Source of the DNA: Pseudooceanicola lipolyticus
GTDB lineage: Bacteria > Pseudomonadota > Alphaproteobacteria > Rhodobacterales > Rhodobacteraceae
Direction of reading: 5' to 3'
Assembly (NCBI RefSeq): GCF_002786325.1
Contig: NZ_PGTB01000002.1
Span: 1-64,000, forward strand
DNA length: 64,000 nt
In this document: positions 1-64,000 of the stretch, one piece after another
Numbering within the stretch: position 1 is the stretch's first letter
Layout of the letters: every line of letters starts with the position of its first letter
Program-made: the position numbers and the translations under genes
The notes under the pieces: model-generated
What the model was told of the DNA's origin: nothing
Database searches by the model: none
What the model saw: the letters and a program-made list of their open reading frames with translations, nothing else

Positions 1-4
1 CCGA

Positions 5-27
5 CGGTGTCGCCGAGAACGACACCG
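5..27. repeat. short stem-loop next to the truncated parE
   Basis: CGGTGTCG at 5-12 and CGACACCG at 20-27 form a perfect 8-bp inverted repeat with a 7-nt loop. It lies just beyond the point where the ParE reading frame loses homology. It could be a terminator or the edge of another element; the window edge prevents a decision. Confidence 0.4.
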
Positions 28-65
28 AAAACCGCGCCGCGTGATCAAGCCGCATCACCCAGATT

Positions 66-230
66 TCAGCATAGCTCTGGATAAGCTGCAAGCAAGTCAA
101 AGAGCGCGAACAGGCCATCTGCGTAGCGCTCGGCTTGACTCATGTCCCATTCCGCCGCGCCCTGGATCCAAATGTCCGCAAGATCGGCTTCCGCTGCAGG
201 ACGGATGGTCCATCTGCTATTTTCCGGCAT
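66..230 (-). pseudogene. parE: truncated ParE-type toxin
   Basis: The 54 residues match the N-terminal half of ParE toxins (RelE/ParE ribosome-independent gyrase poisons): the start WTIRPAAEADLADIW, then ERYADGLFALFDLLAAYPEL. Family members are about 95-100 residues; here a TGA directly follows PELC and no ParE-like sequence continues in any frame towards position 1, so the C-terminal half, which carries the toxic surface, is missing. The start overlaps the 3' end of parD by 14 bp, the usual coupled arrangement. It is probably inactive, leaving an orphan antitoxin. The truncation could be due to insertion or deletion to the left, outside or at the edge of the window. Confidence 0.7.
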
Positions 231-462
231 GCTTCGCGTGCATCCGGGCCTTGAACGCGTTGCAGTCAAACGACTTTGCCGGGCCGCTGGCGATTCCGGC
301 ATCAACCGCTGCCTGGATTTCAGCGATTGCATCGTGCCGCATCCTGTCGCGCCGGATCAGGTCACGGACATAATCGCTCGAGTTGGCGTAGCGTCCCGAC
401 TTCGCCTGATCCTCGACCCAGGACTTCATCGGATCCGGCAGCGAGATGTTCATGGTGCCCAT
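217..462 (-). CDS. parD: ParD-type antitoxin (RHH)
   Basis: An 81-residue ParD/CopG-family antitoxin. The N-terminal ribbon-helix-helix segment (TMNISLPDPMKSWVEDQ, then SDYVRDLIRRD) would dimerise and bind operator DNA. The C-terminal half (EIQAAVDAGIASG, FKARMHAK) is the part that wraps around ParE in this family. The start at 462 gives MGTMNISLP; a second ATG three codons later is also possible. Its partner downstream is truncated, so the gene may now act only as a repressor or be decaying. The identity is clear from the fold pattern and the overlap with the parE remnant. Confidence 0.85.
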   Translation of the reverse strand: MGTMNISLPDPMKSWVEDQAKSGRYANSSDYVRDLIRRDRMRHDAIAEIQAAVDAGIASGPAKSFDCNAFKARMHAKHAGK

Positions 463-540
463 GGCTGTCTCCTTCGCGGCGAGGATATGGCAAGCTTTGC
501 CATCAAGCAACCGTCTCCCCCTGCCCTGCTCGGCCAATCC

Positions 541-986
541 GTCGTTTATTAGTGTTATCTAAAATTGCAAATGGCCCGTTTTCATGCCCCTGATAGGCTA
601 TGCGCGCGTATCCACAGAGGATCAGACCCCCCTGCCCCAGTCCGAGGCGCTGCAATCGGCGGGATGCGCCGAGATCTTTGAAGAGCACGCCTCAGGCGGC
701 AATCGTGCGCGTCCGGTGCTTGCACGTGTGCTGGAGCGGATCGGCAAGGGCGACACGCTGGTCGTCGTCCGGATCGACCGCCTCGCGCGGTCTTTGTCGC
801 ACCTTCTCGAGGTGATTGAGCGTCTGGAGGCCAAGGGCGCCTTCTTCCGCTCCCTGCAGGACCCCATCGACACTGCATCGCCGCAAGGCAAGTTTAGGCT
901 GCAGGTTCTGGACGCCGCGGCCGAGTTCGAACGCGCCCTAATCCGTGAGCGCACGAAGGCCGGGCTTGTCTCTGCGCGCGCCAAAG
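541..986. repeat. left copy of a 446-bp inverted repeat (recombinase 5' region)
   Basis: The sequence from 541 to 986, covering 43 bp of upstream DNA and the recombinase catalytic domain, recurs almost identically in reverse orientation at 8756-9201. Only a few codons differ. The two copies face each other around the repABC block. Confidence 0.9.
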
Positions 987-1457
987 ACCCCGCTGCGCTG
1001 CGCAAGGTGCGGCTGGCGCGACAGGACGGCTATATGGAGCGCTTGGACGAGACCGCGCAGGATTGGGTGCCCCACGTGCGCCGCTTGCGCCCCGATATTG
1101 CTTGGGAAGACGTGCTGCGGATTATCAATGGCCCCCCTGCCCCCAGATCGCCATTGGACCCAAAGCCGCCTGCTCCGCGCTGTGAAGGCCTATGTCAGAG
1201 ACGGTTTCCTGCCTGCCGAGGTGCTTCGGCGCGCCGGACGCCGCGAAACCGATGACCGCCTGCCGGCCATCGTGGCGGCCATCAAAGGGTCGGACCCAGA
1301 TATCACGCTACAAGCGATCTGCGACCGGTTGGAATCCATGCGTGAGCGCACCCCTCGAGGCCGCACCAGCTGGCAACCGTCCTCCGTCAGGATGCTGTTG
1401 GAACGGGCGGAGCGGCTTGGCCTAATTTCATCAGAATCGGCTCACCCCCAACCGTAA
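584..1457 (+). pseudogene. serine recombinase (resolvase family), frameshifted
   Basis: The start MPLIGYARVSTEDQ contains the resolvase N-terminal motif with the catalytic serine (S10 in YARVST), followed by VVRIDRLARSLSHLL and ERALIRERTKAGL, all typical of the Tn3/Hin serine recombinase catalytic domain. Frame 2 is open to 1255, but after about 1132 the protein homology moves to frame 3: PPDRHWTQSRLLRAVKAY through ERAERLGLI, ending at 1457. The switch falls at a run of six C (about 1135-1140) followed by TG and five more C. Removing one C restores a single frame of about 290 residues. This is a natural frameshift mutation, an assembly error or, less likely, programmed frameshifting. The C-terminal region would be DNA-binding. 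Confidence 0.8.
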
Positions 1458-1798
1458 CTAGCAGAGACCCAAACAGCTGAATCTATCGCTCCAGACACCG
1501 TCAGAAGGTCAATTGTGCCATTGGTTGCATGGGTTTAGCCAATACCGTCCAAAAAATGCTCATGAGTGGCCTGAAGCACGGTCTTGTGGATTTATTACCA
1601 TAAAATCAAAAACTTGCGGGTATCTTTATGTGACTTACGTATTGGTGCTGTGGATAACTTTCACACTACATCTAGATTCTTCTTGCCGGACTCACTTGAT
1701 CGTGGCATTCCCGTTCTGACGGCAAAACGCGTCAGACGCGCTGTACACCGTCAGAATGACCAAGAGCCTCAACAGAGGCCGAGAGTGGGCGGCAGGAC
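1458..1798. promoter_or_regulatory. repABC upstream region: inverted repeat and DnaA-box-like site
   Basis: This 340-bp non-coding stretch precedes repA. TTCTGACGG at 1714-1722 and CCGTCAGAA at 1748-1756 form a perfect 9-bp inverted repeat ending 43 bp before the repA start. CCGTCAGAA occurs again at 1498-1506. TGTGGATAA at 1649-1657 matches the DnaA-box consensus on the complementary strand. In repABC systems RepA and RepB repress this promoter; the repeat is a plausible operator, which is inference. Confidence 0.55.
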
Positions 1799-2998
1799 AT
1801 GGATGATCGTAACGTTGGATACGCGCAAGGCATAGGCTCTTCCGACATCGGAGCATTTGCCGACAATCTGGCTGAATCTTTGGATCGCCAGATGAAGATC
1901 GCTTTCGAGCCCGAAGAACGAAAGTCCCTGCGCCGTTTCAGTTCAACCGAGGTCGCCAGCCTCCTGCGCGTAAGCACATCTAACCTGCGCAACCGGCACA
2001 AGGACGGCAGCTTCCCGGAAGTGCATACAGACAACCGCGGACACCGGTTCTACACAGCCCAAGAGATTGATGAGTTGCGTGATATTCTAGGGCGCACTGG
2101 AAAGAACGTAGAAAGTTACCGCCCTGGTCGACGAGAGGGCGATCGTCTCCAGGTAATATCGGTCGTCAATTTCAAAGGCGGATCGTCAAAAACGACAGCA
2201 ACGATACATCTTGCACAACGGTATGCCTTGCGAGGCTACCGAGTGTTGGTCTTGGATCTCGATCCGCAGGCAAGTTTGACCACCTTTTTCGGCTTTCGGC
2301 CTGAGCTCGAGTTCGCCGAAGGCGGCACAATCTATGATGCCCTGAGATATGAGGAGCAAGTTCCGCTCTCAGCCGTCATCCAAAAAACCTACTTCCATAA
2401 GCTCGATATGGTCCCAGCGGGCTTGATGCTCTCGGAATACGAAACTGAGACGGCAAATGCCCTCGCCCGCCGGGTGCAGCCCATATTTGCGGAGCGTCTC
2501 GCCTTAGCGCTTGAGGAAGTAGAGGCGAATTACGACATCGTTCTGATCGACTGCCCACCTCAACTTGGTTTCTTGACCCTTACGGCGTTGGCAGCCTCAA
2601 CGGGACTTTTGGTAACCGTGGTACCTGGCATGCTCGACATCGCTTCCATGAGCCAGTTTCTGAAACTTGCTTCGGAAACGGTCAAGGCCGTGGAAGAAGC
2701 CATTGGCCGGCGCGTGACCTGGGACTTCGTAAAGTTCTTGATCACGAGATACGAACCGTCGGACGGGCCTCAGACGCAGATGGCGGGCTACCTAAGATCG
2801 ATCTTGGCCGGACAGGTCATGACTGAACCAATGCTGAAATCTACGGCGATCTCAGACGCTGGTATGACCCAGCAAACCGTCTACGAAGTTGATCCGAGCC
2901 AATTCATCAGAAAAACGATTGATCGCGCTCTGACCAGCGTGAACGGCGTTGGAGATGAGTTGGAACAGACAATCCAAATGGCATGGGGGCGCCGCTGA
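1799..2998 (+). CDS. repA: RepA, ParA-type partition ATPase of repABC
   Basis: A 399-residue RepA. It partitions the replicon with RepB and represses the operon. Residues 45-95 form a MerR/HTH-like DNA-binding segment (SSTEVASLLRVSTSNLRNR, then HRFYTAQEIDELR). The deviant Walker A motif KGGSSKT is at 126-132, the A' motif VLDLDPQAS at 151-159 and the Walker B motif VLIDCPPQ near 248-255. The length is normal for RepA. The ATG at 1799 follows GGCAGGAC as ribosome-binding site. repB follows with a one-base overlap, so the two are co-translated. Confidence 0.97.
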   Translation: MDDRNVGYAQGIGSSDIGAFADNLAESLDRQMKIAFEPEERKSLRRFSSTEVASLLRVSTSNLRNRHKDGSFPEVHTDNRGHRFYTAQEIDELRDILGRTGKNVESYRPGRREGDRLQVISVVNFKGGSSKTTATIHLAQRYALRGYRVLVLDLDPQASLTTFFGFRPELEFAEGGTIYDALRYEEQVPLSAVIQKTYFHKLDMVPAGLMLSEYETETANALARRVQPIFAERLALALEEVEANYDIVLIDCPPQLGFLTLTALAASTGLLVTVVPGMLDIASMSQFLKLASETVKAVEEAIGRRVTWDFVKFLITRYEPSDGPQTQMAGYLRSILAGQVMTEPMLKSTAISDAGMTQQTVYEVDPSQFIRKTIDRALTSVNGVGDELEQTIQMAWGRR

Positions 2999-3966
2999 TG
3001 GCCCGAAACATCTTCAATCAGCCACCAAAGGACGAGAAGGAGAGCGCGGCCCCCTCCCCTACCGCGCCAAAAGCGGCAAAATTGCCAGGATCTGTTGGCG
3101 GATTGCGCGACTCTTTGCGCGAGATCACCGCGAATTCCATTCGGGACATCGAGCCCGATCAGATTGAGATGGATGGTCTGCGCGATCGGTTAGTGCTGGA
3201 GGATTCCAGTATTGATGAGTTGGCCGAAAGCATTCGCAAGCATGGGCAACAAGTGCCAATTATGGTCCGTCCATCGGCCCAACCGGACAGATACCGTATC
3301 ATCTACGGCCGACGCAGGCTTGCAGCGATCCGCATGATCGGTGGAACGGTCAAGGCGATCGTCCGAACTTTGGATGACGACGCATCTCTGATCGCACAGG
3401 GCCAAGAGAACAATCTCCGACTAGACCCGTCTTTCATTGAGAAATCTCTTTTTATCAAAGAGATGCAGGAATCAGGCTACAAGCCAAACGTCATCCAGGA
3501 TGCTCTCGGTTTGACACGGCAGGGCGTGTCCAACCATCGCGTCGTCATAGAGCAACTGCCAGAAGGGCTTGTACAGTTGATAGGGCCGGCACATGGCATC
3601 GGACGACGGCAATGGGGTGATCTGGCTGCTTTCTCGAAAAAGATAGATCTGGTGAACACGGCCAAAAAAGTGATTGCCGCCCTGCCCGACGACACTCCAA
3701 GCGCGGAAAAGTTTCAGGCAGTCTACTCGGCTTGCTCGAACAAGGCACGTAGCGACAAGAAGCAAGCCAACGGCAGCCTAAAGTCCGTCGTCAAAGATGC
3801 GGACGGTAGCTCTGTGGGAACGCTGACGGTCGATCAGAAAACGATCGCCATCAAGATCGCCAAGAAGGACAACCCAGAATTCGGCCAATGGCTCGAAGAG
3901 CGCGCAGAGGCAGCGCTTTTGCAGATCTTCGAACAGTGGCGGAATGAGAGCGGCTCTGGGTCCTAA
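2998..3966 (+). CDS. repB: RepB, ParB-type centromere-binding protein
   Basis: A 322-residue RepB. It binds the replicon's parS-type centromere and works with RepA. The ParB N-terminal domain is visible (ESIRKHGQQVPIMVRPS, then RYRIIYGRRRLAAIR, the ParB motif region), followed by AQGQENNLRLDPSFIEK and an HTH-like segment (VIQDALGLTRQGVSNHRVV). The start at 2998 overlaps the repA TGA by one base (TGATG) and gives MARNIFN; an in-frame ATG at 2983 inside repA is the alternative. Its likely targets are the two palindromes after repC. Confidence 0.95.
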   Translation: MARNIFNQPPKDEKESAAPSPTAPKAAKLPGSVGGLRDSLREITANSIRDIEPDQIEMDGLRDRLVLEDSSIDELAESIRKHGQQVPIMVRPSAQPDRYRIIYGRRRLAAIRMIGGTVKAIVRTLDDDASLIAQGQENNLRLDPSFIEKSLFIKEMQESGYKPNVIQDALGLTRQGVSNHRVVIEQLPEGLVQLIGPAHGIGRRQWGDLAAFSKKIDLVNTAKKVIAALPDDTPSAEKFQAVYSACSNKARSDKKQANGSLKSVVKDADGSSVGTLTVDQKTIAIKIAKKDNPEFGQWLEERAEAALLQIFEQWRNESGSGS

Positions 3967-4102
3967 CCCAAGCCACACAGAGTAACGCGAGCAGAGGAGA
4001 AAAGCGAAGACCAGAAGAAAAGAGCCCCCCAAAGTTTCCCCTGGAGAGCCCTCATCATTCGATTAGCACTCATGATGTAGCAACCTCCAACAAACCGGTC
4101 AA
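3967..4102 (-). ncRNA. putative counter-transcribed RNA (inc-alpha type) between repB and repC
   Basis: repABC operons carry a small antisense RNA in the repB-repC gap that represses repC. Here the minus strand has a good sigma70-like promoter: TTGACC (complement of 4097-4102), a 17-bp spacer and TACATC (complement of 4074-4079). Transcription would start near 4067 and run towards repB. The 3' end is uncertain, as no convincing terminator was found before 3967. The promoter is seen; the RNA is inferred from the family. Confidence 0.6.
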
Positions 4103-4104
4103 GA

Positions 4105-4130
4105 GTCACCGATTCGGTGGACGGTTTTTT
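4105..4130 (+). terminator. hairpin plus T-run upstream of repC (possible attenuator)
   Basis: CACCGATTCGGTG is a near-perfect palindrome, and a run of eight T follows after GGACGG. Such a hairpin in the repC leader is what the antisense RNA model of repABC control predicts: ctRNA binding favours premature termination before repC. Confidence 0.5.
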
Positions 4131-4202
4131 TTGCCTTTTCCTGAGCAAAATCTCGGGAAAAGACTGGGAAGCTGTGGGCCGAACGGTCGTCGTGAACAAA
4201 CC

Positions 4203-5258
4203 ATGGCATTTACAAAACTATCGATCAAAACCGCTGGTGCTGTTGCATCAAGCGGCTCAATTTCTGCGGCTGAAACCGACATTTGGACCATCTTCAGGGC
4301 ACTGAGAGATGCACGGAGCGTATTCGGTCTGCGTCCTGGCCATATCCAAACACTTCAAGCCATGCTCAGTTTCTTGAAGCCCGGCCACGGCGAAACGGTT
4401 TTCGCGTCCAACGACTCGATTTGCCAGCGCGTCGGCGGTATCGACGAACGGACACTCCGCAGACACATCAACCGCTTCGTCGAACTCGGTTTCATCAAAC
4501 GCAATGATAGCTCGAACCGGAAGCGATACCGCGTTCGCTCGTCCAGCGGGGAATGCATCAGCTATGGACTGTCTCTAACCCCCCTCATCCAACGTGCAAG
4601 CGAGCTTATCGCCATCGCACATGAGATGGAAAATAACCGGCGGGATCGGATATTTATCCGCAAACAGATCCTTACAAAGCTCGCCAATTTGGAAAAGCAT
4701 GATCCCTGCAACACATTCATCACCCACGCACGGAGAGCTCTACGCAGGAAGCTGAGCCTGCCCGAATACCACGCGCTGCTCGCTGACACGGACAAAGAAT
4801 GCCGGAATTTGAGTACACCAGATGACCCACCAGAAACTGTGGAATTGCCCGCCAATGACGGACAAACTGTCCGGCACCAATCTAAGTCTGAAGAAGAAAA
4901 AAAAGATTTAGATAGCAACATAGGCAATGAAGCTCTGAAACCAGACTTGCTAACCTCAGTTTGCGATCAAGCGACGTCGTTCTCCACAGAGAGACTTAGA
5001 AACTGGTTGGACATTGAAAACCATGCTCGAACACTTGCACCCATGATGGGGGTTCACCCAGATACATTCGAAAAAGCCAAGAATGCAGTAGGAGCTCAGA
5101 AAGCGTCATGCGCCATCTTCATCATGCTACAACTTGGAAGACGCATCAGGGACTTTGGAGCGTATTTTCACAGTATTACCTTGGGCCAACGTCAAGACCA
5201 GTTTGATCCAGTGGCTTTGATCAATCGTCTATCCAAAACTGCTATGCAACCCGCCTAG
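4203..5258 (+). CDS. repC: RepC replication initiator
   Basis: A 351-residue RepC, the initiator of repABC replicons; in this family the origin lies within repC itself. Recognisable segments are the winged-helix N-terminal region (FGLRPGHIQTLQAMLSFL, VFASNDSICQRVGGIDERTL, RHINRFVELGFIKRNDS, RYRVRS) and the C-terminal domain (LAPMMGVHPDTFEKAKNAVG, then FGAYFHSIT). The start MAFTKLSIK at 4203 is preferred because homology begins there; an upstream in-frame ATG at 4131 lies inside the control region. The middle linker (about 225-260) is charged and variable, as usual. The gene is followed at once by two centromere-like palindromes. Confidence 0.93.
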   Translation: MAFTKLSIKTAGAVASSGSISAAETDIWTIFRALRDARSVFGLRPGHIQTLQAMLSFLKPGHGETVFASNDSICQRVGGIDERTLRRHINRFVELGFIKRNDSSNRKRYRVRSSSGECISYGLSLTPLIQRASELIAIAHEMENNRRDRIFIRKQILTKLANLEKHDPCNTFITHARRALRRKLSLPEYHALLADTDKECRNLSTPDDPPETVELPANDGQTVRHQSKSEEEKKDLDSNIGNEALKPDLLTSVCDQATSFSTERLRNWLDIENHARTLAPMMGVHPDTFEKAKNAVGAQKASCAIFIMLQLGRRIRDFGAYFHSITLGQRQDQFDPVALINRLSKTAMQPA

Positions 5259-5259
5259 T

Positions 5260-5275
5260 GTCCACCGCGGTGGAC
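5260..5275. other. parS: putative parS centromere palindrome, copy 1
   Basis: GTCCACCGCGGTGGAC is a perfect 16-bp palindrome immediately after the repC stop. repABC centromeres are 16-bp palindromes recognised by RepB and specific to compatibility group. The same sequence recurs at 5393-5408. Confidence 0.75.
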
Positions 5276-5392
5276 GTCTGACTGGCAACTAGTCCAATTA
5301 CGCGTGGTCTCTCCACATGCATCAAAGCCACCGAGCCAAATTCCAATAGGGCGATACTGCGCGGTCATTCCATGTTCCTCCGTCCGGTCGAT

Positions 5393-5408
5393 GTCCACCG
5401 CGGTGGAC
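5393..5408. other. parS: putative parS centromere palindrome, copy 2
   Basis: This is a second exact copy of the 16-bp palindrome at 5260-5275, 133 bp further on. The gap between them (5276-5392) contains no gene. Two identical perfect palindromes next to repC strongly suggest the RepB binding sites. Confidence 0.75.
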
Positions 5409-5432
5409 AGATCCGGCACCAAGTCTCACACC

Positions 5433-5945
5433 TCACATTCGTGACAGCCGTTCTTCGTCATCCACGACGTCAAGTGAACCGCCCTTGCCATCCCAAGCCC
5501 ACAGGACGATGTCGAAGTCCGATGACGACGCACCCTTCGCAAAACTCTTGATCAGGAACCCCGCAAACCCATCCGCTATAAGGGCGCTTGCTAAATCCTG
5601 TGTCGGCACAGGTTGACCGTCGAGCATCTTCATGCGCCATGCAGGGTCGGCAAGTATTGACGCTGTCACACCATACCGTTCGAGCCTGTCCTGATCGCGG
5701 GTATCGAAAATTGGCCCCAGGTCGGCATTGTACGACACCAGGATCGTGGGTTGCAGGCTGCCTACCTGGTTGGCTTCTCTAAGAGCGGTCGCGGGATCCA
5801 GCGAGGTGTAGAGGGCAGGGGTGCCCTTGGCATTAAAGCGCCCTCCATAGAGTTCGGCGCCCCGTCCGGACAAAGGTTCACGCGCATAGACGGCGTTCAG
5901 GGCGCGGTAGAGCGGCCCTGAGTAGCGTCCATCTTTCAGCGGCAT
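5433..5945 (-). CDS. RES-domain toxin of an Xre/RES toxin-antitoxin pair
   Basis: A 170-residue RES-domain protein. Family toxins degrade cellular NAD+. The arginine of the RES signature is in GPLYRALNAVYA, followed by YGGRFNAKGTPALYTSLDP, the glutamate in ATALREANQVG and the serine in GFLIKSFAKGA, so all three signature residues are present. It lies downstream of its antitoxin with a one-base TGATG overlap. Position next to the putative parS sites suggests a role in stabilising the replicon. The identity is strong; activity is not shown by sequence alone. Confidence 0.88.
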   Translation of the reverse strand: MPLKDGRYSGPLYRALNAVYAREPLSGRGAELYGGRFNAKGTPALYTSLDPATALREANQVGSLQPTILVSYNADLGPIFDTRDQDRLERYGVTASILADPAWRMKMLDGQPVPTQDLASALIADGFAGFLIKSFAKGASSSDFDIVLWAWDGKGGSLDVVDDEERLSRM

Positions 5946-6295
5946 CAGGCAAAGACGCCCGCATCGACCGCATCGATGTATTCCAGAACTTGCTGAGCTT
6001 TGCCTTCCTGCACCAGCTGCATGGCTGTCCGGCCATCAAAGCCGGGCAGGGGCTCTGACCGGTACCATGCATAGGCCATCAGTTCCGAGCCGAAGCGGGG
6101 TTCGACTTTGTTCAGCACCTCTACCAATTCGCGCAGGCGGCGCTGCGTCTTGTCCGAACCAATGCGGGCTCGCCTCTGCAACGCGTCTTTGCCCAAGCCG
6201 ACGGTCAATGCGATCTCTTCTGCTGATGTGCGTAGCACAGCGGCGATCTTGCGCGGTTCGAATTGCCCAGCTTCAGCAAAGTTCGTGATATGCAT
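5945..6295 (-). CDS. Xre/MbcA/ParS-type antitoxin (DUF2384)
   Basis: A 116-residue antitoxin of the Xre-RES family. The N-terminal half holds an HTH-like region (AVLRTSAEEIALTVGLGKDAL, RRLRELVEVL). The C-terminal half is the toxin-binding DUF2384 domain (SELMAYAWYRSEPLPGFDG, TAMQLVQEGKAQQVLEYI). It is the first gene of the pair and would repress its own promoter upstream of 6295, where the DNA is AT-rich. The RES toxin start overlaps its stop by one base. Confidence 0.88.
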   Translation of the reverse strand: MHITNFAEAGQFEPRKIAAVLRTSAEEIALTVGLGKDALQRRARIGSDKTQRRLRELVEVLNKVEPRFGSELMAYAWYRSEPLPGFDGRTAMQLVQEGKAQQVLEYIDAVDAGVFA

Positions 6296-6742
6296 GATCT
6301 ATGCTCCTACAGTGATACTGACGGTATATAGCGACAATATTGCTGAATTTCAAGTTGATAGGAGATACTGCGCCTTCGTTTCCCGTGCTAATCCGTAACG
6401 CTGCATTGCTCTGAACGAAGCAAATCCTGATTTTTGGGCTTGAGAAGTCGCCGTTAGAGCGCTTTTGCCGATCGAGAACGTCAGATAAGTTATTGATAAT
6501 ATGAGAAAGGCTGCAGCAGTCGGACCGGAGTTGCCGATCTTGGATCGGAACCGCCACTTACTGCATCCAGTCACGGGGGTCCGCGGTGGTGTCGGACCCT
6601 CGGCAGTTACCCCGGACCAGTTGGCTAGTGAAAAGGGAAAGTGGACTTCGGGTTTTTGTGACCGACGGATGAGGGCCTTTGGGGTGCCTCTGACGAGTTC
6701 GGGCCGGGTTCCGGTCTGCCGTTACGGATGAAGGGCATTCCC
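6296..6742. other. intergenic region, no gene recognised
   Basis: About 450 bp between the antitoxin start and the next possible gene. The left part is AT-rich and probably carries the Xre/RES promoter. The right part contains one copy of the repeated leader element at 6630-6655. No convincing coding frame was found. Confidence 0.5.
6630..6655 (+). repeat. repeated leader element, copy 1
   Basis: GAAAAGGGAAAGTGGACTTC with GGGTTT following. It resembles elements at 39064, 39561, 47326 and 52325, each just before a plasmid accessory gene. Confidence 0.5.
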
Positions 6743-7081
6743 ATGCAATCAGGTGTCTTGCGCGTGTTACGCGCGACCGCTGCCTCTTGGTGGCGGCATA
6801 TAGAGCTGCGCCGAGCCGGTCAGACAGGGCTGGCACGGCAGCTCGAGCGGAAGGCCGTTCTCCGCGATCTCGCCTATCTCAGGCAGGCGGCGACGCTGCC
6901 GAATGCCCATGTCATCTTCGGAGAAGGCGGAACGTTCCTTCAACTCGGTTGGACCTTCCCACACTCAACCGAAAGACATCCCCATGGCTATTCTCAAGTT
7001 CTCCACCTCCGCTGTCGCGGCGCAGATCGCCCACGCGCGTGCCTGCAAGACCTTCCTGCCCAACTGGAACGGACCCGTTGA
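6743..7081 (+). CDS. hypothetical small protein, doubtful
   Basis: A possible 112-residue frame starting MQSGVLRVLRATAASWWRHI. The first 75 residues have a plausible composition (charged helix LERKAVLRDLAYLRQ, then NAHVIFGEGGTFLQLG). The last third overlaps the better-supported gene at 6984 in another frame and looks like a by-product of it. GAAGG precedes the start. No family was recognised. If real, only the portion before 6984 is likely to have been under selection, and it may be the remnant of a longer gene. Confidence 0.25.
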   Translation: MQSGVLRVLRATAASWWRHIELRRAGQTGLARQLERKAVLRDLAYLRQAATLPNAHVIFGEGGTFLQLGWTFPHSTERHPHGYSQVLHLRCRGADRPRACLQDLPAQLERTR

Positions 7082-7742
7082 CCGGCCCGCCCTGATCCTC
7101 ATCGTCGGCAATGGCGTGCATCTGCGCTCGAACGGCATTGATGGCACGACCACCCGGCTCTGCAACTTCGAGAGCGACAGGCGCAGAACCGAACTGGTCA
7201 AGGCTTGCAAGGTTGGCTCCACCTGGTATGCGGCGGCAAAGGTCACAAGTCTTGACGGCACCCCTGTCGAGGATGCGACCTATGTGACCGATGCGAATGG
7301 CTCGATCACTTTCGGGGCTGTCTTCCTCACCCGATACGATGACGGCTGCTGGGGCTACAAGGATATGGAGGAAAGCGCGGGCCCGAACGCGTCGCGCGCG
7401 CCCCTTGCGCTGATCGAACTTCTCTCCGATCTGAAAGACCCGGACAGCTACGCCCGGGACTGGCGCCAGCGCTGCCGGGATTGGGCCGCGATCCCTGACT
7501 ACGCCGAAGGCGACAAGATCAAGCTCGCAAAACCGGTGACGCTCACCGACGGCAGCACCTGCCAGATCGTCACCGCGACCCACTACAAGCGGGGGCGGCA
7601 AAAACGCCGCTGCTACCGGATCGAGGAAACCGGTGGGCTCGTACGCCTCTCGAAGGCCACGCTTGCGGGTTCGGAGCTGCTCAGCTCCGCGAAAGGTGCT
7701 GCCAGCCCGGTGCTGGCGGAGTATCTCGCGGGGCGAGAATAG
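6984..7742 (+). CDS. fused DUF6927-like protein
   Basis: A 252-residue protein whose two parts match two separate adjacent genes elsewhere in the window. Residues 1-56 (SVAAQIAHARA, FLPNWNGPVDRPALIL, VGNGVHLRSNGIDG) correspond to the N-terminus of the gene at 41706-42299. Residues from about 57 (LCNFESD, GSTWYAA, GSITFGAVFLTRYDDGCWGY) to the end match the gene at 42299-42955 almost throughout. It therefore looks like an in-frame deletion fusion that lost the C-terminal three quarters of the first gene and the start of the second. The C-terminal part is complete and may still fold. The function is unknown, and the DUF6927 label is tentative. The start at 6984 agrees with the paralogue start. 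Confidence 0.75.
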   Translation: MAILKFSTSAVAAQIAHARACKTFLPNWNGPVDRPALILIVGNGVHLRSNGIDGTTTRLCNFESDRRRTELVKACKVGSTWYAAAKVTSLDGTPVEDATYVTDANGSITFGAVFLTRYDDGCWGYKDMEESAGPNASRAPLALIELLSDLKDPDSYARDWRQRCRDWAAIPDYAEGDKIKLAKPVTLTDGSTCQIVTATHYKRGRQKRRCYRIEETGGLVRLSKATLAGSELLSSAKGAASPVLAEYLAGRE

Positions 7743-7866
7743 GTGCTGCGCCGGACGGTTCATCGACCTGCGGGCGACAGCAGATCCTGCGGCTTGTCTT
7801 GACAAGACAATGCAAGTGCATTACCTATTGCGGTCAGCAAAGCCCCTTTTCTTTCAGGAGACTGCC

Positions 7867-8193
7867 ATGACAGCGCTCGCACAAGACGTCTCGAAACTCA
7901 CGGACCGGTATCAGACGACCGTGCCGGCGGGTGTGCGCAAGCAGCTCAAGCTGGGCAAGGGCGACCAGATTCGCTACTGCACCGAGCCGAGTGGCAGGGT
8001 CTATATCGAGCCCGTGCGCGCCGAAGAGGATGATCCCGCGCTCGGCGCGTTTCTCGATTTTGTCGAGGCCGATATCAAGGCGCATCCGGACCGCATTCGG
8101 GCGTTCGATGGGGCTTTGCATGATCGTCTTGCAGCACTGGTCGGAGACGTTGACGTCGATCTCGATGCGCCCCTATCGCTCGAGGATGAATAA
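7867..8193 (+). CDS. prlF: PrlF-type antitoxin (AbrB/SpoVT fold)
   Basis: A 108-residue PrlF/SohA antitoxin. The swapped-hairpin AbrB domain is at residues 8-50 (KLTDRYQTTVPAGVRKQLKL, GKGDQIRY), followed by the PrlF-specific C-terminal part (DPALGAFLDFVEADI, HPDRIRAFD). It neutralises YhaV and represses the pair. ATG at 7867 is preceded by CAGGAGACTGCC, a good ribosome-binding site. The toxin gene starts 11 bp after its stop. Confidence 0.9.
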   Translation: MTALAQDVSKLTDRYQTTVPAGVRKQLKLGKGDQIRYCTEPSGRVYIEPVRAEEDDPALGAFLDFVEADIKAHPDRIRAFDGALHDRLAALVGDVDVDLDAPLSLEDE

Positions 8194-8204
8194 GCGGCGA
8201 TAGC

Positions 8205-8708
8205 GTGCCCGCCCAAGCGCCCCTTGTCGTAAACGGATGGTCGATTTATGCGCATCCGCTCTTTCTGGACCAGCTCGAAGGGCTGATCGAGGAAGTCGAG
8301 GCGCGTAAGGCACGCGATCCAAAGACCTGGCGCAAGAAAAACCCGACGAAACGGCTGGCCGCCATCTTCAAGCTGGTCACCGAGGCCATACCGGCAGATC
8401 CGAGTGCCGCAGCCTACCGGCAAGGCAGCACGCTCGGGGATCACCGCAAGCACTGGTTCCGGGCGAAATTCTTCCAGCAGTATCGGTTGTTCTACCGGTT
8501 CAACAGCGATGCGAAGGTCATCGTGGTGGCCTGGGTGAACGACGATAAGACCCTGCGCGCCTACGGCAGCAAGACGGATGCCTATGCGACGTTCAAAGGG
8601 ATGCTGGAAGATGGAAATCCACCTGACGATTTCGACGCGCTCTTGAAAGAAGCGGCGACGGCGGACAAGCGGTTCGAGACGTCTCTTGAAGCGGCGCCCG
8701 ATCGGTAA
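8205..8708 (+). CDS. yhaV: YhaV-type toxin (mRNA interferase)
   Basis: A 167-residue YhaV toxin, a RelE-superfamily ribosome-associated RNase. Family features are NGWSIYAHPLFLDQLE at the start, KNPTKRLAAIFKLV, GDHRKHWFRAKFFQQYRLFY and VVAWVNDDKTLRAYGSKTDAY. The length is normal. The start is GTG at 8205. Its stop lies directly before a tiny scrap of DUF736 coding DNA and the truncated recombinase copy. Together with PrlF and the RES pair it gives the replication module two intact addiction systems. Confidence 0.9.
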   Translation: MPAQAPLVVNGWSIYAHPLFLDQLEGLIEEVEARKARDPKTWRKKNPTKRLAAIFKLVTEAIPADPSAAAYRQGSTLGDHRKHWFRAKFFQQYRLFYRFNSDAKVIVVAWVNDDKTLRAYGSKTDAYATFKGMLEDGNPPDDFDALLKEAATADKRFETSLEAAPDR

Positions 8709-8745
8709 CCCCTACATCTCCATGCAGATCGATGTCGGCTTGCCA
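8704..8745 (+). pseudogene. micro-fragment of a DUF736 gene
   Basis: The plus strand encodes NPYISMQIDVGL, matching NHYISMQIDVGL in the tandem DUF736 gene at 52433-53161. DNA identity covers about 30 bp. It sits between the yhaV stop and the broken end of the inverted recombinase copy. It is a recombination scar, not a gene. Confidence 0.6.
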
Positions 8746-9158
8746 CCAACGCGCCCTTTGGCGCGCGCAGAGGCAAGACCCGCCTTGGTACGCTCGCGGA
8801 TTAGCGCGCGTTCGAACTCGGCCGCGGCACCGAGGACCTGTAGTGTGAACTTGCCTTGCGGCGATGCAGTGTCGATCGGGTCCTGCAGGGACCGGAAGTA
8901 GGCACCTTTGGCCTCCAGCCGCTCGATCACCTCCAGCAGGTGCGACAAAGACCGCGCGAGGCGGTCGATCCGGACGACGACCAGCGTGTCGCCCTTGCCG
9001 ATCCGCTCCAGCACACGTGCAAGCACCGGACGCGCACGATTGCCGCCTGAGGCGTGCTCTTCAAAGATCTCGGCGCATCCCGCCGATTGCAGCGCCTCGG
9101 ACTGGGGCAGGGGGGTCTGATCCTCTGTGGATACGCGCGCATAGCCTATCAGGGGCAT
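8712..9158 (-). pseudogene. truncated serine recombinase, inverted second copy
   Basis: This 148-residue frame repeats the catalytic domain of the recombinase at 584 nearly unchanged (YARVSTEDQ, VVRIDRLARSLSHLLEV, ERALIRERTKAGL). It differs at a few positions (FFRS to YFRS, KFRLQ to KFTLQ). After RAKGRVGGKP it runs into the DUF736 scrap in antisense (TSICMEM) and stops. The helical C-terminal DNA-binding region is missing. A small resolvase may be fully functional only with its HTH, so this copy is probably inactive alone. Confidence 0.8.
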
Positions 9159-9201
9159 GAAAACGGGCCATTTGCAATTTTAGATAACACTAATAAACGA
9201 C
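8756..9201. repeat. right copy of the 446-bp inverted repeat
   Basis: This is the reverse-complement partner of 541-986, nearly identical. Homologous recombination between the two copies would invert the 7.8-kb block with repABC and two toxin-antitoxin pairs. Confidence 0.9.
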
Positions 9202-9216
9202 CGAATGACCGCGCGA

Positions 9217-10428
9217 TCAGAGACCGGCTGCCTTGGTCAGGTTCACCCGGAACCGGTCGCGGCGGCGCTGATAGCGGCGGGTCATCTCGGCCGAGGCGTG
9301 TCCGAGCTGCTTCTGGACATAGCGCTCGTCGACCTCGGCCGAACTGGCGAGACCGGCGCGCAGAGAGTGGCCAGAGAAGAGGGCGAGGCGATCCTTTTCG
9401 GGCAGCTCTGATCGGATGCCGGCGTCGAGGACCGTGCGCTTGATCAGTCGAGCCACATGTTTGTTGTTGAGCCGCGTTTCGGATGCCCGTGTGCCATCAC
9501 GCGAGGTTCCGACGAAGACCGGGCCGAAGTCGATCTTCGCGAAGTGCAGCCATTGCTCAAGGGCACGAACAGGGCAGGTCTGATCCTTGGAGCCGCGGCC
9601 GATCTCGACTTCGCGCCAACCGGTTTTGGCGTTGAGGGTCAGGAGGGCGCCTTTCTCCAGGATTTCGATCCAGCCGCCGGAATCCGGTGTATCGTCTTTG
9701 TGCACGTCCAGGCTGACAATTTCGGATCGGCGGAGGCCTCCGGCGTATCCAAGCAGAAGGATTGCCCGATCGCGTAGCCCGCGCAGGTCATAGGGCAGGG
9801 TGGCCACCATCGCGAGGATGTCCTCGGCCAGGATCGCTTCCTTCTGGACTGGCGGCCGCGCGTGCTTGCGCTTGATGCCCGCCAGAACTGTCGCGATGTG
9901 CCGGTTCCTGCGATCGAGAATGAACCCGCGCTGCGCGTAGTTCCAGGTGAGACCGGACAGGCGGCGGTCGATCGTGCTGACCGACAGGGGTCGGGACGCC
10001 GACTGCGAAGGGGAGGAGCCTGACCCGGAGGCCAGATCGGCGAGGTAAAGCCCGATCATCTCAGGAGAGGGGGGCAATGGCTCCGCGCCCTTCATTCGGC
10101 ACCATCGCGCGAAATGCGCCCAGTCTTTCGCATAGGCCCTCAGCGTGTTCTCTGAAGCCGCGGCGCGGGCGTAATCTCGGGCGGTGTCCACCAGTCGATC
10201 GAGCGTGCCGGAACCCGCGACATGGGAGGGCAGGGCGATGTCATCGTTTTCCTCTTGATCGCTAGCGTCGACGCGATCGTCATCAGGCTCACCAGAGGGC
10301 GTTGGCGTCGATTTCTCGGTCTCTGAGGGCATATTTTCACTGAATCCGGCAATGAAATTGAACTGCTTCCCAGCATATCTTTTCACATCCGATAATGCAA
10401 ACTTATTGGACATAAAAGAGAACACCAA
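9217..10428 (-). CDS. tyrosine recombinase/integrase
   Basis: A 403-residue tyrosine recombinase. After a low-complexity acidic N-terminus there is a core-binding domain (ENTLRAYAKDWAHFARWC, LSVSTIDRRLSGL). The catalytic domain has the first arginine in GYAGGLRRSEIVSL, the HxxR box in GHSLRAGLASSAEV, the second histidine in QKQLGHASAEMT and the tyrosine in TRRYQRRRD. All key residues are present, so it is probably active. It is divergent from the DUF1403-ScpB genes. The exact start is uncertain: none of the ATGs at 10428, 10413 or 10332 has a strong ribosome-binding site. Confidence 0.88.
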   Translation of the reverse strand: MVFSFMSNKFALSDVKRYAGKQFNFIAGFSENMPSETEKSTPTPSGEPDDDRVDASDQEENDDIALPSHVAGSGTLDRLVDTARDYARAAASENTLRAYAKDWAHFARWCRMKGAEPLPPSPEMIGLYLADLASGSGSSPSQSASRPLSVSTIDRRLSGLTWNYAQRGFILDRRNRHIATVLAGIKRKHARPPVQKEAILAEDILAMVATLPYDLRGLRDRAILLLGYAGGLRRSEIVSLDVHKDDTPDSGGWIEILEKGALLTLNAKTGWREVEIGRGSKDQTCPVRALEQWLHFAKIDFGPVFVGTSRDGTRASETRLNNKHVARLIKRTVLDAGIRSELPEKDRLALFSGHSLRAGLASSAEVDERYVQKQLGHASAEMTRRYQRRRDRFRVNLTKAAGL

Positions 10429-10489
10429 GGCGGGGCGGTTTGTGTGCTATTTTCTGGCAAAAAGCGCCGCCGTGGGTTAGGCTCCAAGC

Positions 10490-11380
10490 ATGACTTTTGC
10501 CCGACCCGACGCATTGGACGACGCCGAGACGATAGCCTGCATGCCGTCATGGGTCACCTCTGCGCGCGCCGAAACCCTTGAGGATGTGGCCTTTTTGTCG
10601 GGGGCAGCACTCGGCCATCTCCATCTTGTGCTGAGACACGAGGATGTCCCCCAGACCTTGCTCCGGGCACGGCTGGCGCTGCGCACGGCGGAGGCGTGTG
10701 TGACGCACCAGGGACGCCAGGAACGAGCGTCGGAGCTGCGTGATGCGGTGGCATTCTTGCAGCCCGGCGACAGCCCCGGACCGGCGGGAGAGGTCTGTCT
10801 GTCCTGGCAGTGCGCGGTCGAACGACCAGTTTCGACCAAGGCGCTGCATCGGGCGTTGCCTAATGTTGAAGTGGAGCAGATCGCAACGTGGCTGGATGTG
10901 GGGCAGGGAGCGCCGGTCCCGCGTGCCGCGGCCGTATTCCAAGCCGTGATCGAGGATCGCCCGCGGGATGCCGCTACGGCGTTGATCTTGGCTGACGCGG
11001 CTTTGGCACAAGGGCTCGGATGGTCTTATGTCCTGCCGCTTCTGGCGCTCGGTCTGAGTCGTGCCGATCTGCGGAAGAGCGGCGCAGACCTGCAACTGGC
11101 CTGTCATCGGGCGATCGCGGCGGCGGCGACCGAAGCGACCCGAGAGGCCACTGATCTTGCCCGCCGTGTGGCGCGCTTGAAGGAGGTCGCGCCGAAGCTC
11201 CGGGCGAAGGGATCCGATGAGGCTTTGGTACTGTTCCTGAGCCGAGACGTGGTAGCGCCGGCGTCGCTCATCTCGCTGCGTTCCGATCGCGCGGCACGTC
11301 GGTTCTGCGACCGGCTGGTTGAGTTGGGCGCCGTGCGTGAGCTGACCGGGCGCGACACCTTCCGGCTTTATGGGGTCTGA
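10490..11380 (+). CDS. DUF1403 family protein
   Basis: A 296-residue protein matching DUF1403 in its layout: an N-terminal AETLEDVAFLSGAALGHL segment, RARLALRTAEACV, GRQERASELRDAVAFL, and a C-terminal DEALVLFLSRDVVAPASLI, SDRAARRFCDRLVELGAVREL, TFRLYGV. It is largely helical and cytosolic, and its function is unknown. It lies 3 bp upstream of an ScpB homologue and divergent to an integrase. This trio recurs on alphaproteobacterial plasmids (from memory), suggesting a linked role in DNA maintenance. No catalytic motif was seen. Confidence 0.8.
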   Translation: MTFARPDALDDAETIACMPSWVTSARAETLEDVAFLSGAALGHLHLVLRHEDVPQTLLRARLALRTAEACVTHQGRQERASELRDAVAFLQPGDSPGPAGEVCLSWQCAVERPVSTKALHRALPNVEVEQIATWLDVGQGAPVPRAAAVFQAVIEDRPRDAATALILADAALAQGLGWSYVLPLLALGLSRADLRKSGADLQLACHRAIAAAATEATREATDLARRVARLKEVAPKLRAKGSDEALVLFLSRDVVAPASLISLRSDRAARRFCDRLVELGAVRELTGRDTFRLYGV

Positions 11381-11383
11381 CCG

Positions 11384-11980
11384 ATGGCCAAGGATCACTC
11401 CGAAGCCGATCTGGACCGCGAGTTGACTGACCTGCCCGCCGACCTGCGCTGGCGGGAATGGATGCGCCGGATCGAGGCGGTGCTCTTCGCGTCCGCCTCG
11501 CCAGTACCGCGCGAGGATCTGGCCCGGGTGGTGGGGCAGGGGGCCTCGGTCGATCTGCTGATCGAGGACCTTGCAGCCGATCTCGAAGGCCGGTCCTTCG
11601 AGCTCGCGAAGGTCGCTGGCGGATGGCTGTTGCGGACGCGGTCGGCCTATGCGCCGGCGATCCGGGCGGCCGCCGATGTGGGCGAGCAGGATCTCGATCT
11701 GCGCGAGTACGACGTCGCCGTGCTGGCGGCCATCGCCTATCACCAGCCGATCACCCGCGACGGACTCAAGGACATCTTCGGCAAGGAGATCAGCCGTGAT
11801 GTGATCGGACGGCTGCATGCGCGCGACCTGATCGGGACTGGGCCACGGTCGCCCCGGCGAGGGTCGCCCTATACCTACGTTACGACACAACAGTTCCTAG
11901 TGGCGTTCGGGTTGGAGAGCCTGCTCGATCTTCCGGATCGGGAGCAGTTGGAGGATGCGGGGCTGAGTGCTGAACCTTAA
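11384..11980 (+). CDS. scpB: ScpB-like segregation/condensation protein
   Basis: A 198-residue ScpB homologue, the winged-helix kleisin-partner subunit of SMC complexes. Features are IEAVLFASASPVPREDLARVVG, LEGRSFELAKVAGGWLLRTR, VAVLAAIAYHQPITRDGLKDIFGKEIS and GRGSPYTYVTTQQFLVAFGL. It follows DUF1403 after 3 bp. No smc or scpA lies nearby, so this is a plasmid-borne extra copy that may act with the DUF1403 protein or modulate the host SMC complex. That role is inference. Confidence 0.85.
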   Translation: MAKDHSEADLDRELTDLPADLRWREWMRRIEAVLFASASPVPREDLARVVGQGASVDLLIEDLAADLEGRSFELAKVAGGWLLRTRSAYAPAIRAAADVGEQDLDLREYDVAVLAAIAYHQPITRDGLKDIFGKEISRDVIGRLHARDLIGTGPRSPRRGSPYTYVTTQQFLVAFGLESLLDLPDREQLEDAGLSAEP

Positions 11981-12270
11981 TCGGTATCGACCGGCTTCAG
12001 CAACGCGTGGGTCAATGCCGCGGCCCGAAGTATCCTGACCAACAGCTGCTCGAGTTCCAGTTGGTTTTCGATTTGAACTGCGTGGTGGACAGAGCCACGG
12101 ACACGCGTCGCAAGAATGAGGTCCTCCGCTTTTTCAATTTCTCCGCCGTTACCCCTGAGTGCGTCTATCTCTTCAAGCAGGTCTTCAAATGGCAGGCCGC
12201 GCTCCAGTAAGGTTTTCTTTTTCCGCAAGATCCGCCCGACCTCGATTCCATCCCGTAGGTCATGGGTCAA
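11977..12270 (-). CDS. hypothetical helical protein
   Basis: A 97-residue frame convergent with scpB, overlapping it by 4 bp. The composition is protein-like: LLERGLPFEDLLEEIDALRG, GEIEKAEDLILATRV, LELEQLLVRILRAAALTHALL. It predicts mostly alpha-helices and no membrane segment. No family was recognised. The convergent overlap and decent codon use support a real gene, but no ribosome-binding site was convincing. Confidence 0.45.
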   Translation of the reverse strand: MTHDLRDGIEVGRILRKKKTLLERGLPFEDLLEEIDALRGNGGEIEKAEDLILATRVRGSVHHAVQIENQLELEQLLVRILRAAALTHALLKPVDTD

Positions 12271-12576
12271 TCCTGTGGGCGGGCCGGCCGAGAGCCTCTC
12301 TCTCGACCTCCAAACCCGTCACGGCGAAAGCCGCCGAACTCTCACTCTCTCTCTTGCACCGGCGAGAACACAGAATCTCAGTGTTGCGACACCGCCCCAA
12401 CAAGAAGGTCGTTGGCAATATGTTGGCGTCCGGACGGCGCATTTGCATCGATATTCGGCACGCACTTCCCGAAATTATCGCAAAATATGGCATGAAATTC
12501 ATAGAATCCATTGACTCAATGCGGTGTAGAAACTACCTGAAATTCAGCGAAATATGCGGAAGGCGGTGATGGATTG
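12271..12576. promoter_or_regulatory. upstream region of the GHKL cassette with a likely promoter
   Basis: This is a non-coding stretch of 306 bp. TTGACT at 12511-12516 with TACCTG 17 bp later is a fair sigma70-type promoter about 40 bp before the first gene of the cassette. Nothing else was recognised. Confidence 0.4.
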
Positions 12577-12807
12577 ATGTCTGAAGACAGCGAGAAACGG
12601 GAAAAGTTTGTTCGGCTGGCCGAGGGGCGGACTCAGTCAGCGCTCGACGCCATTCGGAAACTTGGCAACCTCTCGAACCGCCGGGCCTACGAATACAACG
12701 ATGCTGACGTGAAGAAGATCATCAAAGCGCTCCGAGATGCGACAGGCGAGATAGAGCGAAAGTTCGGATCGACTTCGGGCGATGGCGCAGACAAGTTCAA
12801 GCTGTAG
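12577..12807 (+). CDS. small hypothetical protein of the GHKL cassette
   Basis: A 76-residue acidic/basic helical protein (KREKFVRLAEGRTQSALDAI, RKLGNLSNRRAYEYNDADVKKI, LRDATGEIERKF). The ATG at 12577 is chosen over the TTG just before it; GGAAGG lies about 12 bp upstream. The gene is 12 bp upstream of the GHKL ATPase and surely co-transcribed. No known domain was recognised. It could be a partner, sensor or inhibitor of the ATPase. Its constant placement in homologous loci would need checking. Confidence 0.65.
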   Translation: MSEDSEKREKFVRLAEGRTQSALDAIRKLGNLSNRRAYEYNDADVKKIIKALRDATGEIERKFGSTSGDGADKFKL

Positions 12808-12819
12808 AAGGCGCAATCC

Positions 12820-14685
12820 ATGAAGGCTGAACCACTTAACATTCGCGACAAGCGATTTCTCATAAACCGGCTGATCGAACAGGCGCCCGTGAGCACGCTG
12901 GTTCGCGAGTTCTTCAAGAATGCCGACGAAAGCGCTGTTCTGGCGGAAACGGGGAATCGTCGTATCGAAATCTACCCCACGACGATCGATGGCGTACGCA
13001 AGCTGACCTTCTGGAACACGGGCGTGGGCATGGACGATAGAGAGTTGAAGCAAGCGACCGATCTATCGTCTTCGATCAACAAAGAGATGGCGCTTGATGG
13101 CAATTTCGGGATTGGGGCGAAGGTCTCAGGTCTCACCATGTCGCGCGAAGGGATACGCTATCGGTCGTGCAAGAGTGGCATCGTCAACGAAGTCACCATC
13201 GGCTTCGATGCTGACGAAGGCACCTATGTCCGCTTTCCTGTCGAATTGCCTGACGGCAGCTCCGACACTGTCTATGACGTTACCGACGTGGCCCGTGAAG
13301 CGGGACAGGGCACCGCGTTCGATTGGACGGAAGTCGTCCTGCTCGGTCAAAGCGAAGATCACGACACCGTAGCCGAGCCGCTGGGCAAGGGGAAAAGTCT
13401 GGACCGAAGCTTCATTCCGTCGGCGATCTTCCGGCGTTTTGCGCGTTTTGGAGAGGGAGTCGAAGTTCGCGTCGATGTCGCCATGACCAAAGGCGGCGGC
13501 AAAGGCGAGACAGGTCGAACGCGTCGATTGAAAACGCTGGAAGATGTGGTCGAAGAGTTGCCCAACCATGAAAGGGTCGAAGCGCCCGGCGGGGAGGTTA
13601 CTGTACACTATATCCACGACCCCAAGCATGAGCGGCACAGCCATTCGCTAAGTGCGCTCGCCAATCCGGCAACGAGTTCCACAACATTTTGCGCGCTGGT
13701 GCATAAAGGTGAGCGCTATGACATCAAGTCGAAGAAGGCTTGGTCGGCGGCAGCCCCGAACTTCGGTATTCCCTTCGGCTCGAAGGTCCTCACAATCGAA
13801 ATCGAGCTTACTGACAATGTCGCCATGCCAAATCAGTATCGTGATGGACTGACCTGGCCTGATGACCGGTCGCCGATGGTTGCTGAGGACTTCGACGCCT
13901 ATGTGCGCGAGCTGATGCCCGAATGGGTCAGGGAGGTCATTCGCTCCGAGTCACCATCCTCCGACGACAATCTGGATGATCTCCAAACCGACCTTCAGAA
14001 ACTCCTCGACGAGTTCCGTGTCCCTACGGCGACCCTTAGTCCCTCTCGTCGTCCGATGGCATCCCCGACGGAGGATACTGCTGAGGGCACCGATACGTCC
14101 GATCCCGTCGACCTCGACACTGATTTCCCGGAGACGGGCGACGAGCCCGATGAGAATGGTGACAAGCGCGACCCGAACAAGAGTCAACGCGCCAAGCATA
14201 AGAAGGTGCGTAAGGCGCCGGAGGGGGCACAACTCTCCCGTTCCGCCCAGTCGTTGGAGCGCGTGCCGGAGATCAAGATCCTCACCGATCCCGAAGAAAT
14301 CGCGGAGAAAAATCTGAAAGGCCGCGCGGGACGCTTCTACAAGGATGCCCAAACGCTGTTCGTGAACGGTTTGTACTCTGTCGTGGAACGTATGGCTGTC
14401 GAACTCGATGCCGAGCTACGGACGTCCGGCGAGCCGGAAGTAGTGCGCACCGCGATACTTAGGGCTTCTCGCAAATTCATGGCCTTCCGAGTTGGGAAGG
14501 CTACTTGCTACGCCATCAGCAAGCGACTCTCTGACGACTGGTCGAGCGACGATCTCGACCGTGCCACCTCGCCCGAATCTCTTTCTCTGGCTGCAGATGA
14601 CTACAAGCAGAGCATATCTCAGGCCAAGCGCTATGCGAAAGAACTGATCAAGACGGCGGACGTCCCGGAAGAAAGCGCTGCCTGA
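12820..14685 (+). CDS. GHKL (HSP90/histidine-kinase-like) ATPase, putative defence protein
   Basis: A 621-residue protein with an N-terminal GHKL ATP-binding fold: N box EFFKNADES at 30-38, G1-like box NTGVG at 66-70 (the usual Asp replaced by Asn) and G2 box GNFGIGAK at 94-101. There is no histidine-kinase dimerisation domain. Residues about 400-475 are a low-complexity charged linker (ENGDKRDPNKSQRAKHKKVR), followed by a helical C-terminal domain of about 140 residues. This plan fits stand-alone MORC/HSP90-like ATPases found in defence islands rather than a signalling kinase. It sits with a 76-residue partner, convergent with a Gabija-like pair. The role is inferred; the ATPase fold is clear. 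Confidence 0.75.
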   Translation: MKAEPLNIRDKRFLINRLIEQAPVSTLVREFFKNADESAVLAETGNRRIEIYPTTIDGVRKLTFWNTGVGMDDRELKQATDLSSSINKEMALDGNFGIGAKVSGLTMSREGIRYRSCKSGIVNEVTIGFDADEGTYVRFPVELPDGSSDTVYDVTDVAREAGQGTAFDWTEVVLLGQSEDHDTVAEPLGKGKSLDRSFIPSAIFRRFARFGEGVEVRVDVAMTKGGGKGETGRTRRLKTLEDVVEELPNHERVEAPGGEVTVHYIHDPKHERHSHSLSALANPATSSTTFCALVHKGERYDIKSKKAWSAAAPNFGIPFGSKVLTIEIELTDNVAMPNQYRDGLTWPDDRSPMVAEDFDAYVRELMPEWVREVIRSESPSSDDNLDDLQTDLQKLLDEFRVPTATLSPSRRPMASPTEDTAEGTDTSDPVDLDTDFPETGDEPDENGDKRDPNKSQRAKHKKVRKAPEGAQLSRSAQSLERVPEIKILTDPEEIAEKNLKGRAGRFYKDAQTLFVNGLYSVVERMAVELDAELRTSGEPEVVRTAILRASRKFMAFRVGKATCYAISKRLSDDWSSDDLDRATSPESLSLAADDYKQSISQAKRYAKELIKTADVPEESAA

Positions 14686-14732
14686 GCAACCATCTTGCGC
14701 CGAATGGCGCTTGGGTGAGACGACGCCCCCCT

Positions 14733-16598
14733 CTAGCTCGGTGGCCCCGGAATCCGCTCTACGCCGACGCGACCGATCAAATCGTCAATGTAAGTGAGCT
14801 TCGTACCGCGGCCGCTACAGGACGTGAAGAACACTCGCTGCATTGCACGCGTGAAGGCTACAAAGAAGGCGCGCATTTCCTCACTATCATTGGGCTCGAA
14901 GTTCCACCACGACCGTTCGTCCAGCCCAAAAAATATGACAGTATGAAACTCCAGGCCCTTGCTTTTGTGAATACTCATGAGCGGGACTTGATCGATACCG
15001 TCGAAGCTATTCACAACCTCCGCCCAATCATCTCGGTCTTCCGCCGACTCCTGAAGCAACAGGAGAAAGCCATCACGCGCACGAAGATAGTCTTTGTCCC
15101 GATGATAGGATGGCACCGTGGCGCGCAATTCGGTTTCGCCGATAAAGTCCAGGATCGATTGAGTCAGCTCCGCACAAGATGCGCCAGACGGCGAATTCCC
15201 GGCCAAATAAGACCTGACCTCAGCGACTTTCGCGCCTAGGTCGTCCTGCAAGGCATCCTGTTCGTCTTCATCGTTCGGATCGATGCCCCACATAGTGGAA
15301 ATACGATCGACAAGAACGTGCCAGTCATCGGGGGCTTTGGGGAATGCGCTGACACGGATCATGGCCATAAGACAGACGGTCAGGTCCTCTGTGAGGATAT
15401 CCTGAATCGCAATCTTCGCACCTTTAGGCATACGAGCAACGTTGCGCAGTCGCAAACCAACCGAAGCTAGTGCGGGGCCCAACTCCGTCTCAAGCTTGTC
15501 GGGCCTGAAGCGGATAAGGATAGCACAATCCTCAGGAGCCATCTCTCCAGCGCTCACGGCGTCTGCAATCCACTGCGCGACTCCCTCGCATTCCGAGGCT
15601 CGATCTGCATAGTCCCAGATCGCGCATACATCACCATCGACGTCTTTAATTCGTTTGGCGTCGGGTTTTGCAGAGCTCTGCTCAAGCGTTAGCGCGATCA
15701 CATGCTGAATCTCCACAAGTTCAGGATGGGAGCGCCAATTAGAAAGCAGCGTTTCCTGCTTTGCGTGGAAATCTGACGCGAAAGTGGTGAAGGCATCCGG
15801 CATGGCGCCAGCCCAGACCATGATACGTTGTTTGTTATCTCCGACGGCGGTGACACGCGCTTCGCTGTCGAGGAAAAGCTGCTTGAGCAGATCATATTGT
15901 CCATAAGTCGTGTCCTGAAACTCGTCGAGAAACACGAAGGGATAGGTTGCTCTCAACCCGGCAATCAGCCGTGGGTCGCTCGAAAGCACGTAATTGGTGA
16001 GCCTGTTGATCATGGGAAATGTGAGCTGCGTAGCGGTCTCATCCCTATAATACTCGCGCCAGAAGCGCTCCAAAACGTCTTTCCACTCAGGTTTTTTCAG
16101 ATTGAGATCGGCGATAGGCAGCCTGCACCGAGCGACTGCTTTTTCCAGAGTCTTGCCTGACAGATGGCGATAGCCGTGGCGAGCGAGAAAATCGTCCCAG
16201 TCACGAAACGCGGGGAAAACAATCTCGTAGTTGGGCGATGGCGTGTAGGGCGGCGGGACGAGCGGCCCGAACCGGTCTATCAGGCCTTTCGAGAAGGCGT
16301 CGAAAGTCAGAGAGTCAAAACGGCTCGACAAAGCGGGATCACAACGCGCTCTAACGCGATCTTTGAGATTTTTCGCGGCGTCGCTCTTGAAACTGATGGC
16401 GAGAATTCTCTGCGGGGCTCGGCAGAGCCCTGTCGATAAGAGATAGTCTGCCTTCTGAGCAAGAAACTCGGTTTTGCCGGCGCCTGCGCTTGCGACCACA
16501 CAAAGGTTGTGATCGTTCTCGCTGATCGCGCGGAGCGCGGCGGGCTCCAGCGACGCAACACCCTTGGGCATCCATTGATCAGGTCGAAGGATCGCCAT
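14733..16598 (-). CDS. gajB: UvrD/Rep-like helicase, GajB-like
   Basis: A 621-residue superfamily 1A helicase. Motifs in order: Walker A ASAGAGKT at 36-43, Walker B/II VFLDEFQDTTYGQYDLL, III GDNKQRIMVWAGA, IV SNWRSHPELVEIQH, V MSIHKSKGLEFHTVIFFG and VI AFFVAFTRAMQRVFF. It starts 3 bp after the stop of the OLD-family gene, so the two form one operon. An OLD nuclease followed by a UvrD-like helicase is the defining pair of Gabija antiphage systems. It is somewhat longer than the founding GajB (about 500 residues). Assignment as Gabija is by architecture only. Confidence 0.8.
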   Translation of the reverse strand: MAILRPDQWMPKGVASLEPAALRAISENDHNLCVVASAGAGKTEFLAQKADYLLSTGLCRAPQRILAISFKSDAAKNLKDRVRARCDPALSSRFDSLTFDAFSKGLIDRFGPLVPPPYTPSPNYEIVFPAFRDWDDFLARHGYRHLSGKTLEKAVARCRLPIADLNLKKPEWKDVLERFWREYYRDETATQLTFPMINRLTNYVLSSDPRLIAGLRATYPFVFLDEFQDTTYGQYDLLKQLFLDSEARVTAVGDNKQRIMVWAGAMPDAFTTFASDFHAKQETLLSNWRSHPELVEIQHVIALTLEQSSAKPDAKRIKDVDGDVCAIWDYADRASECEGVAQWIADAVSAGEMAPEDCAILIRFRPDKLETELGPALASVGLRLRNVARMPKGAKIAIQDILTEDLTVCLMAMIRVSAFPKAPDDWHVLVDRISTMWGIDPNDEDEQDALQDDLGAKVAEVRSYLAGNSPSGASCAELTQSILDFIGETELRATVPSYHRDKDYLRARDGFLLLLQESAEDRDDWAEVVNSFDGIDQVPLMSIHKSKGLEFHTVIFFGLDERSWWNFEPNDSEEMRAFFVAFTRAMQRVFFTSCSGRGTKLTYIDDLIGRVGVERIPGPPS

Positions 16599-16601
16599 GT
16601 C

Positions 16602-18581
16602 TCACCCTAGATATCGCTTGATCCGTTTGAGCAATGCGCCGAGCTCTGCAGGTGGCGATTTAAGATCCTTCCTCTTGATCCGGTTCATCGCCGTGAGATG
16701 TGCAGCAGGCTTGCTCTTCGAAAGAAACAAATAGGGGTACCATCGAAAGAGATCATCCCAGCTTTCATCGTAATATTCCGGATGACCAGTTTTTTTGAGT
16801 GTTGTCTTTTTGCGTTTGGCGACAATCTCTTTTGTATCGCTCGGACCATGCCCTCCTGGGTTGGCGTGCATGTAAGCTTCGCTGAACTCCCAAAGCATCG
16901 AGAAATCGATATCGATCGGTTCTGAGAAGAAGACGTCGAGTTCACGGAGCGCCTCAAGCCAGTAGGTGCCAAGCGCCTTGGCAGCCTTTGGGTCGTATTC
17001 AACGTCGATATCGTCATCGGTAAGGGAATCAATGTCCTTCAAGGCGATTTTCCCCGCGGCGACATGTTTGCAATCGTCGAAGGCGACTCCAAACGCCTCC
17101 AGCTTTTTGACGATGTTGCGAATGGCCGCGGCACCACCATGCTGGCGCCCGTAGTCCAGATCGAGAAGCGTAACGTGCGGAATAGAAAGCTCTCTGAGCA
17201 GTTTCCACAGATGCTCGACATGACGTCCTCCAAGTGGAACTACCGGACAGAACGCCTTATCGAGATGAAGGCCTTGGGCTGTCGCAAGCCGCGGCAATAC
17301 GATCTGTTCGGAATCGCCTTCGCCGAGCACGACGAGCTTTGCAAAATAGAGCTCAGGATAGGCCTGCACTGCTTGGCGGACATATTTCCCCGCCTCGTCA
17401 GTTGCAGACGGAAGGGCGAGCGCTTTGACTGTGCTGCGACCGGCCTCGGGATCGAGGCGACAATATCGCAGGTTCTCAGGCCTTATTCGCGACAGGATCG
17501 ATGCACTATGACTCGACAGCATGACCTGCGCCGTGTCCATCTCAGCGACGTCCTCACAAAGATCCATGATGCGGGACAGGAAGAACGGCGACAGGGAGTT
17601 TTCCGGCTCCTCGATCAACAACAGCGTCAAAGGCACATGTTTGAGTTGAGTGGGCTCGAACGGAGATTTCTTGTCAGGCAGCGCGAGCGCATCCTGTTCA
17701 ATCTCTAACGTGGCCGCAGTGAGAGCGATTTGAAACAACGACTTTTGACCGTCACTCAACCGATCAAGGCTGCGGTCAGCCCCTGCCGCATCTGGTGAGA
17801 ACTTGACATCCGTATTGCGGATGATCGCGTCGAAGCGATCTTCCGTGAGCTTGAGAATTGGCGTGGACTGGGTTCCCGCTTCATTGACCTGATGCCAACG
17901 CTCGACGAGGCGTTCGCTAATGAAATCTACGGGCGCTTCCTTCTGGAATGCATCCTGAAGGGTATCTGCGTGATCTTCGGCTGTCTCTTTCAGCTCGTCG
18001 GACCACCGGGCGGCGCGCCAAAGACGCCCCCGCAGTAGCGCCTTGACCTGAGTGATTGAGCCTCGATTGGCGGGTACATAGACGACTTGAATGGCTGAGC
18101 GCTGCGCAGCAGTTACCGGCTTGCAGGCTTCCCAAGTATAGTCGTCATCCATACGAGGCACCCAACGAAGACTGGATTCCACCACACCATCCGGAGTCCC
18201 ATCGTCAATCCAAACTGCCTTCAGGAGAATACGCGCCTTCAGGGGCTCGTCAGGGTCACTTGCCGACATCTGGGTCCAAAATTCTGCGACTGCGGCCCCT
18301 GCATCGTCTTCGTCCAGCTCTGGGAAGGAAAAGATCGCCTCTATCTGTAGCTCGGTCTCGCTTTCCAGATCGTCAGCTTCTGAAGGGAGATGAAAGTCCG
18401 TCTTCTCAAGCGTCCGATTCCCACTGCCGATGCCAAACATTCGGCTGAGAGCTTGGAAGACGGCGGTTTTCCCGGACCCGTTTGCGCCGATCAACGCGGT
18501 GACGGGATCTGCCAGTTCGATGGAGACGCCATCAGGTCCGAAACAATGGAAATTCTTTATGGCAATTGTATCGAGCTGCAT
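16602..18581 (-). CDS. gajA: OLD-family ATPase-TOPRIM endonuclease, GajA-like
   Basis: A 659-residue class 2 OLD protein. The ABC-type ATPase domain has Walker A GANGSGKT at 32-39, signature LSDGQKSLFQIAL and Walker B LTLLLIEEPENSLSPFF. The C-terminal TOPRIM domain shows VVLGEGDSEQIVLPRL (catalytic Glu) and VTLLDLDYGRQHGG (DxD). In Gabija, GajA is a sequence-specific DNA nickase held off by nucleotides and activated on phage nucleotide depletion. The partner helicase follows immediately. The ATG start matches the usual MQLDTIAIKNFHCFG opening. Confidence 0.85.
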   Translation of the reverse strand: MQLDTIAIKNFHCFGPDGVSIELADPVTALIGANGSGKTAVFQALSRMFGIGSGNRTLEKTDFHLPSEADDLESETELQIEAIFSFPELDEDDAGAAVAEFWTQMSASDPDEPLKARILLKAVWIDDGTPDGVVESSLRWVPRMDDDYTWEACKPVTAAQRSAIQVVYVPANRGSITQVKALLRGRLWRAARWSDELKETAEDHADTLQDAFQKEAPVDFISERLVERWHQVNEAGTQSTPILKLTEDRFDAIIRNTDVKFSPDAAGADRSLDRLSDGQKSLFQIALTAATLEIEQDALALPDKKSPFEPTQLKHVPLTLLLIEEPENSLSPFFLSRIMDLCEDVAEMDTAQVMLSSHSASILSRIRPENLRYCRLDPEAGRSTVKALALPSATDEAGKYVRQAVQAYPELYFAKLVVLGEGDSEQIVLPRLATAQGLHLDKAFCPVVPLGGRHVEHLWKLLRELSIPHVTLLDLDYGRQHGGAAAIRNIVKKLEAFGVAFDDCKHVAAGKIALKDIDSLTDDDIDVEYDPKAAKALGTYWLEALRELDVFFSEPIDIDFSMLWEFSEAYMHANPGGHGPSDTKEIVAKRKKTTLKKTGHPEYYDESWDDLFRWYPYLFLSKSKPAAHLTAMNRIKRKDLKSPPAELGALLKRIKRYLG

Positions 18582-18598
18582 TGGTTGGCTCCTCCCCT

Positions 18599-19846
18599 TC
18601 AGAGCTTGAGGGCCTTGTTTTGATCATCATGTTCAAAAGCACTAGCCATCCGATTGATCTCGGCAGGGCGCGCGCCGAGTTCTTTTGCCGTTTCCCGCCA
18701 AGTAGAAGTCGCTGCTGCTACTTCCTTGATAATCAGGCGTGCAGCTTTAATCCCGAGGCCAAAGTATTCTGAAGCACCTTCGAGCAGCTCGACCGAACAC
18801 GTACCTTCATCGAGGTCGATATTGGTCGTCAGGACGCGGGCCTTGAGATCGACTGGCGTTGGATTCAAGTCGTAAGCTGGCGAGAGTGTCCAACCCTCCC
18901 TTCCTGCCCATAGGAACCCATGATTACGGAGATGGTCGTCCACGTTGGAGATCAGAACACTGAAAGCAACGCGCCTGTAGAGCTCAGCGGCATCCGTCTT
19001 TGCCTGCGCGCCTTGCCCTCCCAAAGCGTCGACGATCTCAGGGTAACTACCGCGTTCCCCATCTCTCGAACCGGTCATAGACATGGCGGAAAGGAACGGA
19101 ATTCGTTTGTTGCCCTCCCTGTCAAAACGCCTCGAAAGGAGCACGGCCTTACCGGCGACCTCGACGAGTTCGTGACTGGGGGTGTTGATCCCGGCACGTT
19201 CGGCAAGCCGAAGCGCGATTTCCTCCCAGGTCTCCATGCTGTATTCATCCGTTTCTTTCGGAAACTTCGCGATGGATAGATGACCATGTTGGTCGATGAT
19301 CGACGCCTTAGGGCGCGCGCCTCCGAGTGAAGATCCTGGCGCAAAGATTAGTTGCAGGTCCTCATCGGTCTCCTCGTCTCGTAGGATGCGTTCGGTGACC
19401 TGTAGCAAGCGACCGAGTTCGATGACGGCTGGAACGCCCGCCCGAATGGGAGCTTGGAACTCTTCTTCGCCCACGCGTCGAAAGCGCAGTGCACCTAGGC
19501 GGGTCTCATCAGCTACGCCGAGCAAGCAATCGGTTTCCGTAAGTGTGTGGACCTGTCTGCCTTCGCGGTCAGCGAGTCGACGCTCCGCACGCTGCATCAA
19601 GCGACGCCCCCAGGTATCCGGGGCTGAGTCACCGAGTGATCCGAAAATGGCTTGGCCTTGCGGTGGTGCAAAGCCGCCGCGTGTCAATGCGAGGGCGGGC
19701 TCGATTGAGAAGCGCTCAGGGTCATTGAGCCAGTCCTCGATATATTCGAACACAACGGTTTCGTTCCCGCGAACCAGGTTGGCGTGGGCGATCCCGATCG
19801 GTCGGGTTTGTCCATGAAGATCGATATGAACTTCTATATCACTCAC
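18599..19846 (-). CDS. hipA: HipA-type serine/threonine kinase toxin
   Basis: A 415-residue HipA protein kinase. Features are the N-terminal GFAPPQGQAIFGSLGDSAPDTWG, the ejected P-loop segment GSSLGGARPKAS, the catalytic loop SVLISNVDDHLRNHGF and the metal-binding LSPAYDLNPTP. HipA toxins phosphorylate an aminoacyl-tRNA synthetase and induce dormancy. The start is GTG at 19846, overlapping the HipB stop by 8 bp. The length is close to E. coli HipA (440). The module sits between the Gabija-like pair and the iteron-like array and may stabilise the island. Confidence 0.9.
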   Translation of the reverse strand: MSDIEVHIDLHGQTRPIGIAHANLVRGNETVVFEYIEDWLNDPERFSIEPALALTRGGFAPPQGQAIFGSLGDSAPDTWGRRLMQRAERRLADREGRQVHTLTETDCLLGVADETRLGALRFRRVGEEEFQAPIRAGVPAVIELGRLLQVTERILRDEETDEDLQLIFAPGSSLGGARPKASIIDQHGHLSIAKFPKETDEYSMETWEEIALRLAERAGINTPSHELVEVAGKAVLLSRRFDREGNKRIPFLSAMSMTGSRDGERGSYPEIVDALGGQGAQAKTDAAELYRRVAFSVLISNVDDHLRNHGFLWAGREGWTLSPAYDLNPTPVDLKARVLTTNIDLDEGTCSVELLEGASEYFGLGIKAARLIIKEVAAATSTWRETAKELGARPAEINRMASAFEHDDQNKALKL

Positions 19847-20174
19847 GGGAGGACCGCCCTGACTTGTTTTTGAGGTGAACCCGTCGGGGTAGGTTTGCGC
19901 TTGCGAGAGACTGACCTATTTCATCACGGCTGATGTCAGCGATGCCGCCAAGGCCATCCAGCAGGCCGAGAGCTTGCAGAACAGAGGCGTAAATCCCGAT
20001 TCCGACGTTCGAGTCGCCTGCCTCGATCTTCTGAAGGGTCGAGCGGGACGTGAAGGCGCGTTCTGCCACGACCGCCATGGGCAGTTTGCGTCGACGTCGT
20101 GCGTCGCGGATGTCTGACCCCAACTTGCGGAGCGTGCGTCGCACGGCAACAGAGGGATGGTGTGGAGTTGGCAT
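19839..20174 (-). CDS. hipB: HipB-type Xre antitoxin/repressor
   Basis: A 111-residue Xre-family HTH protein: LGSDIRDARRRRKLPMAVVA, then RSTLQKIEAGDSNVGIGIYA, a classic HTH with a C-terminal ISRDEIGQSL extension. It precedes and overlaps hipA, the usual order. It would bind operators in the region 20175-20340. Confidence 0.88.
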   Translation of the reverse strand: MPTPHHPSVAVRRTLRKLGSDIRDARRRRKLPMAVVAERAFTSRSTLQKIEAGDSNVGIGIYASVLQALGLLDGLGGIADISRDEIGQSLASANLPRRVHLKNKSGRSSRE

Positions 20175-20380
20175 AATTTGAAGCCTTCGCGCTACAGATT
20201 TGCTGATTATGTAGCACGAAGCCTACAAAATGTCCATTACCCCCGGCCCGCTCCTCATCCTCGATCCCTTGTTGTAATACTTTTGGACCTTTCGCCTTTT
20301 TCGTCGTCGTCGGATACCCGAACGGCTGTCATGGTCATGTAATTCGTGAGACTCTCTCAAGATTTTCTCGTTTATTTTCA

Positions 20381-20634
20381 ATGGTGGATTGGTAGGGTTG
20401 TCTGTGGGATGGTAAAGCTATTTGTGAGATGGCAACGTTATTCGCGAGACGGTTTGTTTGTGGATAACTTTTCTGATCAAGCGAACGAGTAAGCGCTGGA
20501 TCGGACGGAAAGTGTTCAAATGCGCGATAAGGCTGATTTAGAATGCGCGCCGGTGCCGTGTTGATATCCCACAAATAGTCTTACCAGTTTCAGGAATTAG
20601 GGCGCCAGTACGAAGGAGTCCCACGAATAGCTTG
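20381..20634. repeat. orphan iteron-like array with DnaA-box-like site
   Basis: Four tandem 20-bp units occupy 20381-20460; the best pair is TCTGTGGGATGGTAAAGCTA (20401) and TTTGTGAGATGGCAACGTTA (20421). TGTGGATAA, a DnaA-box match on the complementary strand, follows at 20459-20467. Two inverted copies of the core (CCCACAAATAG at 20568 and CCCACGAATAG at 20620) lie to the right. The pattern is that of an iteron plasmid origin, but no rep gene is adjacent. The rest of 20175-20840 is non-coding. Confidence 0.6.
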
Positions 20635-20843
20635 ACAATGACACGCGACATTTCGGGCTGCGGAGCGTCACCTACGTCTGGCGTCCAGTCTCTGGCTGGC
20701 AGCGCCCATCTGAAAATGGCGACCCTCTTAGACCGATCAGAGGGTCGGCAATATCGGACGTCGAATACTGACAGGAGTCACTCCTCGGGTTGCCGAAAGC
20801 GGCCGTGGGTCCAGGTGAGCTTCAGGCCCGCGATGCGACCTTA

Positions 20844-21560
20844 CTACATTTCGATCCAGAGGTGATCGAGCCGAATACCGCCAAGCGCCGAACTGCGAGC
20901 GTGAGCAGAAGTGAGGCCCGCCACGCGCGATGGCGGATCATACACTAGGAGCGACAACTTGTCGGCGGCAGACCAGCCCTCGACGTCGTCGCTTTCGAGA
21001 CCGTCGATCCATTCGTCGAGCTGGACCGCCCACGATGGGATATCTCGCTCTTGCACGTAGGCGATCATCGCCGCCCGATCGTGTACCGAACCGTGATGTC
21101 CCGCCTTGAAACGTTGCACGCCGCCGGTCGTGCTGAAACGGCTGTAGAGATATTCGCGCTCGTCCCGCTTGTGGCCCGTCGGGGTTGGGAGCCGCTTGCA
21201 TTCGATCGGCAGGAGCGTTTGGTACTCGGTATATTCGCGGCCTTCGATCCAGATGACCGAGCCGCTCGGCGCGACGGCGAGGTCGATCGCACGTCGGCTA
21301 TCCGCGGCGTCAGGCTCTTCGCGCCGAAATTGCAGAAAATCCCAGCCTGGTGTGTGACGGCTGGCGCTGGCGAGCTTTGCGCAGAGCTGCGCTGTCAAGG
21401 CATCCTCGCCGGTCCGCGCGGGCCGGCGAGGATCATCGCGCCAACCGGGCAGAACGCTTCCAATGAAGCCGACAAGAGCATTGATCCACTCGCCGGGAAG
21501 ATGGACCTCGCTGTCCAGCCTGCCGACTTGCACCCGGCACTCGCCTTCGTCGGCCAGCAT
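20844..21560 (-). CDS. PD-(D/E)XK-type nuclease, restriction component
   Basis: A 238-residue protein. GED at 51-53, AIDLAV with Asp93 and PIECKRLP with Glu120-Cys-Lys122 give the D-(X)26-ExK pattern of PD-(D/E)XK nucleases. The start at 21560 lies one base after the methyltransferase stop and gives MLADEGECR; the longer frame from 21605 overlaps the methyltransferase. The gene is the last of an RHH-methyltransferase-nuclease operon, so it is most likely the restriction subunit of a type II-like system. No close family name was recognised. Confidence 0.65.
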   Translation of the reverse strand: MLADEGECRVQVGRLDSEVHLPGEWINALVGFIGSVLPGWRDDPRRPARTGEDALTAQLCAKLASASRHTPGWDFLQFRREEPDAADSRRAIDLAVAPSGSVIWIEGREYTEYQTLLPIECKRLPTPTGHKRDEREYLYSRFSTTGGVQRFKAGHHGSVHDRAAMIAYVQERDIPSWAVQLDEWIDGLESDDVEGWSAADKLSLLVYDPPSRVAGLTSAHARSSALGGIRLDHLWIEM

Positions 21561-21561
21561 C

Positions 21562-24426
21562 CTAGAAGCCCTGCTCGCGCAAGTCGGTGAGCACGTCATC
21601 GGCATCGCGCAGCGCGATTGATCGGGTCCAGAACCGGTGCCGGTCGGGCTTCAGCAGGAAGACGAAGCCCTTGTCGTAAAGGCGGGTGATCCGGGTGACT
21701 GTCAAACCCGAGCCGCGGCGCTCGTGGAGGAGCGCGTCGAGCCTGCCGTGCAGCTCATCTGCTCCCGACCAATCCACCGCGCCATCACCGAATGAGTAAG
21801 CCCTGCAAATCGCGCCCGACCACCTTTGCGATTCGAGAGGGCGTATCGGATTGCGCGTGTAGACGGCGTTGAGCTGACGGACGAACACAGCATCGAAGTC
21901 AGCAAGAGCATCGTCTGGTGCTGCTCGCATGACCGGCGCGTTCGCGCCGAGCCGGATAAAGTCCCGTTGATGCATCACGATATCCTGGGCGACGATGCGC
22001 TCATTTTCGCTGAGATCGAGATCCTCGTCTTCGGGATAGGGCAAAGCGTAGATATCAGCGCCCAATATCGCCGTCGCGCGTTGGACGAACAGGCTGGCGC
22101 TGACTGCCGCGACATAGGCCCGCAACGCGGTGCTTTCACGTTGCAGCCAGGCTTCAACGGCTCTGAGCTTGTCGATGTCACGCCGATCTGCGGCGAACCC
22201 GACGATGCGGTGCTTGTATGCGAGATAGTGTCCGGCCCACACACCGTGGTGTAGGTCATCGTTCTCCTTAATTAGAAGGAAGGGCGGCGTGAAACGGCGC
22301 GCGGTCTTGGGCCGTTTGATCGGTCGATCTGGCACAGTCTCAAGAAAACTCGTGTCCAGTCCGGTTTCGGAAAGTGCGCTCGTCGGCAGCAGCGGTTTTC
22401 CAACAAGATGGTCAGCCGGGGCGGACTCACCGCTGAGACCCGCGATGAAACCTTCCCCGAAATCCCACTCCTGCTTGGCGGCATAGTCTTTCAGCGTTGG
22501 AAATGCCCGAAGCCGCTCGACTAAGTCCCGTACACGACTTCCACCGAGCAAGTTCGAACGCCAGATATCCCATGTCCGCTCGGCATCGGCATTGCAGAGC
22601 CAAAACAAGTCATAATAGTCGATGTCGAATCCCTGCTCGGCCGTGGCGCGGCCACTGCGGCGAAAGACGGCATGGAGCAGGCGGCCGTCGAAGGACGGCT
22701 TGCTGGCTTCGGCAATGACCACGACGATCTTGGGGTCGGCTTCGCCTTTCTTGAACAGCCCGCGGACCGAGACGAAGTCCAGGACCTCGCGGACCCGCCA
22801 GCGGCTGAAGAAGGATTTCCGAAAAGCAAGCGCGTTTTGATTGTAGAGGAAACCGGAAGGCTCAACCATCGCCAGCACGCCATCGGGAGCGAGGAGCTCC
22901 ATCGCTTCGTGGAGGAAGAGATAGGCTAGCTGCTTGTCAGCAAGCGCGCCGTTGGCCTTTGTGTAGGCGGCGTAGCTTCGTTTCGCGCCGGCAGTCGGCA
23001 GCGATGATTCGAATGGCGGATTGCCGAGGATGGCGGCGACCGGCGCGCCGACGAGCCTTCTGGCCTTAGCATCGAAAAAGCAGCTGTGATGGAGCGTCGT
23101 GCCGGCGAGAGGCGGGAAGAGCTTGACGCTCGAGCGAATTTCCTCGGGCTGCAGCGCGTCGCAGAGGCTCAGGCAGAGGCTGAAAGCGGCAAGTTCGACC
23201 GCGCCCTCTTCGATGTCGATCCCGTGAACCCGCTGAAGTAGCGGGCGCAGTTCATCGACGCCGGGGCGCGCCCAGTCGTGGTGCCAGCGCCAGTGCAGAA
23301 CGAGCCGCCGATAGGCTTCGACGAGGAACACGCCCGACCCGCAGGCCGGGTCGAGTATGACGCCGTCGCCGGCCATCAAGCGGTCGAGCCGTTCCCAGCT
23401 CAAAGTTTCCTCAAGCATGAGGCGCACGAGCGCGGGCGGTGTGTAGATGGAGCTTGCCGCGTCCTTTACGAAAAGCTGGTAGATATTGCTAATCAGCTCG
23501 ACCGGGAGGTCGCGGAACGAATAGAGCCGCCAGAGGCTGAGTTGGCCAGAGCTGTCCTCATAGCCTTCGACGAGACGGGCGTAGCTGGCAAGCTCGGTAC
23601 TCGCCGACAGCGCCGCGCGGTCTTCCCCTGTCAATTTGAAGACGTGTCCGTTGAAGCGCTCTTCGAGCGCCTCGAGCAGTGTGATCAATGCTGGGCCGTC
23701 GCCGAGGATTTCAAAGAAGCGCCCTGCGCCTTCGCGCGCCTGATTGAAATCGGCCGGGAGCAGTACCGAGCGTTCTTCGAGATAGGCGATTAGGAGGGAA
23801 AGGATCAACAGTCTTCGGCGTAGCCTGGGCGATAGTAGGCGCCGATCGGACAGTTGCTTGGCAAGTGCGCGAACTTCCTCAACCAGCGTCCGGTGTGCCG
23901 CCTTCTGGGCGGAAAGCATCAGGTTGCAGGCGTGGGGATCGTCCCAGATCGTACCGTTGCGGATGCGCGCTGCATCCCACCAGACGTCGAGCTCGGCGAT
24001 CTTTGCGCCCGTCATCAGCGTTCGGATCGGGCGGCAGACGGGTTTGCCGTCGGGACCCGCGAAGTCGGGTTCGTGCGCGCAGCGGAACAGCTGGATCTCG
24101 CCGCGGCCCGCCCGGTAAATGAGTGGGACGCCACCCCAACTCCACAGCCGCTTGTGGAGCTCGGCGAAACGCGCGTCGTCGGGTTCGTCAGCCACGTTGA
24201 AGATGAAGGCTTGTGCAACCGCAGCGCGGCCGTGGCGCGCCGCTTCGAAGAAGACTGCGCGGGCACCGTAGGACAGTGCCTTCTCCATGATTGCGACTTC
24301 CTCGGGCGGACGGCCAGCGTGATCGTAGCCTGCGACCGTAACAAGCCCGTCGACGACTGGCAGATCGCGCGTCTCCGCGATCGCGAACAGCCAGTCGGCT
24401 GACTCCATTCGGGTGTCGAGTGTCAT
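21562..24426 (-). CDS. Class I DNA adenine methyltransferase (Eco57I-like)
   Basis: A 954-residue N6-adenine DNA methyltransferase. The SAM-binding motif I DPACGSGVFL is at 359-368 and the catalytic NPPF motif at 469-472, preceded by VHGIDIEEGAVELAAFSL (motif II/III). The long N-terminal helical region and C-terminal specificity-like region (FTPPFLLIKENDD, TLVHR-type anchors not seen) resemble type IIG/Eco57I and BREX-type enzymes. The nuclease follows one base later, so modification and restriction are split between two proteins. An RHH protein precedes it. It protects host DNA in a restriction or related defence system. Confidence 0.8.
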   Translation of the reverse strand: MTLDTRMESADWLFAIAETRDLPVVDGLVTVAGYDHAGRPPEEVAIMEKALSYGARAVFFEAARHGRAAVAQAFIFNVADEPDDARFAELHKRLWSWGGVPLIYRAGRGEIQLFRCAHEPDFAGPDGKPVCRPIRTLMTGAKIAELDVWWDAARIRNGTIWDDPHACNLMLSAQKAAHRTLVEEVRALAKQLSDRRLLSPRLRRRLLILSLLIAYLEERSVLLPADFNQAREGAGRFFEILGDGPALITLLEALEERFNGHVFKLTGEDRAALSASTELASYARLVEGYEDSSGQLSLWRLYSFRDLPVELISNIYQLFVKDAASSIYTPPALVRLMLEETLSWERLDRLMAGDGVILDPACGSGVFLVEAYRRLVLHWRWHHDWARPGVDELRPLLQRVHGIDIEEGAVELAAFSLCLSLCDALQPEEIRSSVKLFPPLAGTTLHHSCFFDAKARRLVGAPVAAILGNPPFESSLPTAGAKRSYAAYTKANGALADKQLAYLFLHEAMELLAPDGVLAMVEPSGFLYNQNALAFRKSFFSRWRVREVLDFVSVRGLFKKGEADPKIVVVIAEASKPSFDGRLLHAVFRRSGRATAEQGFDIDYYDLFWLCNADAERTWDIWRSNLLGGSRVRDLVERLRAFPTLKDYAAKQEWDFGEGFIAGLSGESAPADHLVGKPLLPTSALSETGLDTSFLETVPDRPIKRPKTARRFTPPFLLIKENDDLHHGVWAGHYLAYKHRIVGFAADRRDIDKLRAVEAWLQRESTALRAYVAAVSASLFVQRATAILGADIYALPYPEDEDLDLSENERIVAQDIVMHQRDFIRLGANAPVMRAAPDDALADFDAVFVRQLNAVYTRNPIRPLESQRWSGAICRAYSFGDGAVDWSGADELHGRLDALLHERRGSGLTVTRITRLYDKGFVFLLKPDRHRFWTRSIALRDADDVLTDLREQGF

Positions 24427-24493
24427 CGCTGCCGTCTACATATTGACGCCGTGCGGGTCCTGCCCGAGCGCAAATATGCGACCGCCGGAGCGG

Positions 24494-24685
24494 TCATTTC
24501 TGCCGCTCCTTTTTGGAAAGCGCGAAGCCTTCCTTCAGCAGGTCTGTCATGCTGATACCTTGCACGACAGCAAAGCCCTTGAATTGTTTCTTGAATTCCG
24601 CGCTGACCTTGAAGTTTAGCGAGGCCCCTTTTTCGGGTACCTGGTCGCTTTCGTCGTCGGATGCGACCGGCTGGTTTCGGGCCAT
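24494..24685 (-). CDS. small RHH-like regulator
   Basis: A 63-residue protein: a disordered acidic N-terminus, then SLNFKVSAEFKKQFKGFAV, VQGISMTDLLKEGFALSKKE, the beta-strand plus two-helix pattern of ribbon-helix-helix proteins (ParG/CopG-like). It is the first gene of the operon with the methyltransferase, 67 bp upstream. A perfect 17-bp-arm palindrome lies about 60 bp before its ATG and is a natural operator. It may time restriction against modification like a controller protein, or be a partition-type RHH. Confidence 0.65.
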   Translation of the reverse strand: MARNQPVASDDESDQVPEKGASLNFKVSAEFKKQFKGFAVVQGISMTDLLKEGFALSKKERQK

Positions 24686-24743
24686 TCGGTATCCCCTTTC
24701 CTGACGACCGTCCCTGTTCGGCCGCGATAACGCATCCTGAATT

Positions 24744-24787
24744 CCATATTTCTGGCTTTCGTGCAATCCAGAAAGCCAGAAATATGG
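24744..24787. promoter_or_regulatory. perfect inverted repeat, candidate operator
   Basis: CCATATTTCTGGCTTTC (24744-24760) and its exact reverse complement (24771-24787) are separated by 10 bp. It lies upstream of the RHH gene. No T-run follows, so an operator is more likely than a terminator. Confidence 0.65.
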
Positions 24788-24907
24788 ATATCTGCATGGG
24801 AACCTCGCGCTTCAGTCGACTGCCTCTGATCGGCATTCGCGGACACACTAGCAGAACAAACAATGAACATACAGTGATCCTTTCCGTTCGCGGGCCCGGT
24901 CACTTTG

Positions 24908-25117
24908 CTACGATGTCGCCCCAGCGCGCAAATCGTTGCGCAGGTGGCGGTGACAGGCGAGGATGTCGTCCCTCGGCAGCGGATCGCTAAGTTGGTACGT
25001 CTTGGTGAAGCACGCGAAGGCGCGCAGATCCTGAGCAAAGGCCCGAAGTGTGTGATGTCCGACACCGCGCTCATCGCGGCAGGCATTGACGAAGGCATTG
25101 TGATCGAAGCGGGGCAT
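24908..25117 (-). pseudogene. integrase N-terminal fragment
   Basis: A 69-residue remnant resembling the core-binding (SAM-like) domain of tyrosine recombinases: AFVNACRDERGVGHHTLRAFAQDLRAF, then CFTKTYQLSDPLPRDDILAC. No catalytic domain follows. It marks the right edge of the defence region, mirroring the intact integrase at 9217-10428. Confidence 0.5.
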
Positions 25118-25258
25118 GCTGAACTCCTGTGGTGCGGTTCAGCCAGTTCAACACAGGCCGTTCAGTGCTCCGAATTCGCCTGCCCAAGCGGTAACGATAA
25201 TGGCCCCTCCTTATCATGCGTTGACATTTGCGCGCGCCCAGAACAGCCTGCGGGCACT
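25118..25258. promoter_or_regulatory. promoter region of the thiamine operon
   Basis: This is a non-coding stretch before the riboswitch. TTGACA at 25221-25226 is a perfect -35 box; the matching -10 is poor. Nothing else was recognised. Confidence 0.35.
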
Positions 25259-25259
25259 C

Positions 25260-28080
<2,821 letters not shown>

Positions 28081-28084
<4 letters not shown>

Positions 28085-28719
28085 GGCGCTGCCCTGACCT
28101 CTCGATTTACCTCGTGCTCGATCCCGGCCTGTGCGCCGGGGTCGGCATGGTCGAAACCGCCCGCGCTGCCGTCGCGGGCGGGGCGACGGTTGTGCAACTG
28201 CGCGACAAGGCGGCAGGCACCGCGCGGATGATCGAGACGGGCCGGGCACTGAAGGCGGCGCTGGCCGGAACCGGCGCGGTGCTGATCGTGAACGACGACG
28301 TGGAGGCCGCCGTTGCGATTGGTGCGGACGGTCTGCACATCGGGCAGGGCGACATGGCCGTGACCGAGGCCCGCGCCCGGATCGGTGCGGCGATGGTGCT
28401 GCGCCTGTCGGTCGAGACGCCCGCGCTGGCCGCCGCCGTCGATCAGGCGCTGGTCGAATACATCGGTGCGGGGCCGGTCTTTGCCACGCCCTCCAAGCTG
28501 GATCACAAGGCGCCTGTGGGTTTCGAGGGGCTGGCGGCGCAGGTTGCGGCCAGCCCGGTGCCCGCCGTGGCGATCGGCGGGCTGAAGACCGAGCACGTGG
28601 CGCAGGTCCTGAAGGCCGGGGCGCAGGGCGTCGCCGTGGTTTCCGCCATCTGCGGCCAGCCCGACCCCAAGGCCGCCGCCCGCGCCCTCAGGGACAGGAT
28701 CGACGCGCTAACCGTCTGA
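28081..28719 (+). CDS. thiE: Thiamine-phosphate synthase ThiE
   Basis: A 212-residue ThiE, joining HMP-PP and thiazole phosphate. Landmarks are GGATVVQLRDKAAGT, VLIVNDDVEAAVAIGADGLHIGQGDM, EYIGAGPVFATPSKLDHKAPVG and VPAVAIGGLKTEHVAQVL. The start is GTG at 28081 within the thiM stop. The 3' end overlaps convergent thiD by 12 bp. Confidence 0.96.
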
Positions 28720-29514
28720 CGCCCAGAGCGCGTGGAAATGATGCACCGGCCCGTGCCCTTGCCCTACGTCCAGCGCATCGCTTTGGGCCAGCGCGGCGTG
28801 CAGATAGGCCTTGGCGCGGGCCACGGCCTCGGGCATCGGGTGATGCGGCAGCAGCGCCGCAATGGCCGAGGACAGGGTGCAGCCCGTGCCGTGATCGCTG
28901 GTCGTGGTGATGCGCGGCGCGCGGAAGGCCTGGGTGCCCTCGGGCCCGGCCAGAAGATCGGTGCTGTCCTCGCCCTCCAGGTGCCCGCCCTTGAGCAGCA
29001 CGTGGTCCGACCCGAGCGCCATCAGCGCGGGCAGGGCGGCGCGCATGGCGGGGACGCTCCAGTCGTCGGGGCGGTCCAGCAGGACGGCGGCCTCGGGCAG
29101 GTTGGGCGTGATGACCGAAGCCAGCGGGACAAGCCGTTCGCGCACCGCCGAGACGGCCTCGGGGTCCAGCAGCGCATGGCCGCTTTTCGCCACCATCACC
29201 GGGTCGAGCACGATGTTGCGCGCCCGGTGATGCGTCAGCCGGTCGGCCACGGCCCCGGCGATGCCCGCGTTGGCGATCATCCCGATCTTGACCGCGTCGA
29301 TGCGCACGTCCTCGAGCACCGCGTCGATCTGTGCGGCGACGAAATCGGGCGACAGCGCCTGAAAAGACCGAACGCCGCAGGTGTTTTGCGCCACCACGGC
29401 CGTGACGACCGAACAGGAATAAGCGCCAAGCGCCGACATGGTCTTGATGTCGGCCTGGATGCCGGCGCCGCCGGACGGGTCCGTGCCCGCAATGGTCAGG
29501 ACGTTGGCGATCAT
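28708..29514 (-). CDS. thiD: HMP/HMP-P kinase ThiD
   Basis: A 268-residue ThiD, phosphorylating hydroxymethylpyrimidine twice. Landmarks are VLTIAGTDPSGGAGIQADIKTM split at the start, GAYSCSVVTAVVAQNT, VDAVKIGMIAN, VLDPVMVAKSGHALL and the catalytic TTTSDHGTGCTLSSAIAA. It lies downstream of a NUDIX-like frame (4-bp ATGA overlap) and a second TPP riboswitch. So it is regulated separately from thiCME, but by the same ligand. Confidence 0.96.
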   Translation of the reverse strand: MIANVLTIAGTDPSGGAGIQADIKTMSALGAYSCSVVTAVVAQNTCGVRSFQALSPDFVAAQIDAVLEDVRIDAVKIGMIANAGIAGAVADRLTHHRARNIVLDPVMVAKSGHALLDPEAVSAVRERLVPLASVITPNLPEAAVLLDRPDDWSVPAMRAALPALMALGSDHVLLKGGHLEGEDSTDLLAGPEGTQAFRAPRITTTSDHGTGCTLSSAIAALLPHHPMPEAVARAKAYLHAALAQSDALDVGQGHGPVHHFHALWASDG

Positions 29515-29959
29515 GTCGGTGCCCCCGCCATCAGGGCTACGGCCTGGTCCGCAACTGCGCCGACATCGCGGCTGAGCGCGAGGCTACCATCCGTCAGCGC
29601 GGCAAGGTCGATCCAGCGCGCCTCGAGCGCGTCATCTGCGGCAACCGGAACCTCGGCGATCCAGCGGCACAGAACGGCGATCAGGATGAAATGCCGGCGC
29701 AGCACGCCTGCGGGGTCGTGGTCGAAGGCGTCGAGGGCGGTGATCACGCGCAGCGGCTCTGCGGCGACGCCGGTTTCCTCGGCCAGTTCCCGGGTTGCGG
29801 CCTCGAACAGGGGTTCGCCCTGATGCACCTTTCCGCCGCGAAAACCCCAGAGGCCCGCATCGGCGGATTGGCCCGGCGCACAAGCAGCACCTGGCTGTCG
29901 CGGACAAGAACGGCGATGGTCGCCGCGATCGGGCGCGGGTCTGTCTGTTGATATGGCAA
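29511..29959 (-). pseudogene. NUDIX hydrolase, frameshifted
   Basis: The first half (TTG start at 29959, AATIAVLVRDSQVLLVRRANPP) and the second half (GKVHQGEPLFEAATRELAEETG, the NUDIX box with RELAEETG) lie in different frames. Translating the second frame upstream gives DAGLWGFRGGKV, the expected continuation, so a single base was lost near 29870. The reassembled protein would have about 149 residues. NUDIX genes next to thiD may remove damaged thiamine phosphates or ADP-ribose-type compounds. It may be a true pseudogene or an assembly error. It lies between the second riboswitch and thiD. Confidence 0.75.
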
Positions 29960-30004
29960 GTCGGCCTCGTCATTCTGAGGCCGGCAAGGGCAAGAGAGCG
30001 CTGC

Positions 30005-30112
30005 GATCCTGTCCCTTCGCCGGCATGATCCGGATCAGGTTCAAAGGGTCACCGCGCTGCAATCGCCAGCGATATCTCAGCCCCTTGTCGGGACACCCCT
30101 AGGTGAGCGGCA
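30005..30112 (-). ncRNA. TPP riboswitch (THI element), second copy
   Basis: On the minus strand the blocks GGGGCTGAGATATCG, GTGACCCTTTGAACCTGATC and GCCGGCGAAGGGAC appear in order. They precede the NUDIX-like frame and thiD. The last block has GAAGGGA instead of GTAGGGA, still compatible with the fold. Confidence 0.93.
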
Positions 30113-30209
30113 GCTTATCAGGCTGAGCGCCCGGTTCAATGCCGGGCGGATGTGCTTGCGCCTGCCGTCGCTTGCTGAAACTTTAGGCAAAACAGACAAG
30201 GCAGCAGTC

Positions 30210-31361
30210 ATGGAGTCCCTGTTCCGTTCGCTTGGCCCGGTTATTGGCCGCCCCTCGCCAGCCGAGGCCCTTCGCGCCGGGATCGGCGCCCTGATCGGGC
30301 TTGGGGTGACGGGCGCATTCCTGTTGTCGCCCGTGGTCGACCTGACGCTCGGCCTTTACCTGATTGCCCCGTTCGGTGCGACGTCGGTTCTGCTGTTCGC
30401 AGTGCCCAACAGCCCGTTGGCGCAGCCGTGGTCGGCGGTGGTGGGCAACACTCTCGCGGCACTGGTCGGTGTGGTGGTCTGTTCCGCGGTCGCTGACCCT
30501 GTCCTGCGGATCGCCCTTGCGGTCGGGCTGACGATTACGGTCGGCATCCTGTGTCGCGCGATCCATCCCCCGGCGGGTGCGGTCGCCATGACAGCGGCGA
30601 TGAGCCCGGAGGCGGTCGAGCGACTTGGACTCTGGTTCGCGATCGCGCCCGTCGCCACAGGCACCCTCGCGCTGGTCGTCTGTGCTGCGATCTACGCCCG
30701 GCTCACGGGGCGCAGATATCCATTCCGCCAGTTCGATGAGCCAAGTCGCCACCGCACCGAAGATCCCGATCCCGCCAAGCGCATCGGGCTGTCCCGAGAA
30801 GAACTGAAAGAGCTGCTGGACCGGTATCGCCAGTCGTTCAATCTGGGTGTCGAAGACCTGGCGCGGTTGATCGGCGCGGCCGAGTTGCAGGCCGCCGCGC
30901 ACCGGACAGGTCCGCTTCTCGCGACCGACGTCATGTCGCGTAATCTGGTGACCATTGGCCCGGACACTCCGCTGTCAAAGATTGCGGACCTGTTCAGACA
31001 TCATCGCTTCACATCGCTTCCGGTGACCGGGGTCGAGGGGCATTATCTTGGCGTGATCTTCCAGATTCACCTGATCGACCGAGCGCGCGAGGATGCGCTT
31101 CGGCTCGACCGTGGCTATCTCGCGGCGTTTCGGCGCCTGATCGACCAGGATCGTACGCAGCCGGTCCGAGCCAAGGACATCATGAGCGTCGCCGGGCCTC
31201 GGGCGGTACCGGCGACTCCGGTCGGAGTGCTCCTGCCGATGATGGCCGATGGTGATGTCGATGCGGTGCCGGTCCTTGAAAAGGGCCGGATCGTCGGCAT
31301 CGTCACCAGGACGGATCTCATCGCCGCCCTCGCGCGGTCCGGTTTGCGAGCCCAGGACTGA
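30210..31361 (+). CDS. HPP-family membrane protein with CBS pair
   Basis: A 383-residue protein. Residues 1-165 form an HPP domain with about four membrane helices (IGALIGLGVTGAFLLSPVV, GLYLIAPFGATSVLLFAV, LAALVGVVVCSAVADPV, IALAVGLTITVGILC) and the signature IHPPAGAVAM. The C-terminal half is a tandem CBS pair (LLATDVMSRNLVTIGPDTPL, VRAKDIMSVAGPRAVPATP, GRIVGIVTRTDLIAAL) that usually senses adenosyl ligands. HPP proteins have been linked to nitrite transport; the substrate here is unknown. It is divergent from the thiD unit. The start MESLFRSLG at 30210 is chosen because the upstream extension lacks homology. Confidence 0.88.
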   Translation: MESLFRSLGPVIGRPSPAEALRAGIGALIGLGVTGAFLLSPVVDLTLGLYLIAPFGATSVLLFAVPNSPLAQPWSAVVGNTLAALVGVVVCSAVADPVLRIALAVGLTITVGILCRAIHPPAGAVAMTAAMSPEAVERLGLWFAIAPVATGTLALVVCAAIYARLTGRRYPFRQFDEPSRHRTEDPDPAKRIGLSREELKELLDRYRQSFNLGVEDLARLIGAAELQAAAHRTGPLLATDVMSRNLVTIGPDTPLSKIADLFRHHRFTSLPVTGVEGHYLGVIFQIHLIDRAREDALRLDRGYLAAFRRLIDQDRTQPVRAKDIMSVAGPRAVPATPVGVLLPMMADGDVDAVPVLEKGRIVGIVTRTDLIAALARSGLRAQD

Positions 31362-31377
31362 GAGGCGGCGGCCCGGG

Positions 31378-32265
31378 TCAGGCCGGCTCGAGCGGGTGAT
31401 CTTCGGGAGCCGGGACGCTTGCGAGACCCGCGACAGGGACATTGTCGATCAGGCGCACGCCATCGAGCCAGGCGGCCAGGAAGAGGCGACCGGGGCGGTC
31501 TGCCCTGTTCATCAGCTTGAGGTCGGGATCGCTGCGCAACTCCAGGTAGTCGATCGTGTCGAACCCGGCAGTGAGCAGCGCCGCCCTGGCGTTATCGAGG
31601 GCCTGCGCGACTTGTCCGCCGCGGGAGATGACACGCGCGGCGTCGTCCAGGACCTGGGCGATCACCGGCGCAATTTCGCGTGGCCCGGGCCCGAGCCGGA
31701 GGTTGCGCGACGACATGGCGAGGCCGTCGTCCTCGCGCACGGTCGGACAGCCGACGATCTTGGTCTTCAGATCCAGATCCTCGGCCAGCCGGATCACCAC
31801 CTGAAGTTGCTGGTAATCCTTTTCACCGAAATACGCGCGGTCGGCATCGCATTGCAGGAAAAGCTTGGTCACCACCGTGGCCACGCCGTCGAAATGCCCG
31901 GGCCGCGCCCCGCCGCACAGGCCCGCGCTGACACCGGTCACCGAAATCGTCGTGGCAAAGCCGTCGGGATACATCTGCGGGCCGTCGGGCACATAAAGGA
32001 CATCCGCGCCATAGGGCGTCAGCTTTTCGGCATCGCTGTCTTCGGTCCGGGGGTATTTCGCAAGATCCTCGGGGCTGTTGAACTGCCTGGGGTTCACGAA
32101 AAGCGTCACGATCACGCGGTCATTCTCGTCGCAGGCGCGGTCGACCAGGCTCAGATGACCGGCATGCAGCGCGCCCATGGTCGGCACCACGCCGATGCTG
32201 TCCCCGGCGCGACGCCAGCTTTGCGTGAGGGCGCGCAGCTCGGCCTTGGTGCGGATGATCTTCAT
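31378..32265 (-). CDS. panC: Pantothenate synthetase PanC
   Basis: A 295-residue PanC, ligating pantoate and beta-alanine. Landmarks are [19 protein letters not shown] (HIGH-like nucleotide motif), [34 protein letters not shown] and [13 protein letters not shown]. It overlaps panB by 4 bp (ATGA). The last 10 residues are an extra tail. Confidence 0.97.
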
Positions 32266-33089
32266 GTGCCTGGTTCCTCCTGCGAAAAGACATGTTCGGG
32301 GGCCGGGAAGCTGCGTGCGCGAACCTCCTGGGCGTAGGTGCGGATGGCGGTGCGGGCGTCGCTGGCAAGATCGCCATAGCGCTTGACGAACTTCGGCTTG
32401 AAGGCATCGAAAAGGCCCAGCATGTCGTCGATCACCAGGATCTGTCCGTCACAGCCTGAAGAGGCCCCGATGCCGACCGTGGGAATGTCGATACCCGCGG
32501 TGATCTGATCCGCCAGAGCGGCGGGCACCTTTTCCAGCACGACCGAGAACGCCCCGGCGCGGGTCACCGCACGGGCGTCTTCCAGGATCCGGTCCGCATC
32601 CGCGCCGCGCCCCTGCACCTTGTAGCCGCCAAGCGCGTTCACCGCCTGAGGTGTCAGACCGATATGCGCCATGACCGGGATGCCGCGTTCGACGATGAAA
32701 CGGATCGTGTCTTCCATATGCGCGCCACCTTCCAGCTTGACCGCACCGGCCCCGGTTTCGGCCATCAGCCGCGCGGCGTTGCGGAAGGCCTGGGCCGGGC
32801 TTTCCTCGTAACTGCCAAAGGGCATGTCGACGACCATCAGCGCGCGGTTCAGCCCGCGGGCGACGGCGCGGCCGTGCATGACCATCATCTCCATCGTGAC
32901 ATCAAGGGTCGAGGGCAGCCCGTGCAGCACCATGCCGACGCTGTCACCGACCAGAACCAGATCACAGTCCGCATCTGCCAGCTGGGCCACGGGGGTCGTA
33001 TAGGCCGTCAGGCAGACCAGCGGATCGGCCCCCTTGCGGGCACGAATGTCGGACGCGGTCAGGCTGCGTTGCGGGGCGGATTGGCTCAT
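32262..33089 (-). CDS. panB: Ketopantoate hydroxymethyltransferase PanB
   Basis: A 275-residue PanB making ketopantoate. Landmarks are [51 protein letters not shown] and [16 protein letters not shown]. The start at 33089 follows GGAGGACCGAC. The AT-rich stretch at 33140-33190 probably carries the promoter. panB-panC form a two-gene operon. Confidence 0.97.
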
Positions 33090-33213
33090 GTCGGTCCTCC
33101 TCAGACAGGCTTCCGAGGGGATACCTGCTTGGGGCTCTTTTCGCAAGTGCAGCGCAATAATATTGCGTTTGTATATACGAAAAAGTCATATCTGTGCGCG
33201 GTAGATTGCCGAT

Positions 33214-34074
33214 TCAGAAGTCCAGCCCAAGGTCCAGGACCTGCGCCGAATGGGTCAGTGCGCCAGAGGAAATATAGTCCACGCCCGTCGCCGCGACCTC
33301 GGCGATGCGGTCCAGCTTCATGTTGCCCGAGGCCTCCAGCACCACCTGACGGGCGGTCATGTCCACCGCCTTCGCCAGCATTGACGTGTCCATGTTGTCC
33401 AGCAGAACAACGTCTGCGCCACCCTCGTCCAGGACCTCGGCCAGCTGGTCCAGGCGGTCGACCTCGATCTCGCAGCGGATCATGTGGGATGCCCGCGCCT
33501 TGACCGATTGCAGCACGGGGCGGATGCCACCGGCGGCCGCGATGTGGTTGTCCTTGATCAGGATCGCGTCGGACAGGCCGAAGCGATGGTTGAACCCGCC
33601 GCCATGCAGAACGGCCTGTTTTTCCACGATACGCAGGCCGGGGGTCGTCTTTCGGGTGCAGGTCACGCGGGCGTCGGTGCCGCGCGTTTCGGCCACGAAG
33701 GCGGCGGTCAGCGTGGCGATGCCGGACATGCGCCCGGCAAAGTTCAGCGCGACCCGTTCGCCCGACAGGATCGAGGCCGCGTCGCCCGTGATCTCCATCA
33801 GCAGGTCGCCCGGCGCGATCACGTCGCCATCGACCTTGTGCGTGGTGATCTGCAGCGCGGGATCGACCAGCCGGAACGCAAGCGCGGCCATTTGCAGACC
33901 CGAAACCACGCCCGGTTCGCGGGCATTCAGCCGCGCGGCATAGGTGGTGCCGGCAGGAATGACGGTGCGGGTGGTGATGTCGCCGTAGGTGCCCAGATCC
34001 TCGATCAGCGCGGCGCGGACCAGCGGTTCAAGGATCAGGTCGGGCAGGGGGGGCATTGTTGCGCTCTGGTTCAT
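33214..34074 (-). CDS. nadC: Nicotinate-nucleotide pyrophosphorylase NadC
   Basis: A 286-residue quinolinate phosphoribosyltransferase. Landmarks are LIEDLGTYGDITTRTVIP, ALNFAGRMSGIATLT, CTRKTTPGLRIVEKQAVLHGGGFNHR in two parts and LIKDNHIAAAGGI, with DNMDTSML and YISSGALTHS at the end. It is the third gene of nadA-nadB-nadC; its start overlaps the nadB stop by 4 bp. Confidence 0.97.
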   Translation of the reverse strand: MNQSATMPPLPDLILEPLVRAALIEDLGTYGDITTRTVIPAGTTYAARLNAREPGVVSGLQMAALAFRLVDPALQITTHKVDGDVIAPGDLLMEITGDAASILSGERVALNFAGRMSGIATLTAAFVAETRGTDARVTCTRKTTPGLRIVEKQAVLHGGGFNHRFGLSDAILIKDNHIAAAGGIRPVLQSVKARASHMIRCEIEVDRLDQLAEVLDEGGADVVLLDNMDTSMLAKAVDMTARQVVLEASGNMKLDRIAEVAATGVDYISSGALTHSAQVLDLGLDF

Positions 34075-35642
34075 GCCGGTTCCTTTCGGGTCATGGTCGC
34101 GCGGATCGCCAACGCGTCGGTCAGGGTCATCAGCGACCGTATGCCGGTTGCGCCATCGGGGTGGGGAAAGTCCGACCGGAAATGCGCGCCCCGGCTTTCT
34201 CGGCGCAACAGCGCGGCGGCGGCGATCAGCGTGGCGGTGGCCGTCATGTTGAGAAGCGCGTCGCAAGCGGGTTGCGCGGCTTCGATCGCGGCGATCTCGG
34301 TCAGCGTCCGGTTCAGGCCATCTGCGGTACGGATCACGCCCGCGCCATCGGTCATCGCCTGTCGCAGCCGGGCGACCAGCGCGGGGTCGGGCGTTTCGGC
34401 GGCGGGAAGGTCGGGCAGGGTGACGGGTGCGGCAACCGTGGGCGCGGGCAGGGCCGCGTCGATCGCCAGCGCACAGCGGCGGCCATAGACCAGCGCCTCG
34501 AGCAGCCCGTTCGAGGCCAGACGGTTCGCGCCATGCAACCCGGTCGAGGCGACCTCTCCACAGGCCCAAAGGCCGGGCAGGGTGCTGGCCCCGTCTGCAT
34601 CCGTCGCCACGCCGCCCATGTGGTAATGCGCGGCGGCGGCCACGGGGATCACTTGGGTCACCGGGTCCAGCCCGGCCTGCTGGCAGGCGGCGGCGACGGC
34701 TGGGAAATCGCTGAGGATCTTTGCGCCAAGGGCGGTGCGGGTGTCCAGTGCCGGGGCCAGCCCTGCCTGCGTCTGGGCATAGACTGCGCGGGCGACGATG
34801 TCGCGCGGGGCCAGTTCGGCGTCGGGGTGAGCGTCCAGCATGAAGCGCTCGCCCCGTCGGTTGACCAGCGTGGCCCCTTCGCCGCGCAATGCCTCGGTCG
34901 CCAGCGGGGCAGGGTCCAGCCCGCAGGCCATGGCCGTCGGGTGGAACTGCACGAATTCCGCGTCGGCGATCTGCGCGCCCGCGCGGGCGGCCATGCCGAT
35001 CACCTGCCCCCGGATCCGCGGCGGGTTGGTCGTGAGGGCATAAAGCCCGCCCGATCCGCCCCCGGCCAGCAACACGGCGGTGCCGCGCAGGGTGACGCTG
35101 GCGCTTTGCCCCTGATCACAGTGGGCGACGGCCACGCCGGTGACACGGCCGCCCGAGACCTCAAGCCCCGTGGCCATCACGCCTTCGAGCACCTGAATAT
35201 GATCCGCCTCGCGCACCTGTGCGGTCAGGGCGCGCATGATCTCGGCCCCGGCCTGATCTCCCTGCACACGCACCACACGGGCGAAGCCATGCGCCGCCTC
35301 GCGCGAGAGCACATAGTTGCCGTCTGCGGTGCGATCAAAGGGCGTGCCCAGCCCGGTCAGGTCAAGGATGTGATCGCGCGCCTCGGCTGTGACCGACACC
35401 GCCACACCCGGATCGACCGTGCCCGCGCCCGCGGTGACGGTATCGCGGGCATGGGCATCGGCGCTGTCCGCCGGATCCATCGCCGCCGCCACGCCGCCCT
35501 GCGCCCAGGCCGAAGACGCACCGGTTCCCAATGCCTCGGGCGAGATCATCAGCACGGGCCGCGGGGCCAGTTTCAGCGCGGCATATTGCGCCGCCAGCCC
35601 TGCGCCCACGATAAGGACACGACCCGTTTCGATCGGGAACAT
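34071..35642 (-). CDS. nadB: L-aspartate oxidase NadB
   Basis: A 523-residue FAD enzyme oxidising aspartate to iminoaspartate. Landmarks are VLIVGAGLAAQYAAL (FAD-binding GxGxxG), GASSAWAQGGVAAAMDPAD, REAAHGFARVVRVQGDQAG, VAAAAHYHMGGVATD, LWACGEVASTGLHGANRLAS and RAHF-like SRGAHFRSDFP. It lies 4 bp after nadA. Confidence 0.96.
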   Translation of the reverse strand: MFPIETGRVLIVGAGLAAQYAALKLAPRPVLMISPEALGTGASSAWAQGGVAAAMDPADSADAHARDTVTAGAGTVDPGVAVSVTAEARDHILDLTGLGTPFDRTADGNYVLSREAAHGFARVVRVQGDQAGAEIMRALTAQVREADHIQVLEGVMATGLEVSGGRVTGVAVAHCDQGQSASVTLRGTAVLLAGGGSGGLYALTTNPPRIRGQVIGMAARAGAQIADAEFVQFHPTAMACGLDPAPLATEALRGEGATLVNRRGERFMLDAHPDAELAPRDIVARAVYAQTQAGLAPALDTRTALGAKILSDFPAVAAACQQAGLDPVTQVIPVAAAAHYHMGGVATDADGASTLPGLWACGEVASTGLHGANRLASNGLLEALVYGRRCALAIDAALPAPTVAAPVTLPDLPAAETPDPALVARLRQAMTDGAGVIRTADGLNRTLTEIAAIEAAQPACDALLNMTATATLIAAAALLRRESRGAHFRSDFPHPDGATGIRSLMTLTDALAIRATMTRKEPA

Positions 35643-35646
35643 CGCC

Positions 35647-36699
35647 CTAGCCGGCCATCTTGGCTGAGAGGTCGATCATGCGCTGCACGGCAACACGGGC
35701 CTTGTCGGCGACCTGTGGGTCGACCTCGACCGCGCCTTCCATCGTGTGGAGCGACCACAGCACCTTTTCAAGCGTGATCTTCTTCATGTAGGGGCACATG
35801 TTGCAGGGCCCGACGAAATCCACTTCCGGTAGCGCGTCCGAGATGTTGGACGCCATCGAACATTCCGTCACCAGCATCGCCTTTTCCGGCCGTTGCTGCG
35901 TCACATAGTCGATGATCCCGCTGGTCGAGCCGGAAAAATCCGCCTCGGCCACCACGTCAGGCGGGCATTCGGGATGCGCGATGATGCGCGTGCCGGGGTT
36001 CCATTCGCGGAAATCCTTCAGGTCCTGTGCGGTGTATTGTTCGTGCACGATGCAGGCCCCGTCCCACCAGACAATGTTCTTTTCCGGCACAAGATTGGCG
36101 ATGTTCTGTGCCAGATATTTGTCGGGCGTCATGATGACCGTGTCGCTGTCCAGCCCGCGCACGATCTGCACCGCGTTGGAAGAGGTACAGCAGATGTCGG
36201 ACGCGGCCTTCACTTCGGCCGTTGTGTTCACATAGGTGACAACGGGCGCACCGGGGTACTGCGCGCGCATCTGGGCGATGCCCTCGGCGGTGATGCTTTC
36301 GGCCAGCGAACATCCCGCTTCCATGTCGGGGATCAGCACCGTCTTGGAGGGGTTCAGGATCTTGGACGTCTCGGCCATGAAATGCACACCGCACTGGACG
36401 ATCACATCGACTTCGACCTTGGTCGCCTCGATCGCCAGTTGCAGGCTGTCACCAACCACATCTGCGATGCCGTGGTAAATCTCGGGCGTCATGTAGTTAT
36501 GCGCCAGAATGACGGCGTTCCGCTCTTTCTTGAGCTTGTTGATCGCCGCGACATAGGGCGCATAGATCGCCCAGTCGGGGGGCGTCACGACACGGTCCAT
36601 CCGGGCAAAAATGTCAGCATTTGCCAGCGCGATGTCGGTTGAAGGGGCGAGATCGTAGTGATCGGCGAGTTCGGCGCGCAGCGCGATCTGGTCGAGCAA
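35647..36699 (-). CDS. nadA: Quinolinate synthase NadA
   Basis: A 350-residue NadA, condensing iminoaspartate with dihydroxyacetone phosphate. Landmarks are AVILAHNYMTPEIYHGIADV, GDSLQLAIEA, IVQCGVHFMAETSKIL, DMEAGCSLAESI, HPECPPDVV, SASNISD-like ECSMASNISDALPE, and GPCNMCPYMKKITLE with cluster cysteines. The frame is open to an ATG at 36840, but that extension is arginine-rich and has no homology. The TTG at 36699, eight bases after AGGA, fits the family length better. It is the first gene of nadABC. Confidence 0.93.
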   Translation of the reverse strand: MLDQIALRAELADHYDLAPSTDIALANADIFARMDRVVTPPDWAIYAPYVAAINKLKKERNAVILAHNYMTPEIYHGIADVVGDSLQLAIEATKVEVDVIVQCGVHFMAETSKILNPSKTVLIPDMEAGCSLAESITAEGIAQMRAQYPGAPVVTYVNTTAEVKAASDICCTSSNAVQIVRGLDSDTVIMTPDKYLAQNIANLVPEKNIVWWDGACIVHEQYTAQDLKDFREWNPGTRIIAHPECPPDVVAEADFSGSTSGIIDYVTQQRPEKAMLVTECSMASNISDALPEVDFVGPCNMCPYMKKITLEKVLWSLHTMEGAVEVDPQVADKARVAVQRMIDLSAKMAG

Positions 36700-36914
36700 G
36701 AGCGGAGTTCCTGAGGTTATTTCGGGCCGCCGCGGAGGGCGCGACCGCACGCGGGTGGTGTCGGCTGGGAGGTGTTTACGGGTCGACTTACCTAAGGGCA
36801 AGTGTGCGGGGTGTCTTATTTGAATGACGCACGCTAACATGTGCCGAAAGCCACCGTCATACGATTATGGGCTCAGACGTCGGCGCGCAGGCAAGACTTT
36901 GGATCCGGTCCAGA

Positions 36915-37376
36915 GGCAAAGCGGGCTTTCAGCAGGCATTCGTCGTATTCCGAGCGAACCTCGGAATCGAACAGGATGCCGCCTCACACTTTGAAAATGG
37001 CCTCATCGCCCTTTTGGAAGGCGAGGTTGCGGACGGATGAAGACATTGCCGCGCACCAGGCCAGAAGGATCTATGAATTCGATGGCCCCGCAGTCGATGT
37101 CACGCGGACGTCCCTCCAGCGCGCAGGGACTGTATTGCGCGGATCAAGGCCACAGCCTGTCTCGTAGCTCACGTAGCCCGCGCACCATTGGCCCGCGGTC
37201 CGCACGCGTTCCATGCGGTCCAAGGCCCGTGGCATCTCGTCAACATGGTCGGCGTAGATAAACTCGCGAGGTGCGGTGAACCGCATCTCGGTGCCTGCCC
37301 AATCGTCGCGCAGCAGGAGGCGGTGAGCGTCCGATTTGGCCTCTACTGGTACCCTCGAGGGGTCAGGCCTCTTCAT
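36915..37376 (-). pseudogene. pabB: decayed pabB (aminodeoxychorismate synthase component I)
   Basis: The 5' part (REFIYADHVDEMPRALDRME, GQWCAGYVSYETGCGLDP) matches the N-terminus of PabB. It then jumps, in other frames, to the PabB C-terminus: DCGAIEFIDPSG near 37050-37095, and GGILFDSEVRSEYDECLLKA at about 36915-36983. About 300 internal residues are missing. A TGA sits just before GGILFD and at least one frameshift separates the C-terminal pieces. It is a clear remnant of a folate-pathway gene. A functional copy presumably exists elsewhere in the genome. Confidence 0.75.
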
Positions 37377-37680
37377 CGGCCGTTACGAAGGCCTGAGAGG
37401 TGTCGTAGTCCACCGCGAAGCGCATCTCGCGGAGGGGTTTCACGCGCCGGATGGATTCGGCGTAGATCTCGTGCGCCTTGTAGGCGGCCAGCGCCGCGTC
37501 ATCCACGAACTCTCCGTAGACGACAACATCGACTTCCTTGCTGGCCGGATCCGTCTTTCGGTTCAGAGCGATCTCGAGGTGCTTCGCATGGGGAATCCGC
37601 GTCAGGATCTGCAATCCCTTCCGAACCGCGTCGAGGTTGCCGTCGATTGGGACAGTGAAGAATACTACATGGCGGATCAT
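37363..37680 (-). CDS. Dabb-domain (stress-responsive A/B barrel) protein
   Basis: A 105-residue Dabb protein: MIRHVVFFTVP at the start, LKGLQIL-like spacing, LEIALNRKTDPASKEVDVVVYGEF, DDAALAAYKAHEIYAE and MRFAVDYDT. Such dimeric alpha-beta barrels are small cytosolic proteins of varied function. It lies directly upstream of the pabB remnant and overlaps its start by 14 bp, so it was once in an operon with it. Confidence 0.85.
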   Translation of the reverse strand: MIRHVVFFTVPIDGNLDAVRKGLQILTRIPHAKHLEIALNRKTDPASKEVDVVVYGEFVDDAALAAYKAHEIYAESIRRVKPLREMRFAVDYDTSQAFVTADEEA

Positions 37681-37683
37681 TGA

Positions 37684-38107
37684 AATACTCCGGGAGTTTA
37701 AGGGTGGGAAGCGGTTCCGGGCCGCACGCGAGATAGCACGCGCCCCGCGCGTCTGCCCTTCTAAGGTTTCGGCCCGACACCGCAACCCGATCTGCCCGCC
37801 ATCAGCAGGTTTTGCCCTGAGACACCGCCGAAGTGTGCGGGAAGCGCTTACGTCGCACTGAAAGGCTTCCTGTTGGTGCATCAGGACGGGTTCCTGGCGG
37901 GCGGTCCGCGTTCTGACGGTCGATCCAACCACGGGATGACCGGGTTCCGGAAAGTCAAAGCAGGCCTTGAGAAAGTCGGATCCGGAGGTGGAGTGATGGG
38001 TCTGGCGGGAATGCGGACAGCACCCGTACCCCCGCGCGGCGTCGCTCACCACCCTTGTCCGATCCGCGCGCGGCTGCCGCGCGCTCCCCAAACATCGGAG
38101 CTATTTC
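37684..38107. other. intergenic region, boundary of cofactor and plasmid-accessory blocks
   Basis: About 420 bp without a supported gene. It divides the nad/pan/thi block from the ardC-led accessory genes. No transposon end, attachment site or conserved element was recognised. Confidence 0.5.
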
Positions 38108-39031
38108 ATGTCCAAGTCTAGCAAACGCAAGTTCGACGCTGCAGCGTCGATCACCAACGAACTCATCGACATCATTGACCGGGGCGTGCTGCCCTGGCGC
38201 AAGCCATGGACGGTCGGCGGCAGTTCCGTGCCGCTCCGCCTGAACGGCGAACCCTACCAGGGCGTCAATAACTTCCTGTTGACTATGCGCACCATGATGG
38301 CCGGATACGCCTCGCCTTACTGGATGACGTTGAGGCAGGCGAACGAGCTCGATGCGAAAGTCATCAAGGGCTCGAAATCGTCGGTGGTCGTCTACTACGG
38401 GACGGCCGAGCGCGAGCAGGCCGAAAGCGCCCACGGCGACCAGGCGGAAACCGAAGATCCCAAAACCATCCCCTTCATGAAATCCTACCGCGTCTTCAAC
38501 GCCGATCAGATCGAGGGGTTGGACCCTCGCTTCCATCCCGCTGCGGCCGAACCGGAAGTTCATCCCGAACGCGCACCGATCCCGCATATGCAGAGCTTCT
38601 TCGAGGCAATCGGTGCCAATGTCAGCTTCTCTGGTCGGGAAGCATGTTACGTCCCGAATCTCGACAAGATTTACATGCCCCCGATCGAGCTCTTCGAGAA
38701 CCCGCGGAATTTCTACGCCGTCTGGGGTCATGAGCTGGGCCACTGGACGAAACCCCGGCATCGGTTAAACCGCAGCTATGGCGATGCGCGGTTCGGCAAC
38801 ACCGCCTACGCACGGGAAGAGATTGTGGCCGAGCTCTGCACGGTGTTCTTGGGTCAGAAGCTGGGGTTCTCCGCGCATACGCTGGAGCTGAACGCGGCCT
38901 ATCTCGACAACTGGGTCCGCGTGCTCCGGTCTGACAAGCGGGCGATCTTCAAACATGCGGCGGACGCGCAGCGTGCCTGTGACTATCTCGTCGCCGCGTC
39001 GGAGGCGGGGCAGGGGGAACAGGCCGCTTGA
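38108..39031 (+). CDS. ardC: ArdC-like antirestriction/ssDNA-binding metallopeptidase
   Basis: A 307-residue protein. The N-terminal ArdC/DUF1738 domain is at 7-130 (DAAASITNELIDIIDRGVLPW, PYQGVNNFLLT, PYWMTLRQANE, KGSKSSVVVYYG). A C-terminal zincin-like domain carries HELGHW at 208-213 and the later ligand in EEIVAELCTVF. ArdC proteins protect incoming plasmid DNA from restriction during conjugation. It opens the accessory block, consistent with an early-transferred plasmid region. Confidence 0.9.
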   Translation: MSKSSKRKFDAAASITNELIDIIDRGVLPWRKPWTVGGSSVPLRLNGEPYQGVNNFLLTMRTMMAGYASPYWMTLRQANELDAKVIKGSKSSVVVYYGTAEREQAESAHGDQAETEDPKTIPFMKSYRVFNADQIEGLDPRFHPAAAEPEVHPERAPIPHMQSFFEAIGANVSFSGREACYVPNLDKIYMPPIELFENPRNFYAVWGHELGHWTKPRHRLNRSYGDARFGNTAYAREEIVAELCTVFLGQKLGFSAHTLELNAAYLDNWVRVLRSDKRAIFKHAADAQRACDYLVAASEAGQGEQAA

Positions 39032-39063
39032 GGCCGGGGCTGTCCGGGCTGGTAGGGCGTGGT

Positions 39064-39088
39064 GAAAGGAAAAACTGGCTTTGGGTTT
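39064..39088 (+). repeat. repeated leader element, copy 2
   Basis: GAAAGGAAAAACTGGCTTTG plus GGTTT, 34 bp before the DUF3768 start. See copies at 6630, 39561, 47326 and 52325. Confidence 0.5.
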
Positions 39089-39121
39089 GGTGGTTTCAAC
39101 CCATCCCGAAAGGACAGACCC

Positions 39122-39511
39122 ATGAGCCATCCTGAACCCGCAGACTATTCGCGTCCGAACGCGGCTGTCATCGCATCCCAGAACGACGCTTTCCGCAGGT
39201 TTGCCTGCCTTGGCATCACCCCGGATCAGCAGATCCAGGGCCGCCTCGTCGTGACCCAGTCCCTGATCGAGGCAGGCGATGGCTTCGTCACAGAGGCCGT
39301 CCAGGCCACCGGTGCGTTCGATACATTCGAGCCGGACAATGATCCGGAAGGCTGGCACGACTTCGGGGCCGTGACGATCCGGGGCGAAACCGTATTCTGG
39401 AAGCTGGATCTCTACGAGGCCAGCTCTGACTTCCGCTATGGCGCCGAGGCACCCGACAATCCCGAGACGACCATGCGCGTGCTGACCGTCATGATGGCGC
39501 GCGACTGGTAG
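39122..39511 (+). CDS. DUF3768 family protein
   Basis: A 129-residue protein with NDAFRRFACLGITPDQQIQG, RLVVTQSLIEAG, FDTFEPDNDPEGWHDFGAV and ETVFWKLDLYEAS, all typical of DUF3768. The function is unknown. These proteins are common on alphaproteobacterial plasmids. The start at 39122 has GAAAGGACAGACCC before it. The leader element and the same context are shared with other genes of this block, suggesting common regulation. Confidence 0.8.
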   Translation: MSHPEPADYSRPNAAVIASQNDAFRRFACLGITPDQQIQGRLVVTQSLIEAGDGFVTEAVQATGAFDTFEPDNDPEGWHDFGAVTIRGETVFWKLDLYEASSDFRYGAEAPDNPETTMRVLTVMMARDW

Positions 39512-39560
39512 GGCGGGCCGCACCCCAACCTTCCATCACCGACAGGCCCGCTGACCCTCC

Positions 39561-39582
39561 GAAAGGGAAAGTGGGCCTCTTG
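39561..39582 (+). repeat. repeated leader element, copy 3
   Basis: GAAAGGGAAAGTGGGCCTCT, 80 bp before the ParB-like gene. Closest match is the copy at 47326. Confidence 0.55.
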
Positions 39583-39661
39583 TCCTGTTGGTTCCCGGAT
39601 CCGGGGATTGGTTGCGCGAAGACCCGCGCGGCCCTCTCAAACACGTCGAGAAGGACATGTC

Positions 39662-41635
39662 ATGACTCACACATTCAAAACTACCACCGTCGCCATCGGC
39701 GACCTCTGCCCGCATCCCGCGAACGTACGGACCAATTCCCCCGAGACCTATGCCTCGGAGAATATCGCGCATCTCAAGGCCAGCATCGCCGTTCTGGGCC
39801 TTCTTCAGCCGCTGCTCGTTCAGAAGATCGGTGGCAAGTTCGGGGTGCTCGCCGGTGGCCGGCGCCATGCGGCGCTTCTGGAGCTGGTCGCCGACAAAAC
39901 CGCCAAAGGGTTCACGAACCGCACCAAGATCGACTGCCGTTTGGTCCCTGACGATTGCGATGTGACCACCGCGCTGTCGCTCGCCGAGAACATCACCCAG
40001 GCGCCGATGAACGCCATCGACGAGTTCGAGGCCTTCGCGCGGATGATGGAGGTCGACGGCCAGACTCCCGAGACGATTGCCAAGACCTTCGGCACAACCG
40101 TCGCCGCCGTCAAAGGCAGGCTGCGCTACGGGCTCATCCATCCCGACATCCGTGCCGCGGCCCGCGCCAAATCGATCACCCTCGACACGATGAAAGCCTT
40201 CGCCGATCACCCGAGCCAGGAGGTGCAACGCGAGGTCTTCGAGGCGCTCACCAGGGAGGACAACTATGTCCAGGCCCATACCGTCCGCAACGCGCTGAAG
40301 TCCCGCGGTGTGCAGGTCAGCGACGATATCGGCGCCTTCGTGCGGAAGGACTACGAGGCGCGTGGCGGCGCCATCGCGGCCGATCTCCTGGACGAGCATT
40401 CCGTGCTGGAGGATTCCGCGCTGGTCGAAACGATCCTGCTCGAAAAACTCGCCGCCGCCGCCGAAGAGGCGCGGGCAGAGATCGGCTTTGCCTGGGCCGA
40501 TGCGGTCATCCAGTACGACTATGCCGCCATGGCGGACTATGGCCGTGTCTATCCGGGTCCAGTCGAGCCCGATGAGAAGGGCCAGAAGCGTGTCGATGAG
40601 ATTGCCGCCGAACTCGAGAAACTCGAACACGAGATGGAGAACGAAGAGCTCGAGGAAGAGGCGTACAATGAACTCTACGAACGCGTGGACGCGCTGGAAG
40701 CTGAGGCGCGGGACCTACAGGAGGCCTATGGCACCGAGGATCTTTCGCGCTCCGGCGTGATCGCCTCCTGGTCGCATGGCAAGATCTCCCTGCATGTCGG
40801 GATGGTGCGCCCTGAAGACAAGGCGGAGCGGTCTGGCAAAGGCACCGGCGCACCGAGCGACAGGGGCGCCGTAGACGGCGATCAGATCACCTATCCCGCC
40901 TCGCTCACCGAGGACCTGAAGACCGAGCGGGCGATGGCGCTCGGCGCGGCCATGGCGATGCATCCAGAGGCGACGCTCGACCTCACGCTCTTCAAATTGG
41001 TCACGGATGTGCTGACCAGCGGTTTGGGCGTCACCCAAGCGATCAAGGTCGATGCGCGCCAGGAGTATCGTACCCACGCCAAGATGGACGAGATCGACGG
41101 CACCTCGCTTGAACAGGTGGCCGAGGCCCATGACGCACTCGACCTCTCCTGGGCCGATGACGCGAAATCCCCTGCAGACCAGTTCGCGCTCTTCCGGGCG
41201 CTCGATGCGGGCGAGAAGGCCAAACTCGTGGCCTATGCCACGGCGGCGACCACGCAGTCCTGCTTCGCACGGGACCGGCAGCGTGACAGCCTGATGCATG
41301 ATTTCGAGGTGGAGATCATGCCGGACATCCGGGCGCATTGGACGCCGAACGCGGCGCTTTTCAACCGCTTCAAGAAGGCCTGGCTTCTGAAGATCCTCGG
41401 CGAGGACCTGGGGCTCGCACAAGAGGCGGTGACATTGGCCTCCTCGACCAAGAAGCAAGTCGTCGAATTCTGCGACAAGCTCTTTGCGGAGCCTTTCGCC
41501 ACGCTGACGGAGGCGCAGCGCGCGGCGGTCGCGGCCTGGTGTCCGCCGATGATGCAGACGGCAGGTGTCGAGCCGGTTGATGCCAGCGAGGCCGAGACAC
41601 CCGAAGACGAAACCGAGGTCGCAGAAGCGGCCTGA
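39662..41635 (+). CDS. ParB/Spo0J-type nuclease-domain protein
   Basis: A 657-residue protein with an N-terminal ParB domain (IGDLCPHPANVRTNS, SIAVLGLLQPLLVQK, FGVLAGGRRHAALLEL, LSLAENITQAPMNAIDEFEAF) and an HTH (TPETIAKTFGTTVAAVKGRL). Residues 310-360 are a glutamate-rich coiled coil. There is no partner ParA. Proteins of this type are common plasmid accessory genes. They may be DNA-binding nuclease or CTP-dependent regulators rather than partition factors. The replicon's own RepB covers partition. The start at 39662 follows AGAAGGACATGTC. Confidence 0.85.
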   Translation: MTHTFKTTTVAIGDLCPHPANVRTNSPETYASENIAHLKASIAVLGLLQPLLVQKIGGKFGVLAGGRRHAALLELVADKTAKGFTNRTKIDCRLVPDDCDVTTALSLAENITQAPMNAIDEFEAFARMMEVDGQTPETIAKTFGTTVAAVKGRLRYGLIHPDIRAAARAKSITLDTMKAFADHPSQEVQREVFEALTREDNYVQAHTVRNALKSRGVQVSDDIGAFVRKDYEARGGAIAADLLDEHSVLEDSALVETILLEKLAAAAEEARAEIGFAWADAVIQYDYAAMADYGRVYPGPVEPDEKGQKRVDEIAAELEKLEHEMENEELEEEAYNELYERVDALEAEARDLQEAYGTEDLSRSGVIASWSHGKISLHVGMVRPEDKAERSGKGTGAPSDRGAVDGDQITYPASLTEDLKTERAMALGAAMAMHPEATLDLTLFKLVTDVLTSGLGVTQAIKVDARQEYRTHAKMDEIDGTSLEQVAEAHDALDLSWADDAKSPADQFALFRALDAGEKAKLVAYATAATTQSCFARDRQRDSLMHDFEVEIMPDIRAHWTPNAALFNRFKKAWLLKILGEDLGLAQEAVTLASSTKKQVVEFCDKLFAEPFATLTEAQRAAVAAWCPPMMQTAGVEPVDASEAETPEDETEVAEAA

Positions 41636-41705
41636 TCGAGCAGGCGGCCCGCTCGGCATGTCCGGCGCGGGTCGCACCCTTCCCTCCATCTTACAGGTAA
41701 ATCCC

Positions 41706-42299
41706 ATGTCCCTTCTTAGCTTCACTGCGACGAGCGTCGCGGCGCAGATCGCGCATGCGCGCGGCTGCTCCACCTTCCTTCCCAACTGGAACGGGCCGGT
41801 GGTCAAACCCGCCCTGATCCTGATCGTCGGCAATGGTGTGCATCTGCGCTCCAATGGCATCGACGGTTCGACCACGCGGATCGTCACCACCGAACGCGCC
41901 GATCCCACATATGCCTTCGCCAAGGGCATCAACCCGTTCCGCGATCCGGATTGGATGGCGGCGCGGCAGGCGGCGTTTCGCGATCTGACGGGCCAGTTCT
42001 ACACCGACATTCTCGATGACGTGCAGATGCTGATCGACCGCGGTCACGACACTATCCGGCTGGCAACCGATGGCCACACGATCTGCGTTTTCCTGCGCCG
42101 CGCCGCTGACTACCTGATCGGCGGCACCTACGACGTGCCCTCCGGTCTCGGCGGGACGTACCGGGTGATCCTGAAGGACGCCACCGACACCCACGCCCTC
42201 GTGCAGAATAGCGGCAATTGCGAGGATTTCGACGAGATGCTGCCTTACCGCGTGCCGCTCGATGCGCTCATCGAAATCGATGACCGGAGGGCGGCATAG
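41706..42299 (+). CDS. hypothetical plasmid protein
   Basis: A 197-residue protein. The N-terminal 60 residues (SVAAQIAHARGCSTFLPNWN, ALILIVGNGVHLRSNGIDG) are copied in the fused gene at 6984. The rest (AKGINPFRDPDWMAARQA, FRDLTGQFYTDILDD, GHTICVFLRRAADYL, DVPSGLGGTYRVIL) is absent there. No membrane helix or catalytic motif was found. The function is unknown. It is followed by the DUF6927-like gene with a one-base TAGTG overlap, so both are co-translated. Confidence 0.75.
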   Translation: MSLLSFTATSVAAQIAHARGCSTFLPNWNGPVVKPALILIVGNGVHLRSNGIDGSTTRIVTTERADPTYAFAKGINPFRDPDWMAARQAAFRDLTGQFYTDILDDVQMLIDRGHDTIRLATDGHTICVFLRRAADYLIGGTYDVPSGLGGTYRVILKDATDTHALVQNSGNCEDFDEMLPYRVPLDALIEIDDRRAA

Positions 42300-42955
42300 T
42301 GGGTTGGCTCTTCTACACCGACCGCCGCGTCAAAACCTACGCGGACGAGAAGGCAGAAATCGCCCGGCTTTGCACGTTCGAGACGGATACGCGCAAGACA
42401 GTGCTGCTCAAGGCCTCCAAACTCGGGTCGACCTGGTATGCAGCTTTGAGGCTCACCAACATCGATGGCGCGCCGGTTGAAGACAGAACCTACGTGACCG
42501 ATGCCGACGGGTCGATCACCTTCGGCGCCGTGTTCCTCACCCGCTATGACGAGGGCTGCTGGGGCTACAAGGACATGGAGGAGAGCGCCGGGCCCGTGGA
42601 GTCGCGCGCGCCGCTCAGCCTTCTGGCATTGCTCTCCGAGTTGAAGGATCCCGACAGCTATGCCCATGCCTGGCGTCAGCGCTGCCGCGACTGGGCGGCG
42701 ATCCCGGACTACGACGAGGGTGACAAGATCAAACTGGCCGCACCGGTAACGCTGACCGATGGCAGCACCTGCCAGATCGTGACCGCCACCCATTACCGGC
42801 GCGGAGGGCAAAAGCGTCGCTGCTACCGCATCGAGGAGACAGGCGGCCTCGTGCGCCTGTCGAAAGCCTCGCTCGCCGGGTCCGAGCTCCTCGGCTCGGC
42901 GAAGAGTGAGGCGAGTCCGGTTCTGGCCGAGTTTTTCGCCGGGAACGATTCCTGA
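42299..42955 (+). CDS. DUF6927-like protein
   Basis: A 218-residue protein starting with GTG in the stop of the preceding gene (WLFYTDRRVKTYADEKAEIA). The core (STWYAALRLTNIDG, GSITFGAVFLTRYDEGCWGY, KDMEESAGP, WRQRCRDWAAIPDY, KRRCYRIEETGGLVRLSKA) is strongly conserved with the C-terminal part of the fused paralogue at 6984. The family label is tentative and the function unknown. A terminator-like hairpin follows at 42988. Confidence 0.75.
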   Translation: MGWLFYTDRRVKTYADEKAEIARLCTFETDTRKTVLLKASKLGSTWYAALRLTNIDGAPVEDRTYVTDADGSITFGAVFLTRYDEGCWGYKDMEESAGPVESRAPLSLLALLSELKDPDSYAHAWRQRCRDWAAIPDYDEGDKIKLAAPVTLTDGSTCQIVTATHYRRGGQKRRCYRIEETGGLVRLSKASLAGSELLGSAKSEASPVLAEFFAGNDS

Positions 42956-42987
42956 CCGCCGGCAACATCGCTATCTGTTCAGCCTTG

Positions 42988-43028
42988 AGCCGCCTCCGCG
43001 CGTTTGAAAGCGCTGAGGCGGCTTTCTG
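42988..43028 (+). terminator. terminator-like hairpin after the DUF6927-like gene
   Basis: AGCCGCCTC (42988-42996) pairs with GAGGCGGCT (43015-43023), followed by TTCT. The T-run is short, so it may be only partially effective. Confidence 0.55.
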
Positions 43029-43067
43029 TCCTGTCGGACCCACAACCTGACTCAAAGGACAGACGAT

Positions 43068-46000
43068 ATGGACAACCGAAGCCCGGCACTCGCACGCGAT
43101 TTCCCATCGAAACCACAGCTTCTGCAGGCCATTCGCCTGATCGGCAGCGAGATTGAGAAGCAACCGCTCAAGAGCTCATCGCTCGCTCGGATCATGCGCG
43201 AGACCTTCGGCGGTAGCGATGCCGGCGGCGCGTGGTCGTGGCGCATGGCCTATGACCTCATGCAGGCCGCCACGGTGACGGCGATCATGCGGGACAGCGG
43301 TTCGGACGCGCTCGCGACGGCCAGATTGCTCGCCTCACGGCTCCTGACAGAGACCCGGCGCTCCGAGCAACAGATTCGCCTGCAACAGTTCTCGACGCCG
43401 CTGCCCTATGCGGCGCTGGCTATCCGCGCAGCCGCCATTCGCACCGGCGAAACCGTCCTCGAACCTTCCGCCGGGACCGGCGCGCTGGCTGGTTTTGCAG
43501 TTTGCGCGGGTGGCAAACCGATGCTGAACGAGATCGATCCCTTCCGTCGGGCGCTTCTCGAGGCGGTGTTCGGGGGCGAGGTGTCCGGCTTTGACGCCGA
43601 ACATATTGATGATCTCCTGACGGTGCCCGAGCTTCCCGGTGTCATCGTGATGAATCCGCCCTTCGCCTCATCGGTCGATCGGTCGCGCGACAAGCACATT
43701 GCGGCGAAACATCTGATCGGCGCTGCCAAACGGCTGGCACCCGGCGGACGTCTCGCGGCGATCATGCCGATGGGATTTTCGCCAAAACGAGACGCGGCCC
43801 ATTGGGCACGGGCCTCGGCCATCGCAAAGCCCCGTCTCGCGCTCACTATTCCGGGCCACGTTTACCGCAAACTCGGCACCACCGTCGAAACCCAGCTCAT
43901 GGTCTTCGACAAGGTGCAGGAGGAGATCGAGATCGTCCGTGCCATGGTCGACGATCTGGACGCGGCGCGCCAAATCATCGATGATATCGCCGCAACCCGC
44001 ACTGCCACTCCCTCGATCCAAACCGGTGCGCAGTTTCGGACTGGGTCGCGCCGGGTCGGTGTCCCTGTTGCACGTCAGCGCCCAATCGCCCAAGCGGCGT
44101 CTGCCAAACCCAAATCGCATGCCGCCATCCCGCTGGCCTTCACCTGCCTCGACACCCCCCGCGAGAACACGCCCGTCTCCGACATCTATGCCCGCTATCG
44201 TCCGCAGCGGATCGAGATTGAGGGTGCCCGGGAACATCCGACCCCCCTGGTCGAGAGTATAGCCATGGCCTCGGTTGCCCCTCCGGCACCCAACGGCGAA
44301 GCCGCCGCTGATCTGCGCCTGCCCGGCCGTCTGATCGAGGAGGGCCATCTCTCCGAGGCCCAGCTCGAGACCATCCTCATGGCGAACGATGCCCACGCGC
44401 GCGACCTGCCGGGGCGGTTTACCATTGACCAGGACCAGACCCGGATGACCCGCGCCGACGATGATCCGGAAGCGTGTGCCTACCGCCTCGGCTATTTCCT
44501 TGGCGACGGTACCGGCTGCGGCAAGGGCCGGGAATGCGCCGGTCTCATCCTGGTGAACTGGCTCGCAGGTCGTCGCAAGGCGGTCTGGATTTCGAAGTCC
44601 ACCACGCTCATCGAGGACGCGATCCGCGACTGGACCGATCTCGGCGGCTCGCCCGCCGACATCCAGCCGCTCTCCAAATGGAAGCCAGATCAACCCATTC
44701 CGATGGGCGACGGCATCCTTTTCGTGACCTATGCGACGCTGCGGTCGGCGGGCAAATGCGGGAGGACCCGGCTCAGCCAGGTTCTCGACTGGATGGGCGA
44801 CGGGTTCGACGGCGTGCTGGCCTTCGACGAGGCCCATGCCATGCAGAACGCCGCCGGGTCCGACGAGGGCAGGGGGGTCAAACCCTCCCAGCAGGGTCTC
44901 GCCGGGCTGCGCCTGCAACTTGCTGCGCCCCGGGCGCGGGTCTTCTACGTCTCGGCGACCGGGGCCACCAGTGTTCACAATCTTGCCTACGCCTCCCGCC
45001 TCGGCCTCTGGGGCCAGGGGTCCGAATACCCCTTCCCGAGCCGCGAGAGCTTCGTCTCAGCGATGGAGGCCGGCGGCGTTGCGGCGATGGAAGTCGTGGC
45101 GCGCGACCTGAAGACGCTCGGGTTCTACACCGCGCGGGTGCTCAGCTTCGACGGTGTTGAGTACGACGTGCTCGAACATGCGCTCACACCCGCCCAGATC
45201 GAGATCTACGATGCCTATGCCGGGGCTTTCCGGACCATCCACCACAACCTCGAAGCGGCGCTGACCGCGACAGGCGTCAATGATGCCTCCGGTCAGACGA
45301 ACGCCTCGGCCGCCAAAGCTTCGGCCAAGTCCCGCTTCGAGAGCACCAAGCAGCGCTTCTTCAATCACCTCCTGATGGGCATGAAAGCCCCGACTGTCAT
45401 CCGCTCCATCGAACAGGATATCGGGGACGGTTATGCCTGCGTCATCCAGGTGGTCTCAACTGGAGAGAGCCTGTTGAAACGCCGGCTTGAAGCGATGGAC
45501 CCCGAAGACGATCTGGTCGAGGGGGCGTTGACGCCTCGGGATTATGTGCTCTCCTACCTCGAACAGGCCTTCCCGATCCATGCCCAGAAGCTCGTGGAGA
45601 TCGACGGGAACATGGTCGTGGAGCCGCTGCGGGATGCGAATGGCGCCCTGGTTGTCTCCCGCGAGGCCGAGGCCTTGCGCGATGAGGCAATGATAGAGCT
45701 GATGTCCCTGGCGCCGATCCCTTCGGCGCTCGACCAGATCCTCTGGGCCTTCGGGGATGAGGTCGTGGCCGAGGTGACAGGGCGCTCCATCCGCCCCCTG
45801 AAAGCCAGTGAAGGTGCCCTCTTCATCGAGAAGCGGTCCGCCAGCAGTAATTCTTCTGAAACCCGGGCCTTCATGGACGGCGAGAAGGATATCCTGATCT
45901 TCTCGGATGCCGGCGGGACGGGCCGGTCCTACCATGCCGCAAAGACGGCGAAGAACCAGAAGCGGCGGCGGCACTATCTGCTGGAGCCCGGTTGGCGAGC

Positions 46001-47327
46001 AGACGCCGCGATCCAGGGGCTCGGGCGCACCCATCGCTCGGCTCAGGTGTCAGTGCCCTTCTTCCGGGTCTGCACCTCGGACGTGCACGGCGAGAAACGC
46101 TTCACCTCCACGATCGCCCGACGGCTTGATCAGCTGGGCGCCCTCACCAAGGGCCAGCGCGAGACCGGCTCCCAGGGCATGTTCCGCGAGGAGGACAATC
46201 TCGAAAGCCCGATCGCAAGGGGTGCGCTGCGAGGCTATTACGCCGATCTCGCCGCCGGGCGTGCCGGGGCCATGAGCTATGAGAAGTTCTGCGATTGGAC
46301 CGCCTTGCGGCTGATCGACCAGGACGGCGTGCTGCTCGAAGAGCTTCCACCAATCCAACGCTTCCTGAACCGGGTGCTGGCGCTGCCCATCCACATGCAG
46401 AACGCGCTCTTCGCCGAGTTCATGAGCCGGATCGCCGATCAGACCGAGCGGGCGCGGGCGGCTGGCACGCTCGATCTCGGCGTCGAGACACTGCGTGGCG
46501 AGCGGATAGAGCAGGTCTCGACCGAAGACCTCTGGACCTGTCCGCGCTCCAGAGCAGTGACGCGCATAATCGGACTTGAGGTGACGGACCCCGTCCATAT
46601 CCTCTCCGCAGAAGAGGTGCTGGATCGGAACCCCGACAGGTTGCCGATGATCAACCGCGCGTCGGGTCGCGCGGCGTTCATCTCAGCCCGTCCGATGCAG
46701 ATGTACGACGAGGAGATTGTCACGCTCATGCGCAAGGTGACCCGGCCGAGCGGGTCCACCTATGTCGAGGAAGGGAAGTTCCAGGCTTCCGCCTGGGAAG
46801 AGATCGAGCCGTCCGAGTTCCGCCGCCTCTGGGACGAGGAGGCCGATAGCCTGCCGAAGGTGACCACGACGAAGCTCTATCTGCTGACCGGGCTGCTACT
46901 GCCGATCTGGAAGGACATCCCCTCGGGCAACGAACGCATCTACCGGGTCACGCCCGAGGGGCAGGGGAGCATGATCGGCCGCACAGTCAGCGAGGACGGT
47001 GCGGCCGCGCTCAGAGCCCGTTTTATGGTCGGCACCCCGAAAACCCCGCAGGAGATGCTGACGGCGGCGCTCGGGTCCACCGCGCCGGTCGATCTGGGCC
47101 GGGGCCTCACGCTCACCCGCCGCCGGGTCGCGGGCGCGGCCCGCCTCGAGATCGACGGGGCCGACCGGGGCACGATCGACGGGCTGAAGGCCATGGGGTG
47201 TTTCACGGAGATCATCGCCTTCCAGCTCCGGGTCTTCGTGCCCCACGGGGAGGGTGTTGATACCGCCGCCATCCTGGCCCGGATCGTGGGGGAAGGGTCT
47301 CCAACGGCGGCGGAGCGAGCCGCATGA
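43068..47327 (+). CDS. giant methyltransferase/strawberry-notch-like helicase
   Basis: A 1419-residue protein with two domains. The N-terminal methyltransferase has LEPSAGTGALAGF (131-143) and NPPF at 196-199, typical of N6-adenine DNA methylation. The C-terminal helicase is of the strawberry-notch type: Walker A GDGTGCGKG at 479-487, Walker B LAFDEAHAMQN with DEAH at 587-590, FYVSATGATSVHNLAY and the motif VI region QGLGRTHRSAQ. It could modify and remodel entering plasmid DNA, countering restriction. Such genes are a hallmark of large conjugative alphaproteobacterial plasmids. It is cytosolic and appears intact. It overlaps the next leader element by two bases. Confidence 0.88.
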   Translation: MDNRSPALARDFPSKPQLLQAIRLIGSEIEKQPLKSSSLARIMRETFGGSDAGGAWSWRMAYDLMQAATVTAIMRDSGSDALATARLLASRLLTETRRSEQQIRLQQFSTPLPYAALAIRAAAIRTGETVLEPSAGTGALAGFAVCAGGKPMLNEIDPFRRALLEAVFGGEVSGFDAEHIDDLLTVPELPGVIVMNPPFASSVDRSRDKHIAAKHLIGAAKRLAPGGRLAAIMPMGFSPKRDAAHWARASAIAKPRLALTIPGHVYRKLGTTVETQLMVFDKVQEEIEIVRAMVDDLDAARQIIDDIAATRTATPSIQTGAQFRTGSRRVGVPVARQRPIAQAASAKPKSHAAIPLAFTCLDTPRENTPVSDIYARYRPQRIEIEGAREHPTPLVESIAMASVAPPAPNGEAAADLRLPGRLIEEGHLSEAQLETILMANDAHARDLPGRFTIDQDQTRMTRADDDPEACAYRLGYFLGDGTGCGKGRECAGLILVNWLAGRRKAVWISKSTTLIEDAIRDWTDLGGSPADIQPLSKWKPDQPIPMGDGILFVTYATLRSAGKCGRTRLSQVLDWMGDGFDGVLAFDEAHAMQNAAGSDEGRGVKPSQQGLAGLRLQLAAPRARVFYVSATGATSVHNLAYASRLGLWGQGSEYPFPSRESFVSAMEAGGVAAMEVVARDLKTLGFYTARVLSFDGVEYDVLEHALTPAQIEIYDAYAGAFRTIHHNLEAALTATGVNDASGQTNASAAKASAKSRFESTKQRFFNHLLMGMKAPTVIRSIEQDIGDGYACVIQVVSTGESLLKRRLEAMDPEDDLVEGALTPRDYVLSYLEQAFPIHAQKLVEIDGNMVVEPLRDANGALVVSREAEALRDEAMIELMSLAPIPSALDQILWAFGDEVVAEVTGRSIRPLKASEGALFIEKRSASSNSSETRAFMDGEKDILIFSDAGGTGRSYHAAKTAKNQKRRRHYLLEPGWRADAAIQGLGRTHRSAQVSVPFFRVCTSDVHGEKRFTSTIARRLDQLGALTKGQRETGSQGMFREEDNLESPIARGALRGYYADLAAGRAGAMSYEKFCDWTALRLIDQDGVLLEELPPIQRFLNRVLALPIHMQNALFAEFMSRIADQTERARAAGTLDLGVETLRGERIEQVSTEDLWTCPRSRAVTRIIGLEVTDPVHILSAEEVLDRNPDRLPMINRASGRAAFISARPMQMYDEEIVTLMRKVTRPSGSTYVEEGKFQASAWEEIEPSEFRRLWDEEADSLPKVTTTKLYLLTGLLLPIWKDIPSGNERIYRVTPEGQGSMIGRTVSEDGAAALRARFMVGTPKTPQEMLTAALGSTAPVDLGRGLTLTRRRVAGAARLEIDGADRGTIDGLKAMGCFTEIIAFQLRVFVPHGEGVDTAAILARIVGEGSPTAAERAA

Positions 47328-47347
47328 AAGGGAAAGTGGGCCTTGGG
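47326..47347 (+). repeat. repeated leader element, copy 4
   Basis: GAAAGGGAAAGTGGGCCTTG plus GG, starting within the stop of the helicase gene and 107 bp before the DUF6878 start. Confidence 0.55.
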
Positions 47348-47453
47348 TCGGGGGGAACGCGGAAGGGTGCTTTGCCCCCTCGCGTTCCGCCGCCGTGGCG
47401 GGTCTCTGGACCCCTCGGCACCTTCCCCAATCCCAGACAAGAGGACGAGACCC

Positions 47454-47840
47454 ATGACCAACTCCGAGACCACCTTTGCCGAGGCGATGGCAAAATGGCA
47501 GGCCGAGCGCGAAGCCGCCAACAAGGCCGCCCGAAACGAGCTGCTCCCGCAATTGCGAGGCCTCGGCATCACCGAGGTCACCGCCGAATACGAGGGCTAC
47601 GGCGATTCGGGGAATATCGAAGACGTGACGGTGCAGCCGGTCGGCATTGCGCTCCCCGACGATCTCGCCACGAAGCTCGGCGACCTCGCCTGGTCCGTCG
47701 CCTATCACCAGCATCCCGGCTTCGAGAACAACGAGGGCGGCTATGGCACGCTGACCTGGGATGTCACCGCTGACAGCATCGCACTGGATCATGCCGACCG
47801 ATATGTCGAGTGCTCCCACAGCCGTGACGAGGGGCTCTGA
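47454..47840 (+). CDS. DUF6878-like protein
   Basis: A 128-residue protein: TFAEAMAKWQAEREAANKAA (helix), LRGLGITEVTAEYEGYGDSG, LAWSVAYHQHPGFENNEGGY, GTLTWDVTADSIALDHADR. It resembles the DUF6878 family (tentative name) found in plasmid accessory clusters. The start at 47454 follows AGAGGACGAGACCC. It is followed after one base by the disrupted DUF6915 gene. The function is unknown. Confidence 0.72.
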   Translation: MTNSETTFAEAMAKWQAEREAANKAARNELLPQLRGLGITEVTAEYEGYGDSGNIEDVTVQPVGIALPDDLATKLGDLAWSVAYHQHPGFENNEGGYGTLTWDVTADSIALDHADRYVECSHSRDEGL

Positions 47841-47841
47841 C

Positions 47842-47932
47842 ATGGCCCATCCCCTCCATCATGCCGAAAGCTCGGCCCGGAAGTACGGCGGGTCGCCATC
47901 CGACTATCAGGCCATCCACGATTGGTTCGATG
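47842..47932 (+). pseudogene. DUF6915-like gene, 5' part (interrupted)
   Basis: MAHPLHHAESSARKYGG, then PSDYQAIHDWFD, is the N-terminus of a DUF6915-like protein. It stops after 30 residues at the inserted transposon. The rest continues in frame at 51322-51677 after removal of one TCGATG copy. Confidence 0.85.
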
Positions 47933-47999
47933 TTATCCGGACAATCAAGCTGTTTTTGTTCTCCCGGTCGGGGTTTGTCGTGGTTGTCCATAGGAGGGC

Positions 48000-48050
48000 C
48001 CCCGCCGCCCGCGTAGCGCGGATACGCGCGCAGCGGAGCGGGCGGCGGGG
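48000..48050. terminator. strong GC hairpin at the 3' end of the recombinase operon
   Basis: CCCCGCCGCCCGC (48000-48012) pairs with GCGGGCGGCGGGG (48038-48050), a perfect 13-bp stem with a 25-nt loop. It lies 14 bp beyond the stop of the large recombinase and is probably its terminator, although no T-run follows. Confidence 0.5.
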
Positions 48051-48063
48051 AGGTACCTGTGGG

Positions 48064-50151
48064 CTACCGCGACATTTTCCGTGCCGCTTCGACTGTCTGC
48101 CCGACCCCCTGGGCCGCGTCTGAGACTGGCTCGCCCAGTTCGACGAGAAGCTGTTCGATGCGCGAAGCTATTCCTGAATGCCGTTCGATCTCTCGTGTCC
48201 AACCGCGGCAACGCGCATCTTCCGTCAGATTGAGTTCGAGGCGATGGCGCGCGCGCAACCTCGGCGCATAAGATCGTGTGGTGACGAATTTGGCGCAGTT
48301 CAGATAGAGGTCGCATTCACAGGGACCTTCTTCCGGTAGCCTGAGACAATGGCCGAGTTCGAGCTCGGTCTTCAGGAAGTTGCACTTCAGCCAATCGACC
48401 GTGCTTTGCGGCAGGCGCTGATTGCGGATGATCTCTGCCGCGGGTCCGGCGATCGGCGCATCGGGTTTCAACACGGCCTGATAGTCGGCGAGCACCGCTT
48501 CATCGCTGACACGGATATAGACCATCGACATATGCGGGCTTTGATGCCCGAGCACGTCCATGATCGTCTGCATCCGCGCACCGCCTTCGGCGAGTTCCGT
48601 GCCGACCGTATGGCGGAAGCGATGTGCCGAGATGAGATTCTGCCCTTTTCCATCGACCAGGCCGAGTCGGTGAGAGATATCTTTGAGGGGATAATTGAAC
48701 AGATAGTCGGGCGAGATCGCGACACCGCGGCGGTAGAAGAGCAACTTGACGTATTGGCCGGTTCTGGCATCCGGGACCGGGCGTTCGTCCGACTTTGCGC
48801 GCAGGTCGATGACCTTGCGAAGAGCGTCAGCAGCCTCAGGGTGAAGCGGCACAAGCCGCTCTCTGTAGGTCTTTCCCGCCGGAATGCGCAGTCGCGGCGT
48901 TCCGTCGGGATAGGTGTCCAGACAGTCGACGGGCAACCTTGCGATCTCTGTCCGACGGGCGCCGGACCAACGCGCGGTCAGAATTGCGGCGCGCTGGAAA
49001 TCGCAGGGAAGCTTGCGGACCTCTTCCATGAGCGGGCCGAGTTGTTCGGCAGGAATGTATCGCGGCAGGCGTTGTGGAAGGCGGGGAAGATCACGCGTGT
49101 TCAGAACCGGTCGCGTCGGGAAATCCGGCCATTCCCAGGCCGCCCCCTCGCTGAGGAATTGCGCGACATGAAGCGCACGGGATCTCTGGGCGGTAATCGA
49201 CAATGGACGCTTGGTTCTGGCGCCGACTTGGCTTCTTAGATCGATCAGGAAGGCAGTCATCACCTCGGACGTGACATTGGCGAACTTCTCGATTTTTGGA
49301 TCGTAGCGAACCAGGAAGTCGACAAAGCGGCGGAGCGACACGGCGCAGTGGTCGACAGTCACCCTGGAAAGGCTGGTGCGCTTGATCTCCAGCCAGCGCT
49401 CGATGAAAACACCCATATCCGGCCTCGGATAGACATAAGGCCTTCGCTTGTCGGCGGTCATGCGTGGTCGCGCGATACCGTTGCCGAGGTGGTGCAGTAC
49501 AAGCTGTGTTTGACGGACATAGCGGTGCCAGAAATGGGCGGTCGTCTTGGCCTTCTGAGGATCATGGCCATGGAAGCGCTTCATCAGGGAAGACGCCGCA
49601 TATGCAGAAATTGCATCGTTCAACAGGTCAAGGTCGTCGGAGGTGATAAGTTCAGGCGAACGTATGCCGGCATGAAGCGCGATGCGGGAAACCACCCAGA
49701 TGGACGACCCCTGTGGCGTCGTCTGGTGATACCCCATCGCTTTCTGGCGCTTGCGGAGATCCGGAATGCCTAGATCGATGCCCAGGTGATTTGCGAGTTG
49801 GGCGGCATACATCGGCGAAATCGACAGGAGGAACCCATAGTCGAGGCGCAGGCGGTCCGTGAGGGCGAGGTAGTAGAGATATTGCCGCGCCCAGAACGAG
49901 GCGGGGTGTTCAGGTGTGAAGGCGGATGTTCCGTGAAGTCGGCCGAGCCGAACCTCAAGCGGTTGTTCGCACCAAAGAGCGAGATCGGGAAAAGCGGCGA
50001 CGAACTCTCGACGTTGAGCGATATACCGGTTCTTCATATCGCGGGTCATGTCGAGGCTGAGGATGAATGTGCGGTATTCCTCCTCCCCGCTATGCGACGG
50101 CGCGATGTCGGTCGGAAACGTCATCAGGGCATCCGGCAAGGGGGCCGTCAT
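48064..50151 (-). CDS. tnpB: Large tyrosine recombinase, TnpB-like
   Basis: A 695-residue tyrosine recombinase. The catalytic residues are in ARWSGARRTEIARL (Arg), HRFRHTVGTELAEGG (HxxR), MDVLGHQSPHMS (His) and MVYIRVSDE (Tyr). An unusual C-terminal extension contains CHCLRL-type spacing and ECDLYLNCAKF, a cysteine motif also found in TnpB of Tn554-like elements. The start at 50151 overlaps the stop of the smaller recombinase (ATGA). Two cooperating recombinases with this size pair indicate Tn554-like transposition. Confidence 0.85.
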   Translation of the reverse strand: MTAPLPDALMTFPTDIAPSHSGEEEYRTFILSLDMTRDMKNRYIAQRREFVAAFPDLALWCEQPLEVRLGRLHGTSAFTPEHPASFWARQYLYYLALTDRLRLDYGFLLSISPMYAAQLANHLGIDLGIPDLRKRQKAMGYHQTTPQGSSIWVVSRIALHAGIRSPELITSDDLDLLNDAISAYAASSLMKRFHGHDPQKAKTTAHFWHRYVRQTQLVLHHLGNGIARPRMTADKRRPYVYPRPDMGVFIERWLEIKRTSLSRVTVDHCAVSLRRFVDFLVRYDPKIEKFANVTSEVMTAFLIDLRSQVGARTKRPLSITAQRSRALHVAQFLSEGAAWEWPDFPTRPVLNTRDLPRLPQRLPRYIPAEQLGPLMEEVRKLPCDFQRAAILTARWSGARRTEIARLPVDCLDTYPDGTPRLRIPAGKTYRERLVPLHPEAADALRKVIDLRAKSDERPVPDARTGQYVKLLFYRRGVAISPDYLFNYPLKDISHRLGLVDGKGQNLISAHRFRHTVGTELAEGGARMQTIMDVLGHQSPHMSMVYIRVSDEAVLADYQAVLKPDAPIAGPAAEIIRNQRLPQSTVDWLKCNFLKTELELGHCLRLPEEGPCECDLYLNCAKFVTTRSYAPRLRARHRLELNLTEDARCRGWTREIERHSGIASRIEQLLVELGEPVSDAAQGVGQTVEAARKMSR

Positions 50152-51257
50152 GGCTTCAGTCCCATTGCACGGCTGTACTCGGCGAGCACAGTGGCGTCGG
50201 ACACGCGTGTATAGATGCGCGTCGATTCGGGTGATGCATGCCCGAGCCGGCGCTGCAGGGTCAGCTCTCGCATGCCTGCTTCCCACATGCGGGTGGCGTG
50301 GGTATGCCGCAGCGCATGCGGTGTGACGCCGTGCGATTTGATCCCGGCGCGTTCTGCCGCTCGCGCGAAGGCTTTTGCCAACGCGGCATAGGACAAGGGC
50401 TCAGATCGCCTAGTGCCGTTTCCGCCGACGAGAAAGATGAACGGCGACTCCGCCTCGCGGGGACGATCACGCATGACATAGGCGCTGATGGTATCGAGGG
50501 CCTGCCCGTCATGGAGGTCGACGACACGCTCGACGCGCGACTTTCCGCGTGCCCCTTTCGGGTGGTCATCGCGACATCGAACGGTCACGCGCCGCCGCCC
50601 ATAGGCGATATCCTCGAGATGCAGACTGAGCGCTTCGCCTGGTCGAAGGCCGCCATGAAGCATCAAGAGCACAAGGGCGCGATCGCGCAGGCAAGTCACC
50701 TCGGCGAGGAGACGCTCGATCTGGTCGTCGCTCATCGGCCGAGGCAGGCGGTGAACGCTGCGAACACGGATTACGCGCACGCTCGCTGCGCGACGGGAAA
50801 TGCCTTCAAAGAACGGTCGGTGCCGATCGGTGACCGAAGGCTTGTTGATACTCTTGCTGACCCGCATCGGGTTCGGCGGGGTCAGCGTCCCTGCGATGAT
50901 CGCCCAGTCGCAGAAAGACGACATTGCCGCCAGCGCTCGATTGATCGTTGCCGGTGACAGCCGATCCGGGCCAGCCGCGGTTGCGGACCGGCCGGGGCGC
51001 ATATCGATCCGGTCGTGCAGGTAAGCGATCAGATCGACAGCATTCGCGATGTTTAATCCCTGCCACTCGAGCCCTCGGGCTTCGAAGAACTCCCACACGC
51101 GCCGCAGGTCATAGGCGTAGGATCGAATGGTGTTCGGGGATGAGCCCCGAGCGTCAAGATAACGGAGGAAATCGTGAATCGGTTCGACGGAATTACCAGC
51201 ATCGTCGCAGACAAAATAGCGAGGGACAGTCCCCTCCGGAGTTCTGGTGACTTGCAT
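50148..51257 (-). CDS. tnpA: Tyrosine recombinase, TnpA-like
   Basis: A 369-residue tyrosine recombinase. The core-binding domain shows SPNTIRSYAYDLRRVWEFFE. The catalytic domain has MLHGGLRPGEALSLHLED (Arg), TPHALRHTHATRMWEAGM (HxxR), LQRRLGHASPESTRIYTRVSD (His and Tyr). All residues needed for catalysis are present. It starts about 64 bp inside the right end of the element and overlaps the larger recombinase gene by 4 bp. Confidence 0.9.
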   Translation of the reverse strand: MQVTRTPEGTVPRYFVCDDAGNSVEPIHDFLRYLDARGSSPNTIRSYAYDLRRVWEFFEARGLEWQGLNIANAVDLIAYLHDRIDMRPGRSATAAGPDRLSPATINRALAAMSSFCDWAIIAGTLTPPNPMRVSKSINKPSVTDRHRPFFEGISRRAASVRVIRVRSVHRLPRPMSDDQIERLLAEVTCLRDRALVLLMLHGGLRPGEALSLHLEDIAYGRRRVTVRCRDDHPKGARGKSRVERVVDLHDGQALDTISAYVMRDRPREAESPFIFLVGGNGTRRSEPLSYAALAKAFARAAERAGIKSHGVTPHALRHTHATRMWEAGMRELTLQRRLGHASPESTRIYTRVSDATVLAEYSRAMGLKP

Positions 51258-51321
51258 AATCGGTCCTCGGAAAAAGGTGAAAACTTCAGCCTTGGAGGTG
51301 AAATCGCAAGTGTCCAGATAA

Positions 51322-51677
51322 TCGATGCCTCAAAGGAGCATCTCGCCATCTTCACCCACCGTGCGCTGCGCCATCACACGCAAGGCATCTTCGAAGCCGA
51401 ACGGGTTTTCGGGCTTTCGCTCACCAATGAGGCGGGGCGTGAGATTCCCATCCGCTGGATCGGCGAGCAGCATGTCCGCGAAGACTGTCAGGGCCGCATC
51501 CCGAGCCTCGCCGACTGGCTCGGACGGATCCAGCCCGAGCCCTGGATGGCCAACGGGCATATCGACGGGCCGGCGCATGAGCCCGTCGGCGATCCGCGCA
51601 CGAAATGGCTGGCCGAGGTGGCTGAGGGCAAGACGATCCTCGGCCTCAAGGACTGGATGGAGGCGAGGGGATCATGA
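51322..51677 (+). pseudogene. DUF6915-like gene, 3' part (interrupted)
   Basis: This is the continuation of the gene begun at 47842: DASKEHLAIFTHRALRHHTQ, GIFEAERVFGLSLTNEAG, RWIGEQHVREDCQGRIPSLA, DWLGRIQPEPWM. Joined at TCGATG it gives about 148 residues in one frame. The histidine-rich HRALRHHTQG and HVREDC motifs are typical of the family. It is silent unless the transposon excises. It overlaps the next gene by 4 bp. Confidence 0.85.
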
Positions 51678-51955
51678 TGCGCAACGTCCGCAGATTCTAC
51701 GATTGCAGCACCGCACATCTGCCTGAACAAACCGTCCAGGCCATCGAGAACGGGCTCTTCGCCAAATCGCCGAGCTTGCAGAATGAGTATGGCTGGCTGT
51801 TCTCCGTCCCGGAGACGCTCGCCGATCTGCCGGAAGGCGTCGACTGTGACGCCTTCAAGGCGGTCATGGCGTTGGCGATGGATGCGGGGTGCGACTACGT
51901 TCTCTTCGATCGGGATGTCCCGCCGGTGCCCTATCTCGAGGTCTTCGATTGGTAG
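51674..51955 (+). CDS. DUF5983-like protein
   Basis: A 93-residue protein: NVRRFYDCSTAHLPEQTVQA, SLQNEYGWLFSVPETLADLP, DCDAFKAVMALAMDAGCDYV, LFDRDVPPVPYLEVFDW. It resembles DUF5983 proteins of plasmid accessory regions. The ATG at 51674 overlaps the previous stop; a second ATG is at 51677. The function is unknown. Its expression may now depend on the transposon end, since the upstream gene is interrupted. Confidence 0.7.
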   Translation: MMRNVRRFYDCSTAHLPEQTVQAIENGLFAKSPSLQNEYGWLFSVPETLADLPEGVDCDAFKAVMALAMDAGCDYVLFDRDVPPVPYLEVFDW

Positions 51956-51972
51956 ATCGAATGCGGGTGTGC

Positions 51973-52009
51973 AGAGGCCCGATCTGCGGATCAGGCCTCT
52001 CTTGTTTCC
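51973..52009 (+). terminator. terminator-like hairpin
   Basis: AGAGGCC (51973-51979) pairs with GGCCTCT (51994-52000), with an inner GATC/GATC stem, followed by CTTGTTT. It separates the DUF5983-like gene from the next gene. Confidence 0.6.
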
Positions 52010-52036
52010 AACACCAATACTGAAATGGAGATCCAG

Positions 52037-52315
52037 ATGAACATCGCCGAGATCAAGGCCGCCGTGGATGCCGGCCAATCCGTCCACTGGGCGAGCGAGG
52101 GCTACCGGGTGCATCGGGATGGCCTCGGCCAATACCTCATCACCTTTGTGCGGAACGGCAGCACGATCGGTTTGACAGACCGGAGCGGCCGCCAGTTGAA
52201 CGGGGCCGAGGCCGACTTCTTCATATTGGAACCGAACAATGATGCCGCGGCAGAGCAGGGGAGGGTGGTGCGCGGGGCGACGTCGGACACCTCGTCCAGC
52301 GCCGGGCCGGGCTGA
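52037..52315 (+). CDS. hypothetical plasmid protein
   Basis: A 92-residue protein: NIAEIKAAVDAGQSVHWASE, GYRVHRDGLGQYLITFVRNG, TIGLTDRSGRQLNGAEADFF. It predicts a small alpha/beta fold with a disordered C-terminal tail. ATGGAG lies just upstream. Similar small proteins occur in the same plasmid context, but no family name was recalled. It lies between the DUF5983-like and DUF736 genes. Confidence 0.6.
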   Translation: MNIAEIKAAVDAGQSVHWASEGYRVHRDGLGQYLITFVRNGSTIGLTDRSGRQLNGAEADFFILEPNNDAAAEQGRVVRGATSDTSSSAGPG

Positions 52316-52324
52316 CGGTCAGGA

Positions 52325-52350
52325 GAGAAAGGAAAGAGGGCTTTGTGGTT
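52325..52350 (+). repeat. repeated leader element, copy 5
   Basis: GAGAAAGGAAAGAGGGCTTT plus GTGGTT, 83 bp before the DUF736 gene. It is more divergent than copies 3 and 4. Confidence 0.45.
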
Positions 52351-52432
52351 TTGCGATCCCATGAGGGGTCGAAAAGCAATCCCGCGTGCTCTGGCCAAGT
52401 GCCGGGCAGCGGCAAACCCAAGGAGAAGACCC

Positions 52433-53161
52433 ATGTTCGCAGGAACCCTGACCAAGAATGCCGAGACCGCAGCCACCGCCTATTCCGGAATGATCCACTC
52501 GAGCCGGTTCGACATCGCGATCCAGCTCGAGACCCGCACGAAGATGTCCGAGCGCAGCCCGGATTTTGATGTGACCGCGGTGAACAAGTCGGGCCGGAAG
52601 GTGCGTATCGGCACAGCCTGGAACGAGACCGGCAACACCACCGGTAACCATTACATCTCGATGCAGATCGATGTCGGCCTCGGGCCGTTCCGGGTCAACG
52701 CCGTGCAGACGAAGGAAGCACGCGAAGCAATGACCGGTGAATTCGAGATCATCCCGCTGGTCTCGAACGGTGGCATGAAGTCCGGTTCGATCTCGGGCGA
52801 GTTGACCGCGATGGATGGAGACAACGCCTTCGCCGGTTACATCGCCAACATGATGTTCGACCTCGACTTCATGCTGATCGAGAACACGTTCAAGACCGAA
52901 GAAACCCATCCCGACTACCGGATCGAGGTCTCCTCGCCCAAGGGCCACCCGATCCGCGTGGGTTCGGCCTGGATGGCGAAGAGCAACCGCACCGGCAACG
53001 ACTACGTCTCGCTCCTCATCAACACGCCCGATGGCGATCTGCGGGTAAACGCCGTGCAGAACGAGGAGCAGCGCGGCGGCCAGACCTTCTCGATCATTCC
53101 CTTCGTCGAGAGCGGTGCGCGCGAGCGGGACGCTGGTGCGGGACTGTCTCTGGTGTCCTGA
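52433..53161 (+). CDS. tandem DUF736 protein
   Basis: A 242-residue protein containing two DUF736-like repeats. The first has FDVTAVNKSGRKVRIGTAWN, TTGNHYISMQIDVGLGPFRV, NAVQ; the second has YRIEVSSPKGHPIRVGSAWM, RTGNDYVSLLINTPDGDLRV, NAVQ. Single-domain DUF736 proteins are about 100 residues, so this is a fused duplication. The function is unknown; the family is linked to conjugative plasmids. A fragment of the same gene type occurs at 8704-8745. The start follows AAGGAGAAGACCC, and a strong terminator follows at 53228. Confidence 0.82.
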   Translation: MFAGTLTKNAETAATAYSGMIHSSRFDIAIQLETRTKMSERSPDFDVTAVNKSGRKVRIGTAWNETGNTTGNHYISMQIDVGLGPFRVNAVQTKEAREAMTGEFEIIPLVSNGGMKSGSISGELTAMDGDNAFAGYIANMMFDLDFMLIENTFKTEETHPDYRIEVSSPKGHPIRVGSAWMAKSNRTGNDYVSLLINTPDGDLRVNAVQNEEQRGGQTFSIIPFVESGARERDAGAGLSLVS

Positions 53162-53227
53162 TGTGACGGAACCTGGTCCCGATCGATAAACGAGGCCGGC
53201 CTAGACCGGCCCGGTCTGCCTAACTTA

Positions 53228-53262
53228 CGGGAGCTGCGGAAACGCGGCTCCCGTTTTTCTTT
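53228..53262 (+). terminator. rho-independent terminator
   Basis: CGGGAGC (53228-53234) pairs with GCTCCCG (53247-53253), with an inner GCG/CGC pairing, followed by TTTTTCTTT. It ends the DUF736 gene and the accessory block. Confidence 0.8.
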
Positions 53263-53347
53263 GTGGCCGGTCAGTTCGAGGTCAACGGCCTGCCCGTCGC
53301 AAGGTGATGGCGAAACTCGCCGGTGCGATAGCCCCGCTGGCAAAGCA

Positions 53348-53665
53348 TCACTCCGAGGTCTCTTCCACCGTGCCATCGTTCTCGGAGGGCGTCTCACAAA
53401 AGATCTCTTCGACCGTCACCTGGTCGGGTAGTGGTCCTTGCAACGCGTCCTCGATCGCCTTGGTTGCGAAATTCGCCGAGACGGACGTCGCGAAACTGAT
53501 CGTCACGGTCAGCACAAGCTCTTTTGCGGTCATGCCCAGGGCCGCGTCGACCGAGCTGTCGGTAACGTCCGCACCGGCGACGCCTTCCAACAGCGCGAGG
53601 ATATCCTGTTTGGACGCGTCCGCGTCATCGCCGGCAAGGCGCATCACCACCACAACGTCAGTCAT
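53348..53665 (-). CDS. small protein of the three-metallopeptidase operon
   Basis: A 105-residue protein: TDVVVVMRLAGDDADASKQD, ILALLEGVAGADVTDSSVDA, a hydrophobic stretch LVLTVTISFATSVSANFATK at about 50-69, and an acidic tail (EEIFCETPSENDG). It may be a soluble adaptor with one amphipathic or membrane-associated helix. The ATG lies inside the last codons of the metallopeptidase before it (8-bp ATGACTGA overlap), so translation is coupled. No known family was recognised. As the last gene of a four-gene operon with three HExxH proteins, it could be the effector, sensor or inhibitor. Confidence 0.7.
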   Translation of the reverse strand: MTDVVVVMRLAGDDADASKQDILALLEGVAGADVTDSSVDAALGMTAKELVLTVTISFATSVSANFATKAIEDALQGPLPDQVTVEEIFCETPSENDGTVEETSE

Positions 53666-54644
53666 TGAAATCGTCCCACATCCGTGTCTCTCGAAATCCA
53701 CTCAATGCCCGCATGAATCGGGCCCGGTTGCGACTATAGCGCGCAAGGTCTCGCCCCGCTTCACTTTTGTTCGGGATCGCCCCGCCGAGAAGCGCCGCAA
53801 TGTCTTCCCCAAAGGGCGCGGTCACATCGAAGTGGTTCAGGGCGGCGAGCGCCGGAAGGACCGAGTGGCGAAACCTGTTCGCGACGTTTTGCACCTCTTC
53901 GCCGCTCGCCTCGCGGCGAACATAGTCGCCCGACTTCAGCAGGAGAAGGTGCGGTGCCACGTGGCGGAACACGGCCGCGACCACGTTCAGGTAGCGCGTC
54001 TCGGGCGTTGGATACCCATCCTCGACGGGCCCTTCCGAGGCGAGAAGTTCCAGGGTCGCGAAGACGCCGATGACGATGAACATCATGGCGCTGTCGGCTC
54101 TGTCATCACCGTCGGATGAGAGCCCTTCGATCGTGCGCATCAGCTCATAATCCGCCGACAGGAGGCTGGCTGCGGCGGCCCCGTCGGCTTCAAGCTCTGA
54201 CAGGAGCCGGAATGTCGCCAGATCCAGAGGTCGCGGCAAGTCACCCGTGCTTGTTTCCGGATTCAGCGCCTTCTGATAGGCGACATGGCCTGCGGCGGCG
54301 TGGCAGGCTTCGTGGGTGGCGAAAAAGGCGACACCGGCAAACCATGCCAGCGTCATTGCGGGCTCGATCCCGCCCAACCGCTCGGCCCGAGCTGCGGTCT
54401 CTCCTTCGACGTTGACGGCTTGGAGGCGAGACAGGATGAGATCGGGTACGGCGGTTCCGATCGCGATGCGATAGCGATCCTTGCGCCAAGGCGAAATGAT
54501 CGCGTCAAGGCCCGCACTTTCGCGGTGCCTCCAGTCTATCCGTTCGGCGAAGGCTGTCTCGTCGATCCCGGGGAAGAGCACGTAGGTGACGAACTCTCCG
54601 GCGACGCGGATCAGGGTCAGGGTTTCGAGGTCTTCCTCACCCAT
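53658..54644 (-). CDS. HExxH metallopeptidase-like protein C
   Basis: A 328-residue protein. The zinc motif HEACH is at 111-115 in a hydrophobic helix (LAWFAGVAFFATHEACHAAA). A second motif SELEADGAAAAS at 149-160 gives the probable third ligand (Glu in an E-x-x-A-D context). The C-terminal half is helical (SAMMFIVIGVFATLELLA, EVQNVANRFRHSVLPALAAL). No signal peptide was seen. Family unknown. The start at 54644 overlaps the previous stop by 8 bp. It differs clearly from the two upstream HELAH proteins, so the operon is not a simple duplication. Confidence 0.72.
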   Translation of the reverse strand: MGEEDLETLTLIRVAGEFVTYVLFPGIDETAFAERIDWRHRESAGLDAIISPWRKDRYRIAIGTAVPDLILSRLQAVNVEGETAARAERLGGIEPAMTLAWFAGVAFFATHEACHAAAGHVAYQKALNPETSTGDLPRPLDLATFRLLSELEADGAAAASLLSADYELMRTIEGLSSDGDDRADSAMMFIVIGVFATLELLASEGPVEDGYPTPETRYLNVVAAVFRHVAPHLLLLKSGDYVRREASGEEVQNVANRFRHSVLPALAALNHFDVTAPFGEDIAALLGGAIPNKSEAGRDLARYSRNRARFMRALSGFRETRMWDDFND

Positions 54645-55719
54645 TGTCAGCACCGTCGAGGATGCGATCGATCCGGCGTGTGGCCTCGAAATATCGTGCT
54701 TCTCTGACGAGGAACTTCTCGTGATCCGCGTCCGAGGGGCCTTCCCCGAACCATCTGCCGTCGCCGAAACCGATGTCTTTGGAGATCTCACTCGCCTCGA
54801 ACCAGGCGGTGTCGTGGACGCGCACCGACTCTTCAAAGTCACACGGCACCAGGTCGTGAAGGGATCTGAACACCAGGTTGGTGAAGTTCATCGCCCGAAA
54901 GAGCGGGGAGGGATATTCCGTCCCCGGTCGATCCACCGGACCCTCCCTCGTGTCGAGCGCCCGCATGACAAGGATATGGGCGAACGCCAGCTGGAAGCCG
55001 TATTCGAGCCCATCCTCCGCGGTCCAGCCCCTCAGAAACGGATGTTTCTCATCCATGCTCAGGAGCATTTGGTTCAGCCCGTTCGCATCCGCGTCAAACT
55101 CGATATCCTGTAGCGTTTCCGGCAGCAATTCTGGCGATCGGCCGGGGGCTTGGTCCAGATATGTTGCCGCTTCGTCGACGAAGCCGGGTGTCGCGTCCGG
55201 AAAGAGGAGATCGATATGCCGCCGCAGGAGGTGCGCGAGTTCGTGCGAAATCACGTAGTCGAACATCTGCATCAGGATGTCGACGAAATACTCCGCACGC
55301 TCCGCCTCCATCGACCAGTCATCGAAGGCAATGAGCGGGCCGTCGAGCGCCTCTTTCCACGATTTGCCCGGATCCCTCAGGGGGTGCGCGCGCGAAAGCA
55401 CGTCCGGATGATGGGCTGCGGCCGTAAGGAACCGCCAAAGTTTTCGCAGCAGGCCGAGGCTTATGATGACTGCACGGCGATCGCCCGATTGGCGCGCGGC
55501 CGCGTTCGGAGCATCGCCGGCTGAGATGACGAGGTCGATCCCTTTGATGTTGAGGTCCGGATCGCGCGCGTCCAGGAGGCCTATGTTGATGTCGAAGACA
55601 TGTTCGGTCCAGTGCACCAATGTCGTCTCGACTGGTGTAAGCCCTATGACGTCGAGATATCCGCCCATAGACCTGACGATGGGATCGACCTTCCAAAACG
55701 CACGCGAGACCTCTTCCAT
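54637..55719 (-). CDS. HExxH metallopeptidase-like protein B
   Basis: A 360-residue protein. HELAH lies at 159-163 (FDYVISHELAHLLRRHIDLL) and DIEFDADANGL at 205-215 supplies a likely third ligand, the gluzincin-like pattern of HExxH followed by an E-x-D-A-D box. An acidic N-terminal half has GYLDVIGLTPVETTLVHWTE. The C-terminus has GDGRWFGEGPSDADHEKFLV. No signal peptide is present, so it is cytosolic. It lies 4 bp after protein A and overlaps protein C by 8 bp. The E-x-x-A-D arrangement resembles the Lit-type (peptidase U49) phage-exclusion proteases; this likeness is only an inference. Confidence 0.75.
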   Translation of the reverse strand: MEEVSRAFWKVDPIVRSMGGYLDVIGLTPVETTLVHWTEHVFDINIGLLDARDPDLNIKGIDLVISAGDAPNAAARQSGDRRAVIISLGLLRKLWRFLTAAAHHPDVLSRAHPLRDPGKSWKEALDGPLIAFDDWSMEAERAEYFVDILMQMFDYVISHELAHLLRRHIDLLFPDATPGFVDEAATYLDQAPGRSPELLPETLQDIEFDADANGLNQMLLSMDEKHPFLRGWTAEDGLEYGFQLAFAHILVMRALDTREGPVDRPGTEYPSPLFRAMNFTNLVFRSLHDLVPCDFEESVRVHDTAWFEASEISKDIGFGDGRWFGEGPSDADHEKFLVREARYFEATRRIDRILDGADNG

Positions 55720-55723
55720 TCGA

Positions 55724-56842
55724 TCACGATATCCCGAAGAATTTCGGGATGGGGTCGCTCCATCGCGCGTCGAACGCGAAGGGTGCAAAAAGCCCGTCCT
55801 CCGTTTCGGGGTCCTGATCGAAATAGGCGGCGATCTCTTTCCTGAGGTCGGCCTCCCCCTCCCTGGTAATCGTGTCCCGGAGGAGATCGAGCTCGGGGAA
55901 GGCCGGTTCGAGCGGTGCCAATAATTCCATGGCGGGCTCAAATATCTCGGCGAAATAGTCACTTTCGGGATGTTCCACATTCCAACGCGCCCTGTGGGCG
56001 ACAGAGTGTAGGAGCAACCGCAGATTTGGCGACGGGTAGGTGTCGCGGGTTCCGATCCTGTCGCGCGCCATGCGTTCCTGGCCGACCACGAAGAGTGCGT
56101 ATCCTACGAATTCGGCATAAAGGTTCTCTTTGCCCGTCATATACTGCCAGCGCGGCAGGGTCGCGGATCGCGCGAAGGCGAACTCGCCGGACATACCCGA
56201 GCAGTAGACGTCGGCATCGATCTCGACATCGCGTAGCGGAAAGCCGGGAGGCGTGTTGCCCGCATCCTGGCTCATCAACTCGTCCACCATGCACAGGCCC
56301 GCCCCGCCGTGTCGCTGTCGGAGCAGGCCGAGATGCCCTCGCACTACATGGGCCAGCTCGTGAAACAAGACCGGCAGATAGAGCGACTCGAAGAAGAAGA
56401 GCCAGCTGCCCTCGATGTCCGGACCGATCTCGTTGATCGTCAGGTCGACGCAGGTTTGCACCCCGGACGTCGCCACGTCCTCTGCGAAGTCACGGAACGA
56501 CAGGGACACGGTCCTTTCGAGGCGAAACCCTGAGGCCACCATGCGGGCGAGTACCGAGCTTACGACGGCCGCCCAAAGGACGTAGCCGGACGTGAACTCG
56601 ATCGAGAACGGACCGCCGACGCGCGACTGGCGGGCCCTTGCGTTCAGGTGGGTCTCCGGAGTGACGCCAACCTTGAGATCGCTGCCGTCAGGGAAGGCGT
56701 ACATGTCTCGCATGGCACCGGTGACGGCACGCACCGCGGACTGGAGGTTTCTCAACGCCATCCGCAACTGTGCCGAGTCAACGTCTGCGAACAGCTCGTC
56801 AGGGAAGCTGGGGCGGTCTATGTATTGAACCCTTCGCAACAC
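55724..56842 (-). CDS. HExxH metallopeptidase-like protein A
   Basis: A 372-residue protein. HELAH is at 161-165 (LYLPVLFHELAHVVRGHLGL), followed by RDVEIDADVYCSGM at 204-217 with the same E-x-D-A-D box as protein B. The N-terminus (QLRMALRNLQSAVRAVTGAM) is helical. A large central region contains SYVL-type strands (FSIEFTSGYVLWAAVVSSVL). The GTG start at 56842 lies 8 bp after AAGGAGAG, a better choice than the upstream ATG at 56899, which has no such site. It is the first gene of a four-gene operon and is most similar in plan to protein B, without being a near copy. Role unknown. Confidence 0.75.
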   Translation of the reverse strand: MLRRVQYIDRPSFPDELFADVDSAQLRMALRNLQSAVRAVTGAMRDMYAFPDGSDLKVGVTPETHLNARARQSRVGGPFSIEFTSGYVLWAAVVSSVLARMVASGFRLERTVSLSFRDFAEDVATSGVQTCVDLTINEIGPDIEGSWLFFFESLYLPVLFHELAHVVRGHLGLLRQRHGGAGLCMVDELMSQDAGNTPPGFPLRDVEIDADVYCSGMSGEFAFARSATLPRWQYMTGKENLYAEFVGYALFVVGQERMARDRIGTRDTYPSPNLRLLLHSVAHRARWNVEHPESDYFAEIFEPAMELLAPLEPAFPELDLLRDTITREGEADLRKEIAAYFDQDPETEDGLFAPFAFDARWSDPIPKFFGIS

Positions 56843-57114
56843 CTGAGACTCTCTCCTTTGAACTTGCAAAAGCCTATCTCCGTCGGCCTTTCCGGGCAAA
56901 TGCCGGATGAACAGGCGTCGCGTAACCAGTGGTTCCGCGTTCGCAAGTACTTAGACAAACGCCTATGGGCACATATCGAATATTGACGGGTCACCCATAT
57001 TTGCCGCTCGACAATAGTATACGAAAGGTCTCCGAATGTAGCTTTGCATGAAGCGCATAGCTGCATTGCAGCATTTGGCGTTGTTGCACCGCAGCATTTC
57101 AGGCTAGCCTACTT

Positions 57115-57239
57115 TTGAGGTTGCTCTCCTCTCCTCCTCCCTGGAGATCGGCCTCAGGTTTGCGCCACACCTCCTCCCGTGGCGCGGGCAGAAGAGATCA
57201 GACGCCATCCCACCTCCCGGGATGGCGTCTTTCTTTTTC
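57115..57239 (+). ncRNA. ccsR: CcsR-like small RNA (CCUCCUCCC-motif family)
   Basis: Three C-rich anti-Shine-Dalgarno motifs occur in order. CTCCTCCTCCC is at 57131-57141. CCTCCTCCC at 57170-57178 lies in the loop of GCGCCAC/GTGGCGC (57162-57168/57179-57185). CCACCTCCC lies in the loop of the final hairpin. That hairpin, GACGCCATCCC/GGGATGGCGTC (57201-57211/57219-57229), is followed by TTTCTTTTT and is a rho-independent terminator. The architecture is that of the CcsR (cuckoo) sRNAs of Rhodobacter, which are stress-induced. The 5' end is estimated. Confidence 0.7.
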
Positions 57240-57350
57240 CCTATTGAAATCCTCACAGGATCTCGGGTCGCGAAACCATCGATACTGTCGTATCGTGGTC
57301 TCAAGACCAACGATTTTCCTATGATTTCAATTCCGAGAAGAGGGTTTTAG

Positions 57351-58403
57351 ATGCGGGGCTTTCATTTCGTCCTTCCATGTTTGCTCGTGCCGACCGTCTG
57401 TTTCGCGGAACCTTTCACGGTGGCCAGTTGGAACATTGCGAACCTGGGCGCGCCGGGCTCGGAATTGCGCGGGTTCGACCGCGACGCGAATGACTACACC
57501 CGTATCCGGGAGATCATCTCATCCATCGATGCGGACGTGATCGCATTCCAGGAGATTGGCAGCGTCGCGGCGCTGGAAGCGGTCCTCCCCGACGGGTACA
57601 GCTTCCGGTTCGAGACCCGCTGCTATGAGAACGCACAGAAGTGCGCGGCGGATGCTGACGACATATACAACGCGATCGCGATCAGGGACACGTTCGCGCA
57701 CCGTTTCTTCCAGATCGATGAGCTCGCCGTGCCGCATCAGAACGAATGCGGCGCGCCCGCGCGCCCGGTACGCGGCGGCGTGGGCGTCGATCTGTCGGTC
57801 GACGGGCGACGCTATCTGGTGCCGTCGATCCACCTGAAGGCGACCTGCAAGAACAATTCTGTCGAGCCCGGAACGGAGGACGACTGTGCGACGCAGCGCG
57901 AGCAGGTGCGACGCCTGCGTGCCTGGATGGACGCCCAGGACGACGAGGCGACGATCATCTTGGCGGGGGATTTCAACCGGCAACTCCTGGAGGGGGCCGA
58001 CAACATCCGGGCGGAATTCTTCCCGAACGTGCCGCAGGGGCACATCCTGCCGGGTGCCGAGACACGCGCGTGCTGGTCCTCGTTCGCGTTCGATTTCGCT
58101 CGATTGGGCGAGGAGGCCATGGCGAACAACCCGCAGTTCGAGGCCGAGGGGCTGCGCCCATGGCTCTACACGCCCCGCAGCAGCGCCGAGATCGACTTCT
58201 TCGTCGTGGAGAACCTCGCGGAAGGTGTGACGCTGACGGCGGATCAGATCGAGCTTACGGGTGACTACGTGTTCCGCGATCCCGGCGCCGCGCTGACCCG
58301 TTGTGATGGGAGCCTTCAGCCCTTCGCCGACGGGAAGGTCCTGACCTTTGCGGAAGCCTATCCGAGCGATCATTGTCCGATCGTGATGACCGTCTCGGAG
58401 TAG
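57351..58403 (+). CDS. exported endonuclease/exonuclease/phosphatase-family protein
   Basis: A 350-residue DNase I-like protein. Residues 1-19 look like a signal peptide ending VCFA before EPFTVASWN. The metal-binding core is present: ASWNIANL (N28), IAFQEIGS with Glu68, AGDFNR with Asp207-Asn209 and YPSDHCPI with Asp340-His341. Several cysteines (CYENAQKC, CTEDDC-like) suggest disulfides in the periplasm or outside the cell. Likely functions are nuclease, phosphodiesterase or sphingomyelinase-type activity. The next gene starts 4 bp after its stop. Confidence 0.82.
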   Translation: MRGFHFVLPCLLVPTVCFAEPFTVASWNIANLGAPGSELRGFDRDANDYTRIREIISSIDADVIAFQEIGSVAALEAVLPDGYSFRFETRCYENAQKCAADADDIYNAIAIRDTFAHRFFQIDELAVPHQNECGAPARPVRGGVGVDLSVDGRRYLVPSIHLKATCKNNSVEPGTEDDCATQREQVRRLRAWMDAQDDEATIILAGDFNRQLLEGADNIRAEFFPNVPQGHILPGAETRACWSSFAFDFARLGEEAMANNPQFEAEGLRPWLYTPRSSAEIDFFVVENLAEGVTLTADQIELTGDYVFRDPGAALTRCDGSLQPFADGKVLTFAEAYPSDHCPIVMTVSE

Positions 58404-58407
58404 GCCG

Positions 58408-59229
58408 ATGTCCTCAGAGAGTCTTGGCGGGCAGATTCTGGTCGGTGTGACGGTGGCCGCGATCGTGGGGATCGGCGGGTCTGTCCTGGGACGGGCGGTC
58501 GCCCCTGCGGAGCCGCCCTCCCTCGAGATCACCCCCGCAAGCGTCACGGCACAGGTTGGGCTCGACACCGAATTCAACTCGACTGCGGATCCGGATGTGA
58601 GGACACTGACATGGCGTGTGGCGGGGCAGCCGGTGGGGCGCTCTCATGTCGCGCAATGTGACGCCGTGGCCGCGCAACTCATGTGCAGGTTCCTGGTCCC
58701 CGGGACGTATTCGGTATCTGCCACGGCCACCGCAGCAAACGATTTGGAGGTCACGAGGCACAGTTCCGTCTCGGTGGTGTTCCCGGACAGGTACTACACA
58801 GTCTTCATCCAGAATCCGGATCGACAGGCGCGCAGCGATGCCTACCGGGTGGTGTTGCGTCGGATCGACTGGGCCAGGGTTCAGCAATCCATCACCCCCT
58901 TGATCCTGCTCTACGACCCGGACAAGGGCCGGAATGTGTTCGGCGCTGACACGGTCTTTGAGCCGGAGTTTGAGGGCGTGGACGTGTTGCAGGGCCTCAA
59001 GCTACGGATTCCGAGGTTCGCGGAACCGGCGCGCGGCCTCGTCGTCGGCCCACTGGAGGCGCTCGGCGTCACCGTCACCGAGATTCCCTATGCCGAGGCG
59101 ATCCTGTCGATCGAACGAGGCGCGGTCGACGGCGGCTTCGTCACCCTGGGCGATCCTACGATCGATCTGCTCGACGCGGACCTCGGGGACATGCGGGTGG
59201 AGCAGCATAGCAAGTGGCTTGATCCCTGA
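58408..59229 (+). CDS. membrane-anchored hypothetical with Ig/PKD-like domain
   Basis: A 273-residue protein. One N-terminal membrane helix (GQILVGVTVAAIVGIGGSVL) anchors a periplasmic part. Residues 37-126 look like an immunoglobulin/PKD-type domain (PASVTAQVGLDTEFNSTAD, GTYSVSATATAANDLE, SSVSVVFPD). The C-terminal 130 residues (FIQNPDRQARSDAYRVVLRR, LILLYDPDKGRNVFGADT) have no recognised family. It lies 4 bp downstream of the secreted nuclease-like gene, so the two probably act together at the envelope. Confidence 0.65.
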   Translation: MSSESLGGQILVGVTVAAIVGIGGSVLGRAVAPAEPPSLEITPASVTAQVGLDTEFNSTADPDVRTLTWRVAGQPVGRSHVAQCDAVAAQLMCRFLVPGTYSVSATATAANDLEVTRHSSVSVVFPDRYYTVFIQNPDRQARSDAYRVVLRRIDWARVQQSITPLILLYDPDKGRNVFGADTVFEPEFEGVDVLQGLKLRIPRFAEPARGLVVGPLEALGVTVTEIPYAEAILSIERGAVDGGFVTLGDPTIDLLDADLGDMRVEQHSKWLDP

Positions 59230-59247
59230 ACATGTCTTCCTAAGCCT

Positions 59248-59776
59248 TGCGGCCTTCTCCCCTGCTCGGCTGCGCGTGTCGCAGGCGAGAACGGCCCTGC
59301 GGTCCGTCGCGCATTCGGCCATGCGGCCTCACCGCGGCGCAGCGCCCGGCACCCCGGTTTGCCCGTCTCGCGAGCAGGCCGCTCCCCGGCCGCTCCGCCG
59401 GATTGCGCTCTGGTCTGTTTTGCGGCGCAAAACGATCCCGCCGCTCCATCCGTCTCCCGCGTCCGGTCGCGCCCTTTGCCTGCTCGCGTCGGGCAAACCT
59501 ACCGTCAACAACACACACACATGAGTGCGGAAGCATATCCTCCGGATGGCCCCCAAATCAGCCCGCCTCAAGGATCGCAAAACTTTTCGGCGAGGGCGGC
59601 GGGTCTGGAGAGGGCAGTCCAGTGTTCGATGACGCGCCTGTGGTGGGCGATGCGCCCGGAAAACTTTTGCGCCCGGCACGCCGGCGGCTTCGCCGTCCCT
59701 GACCCGGACAGATTCGGTGAACCAGACGTACGGCCATGCCACCACACTCCCGTGGTGGTTCCCCGAACATCTGGAG
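59248..59776. repeat. structured direct repeat, copy A, leader of the DUF2493-type gene
   Basis: About 529 bp strongly similar (roughly 85 percent by eye) to 60776-61299. It contains GGTTTGCCCG (59356-59365) and CGGGCAAACC (59490-59499), a 10-bp inverted repeat around a GTTTTGC/GCAAAAC hairpin, and ends with a CCACCAC...GTGGTGG hairpin just before the ribosome-binding site. A short open frame starting MSAEAYPPDGP is preserved in both copies but diverges towards its end. Confidence 0.7.
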
Positions 59777-59784
59777 ACACCAAC

Positions 59785-60714
59785 ATGACTTACGACAACG
59801 CGAACGCCTACGAGACCATCGAACTCTTCGGCCTCACGGAGAAAGACGCCGAGCTGCCGATCCCCGATGATAACATCCTGATCGACAGCATCGTCCGCGA
59901 GACCTTCGAGGCCCTGCTCGGCCAGCTGCGCGGCACCGGCCTCGAGACCGAGATCGAACCGCTCGCGCACGGGCTCGCCACCATCCTGCAGCGCCGCAAG
60001 ATCGCTCTCGGCAAGGAGCTCGACCGCACCGCCGACAAGATCGGCGCCTTGGCAAACTCCCACGATGGATCGGAGATCGCCGAGACCGCGCTGGAAGAGG
60101 CGCAGGCCCGCTTCTTGCAGGTCCGCGAGATCGTCGGGGCCATCGAGGTGATGAGCGAGGCGGCGGCGGAATGCTACGAGGTCGAGACCGGCCATGCCTT
60201 CATCCCGGCATCGGGATCGCGCGCCAGTGCTCGCGCTCAGGAGACCGGGGCGGTCTTCGAGGCCCGGCAGCTCCTGGAGCAGCATGACCGCGAAACCGCC
60301 GCGAAGTCGAAGCTCGAGGGGGTTCCCCTGATCGTATCGGGGGCGACCGACTGGACCGATATCGACGTCATCTTCTCGACACTCGACAGGGTTCGCGAGC
60401 GCATCCGGCAGAACCGCAACCAGGAGATCTTCCTCTGCCACAAGGGTGGCAAGCACGGGGCCGAGATGATCGCCGCACGGTGGGCTCGGGCGCGCGGCGT
60501 CGCGCAGGCGCGCTTCGATCCGCGTTGGTCCGCACATGGGCGGGCGGCACCCTTCAAGTGTAACGACGAGATGCTGGACGACAAGTTCGCCGCGACCGGG
60601 GTCGTGCTCTTCGGCGGCAACGGGGTCGCGCTCAACCTCGGGCAGAAGGCGGAGGCGAAAGGCCTGACGGTGATGCGGGTCGCCGATCCGGCGAAGAAGA
60701 CGGCAGACGCGTGA
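59785..60714 (+). CDS. DUF2493 (SLOG-like) protein
   Basis: A 309-residue protein. The C-terminal 140 residues are the DUF2493 domain: VPLIVSGATDWTDIDVIFST, RNQEIFLCHKGGKHGAEMIA, ARWARARGVAQARFDP and a final GVVLFGGNGVALNLGQKAEA, which resemble a Rossmann nucleotide-binding (SLOG-type) fold. The N-terminal half is helical (DSIVRETFEALLGQLRGTGL, ALEEAQARFLQVREIV). DUF2493 proteins on plasmids may sense or bind nucleotides. The start follows CTGGAGACACCAAC, immediately after repeat copy A, which supplies its leader. Confidence 0.82.
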   Translation: MTYDNANAYETIELFGLTEKDAELPIPDDNILIDSIVRETFEALLGQLRGTGLETEIEPLAHGLATILQRRKIALGKELDRTADKIGALANSHDGSEIAETALEEAQARFLQVREIVGAIEVMSEAAAECYEVETGHAFIPASGSRASARAQETGAVFEARQLLEQHDRETAAKSKLEGVPLIVSGATDWTDIDVIFSTLDRVRERIRQNRNQEIFLCHKGGKHGAEMIAARWARARGVAQARFDPRWSAHGRAAPFKCNDEMLDDKFAATGVVLFGGNGVALNLGQKAEAKGLTVMRVADPAKKTADA

Positions 60715-60722
60715 ATGAGAGA

Positions 60723-60745
60723 GGGTCGCCTTTGGGCGGCCCTTT
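60723..60745 (+). terminator. terminator-like hairpin after the DUF2493-type gene
   Basis: GGGTCGCC (60723-60730) pairs with GGCGGCCC (60735-60742), loop TTTG, followed by TTT. The same hairpin type follows the small gene at 62404. Confidence 0.6.
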
Positions 60746-60775
60746 CGGCGTTTCCATCGGCGTGTGCTTAAACTG

Positions 60776-61299
60776 ACGGCCTCCTTCGCTCGCCTGCGCG
60801 TGTCGCAGGGGAGATATCGGCCCATGGCCGATCGCGCATTCGGCCATGCGGCCTCACCACGGCGCAGCACCCGGCGTCCCGGTTTGCCCGTCTCGCGAGC
60901 ACGTCGCGCCCCGGCCGCTCCACCGGATTACGCTCCGGTCTGTTTTGCGGGGCAAAACGATCCCGCCGCTCCATTCGTGTCCCGCGTCCGGGCAGCACCC
61001 TTTGCCTGCTCGCGTCGGGCAAACCTGTCGTTAATCACACACACATGAGTGCGGAAGCATATCCTCCGGATGGCCCCCGAACCCGTCCGCGTCAAGGATC
61101 GCAAGACTTTTCGGCTAGGGGGGCCGGGGAGGAGAGGGCGGTCCAGTGTTCGATGACGCCCCCGTGGTGGGCGATGCGCCCGGAAAACTTTTGCGCCCGG
61201 CACGCCGGCGGCTGCGCCGTCCCTGACCCGGACAGTTTCGGCAACCAGGCATTCGGCCTTGCCACCACACTCACGTGGTGGTCCACGAACATCTGGAGA
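60776..61299. repeat. structured direct repeat, copy B, leader of the CxxC gene
   Basis: About 524 bp matching copy A at 59248-59776 over nearly its whole length. GGTTTGCCCG at 60881-60890 and CGGGCAAACC at 61016-61025 form the same long stem around GTTTTGCGGGGCAAAAC. It ends with CCACCACACTCACGTGGTGG before TCTGGAGATGAG. Both copies sit in front of unrelated genes. Confidence 0.7.
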
Positions 61300-61306
61300 T
61301 GAGATC

Positions 61307-61552
61307 ATGACCGACGAGAACAAGACCGAGGACGACCTTTGCCGACACTGCGACCGCACAGGCACGTCGCAGCGCGGAACTTCCACCGGGAAAGACCATC
61401 ACGATATTGGCGGCCATGTCGTCCCCTGCGTCGCCTGCGGGAAAGACGCGTTGCGGACCGATTGGGAGACTATCGATGGCGGGAGCGTCAATTTCCACTG
61501 GCGGGAGGCCTGTGCGCATTGTTCGCACCTCAGCGAGTCTCTCTTCGCCTGA
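61307..61552 (+). CDS. small CxxC zinc-ribbon-like protein
   Basis: An 81-residue protein with three CxxC pairs: CRHCDRTGTS, CVACGKDALR, CAHCSHLSES. Together with HDIGGH and REACAH they could bind two zinc ions. It is too small for an enzyme and may be a DNA- or protein-binding ribbon. No family name was recognised. The ribosome-binding site GGAGATGAG follows repeat copy B. It is flanked by a terminator-like hairpin at 61643. Confidence 0.65.
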   Translation: MTDENKTEDDLCRHCDRTGTSQRGTSTGKDHHDIGGHVVPCVACGKDALRTDWETIDGGSVNFHWREACAHCSHLSESLFA

Positions 61553-62009
61553 ACAGTACCTTTCATCGGGCGGCCCCGTCGCCCGGTGATCCCTCTCTCT
61601 AACCCTTCCACGCTCTCGACGACTGCGACACCATCCATAAGTGCAGCCCCGCCCGGCTAAGGCCGGGCGGGGCTGCTGCGCTCCTCAACTGTCTGTGGCC
61701 CCTCAGTCAGACGCAAATAACATGAAGGTCGGTGGTGATCGATCGTCGGTCATGCCGGGCCCCTGCCGGCGGTTGCACCGCCGTCACCGCGCTCGCAGGT
61801 TCCGGCCGTGCCGGCCTCCACCCGGAACACGAGGCCCCTGGACGTGCTGAGTGGCATACCCCGGCGGCGGTCTCCTGACGGAGCCAGCCGGCGGGGTTGC
61901 CCTCATGCGCGCCAGAAACCCCGCGATCCGCCCGTCCGGGTGCAGATCGCTGGGGCGGGCGCAGCGCATCGACCGCGCCGCCCGATGACGGCGACCCGTC
62001 CGGGCCGAC
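61553..62009. other. intergenic region with a long hairpin
   Basis: No gene is supported. GCAGCCCCGCCCGGC (61643-61657) and its exact complement (61662-61676) form a 15-bp stem with a 4-nt loop, very strong but without a T-run. The rest is GC-rich and unassigned. Confidence 0.5.
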
Positions 62010-62214
62010 AACTCTGCTGCCAGACCTGCGGCTGTATCACCGCCCCGGATCGCCACACAGGCGACGGGGAAGCCGAGCTTGAGGCAGACGATCGCGGTCG
62101 TGCCGATCGGGCGCACGCGAACCATCGCGCCGACGCGTTGGAAGCGGGGGCGGACCTGGTCACGTCTGACATAACTCGACAGGACCGATGGCGGCTGAGG
62201 AGCGGGGTGCACAT
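62010..62214 (-). pseudogene. inverted, decayed copy of the small gene at 62404
   Basis: The minus strand from an ATG at 62214 has the same leader (GGAGACCCAAATG type) as the gene at 62404. RPRFQRVGAMVR and CLKLGFPVA correspond to RTRFQRVGAMFR and SLKLDFPVA of the intact copy. The distance from ATG to the shared CGCTTCCA is 68 nt instead of 66, so the frame is broken. Confidence 0.6.
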
Positions 62215-62288
62215 TTGGGTCTCCCCTCTTTGCTCATAGATGTGGATCGCACGGGGTCGGGCGGTCCGTGCCCTCCGCTCACGCTCCG

Positions 62289-62347
62289 GCAAACACAAAT
62301 ACGGTTTCCACGCGCGGGGCGCGCGGACCCTCCGCATTTGTGTTTGC
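62289..62347. repeat. inverted repeat between the two small-gene copies
   Basis: GCAAACACAAATACGG (62289-62304) and CCGCATTTGTGTTTGC (62332-62347) pair with one mismatch around a GC-rich loop. It lies between the divergent copies and may be a promoter-operator or hairpin element. Confidence 0.6.
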
Positions 62348-62403
62348 GGACCTCCCTTGCCCCCCGTGCCGGGTGATCCCCATCGCAAAAAGGAGAGACC
62401 CAA

Positions 62404-62610
62404 ATGACCAACCACTACGTCGCCACCGTTCCCGTCAAGTTCACCGACAACGAAGGTCAGGAGCGCACCCGCTTCCAGCGCGTCGGCGCGATGTTCCGCA
62501 ACACTCGCAACGGGGACGGCTCGGAGTTCTTCAGCCTCAAACTCGACTTCCCCGTCGCGGTCCAGGAGCTGGTGATGTTCCCGCCGAGCGCGAAGGAACC
62601 GCAGGAATAG
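62404..62610 (+). CDS. small hypothetical protein
   Basis: A 68-residue protein: HYVATVPVKFTDNEGQERTR, FQRVGAMFRNTRNGDGSEFF, SLKLDFPVAVQELVMFPPSA. The pattern predicts a beta-rich fold resembling small single-stranded-DNA-binding or DUF736-like plasmid proteins, but no family is certain. The start follows AGGAGAGACCCAA. A decayed inverted copy lies 190 bp to the left. A clear hairpin with T-run follows its stop. Confidence 0.65.
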   Translation: MTNHYVATVPVKFTDNEGQERTRFQRVGAMFRNTRNGDGSEFFSLKLDFPVAVQELVMFPPSAKEPQE

Positions 62611-62624
62611 TCCGCCTCAAAGAT

Positions 62625-62650
62625 GGGCCGCCCTAGGGGCGGCCCTTTCC
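62625..62650 (+). terminator. terminator-like hairpin
   Basis: GGGCCGCCC (62625-62633) pairs with GGGCGGCCC (62637-62645) around TAG, followed by TTTCC. It ends the small gene at 62404. Confidence 0.65.
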
Positions 62651-63059
62651 CTGTTTCAGGGAAGGCTGCGCTGTACCCGGGAACCCCTGCCTTCGGCCGG
62701 CGTCCCCGGGAAGGCGTCAGGACCGCAAGCGGTCCTGACGGGGGATATCAGAGATCGCCTGGAACAGGTCTGCCGGCCAGCCTCAAGGGGGCCATCCGGA
62801 ATAACAGTCGGGCTACGCCCGCCGGTTTTTCCGGCAGAGATTTGGGCCGAGCCAAATCTGGCCGCCCTTGACCCTGTCCGTCAGCCCCGTCGGTGGAGGG
62901 ATGCGCCGCCCCTCGCTTCCGTCCGAACACGGGTCCGTGTTCGGCCAGACCCTCGGGCGCGGGCATGACAACGGGCGGCCGAGGTGCGGTTGGAGATGGT
63001 CGGGTTTTCTGGGCCCTTCGGGCCGGGCCTCGCACCTGCGGTGCTCGGCTCGAAGCGGA
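62651..63059. other. hairpin-rich non-coding region before the mobilisation genes
   Basis: No gene is supported. Perfect hairpins include CGTCAGGACCGC/GCGGTCCTGACG (62715-62726/62729-62740), AGATTTGG/CCAAATCT (62838-62845/62852-62859) and CCGAACACGG/CCGTGTTCGG (62923-62932/62935-62944). Such clusters often surround transfer origins. Confidence 0.5.
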
Positions 63060-63142
63060 ATTCAAGGTCGCCTGGGGGCAATCTGCAATAATATTGTATT
63101 GACCGTTAGATATAGTTTCGTATGATGAAGGCGACCTTGAAT
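63060..63142. other. oriT: candidate oriT region
   Basis: ATTCAAGGTCGCC (63060-63072) and GGCGACCTTGAAT (63130-63142) form a perfect 13-bp inverted repeat around an AT-rich 57-bp core. It lies 33 bp upstream of mobC. Inverted repeats next to mobC are the usual setting of an oriT nic region; the nic site itself was not identified. Confidence 0.5.
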
Positions 63143-63175
63143 GAAGGTGGCAGGAAATAGGGGGGCTTTCTTCGT

Positions 63176-63769
63176 ATGAGCCGGACCAAGAGACTGACAC
63201 AGACGGAGCGGGCGGAGATTATCCGTGAGGCCGCAGCAGGTGTGGGGACTTCCGCGCTCGCGGAGCGGTTCGGGGTCACGCCGCGGGCCATCCAGTACAC
63301 GTTGAAGGCGGACGAAGAACGCCAGAAGGATGCGGCCGTGGCGACGGCCGCGGTGACGGTGAAGCTGACACCAGAAGAGCTTGCTGCGCTGGATGAGGTG
63401 CTGTCCGCGGCGGGGATCGAGACCCGCACGGAGGGGGTCCGGCGGCTGATCCAGGCGGCGGGGGGAACGTTCGTTCCGGACGCGAATCTGGCGGCTGAGA
63501 TGGCGCGCTACCGGGCCTCCTTGCACGAGGTCGGCAACGGCGTCGTGCAGGTCGCCAAGCAGATGATGAAAGCCAGCCGGGAGGGGCAGGGGGAAGGCTC
63601 CGCGCCGAACGCAGAGTTGTCCGAACTGCGCCTCGTGCAGATGCGTGCGCTGGCGCGGTTCATCCTCGATTCCGCTGACGAGATCGACCTGCTTTTGCGC
63701 CGTCGTCGGGATGGGATGCGGCTCTCCGCCACTGCCGCTCTGAGGGAGTTCGCCCATGCGGCTGAATGA
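63176..63769 (+). CDS. mobC: MobC-like relaxosome protein
   Basis: A 197-residue protein. An N-terminal HTH (LTQTERAEIIREAAAGVGTS, ALAERFGVTPRAIQYTLKA) precedes an RHH-like/MobC segment (VTVKLTPEELAALDEVLSAA, TEGVRRLIQAAGGTFVPDAN) and a helical tail with GNGVVQVAKQMMKAS, a MobC hallmark. It would assist the relaxase at oriT. The relaxase gene starts 14 bp before its stop. The HTH-plus-MobC fusion is somewhat longer than classical MobC (about 110 residues). Confidence 0.8.
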   Translation: MSRTKRLTQTERAEIIREAAAGVGTSALAERFGVTPRAIQYTLKADEERQKDAAVATAAVTVKLTPEELAALDEVLSAAGIETRTEGVRRLIQAAGGTFVPDANLAAEMARYRASLHEVGNGVVQVAKQMMKASREGQGEGSAPNAELSELRLVQMRALARFILDSADEIDLLLRRRRDGMRLSATAALREFAHAAE

Positions 63770-64000
63770 TGCCGTCCATGACGTCACCGGAGAGATCTTC
63801 CGGGATGGCTGGAGCCGGATACGGGGCTCGATGCAAGGGCTGCAGGCGTCCCGGCAGAGGCAGCTCGTGCGCGCCGCTGCGGGGCATCGTGCGGCGGTCT
63901 TCAAGGCGATCCGGGGCGGGGGCACGCATACCAAATCCCAGCTCATGAACCAGCTTGATTACCTCACCACCAAGTCCTCGCATATCGTGGACAGCAGCGG
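63756..64000 (+). CDS. Relaxase-like mobilisation protein, partial
   Basis: This is the first 81 residues of a protein cut by the window end: RLNDAVHDVTGEIFRDGWSR, IRGSMQGLQASRQRQLVRAA, AVFKAIRGGGTHTKSQLMNQ, LDYLTTKSSHIVDSS. The GGGTHTKSQLMNQLDYLTTKS segment is typical of alphaproteobacterial MobA/VirD2-type relaxases. It overlaps mobC by 14 bp. The catalytic tyrosine and three-histidine motif would lie beyond the window, so the identity is inferred from context and this N-terminal part. Confidence 0.7.
   Translation, partial: MRLNDAVHDVTGEIFRDGWSRIRGSMQGLQASRQRQLVRAAAGHRAAVFKAIRGGGTHTKSQLMNQLDYLTTKSSHIVDSS

Follow-up and report, generated by a model that had tools for sequence, protein, structure and literature searches.

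Among the proteases of phage exclusion, Lit is the classic soluble zinc enzyme, and the CapP/ImmA (M78) zincins are HExxH peptidases found in defence loci. In the available part of PMC3014915, Lit is described as a protease that stays latent until a phage peptide is present and then cleaves EF-Tu, which blocks T4. The available text of PMC7950410 gives the M48 plug as HPx4R, whose His binds zinc in BepA and bears on regulation, and states that E. coli Lit fits the M48 pattern HExxH...HPx4R. In addition, a single M48-family metallopeptidase gene sits in a functional anti-phage island of E. coli (PMC12255303, excerpt).

Here, we describe a four-gene operon on a plasmid of a marine bacterium, within a 64,000-nucleotide stretch of Pseudooceanicola lipolyticus DNA (the window). 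The operon probably encodes a bacterial immune system, based on proteases, that has not been described before. M48 and Lit are the closest known relatives of its three zincins, A, B, and C: the motif order and the modelled fold are M48-like, but the curated profiles do not match and the plug His is replaced. Like the M48 members BepA and HtpX, A, B, and C carry HExxH and ExxAD and have an M48-like fold model; however, the plug His of M48 is Tyr in all three, and the zincins described here come as paralogue sets in defence contexts. The Peptidase M48 profile (PF01435) matched none of the three up to E 10; among the relatives, L016 passes (22.1 vs. 20.3 bits) and the Nereida homologue of A, with 16.9 bits, fails. 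A Lit homologue, L047 (PF10463, 6.6e-9), also has HExxHx4H, ExxAD, and HPx4R; the direct profile alignment with Lit is weak (28 columns). Lit is one HExxH peptidase gene, whereas three paralogues occur here and no EF-Tu link is known for them. The gene of the E. coli island, likened by its description alone in the accessible part of PMC12255303, is single and tied to restriction-modification and DarTG2. PADLOC-DB 2.0.0 gave no family for A, B, C, or D up to E 10, and none for the two other cargo genes up to 0.001. In the open-licence literature, we recognised no report of a three- or multi-zincin operon, which is weak evidence of absence.

Operon layout and zincin paralogy

The operon and its surroundings contain the following features:

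55724..56842, minus strand, A: M48-like zincin of 372 aa with a GTG start; HELAH 161, H170, EIDAD 207, YPSPNLR 269
54637..55719, minus strand, B: M48-like zincin of 360 aa; HELAH 159, H168, EFDAD 207, YPSPLFR 269
53658..54644, minus strand, C: M48-like zincin of 328 aa; HEACH 111, H120, ELEAD 150, YPTPETR
53348..53665, minus strand, D: small protein of 105 aa, modelled with a ferredoxin-like alpha/beta fold; 8-nt overlap with C
57351..58403, plus strand: EEP (endonuclease/exonuclease/phosphatase) family gene, divergent from A; Pfam PF03372, 1.2e-11
58408..59229, plus strand: 273-aa protein, the final cargo gene; weak DctP-like match under the cut-off
53163..59239, no strand: cargo slot, bounded by the break in backbone similarity in 10/10 plasmids compared
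52433..53161, plus strand: DUF736 backbone gene at the left slot border; start inferred from 729-nt genes of sister plasmids
59785..60714, plus strand: DUF2493/YAcAr backbone gene at the right slot border; start inferred from 930-nt genes of sister plasmids

The four minus-strand ORFs, in the order A-B-C-D, are packed as one operon at 53348-56842, with a gap of 4 nt between A and B and overlaps of 8 nt between B and C and between C and D; the coordinates and the sequence bear out the operon, motifs, and packing that the initial annotation had described. The ExxAD box lies 46 residues from HExxH in A, 48 in B, and 39 in C. A good ribosome-binding site, AAAGGAGAG, precedes the start codon of A (GTG 56842), and a consensus scan of 53100-57400 found no sigma-70-like promoter against 1.1 expected, a result that says little for such a host. 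Inspection of the N-termini of A-D by eye revealed no signal peptide, in agreement with the earlier reading. The hydropathy maxima in a 19-residue window are 1.70 (A), 1.30 (B), 1.97 (C), and 1.42 (D); A and C come up to the value commonly taken as the limit for membrane helices, so that a cytoplasmic location of the three proteases is likely rather than certain.

The initial annotation had taken the zincins to be three distinct proteins. Profile-profile comparison (A-B, 1.3e-11; B-C, 4e-7; A-C, 1.2e-6) instead identifies them by sequence as paralogues within one M48-like group rather than three kinds of zincin. All three also share a His five residues past the last His of HExxH, together with a [Y/H]Px4R box, neither of which the initial annotation had mentioned. 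The HExxH motif and the downstream Glu ligand of ExxAD are kept in all 13 zincins of the group across the four cluster loci, a count that leaves out an unrelated HESHH protein of Nereida, so that the motifs are conserved where the initial annotation had allowed that they might not be. The plug residue is Tyr (YPx4R) in 10 of these 13 zincins, including A, B, and C, and His (HPx4R) in the remaining 3/13. By analogy with BepA, the Tyr may serve as a zinc-binding latch, and the predicted folds of A, B, and C resemble the M48 catalytic domain.

In the phylogenetic tree, A groups with its counterparts in Vannielia and Nereida (support 96/90), B with those in Vannielia and G545 (100/99), and C with those of all four cluster loci (95/91). 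Because A, B, and C fall in separate clades, the paralogues diverged before the four loci did. The tree has several long branches and its deeper joins are unsure; the HELSH zincin of Nereida is nearest to B by BLAST (6e-12), yet has no supported placement beside it.

The plasmid cargo slot

Backbone similarity ends at 53112-53162 and restarts at 59240-59257 in comparison with 10/10 related plasmids; the cargo thus comprises A-D, the EEP-family gene, and the 273-aa gene. Some part of window 47000-60000 is matched by 172 plasmid records, a few of them via a recombinase element only. We read 13 slots of matching plasmids and scanned 10 and 8 selected slot proteins with PADLOC. Defence genes with clear PADLOC support occupy 5/13 slots, as a raw count: a ThsB-like TIR with RT_VI, Tmn, IetA/IetS, a CBASS cyclase with a 2TM effector, and an E1-like protein with a CapP-like zincin. 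One further slot of the 13 holds an S8 peptidase and an ATPase, annotated as in IetAS (annotation alone), and two carry a PAPS-reductase-family gene with a RelE/ParE-type toxin, the former matching parts of BrxP and SspD. The remaining 5/13 have no clear defence gene and contain mercury resistance, VOC/SRPBCC genes, RadC (weak JAB match) with an oxidoreductase, and, in two cases, RadC with a thermonuclease.

The CapP-like occupant of an equivalent slot invites the reading that the zincins are regulators, which would cleave a repressor in the manner of CapP or ImmA/IrrE and switch on plasmid genes, such as the EEP gene, upon stress. In plasmid L040, the CapP-like zincin stands with an annotated HTH gene, and a single member of the wider group, L017, adjoins a weak HTH match (HTH_31, 0.039, below the cut-off); the neighbours of the zincins in L007 and L016 had no Pfam match. 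However, A, B, and C do not match Peptidase_M78 (PF06114, ImmA/IrrE/CapP), Pfam assigns none of the six slot genes to an HTH family, no repressor gene was recognised in the A-D operon, and a single repressor would hardly call for three paralogues. We regard regulation of this kind as rather unlikely.

The EEP-family gene has an apparent signal peptide (by eye), and its membership of the system is possible but unproven. Its nearest plasmid relative sits between annotated AbiEii and CBASS genes. On the Roseovarius THAF9 plasmid (L061:6065-7960), an EEP gene with 30% identity (E 3e-26) to that of the window and two small genes make up a run of three, surrounded by annotated AbiEii, HEPN, and CBASS genes. 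EEP enzymes of this kind may have a link to defence.

Two further observations concern the backbone. A 3.39-kb tyrosine-recombinase element (window 47933-51321) sits between a strawberry-notch gene and DUF6878 and is absent from Vannielia and from all ten related plasmids compared; 2-6 bp are common at its ends, a possible target-site duplication, and close copies (93.6-95.6%) are found on two plasmids of rhizobial type and one of Sulfitobacter. The DUF2493 gene is seemingly flanked by two copies of its own upstream region (window 59243-59750 and 60777-61281), as read from double matches to single plasmid stretches; this duplication could aid cargo exchange by recombination.

Recurrence and defence neighbours

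Vannielia litorea EBW16 carries A-B-C-D intact, with a protein identity of 94-97% and identical gap and overlaps. Between the two copies, dN/dS is 0.19 for A, 0.15 for B, 0.30 for C, and 0.27 for D, values that rest on few changes (13-44 nt per gene) and, with the profile-profile links among the zincins, point beyond chance. The EEP gene adjoins the operon in Vannielia as well, with a dN/dS of 0.135. In Nereida sp. MMG025 (G463, L007/L009), C and A lie on the same strand and flank the 563-aa HESHH protein, and two more group members are found 1.8 and 3.0 kb from A. In G545 (L008), B and C are met convergently by a HEFAH gene followed by a D-like gene, again with an 8-nt overlap. C is the paralogue present in all four cluster loci. 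Near relatives are therefore clustered; homologues that always stand alone, which the initial annotation had named as a refuting outcome, are not what is seen. Distant members in G386, G507, G918, G1019, G897, and G981 are single within the stretch read, at the end of which the G386 contig stops.

The whole cluster is rare and accessory in its distribution. A search with B matched 1/385 genomes of the class (its own), and a search with A matched 3/395 genomes of the family, its own counted. The C profile matched 4/248 genomes, two of them true clusters; a 12-row profile matched 8/385, of which the own genome alone had more than one match. Among 84,980 species genomes, a pattern scan recovered at least two relatives.

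The HELSH zincin of Nereida is separated by 143 nt from a QatA/PifA-like KAP NTPase; at a distance of 9 to 11 kb, there are also a PD-T7-1-like gene (4.7e-122) and a short Argonaute accompanied by its partner nuclease Aga. In G545, Cas9 is 1.2 kb from the cluster; on the Cas9 side, a CRISPR array (11 repeat places, 66-nt spacing) and AbiEii/AbiEi follow at about 6 to 8 kb, and HerA-SIR2 lies at 13 kb on the opposite side. A distant member, L030 (7092-8150), matches PADLOC Lit at 1.7e-5. It is a single zincin behind phage-tail-like genes and near an apparent smpB (both judged by eye), a placement that might resemble that of a prophage accessory gene.

Genomic context in three settings thus supports a defence role for the operon. 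This part of the defence reading in the initial annotation stands, although A, B, and C match neither the Lit/U49 family in Pfam (PF10463) nor PADLOC Lit; its pointer to Lit was apt nonetheless, given the L030 match and the fit of Lit to the M48 pattern (PMC7950410, excerpt). The abortive-infection mode that it proposed, and the part of effector or inhibitor that it gave to the small protein, are conjectural.

A housekeeping function, in protein quality control or plasmid maintenance, would make the defence neighbours coincidental to cargo slots. BepA, a protease of quality control, is one of the M48 relatives (PMC7950410, available part), and an equivalent slot elsewhere holds mercury resistance, but the rare, accessory distribution and the two further loci near defence genes make this M48-like role decidedly improbable. 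The backbone is conjugative in sister plasmids, and the proteases might then destroy immune proteins of the recipient at plasmid entry as an anti-defence or conjugation aid; however, the Nereida and G545 copies are near host defence genes, where no transfer region was recognised by eye, and this reading is very improbable indeed.

Several other proteins were observed at these loci. The 563-aa HESHH protein of Nereida (L007:8219-9910), between C and A, belongs to no known family and has neither the plug nor the +5 His that the group shares. Directly upstream of C, a 747-aa protein (L007:11094-13337) with a membrane-like N-terminus had no Pfam or PDB match; judged by motif, it looks patatin-like. 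In G545, HerA-SIR2 is adjoined by a 163-aa protein and its neighbour, another HExxH protein (HECCH; L049:9735-11536) that falls into no known family.

Proposed mechanism and the small protein D

Lit-like chemistry, defence context, and three intact active sites make a set of latent, trigger-activated proteases the best reading. We consider it reasonably probable that the operon is an anti-phage set of three paralogous M48/Lit-like proteases, latent and phage-triggered, with a small alpha/beta partner. Each protease would be made in a latent form, shut by the [Y/H]Px4R plug loop, the first residue of which would sit at the position of the extra zinc-binding His of BepA. In response to a phage product or a signal of infection, one or more of the proteases would be set free and, presumably proteolytically active, would cut an essential host or phage protein and stop the infection, as Lit does with EF-Tu, possibly with death of the cell. 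D would most likely bind the proteases as a regulator, sensor, or inhibitor. The three paralogues may answer separate triggers, cut separate substrates, or act in a cascade. A fuller version, in which tyrosine-plug latency is joined to a split by trigger or target, or a cascade, with D as a ferredoxin-like switch and perhaps the EEP protein as effector, is tentative and somewhat doubtful. If defence slots do carry a conserved zinc-protease operon with several paralogues, this would indicate that the chemistry has diversified into multi-gene immunity and would give the sparse bacterial M48/Lit-like proteases a testable function; it would also raise the question of why three paralogues with intact active sites are kept, not one.

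D has no family match above the cut-off. Against the FeS_assembly_P/DUF59 profile, it scores 15.4 bits and the Vannielia D 20.3, both under the cut-off of 23.5. The best model (pLDDT 74.1, pTM 0.62) is ferredoxin-like and globular over residues 2-91; it was built from three sequences only, and the five models span pLDDT 41 to 74. We take D to resemble the EACC1 small adaptors of caspase conflict systems, as both are small alpha+beta proteins with a hydrophobic segment beside peptidase genes. However, D is the 3' gene and EACC1 the 5' gene, and the partners of D are zincins, not caspases; up to E 10, none of D, the Vannielia D, and the D-like protein of G545 matched the EACC1 Pfam profile. EACC1 is described as a small adaptor in caspase conflict systems in the available part of PMC7159879.

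The same text states that zincin-like peptidases process small, rapidly diverging FxSxx-type precursors in actinobacterial conflict systems, a described pairing by which D could instead be the substrate that the zincins process into a peptide signal or toxin. In the window and in Vannielia, the last gene of the set encodes a small partner, and in G545 one follows HEFAH; D also has an acidic C-terminal tail. Yet the modelled fold is globular and no D-like ORF was found at the Nereida locus, which leaves D quite unlikely as a substrate. D as an FxSxx-type precursor itself was rejected, its C-terminus reading GTVEETSE, not FxSxx. In the D-like protein of G545, a hydrophobic stretch that contains Gly reaches a hydropathy of 2.02, and the alignment of this protein with D gives a shuffle probability of 0.0015 to 0.0025, which suggests but does not prove homology between the two.
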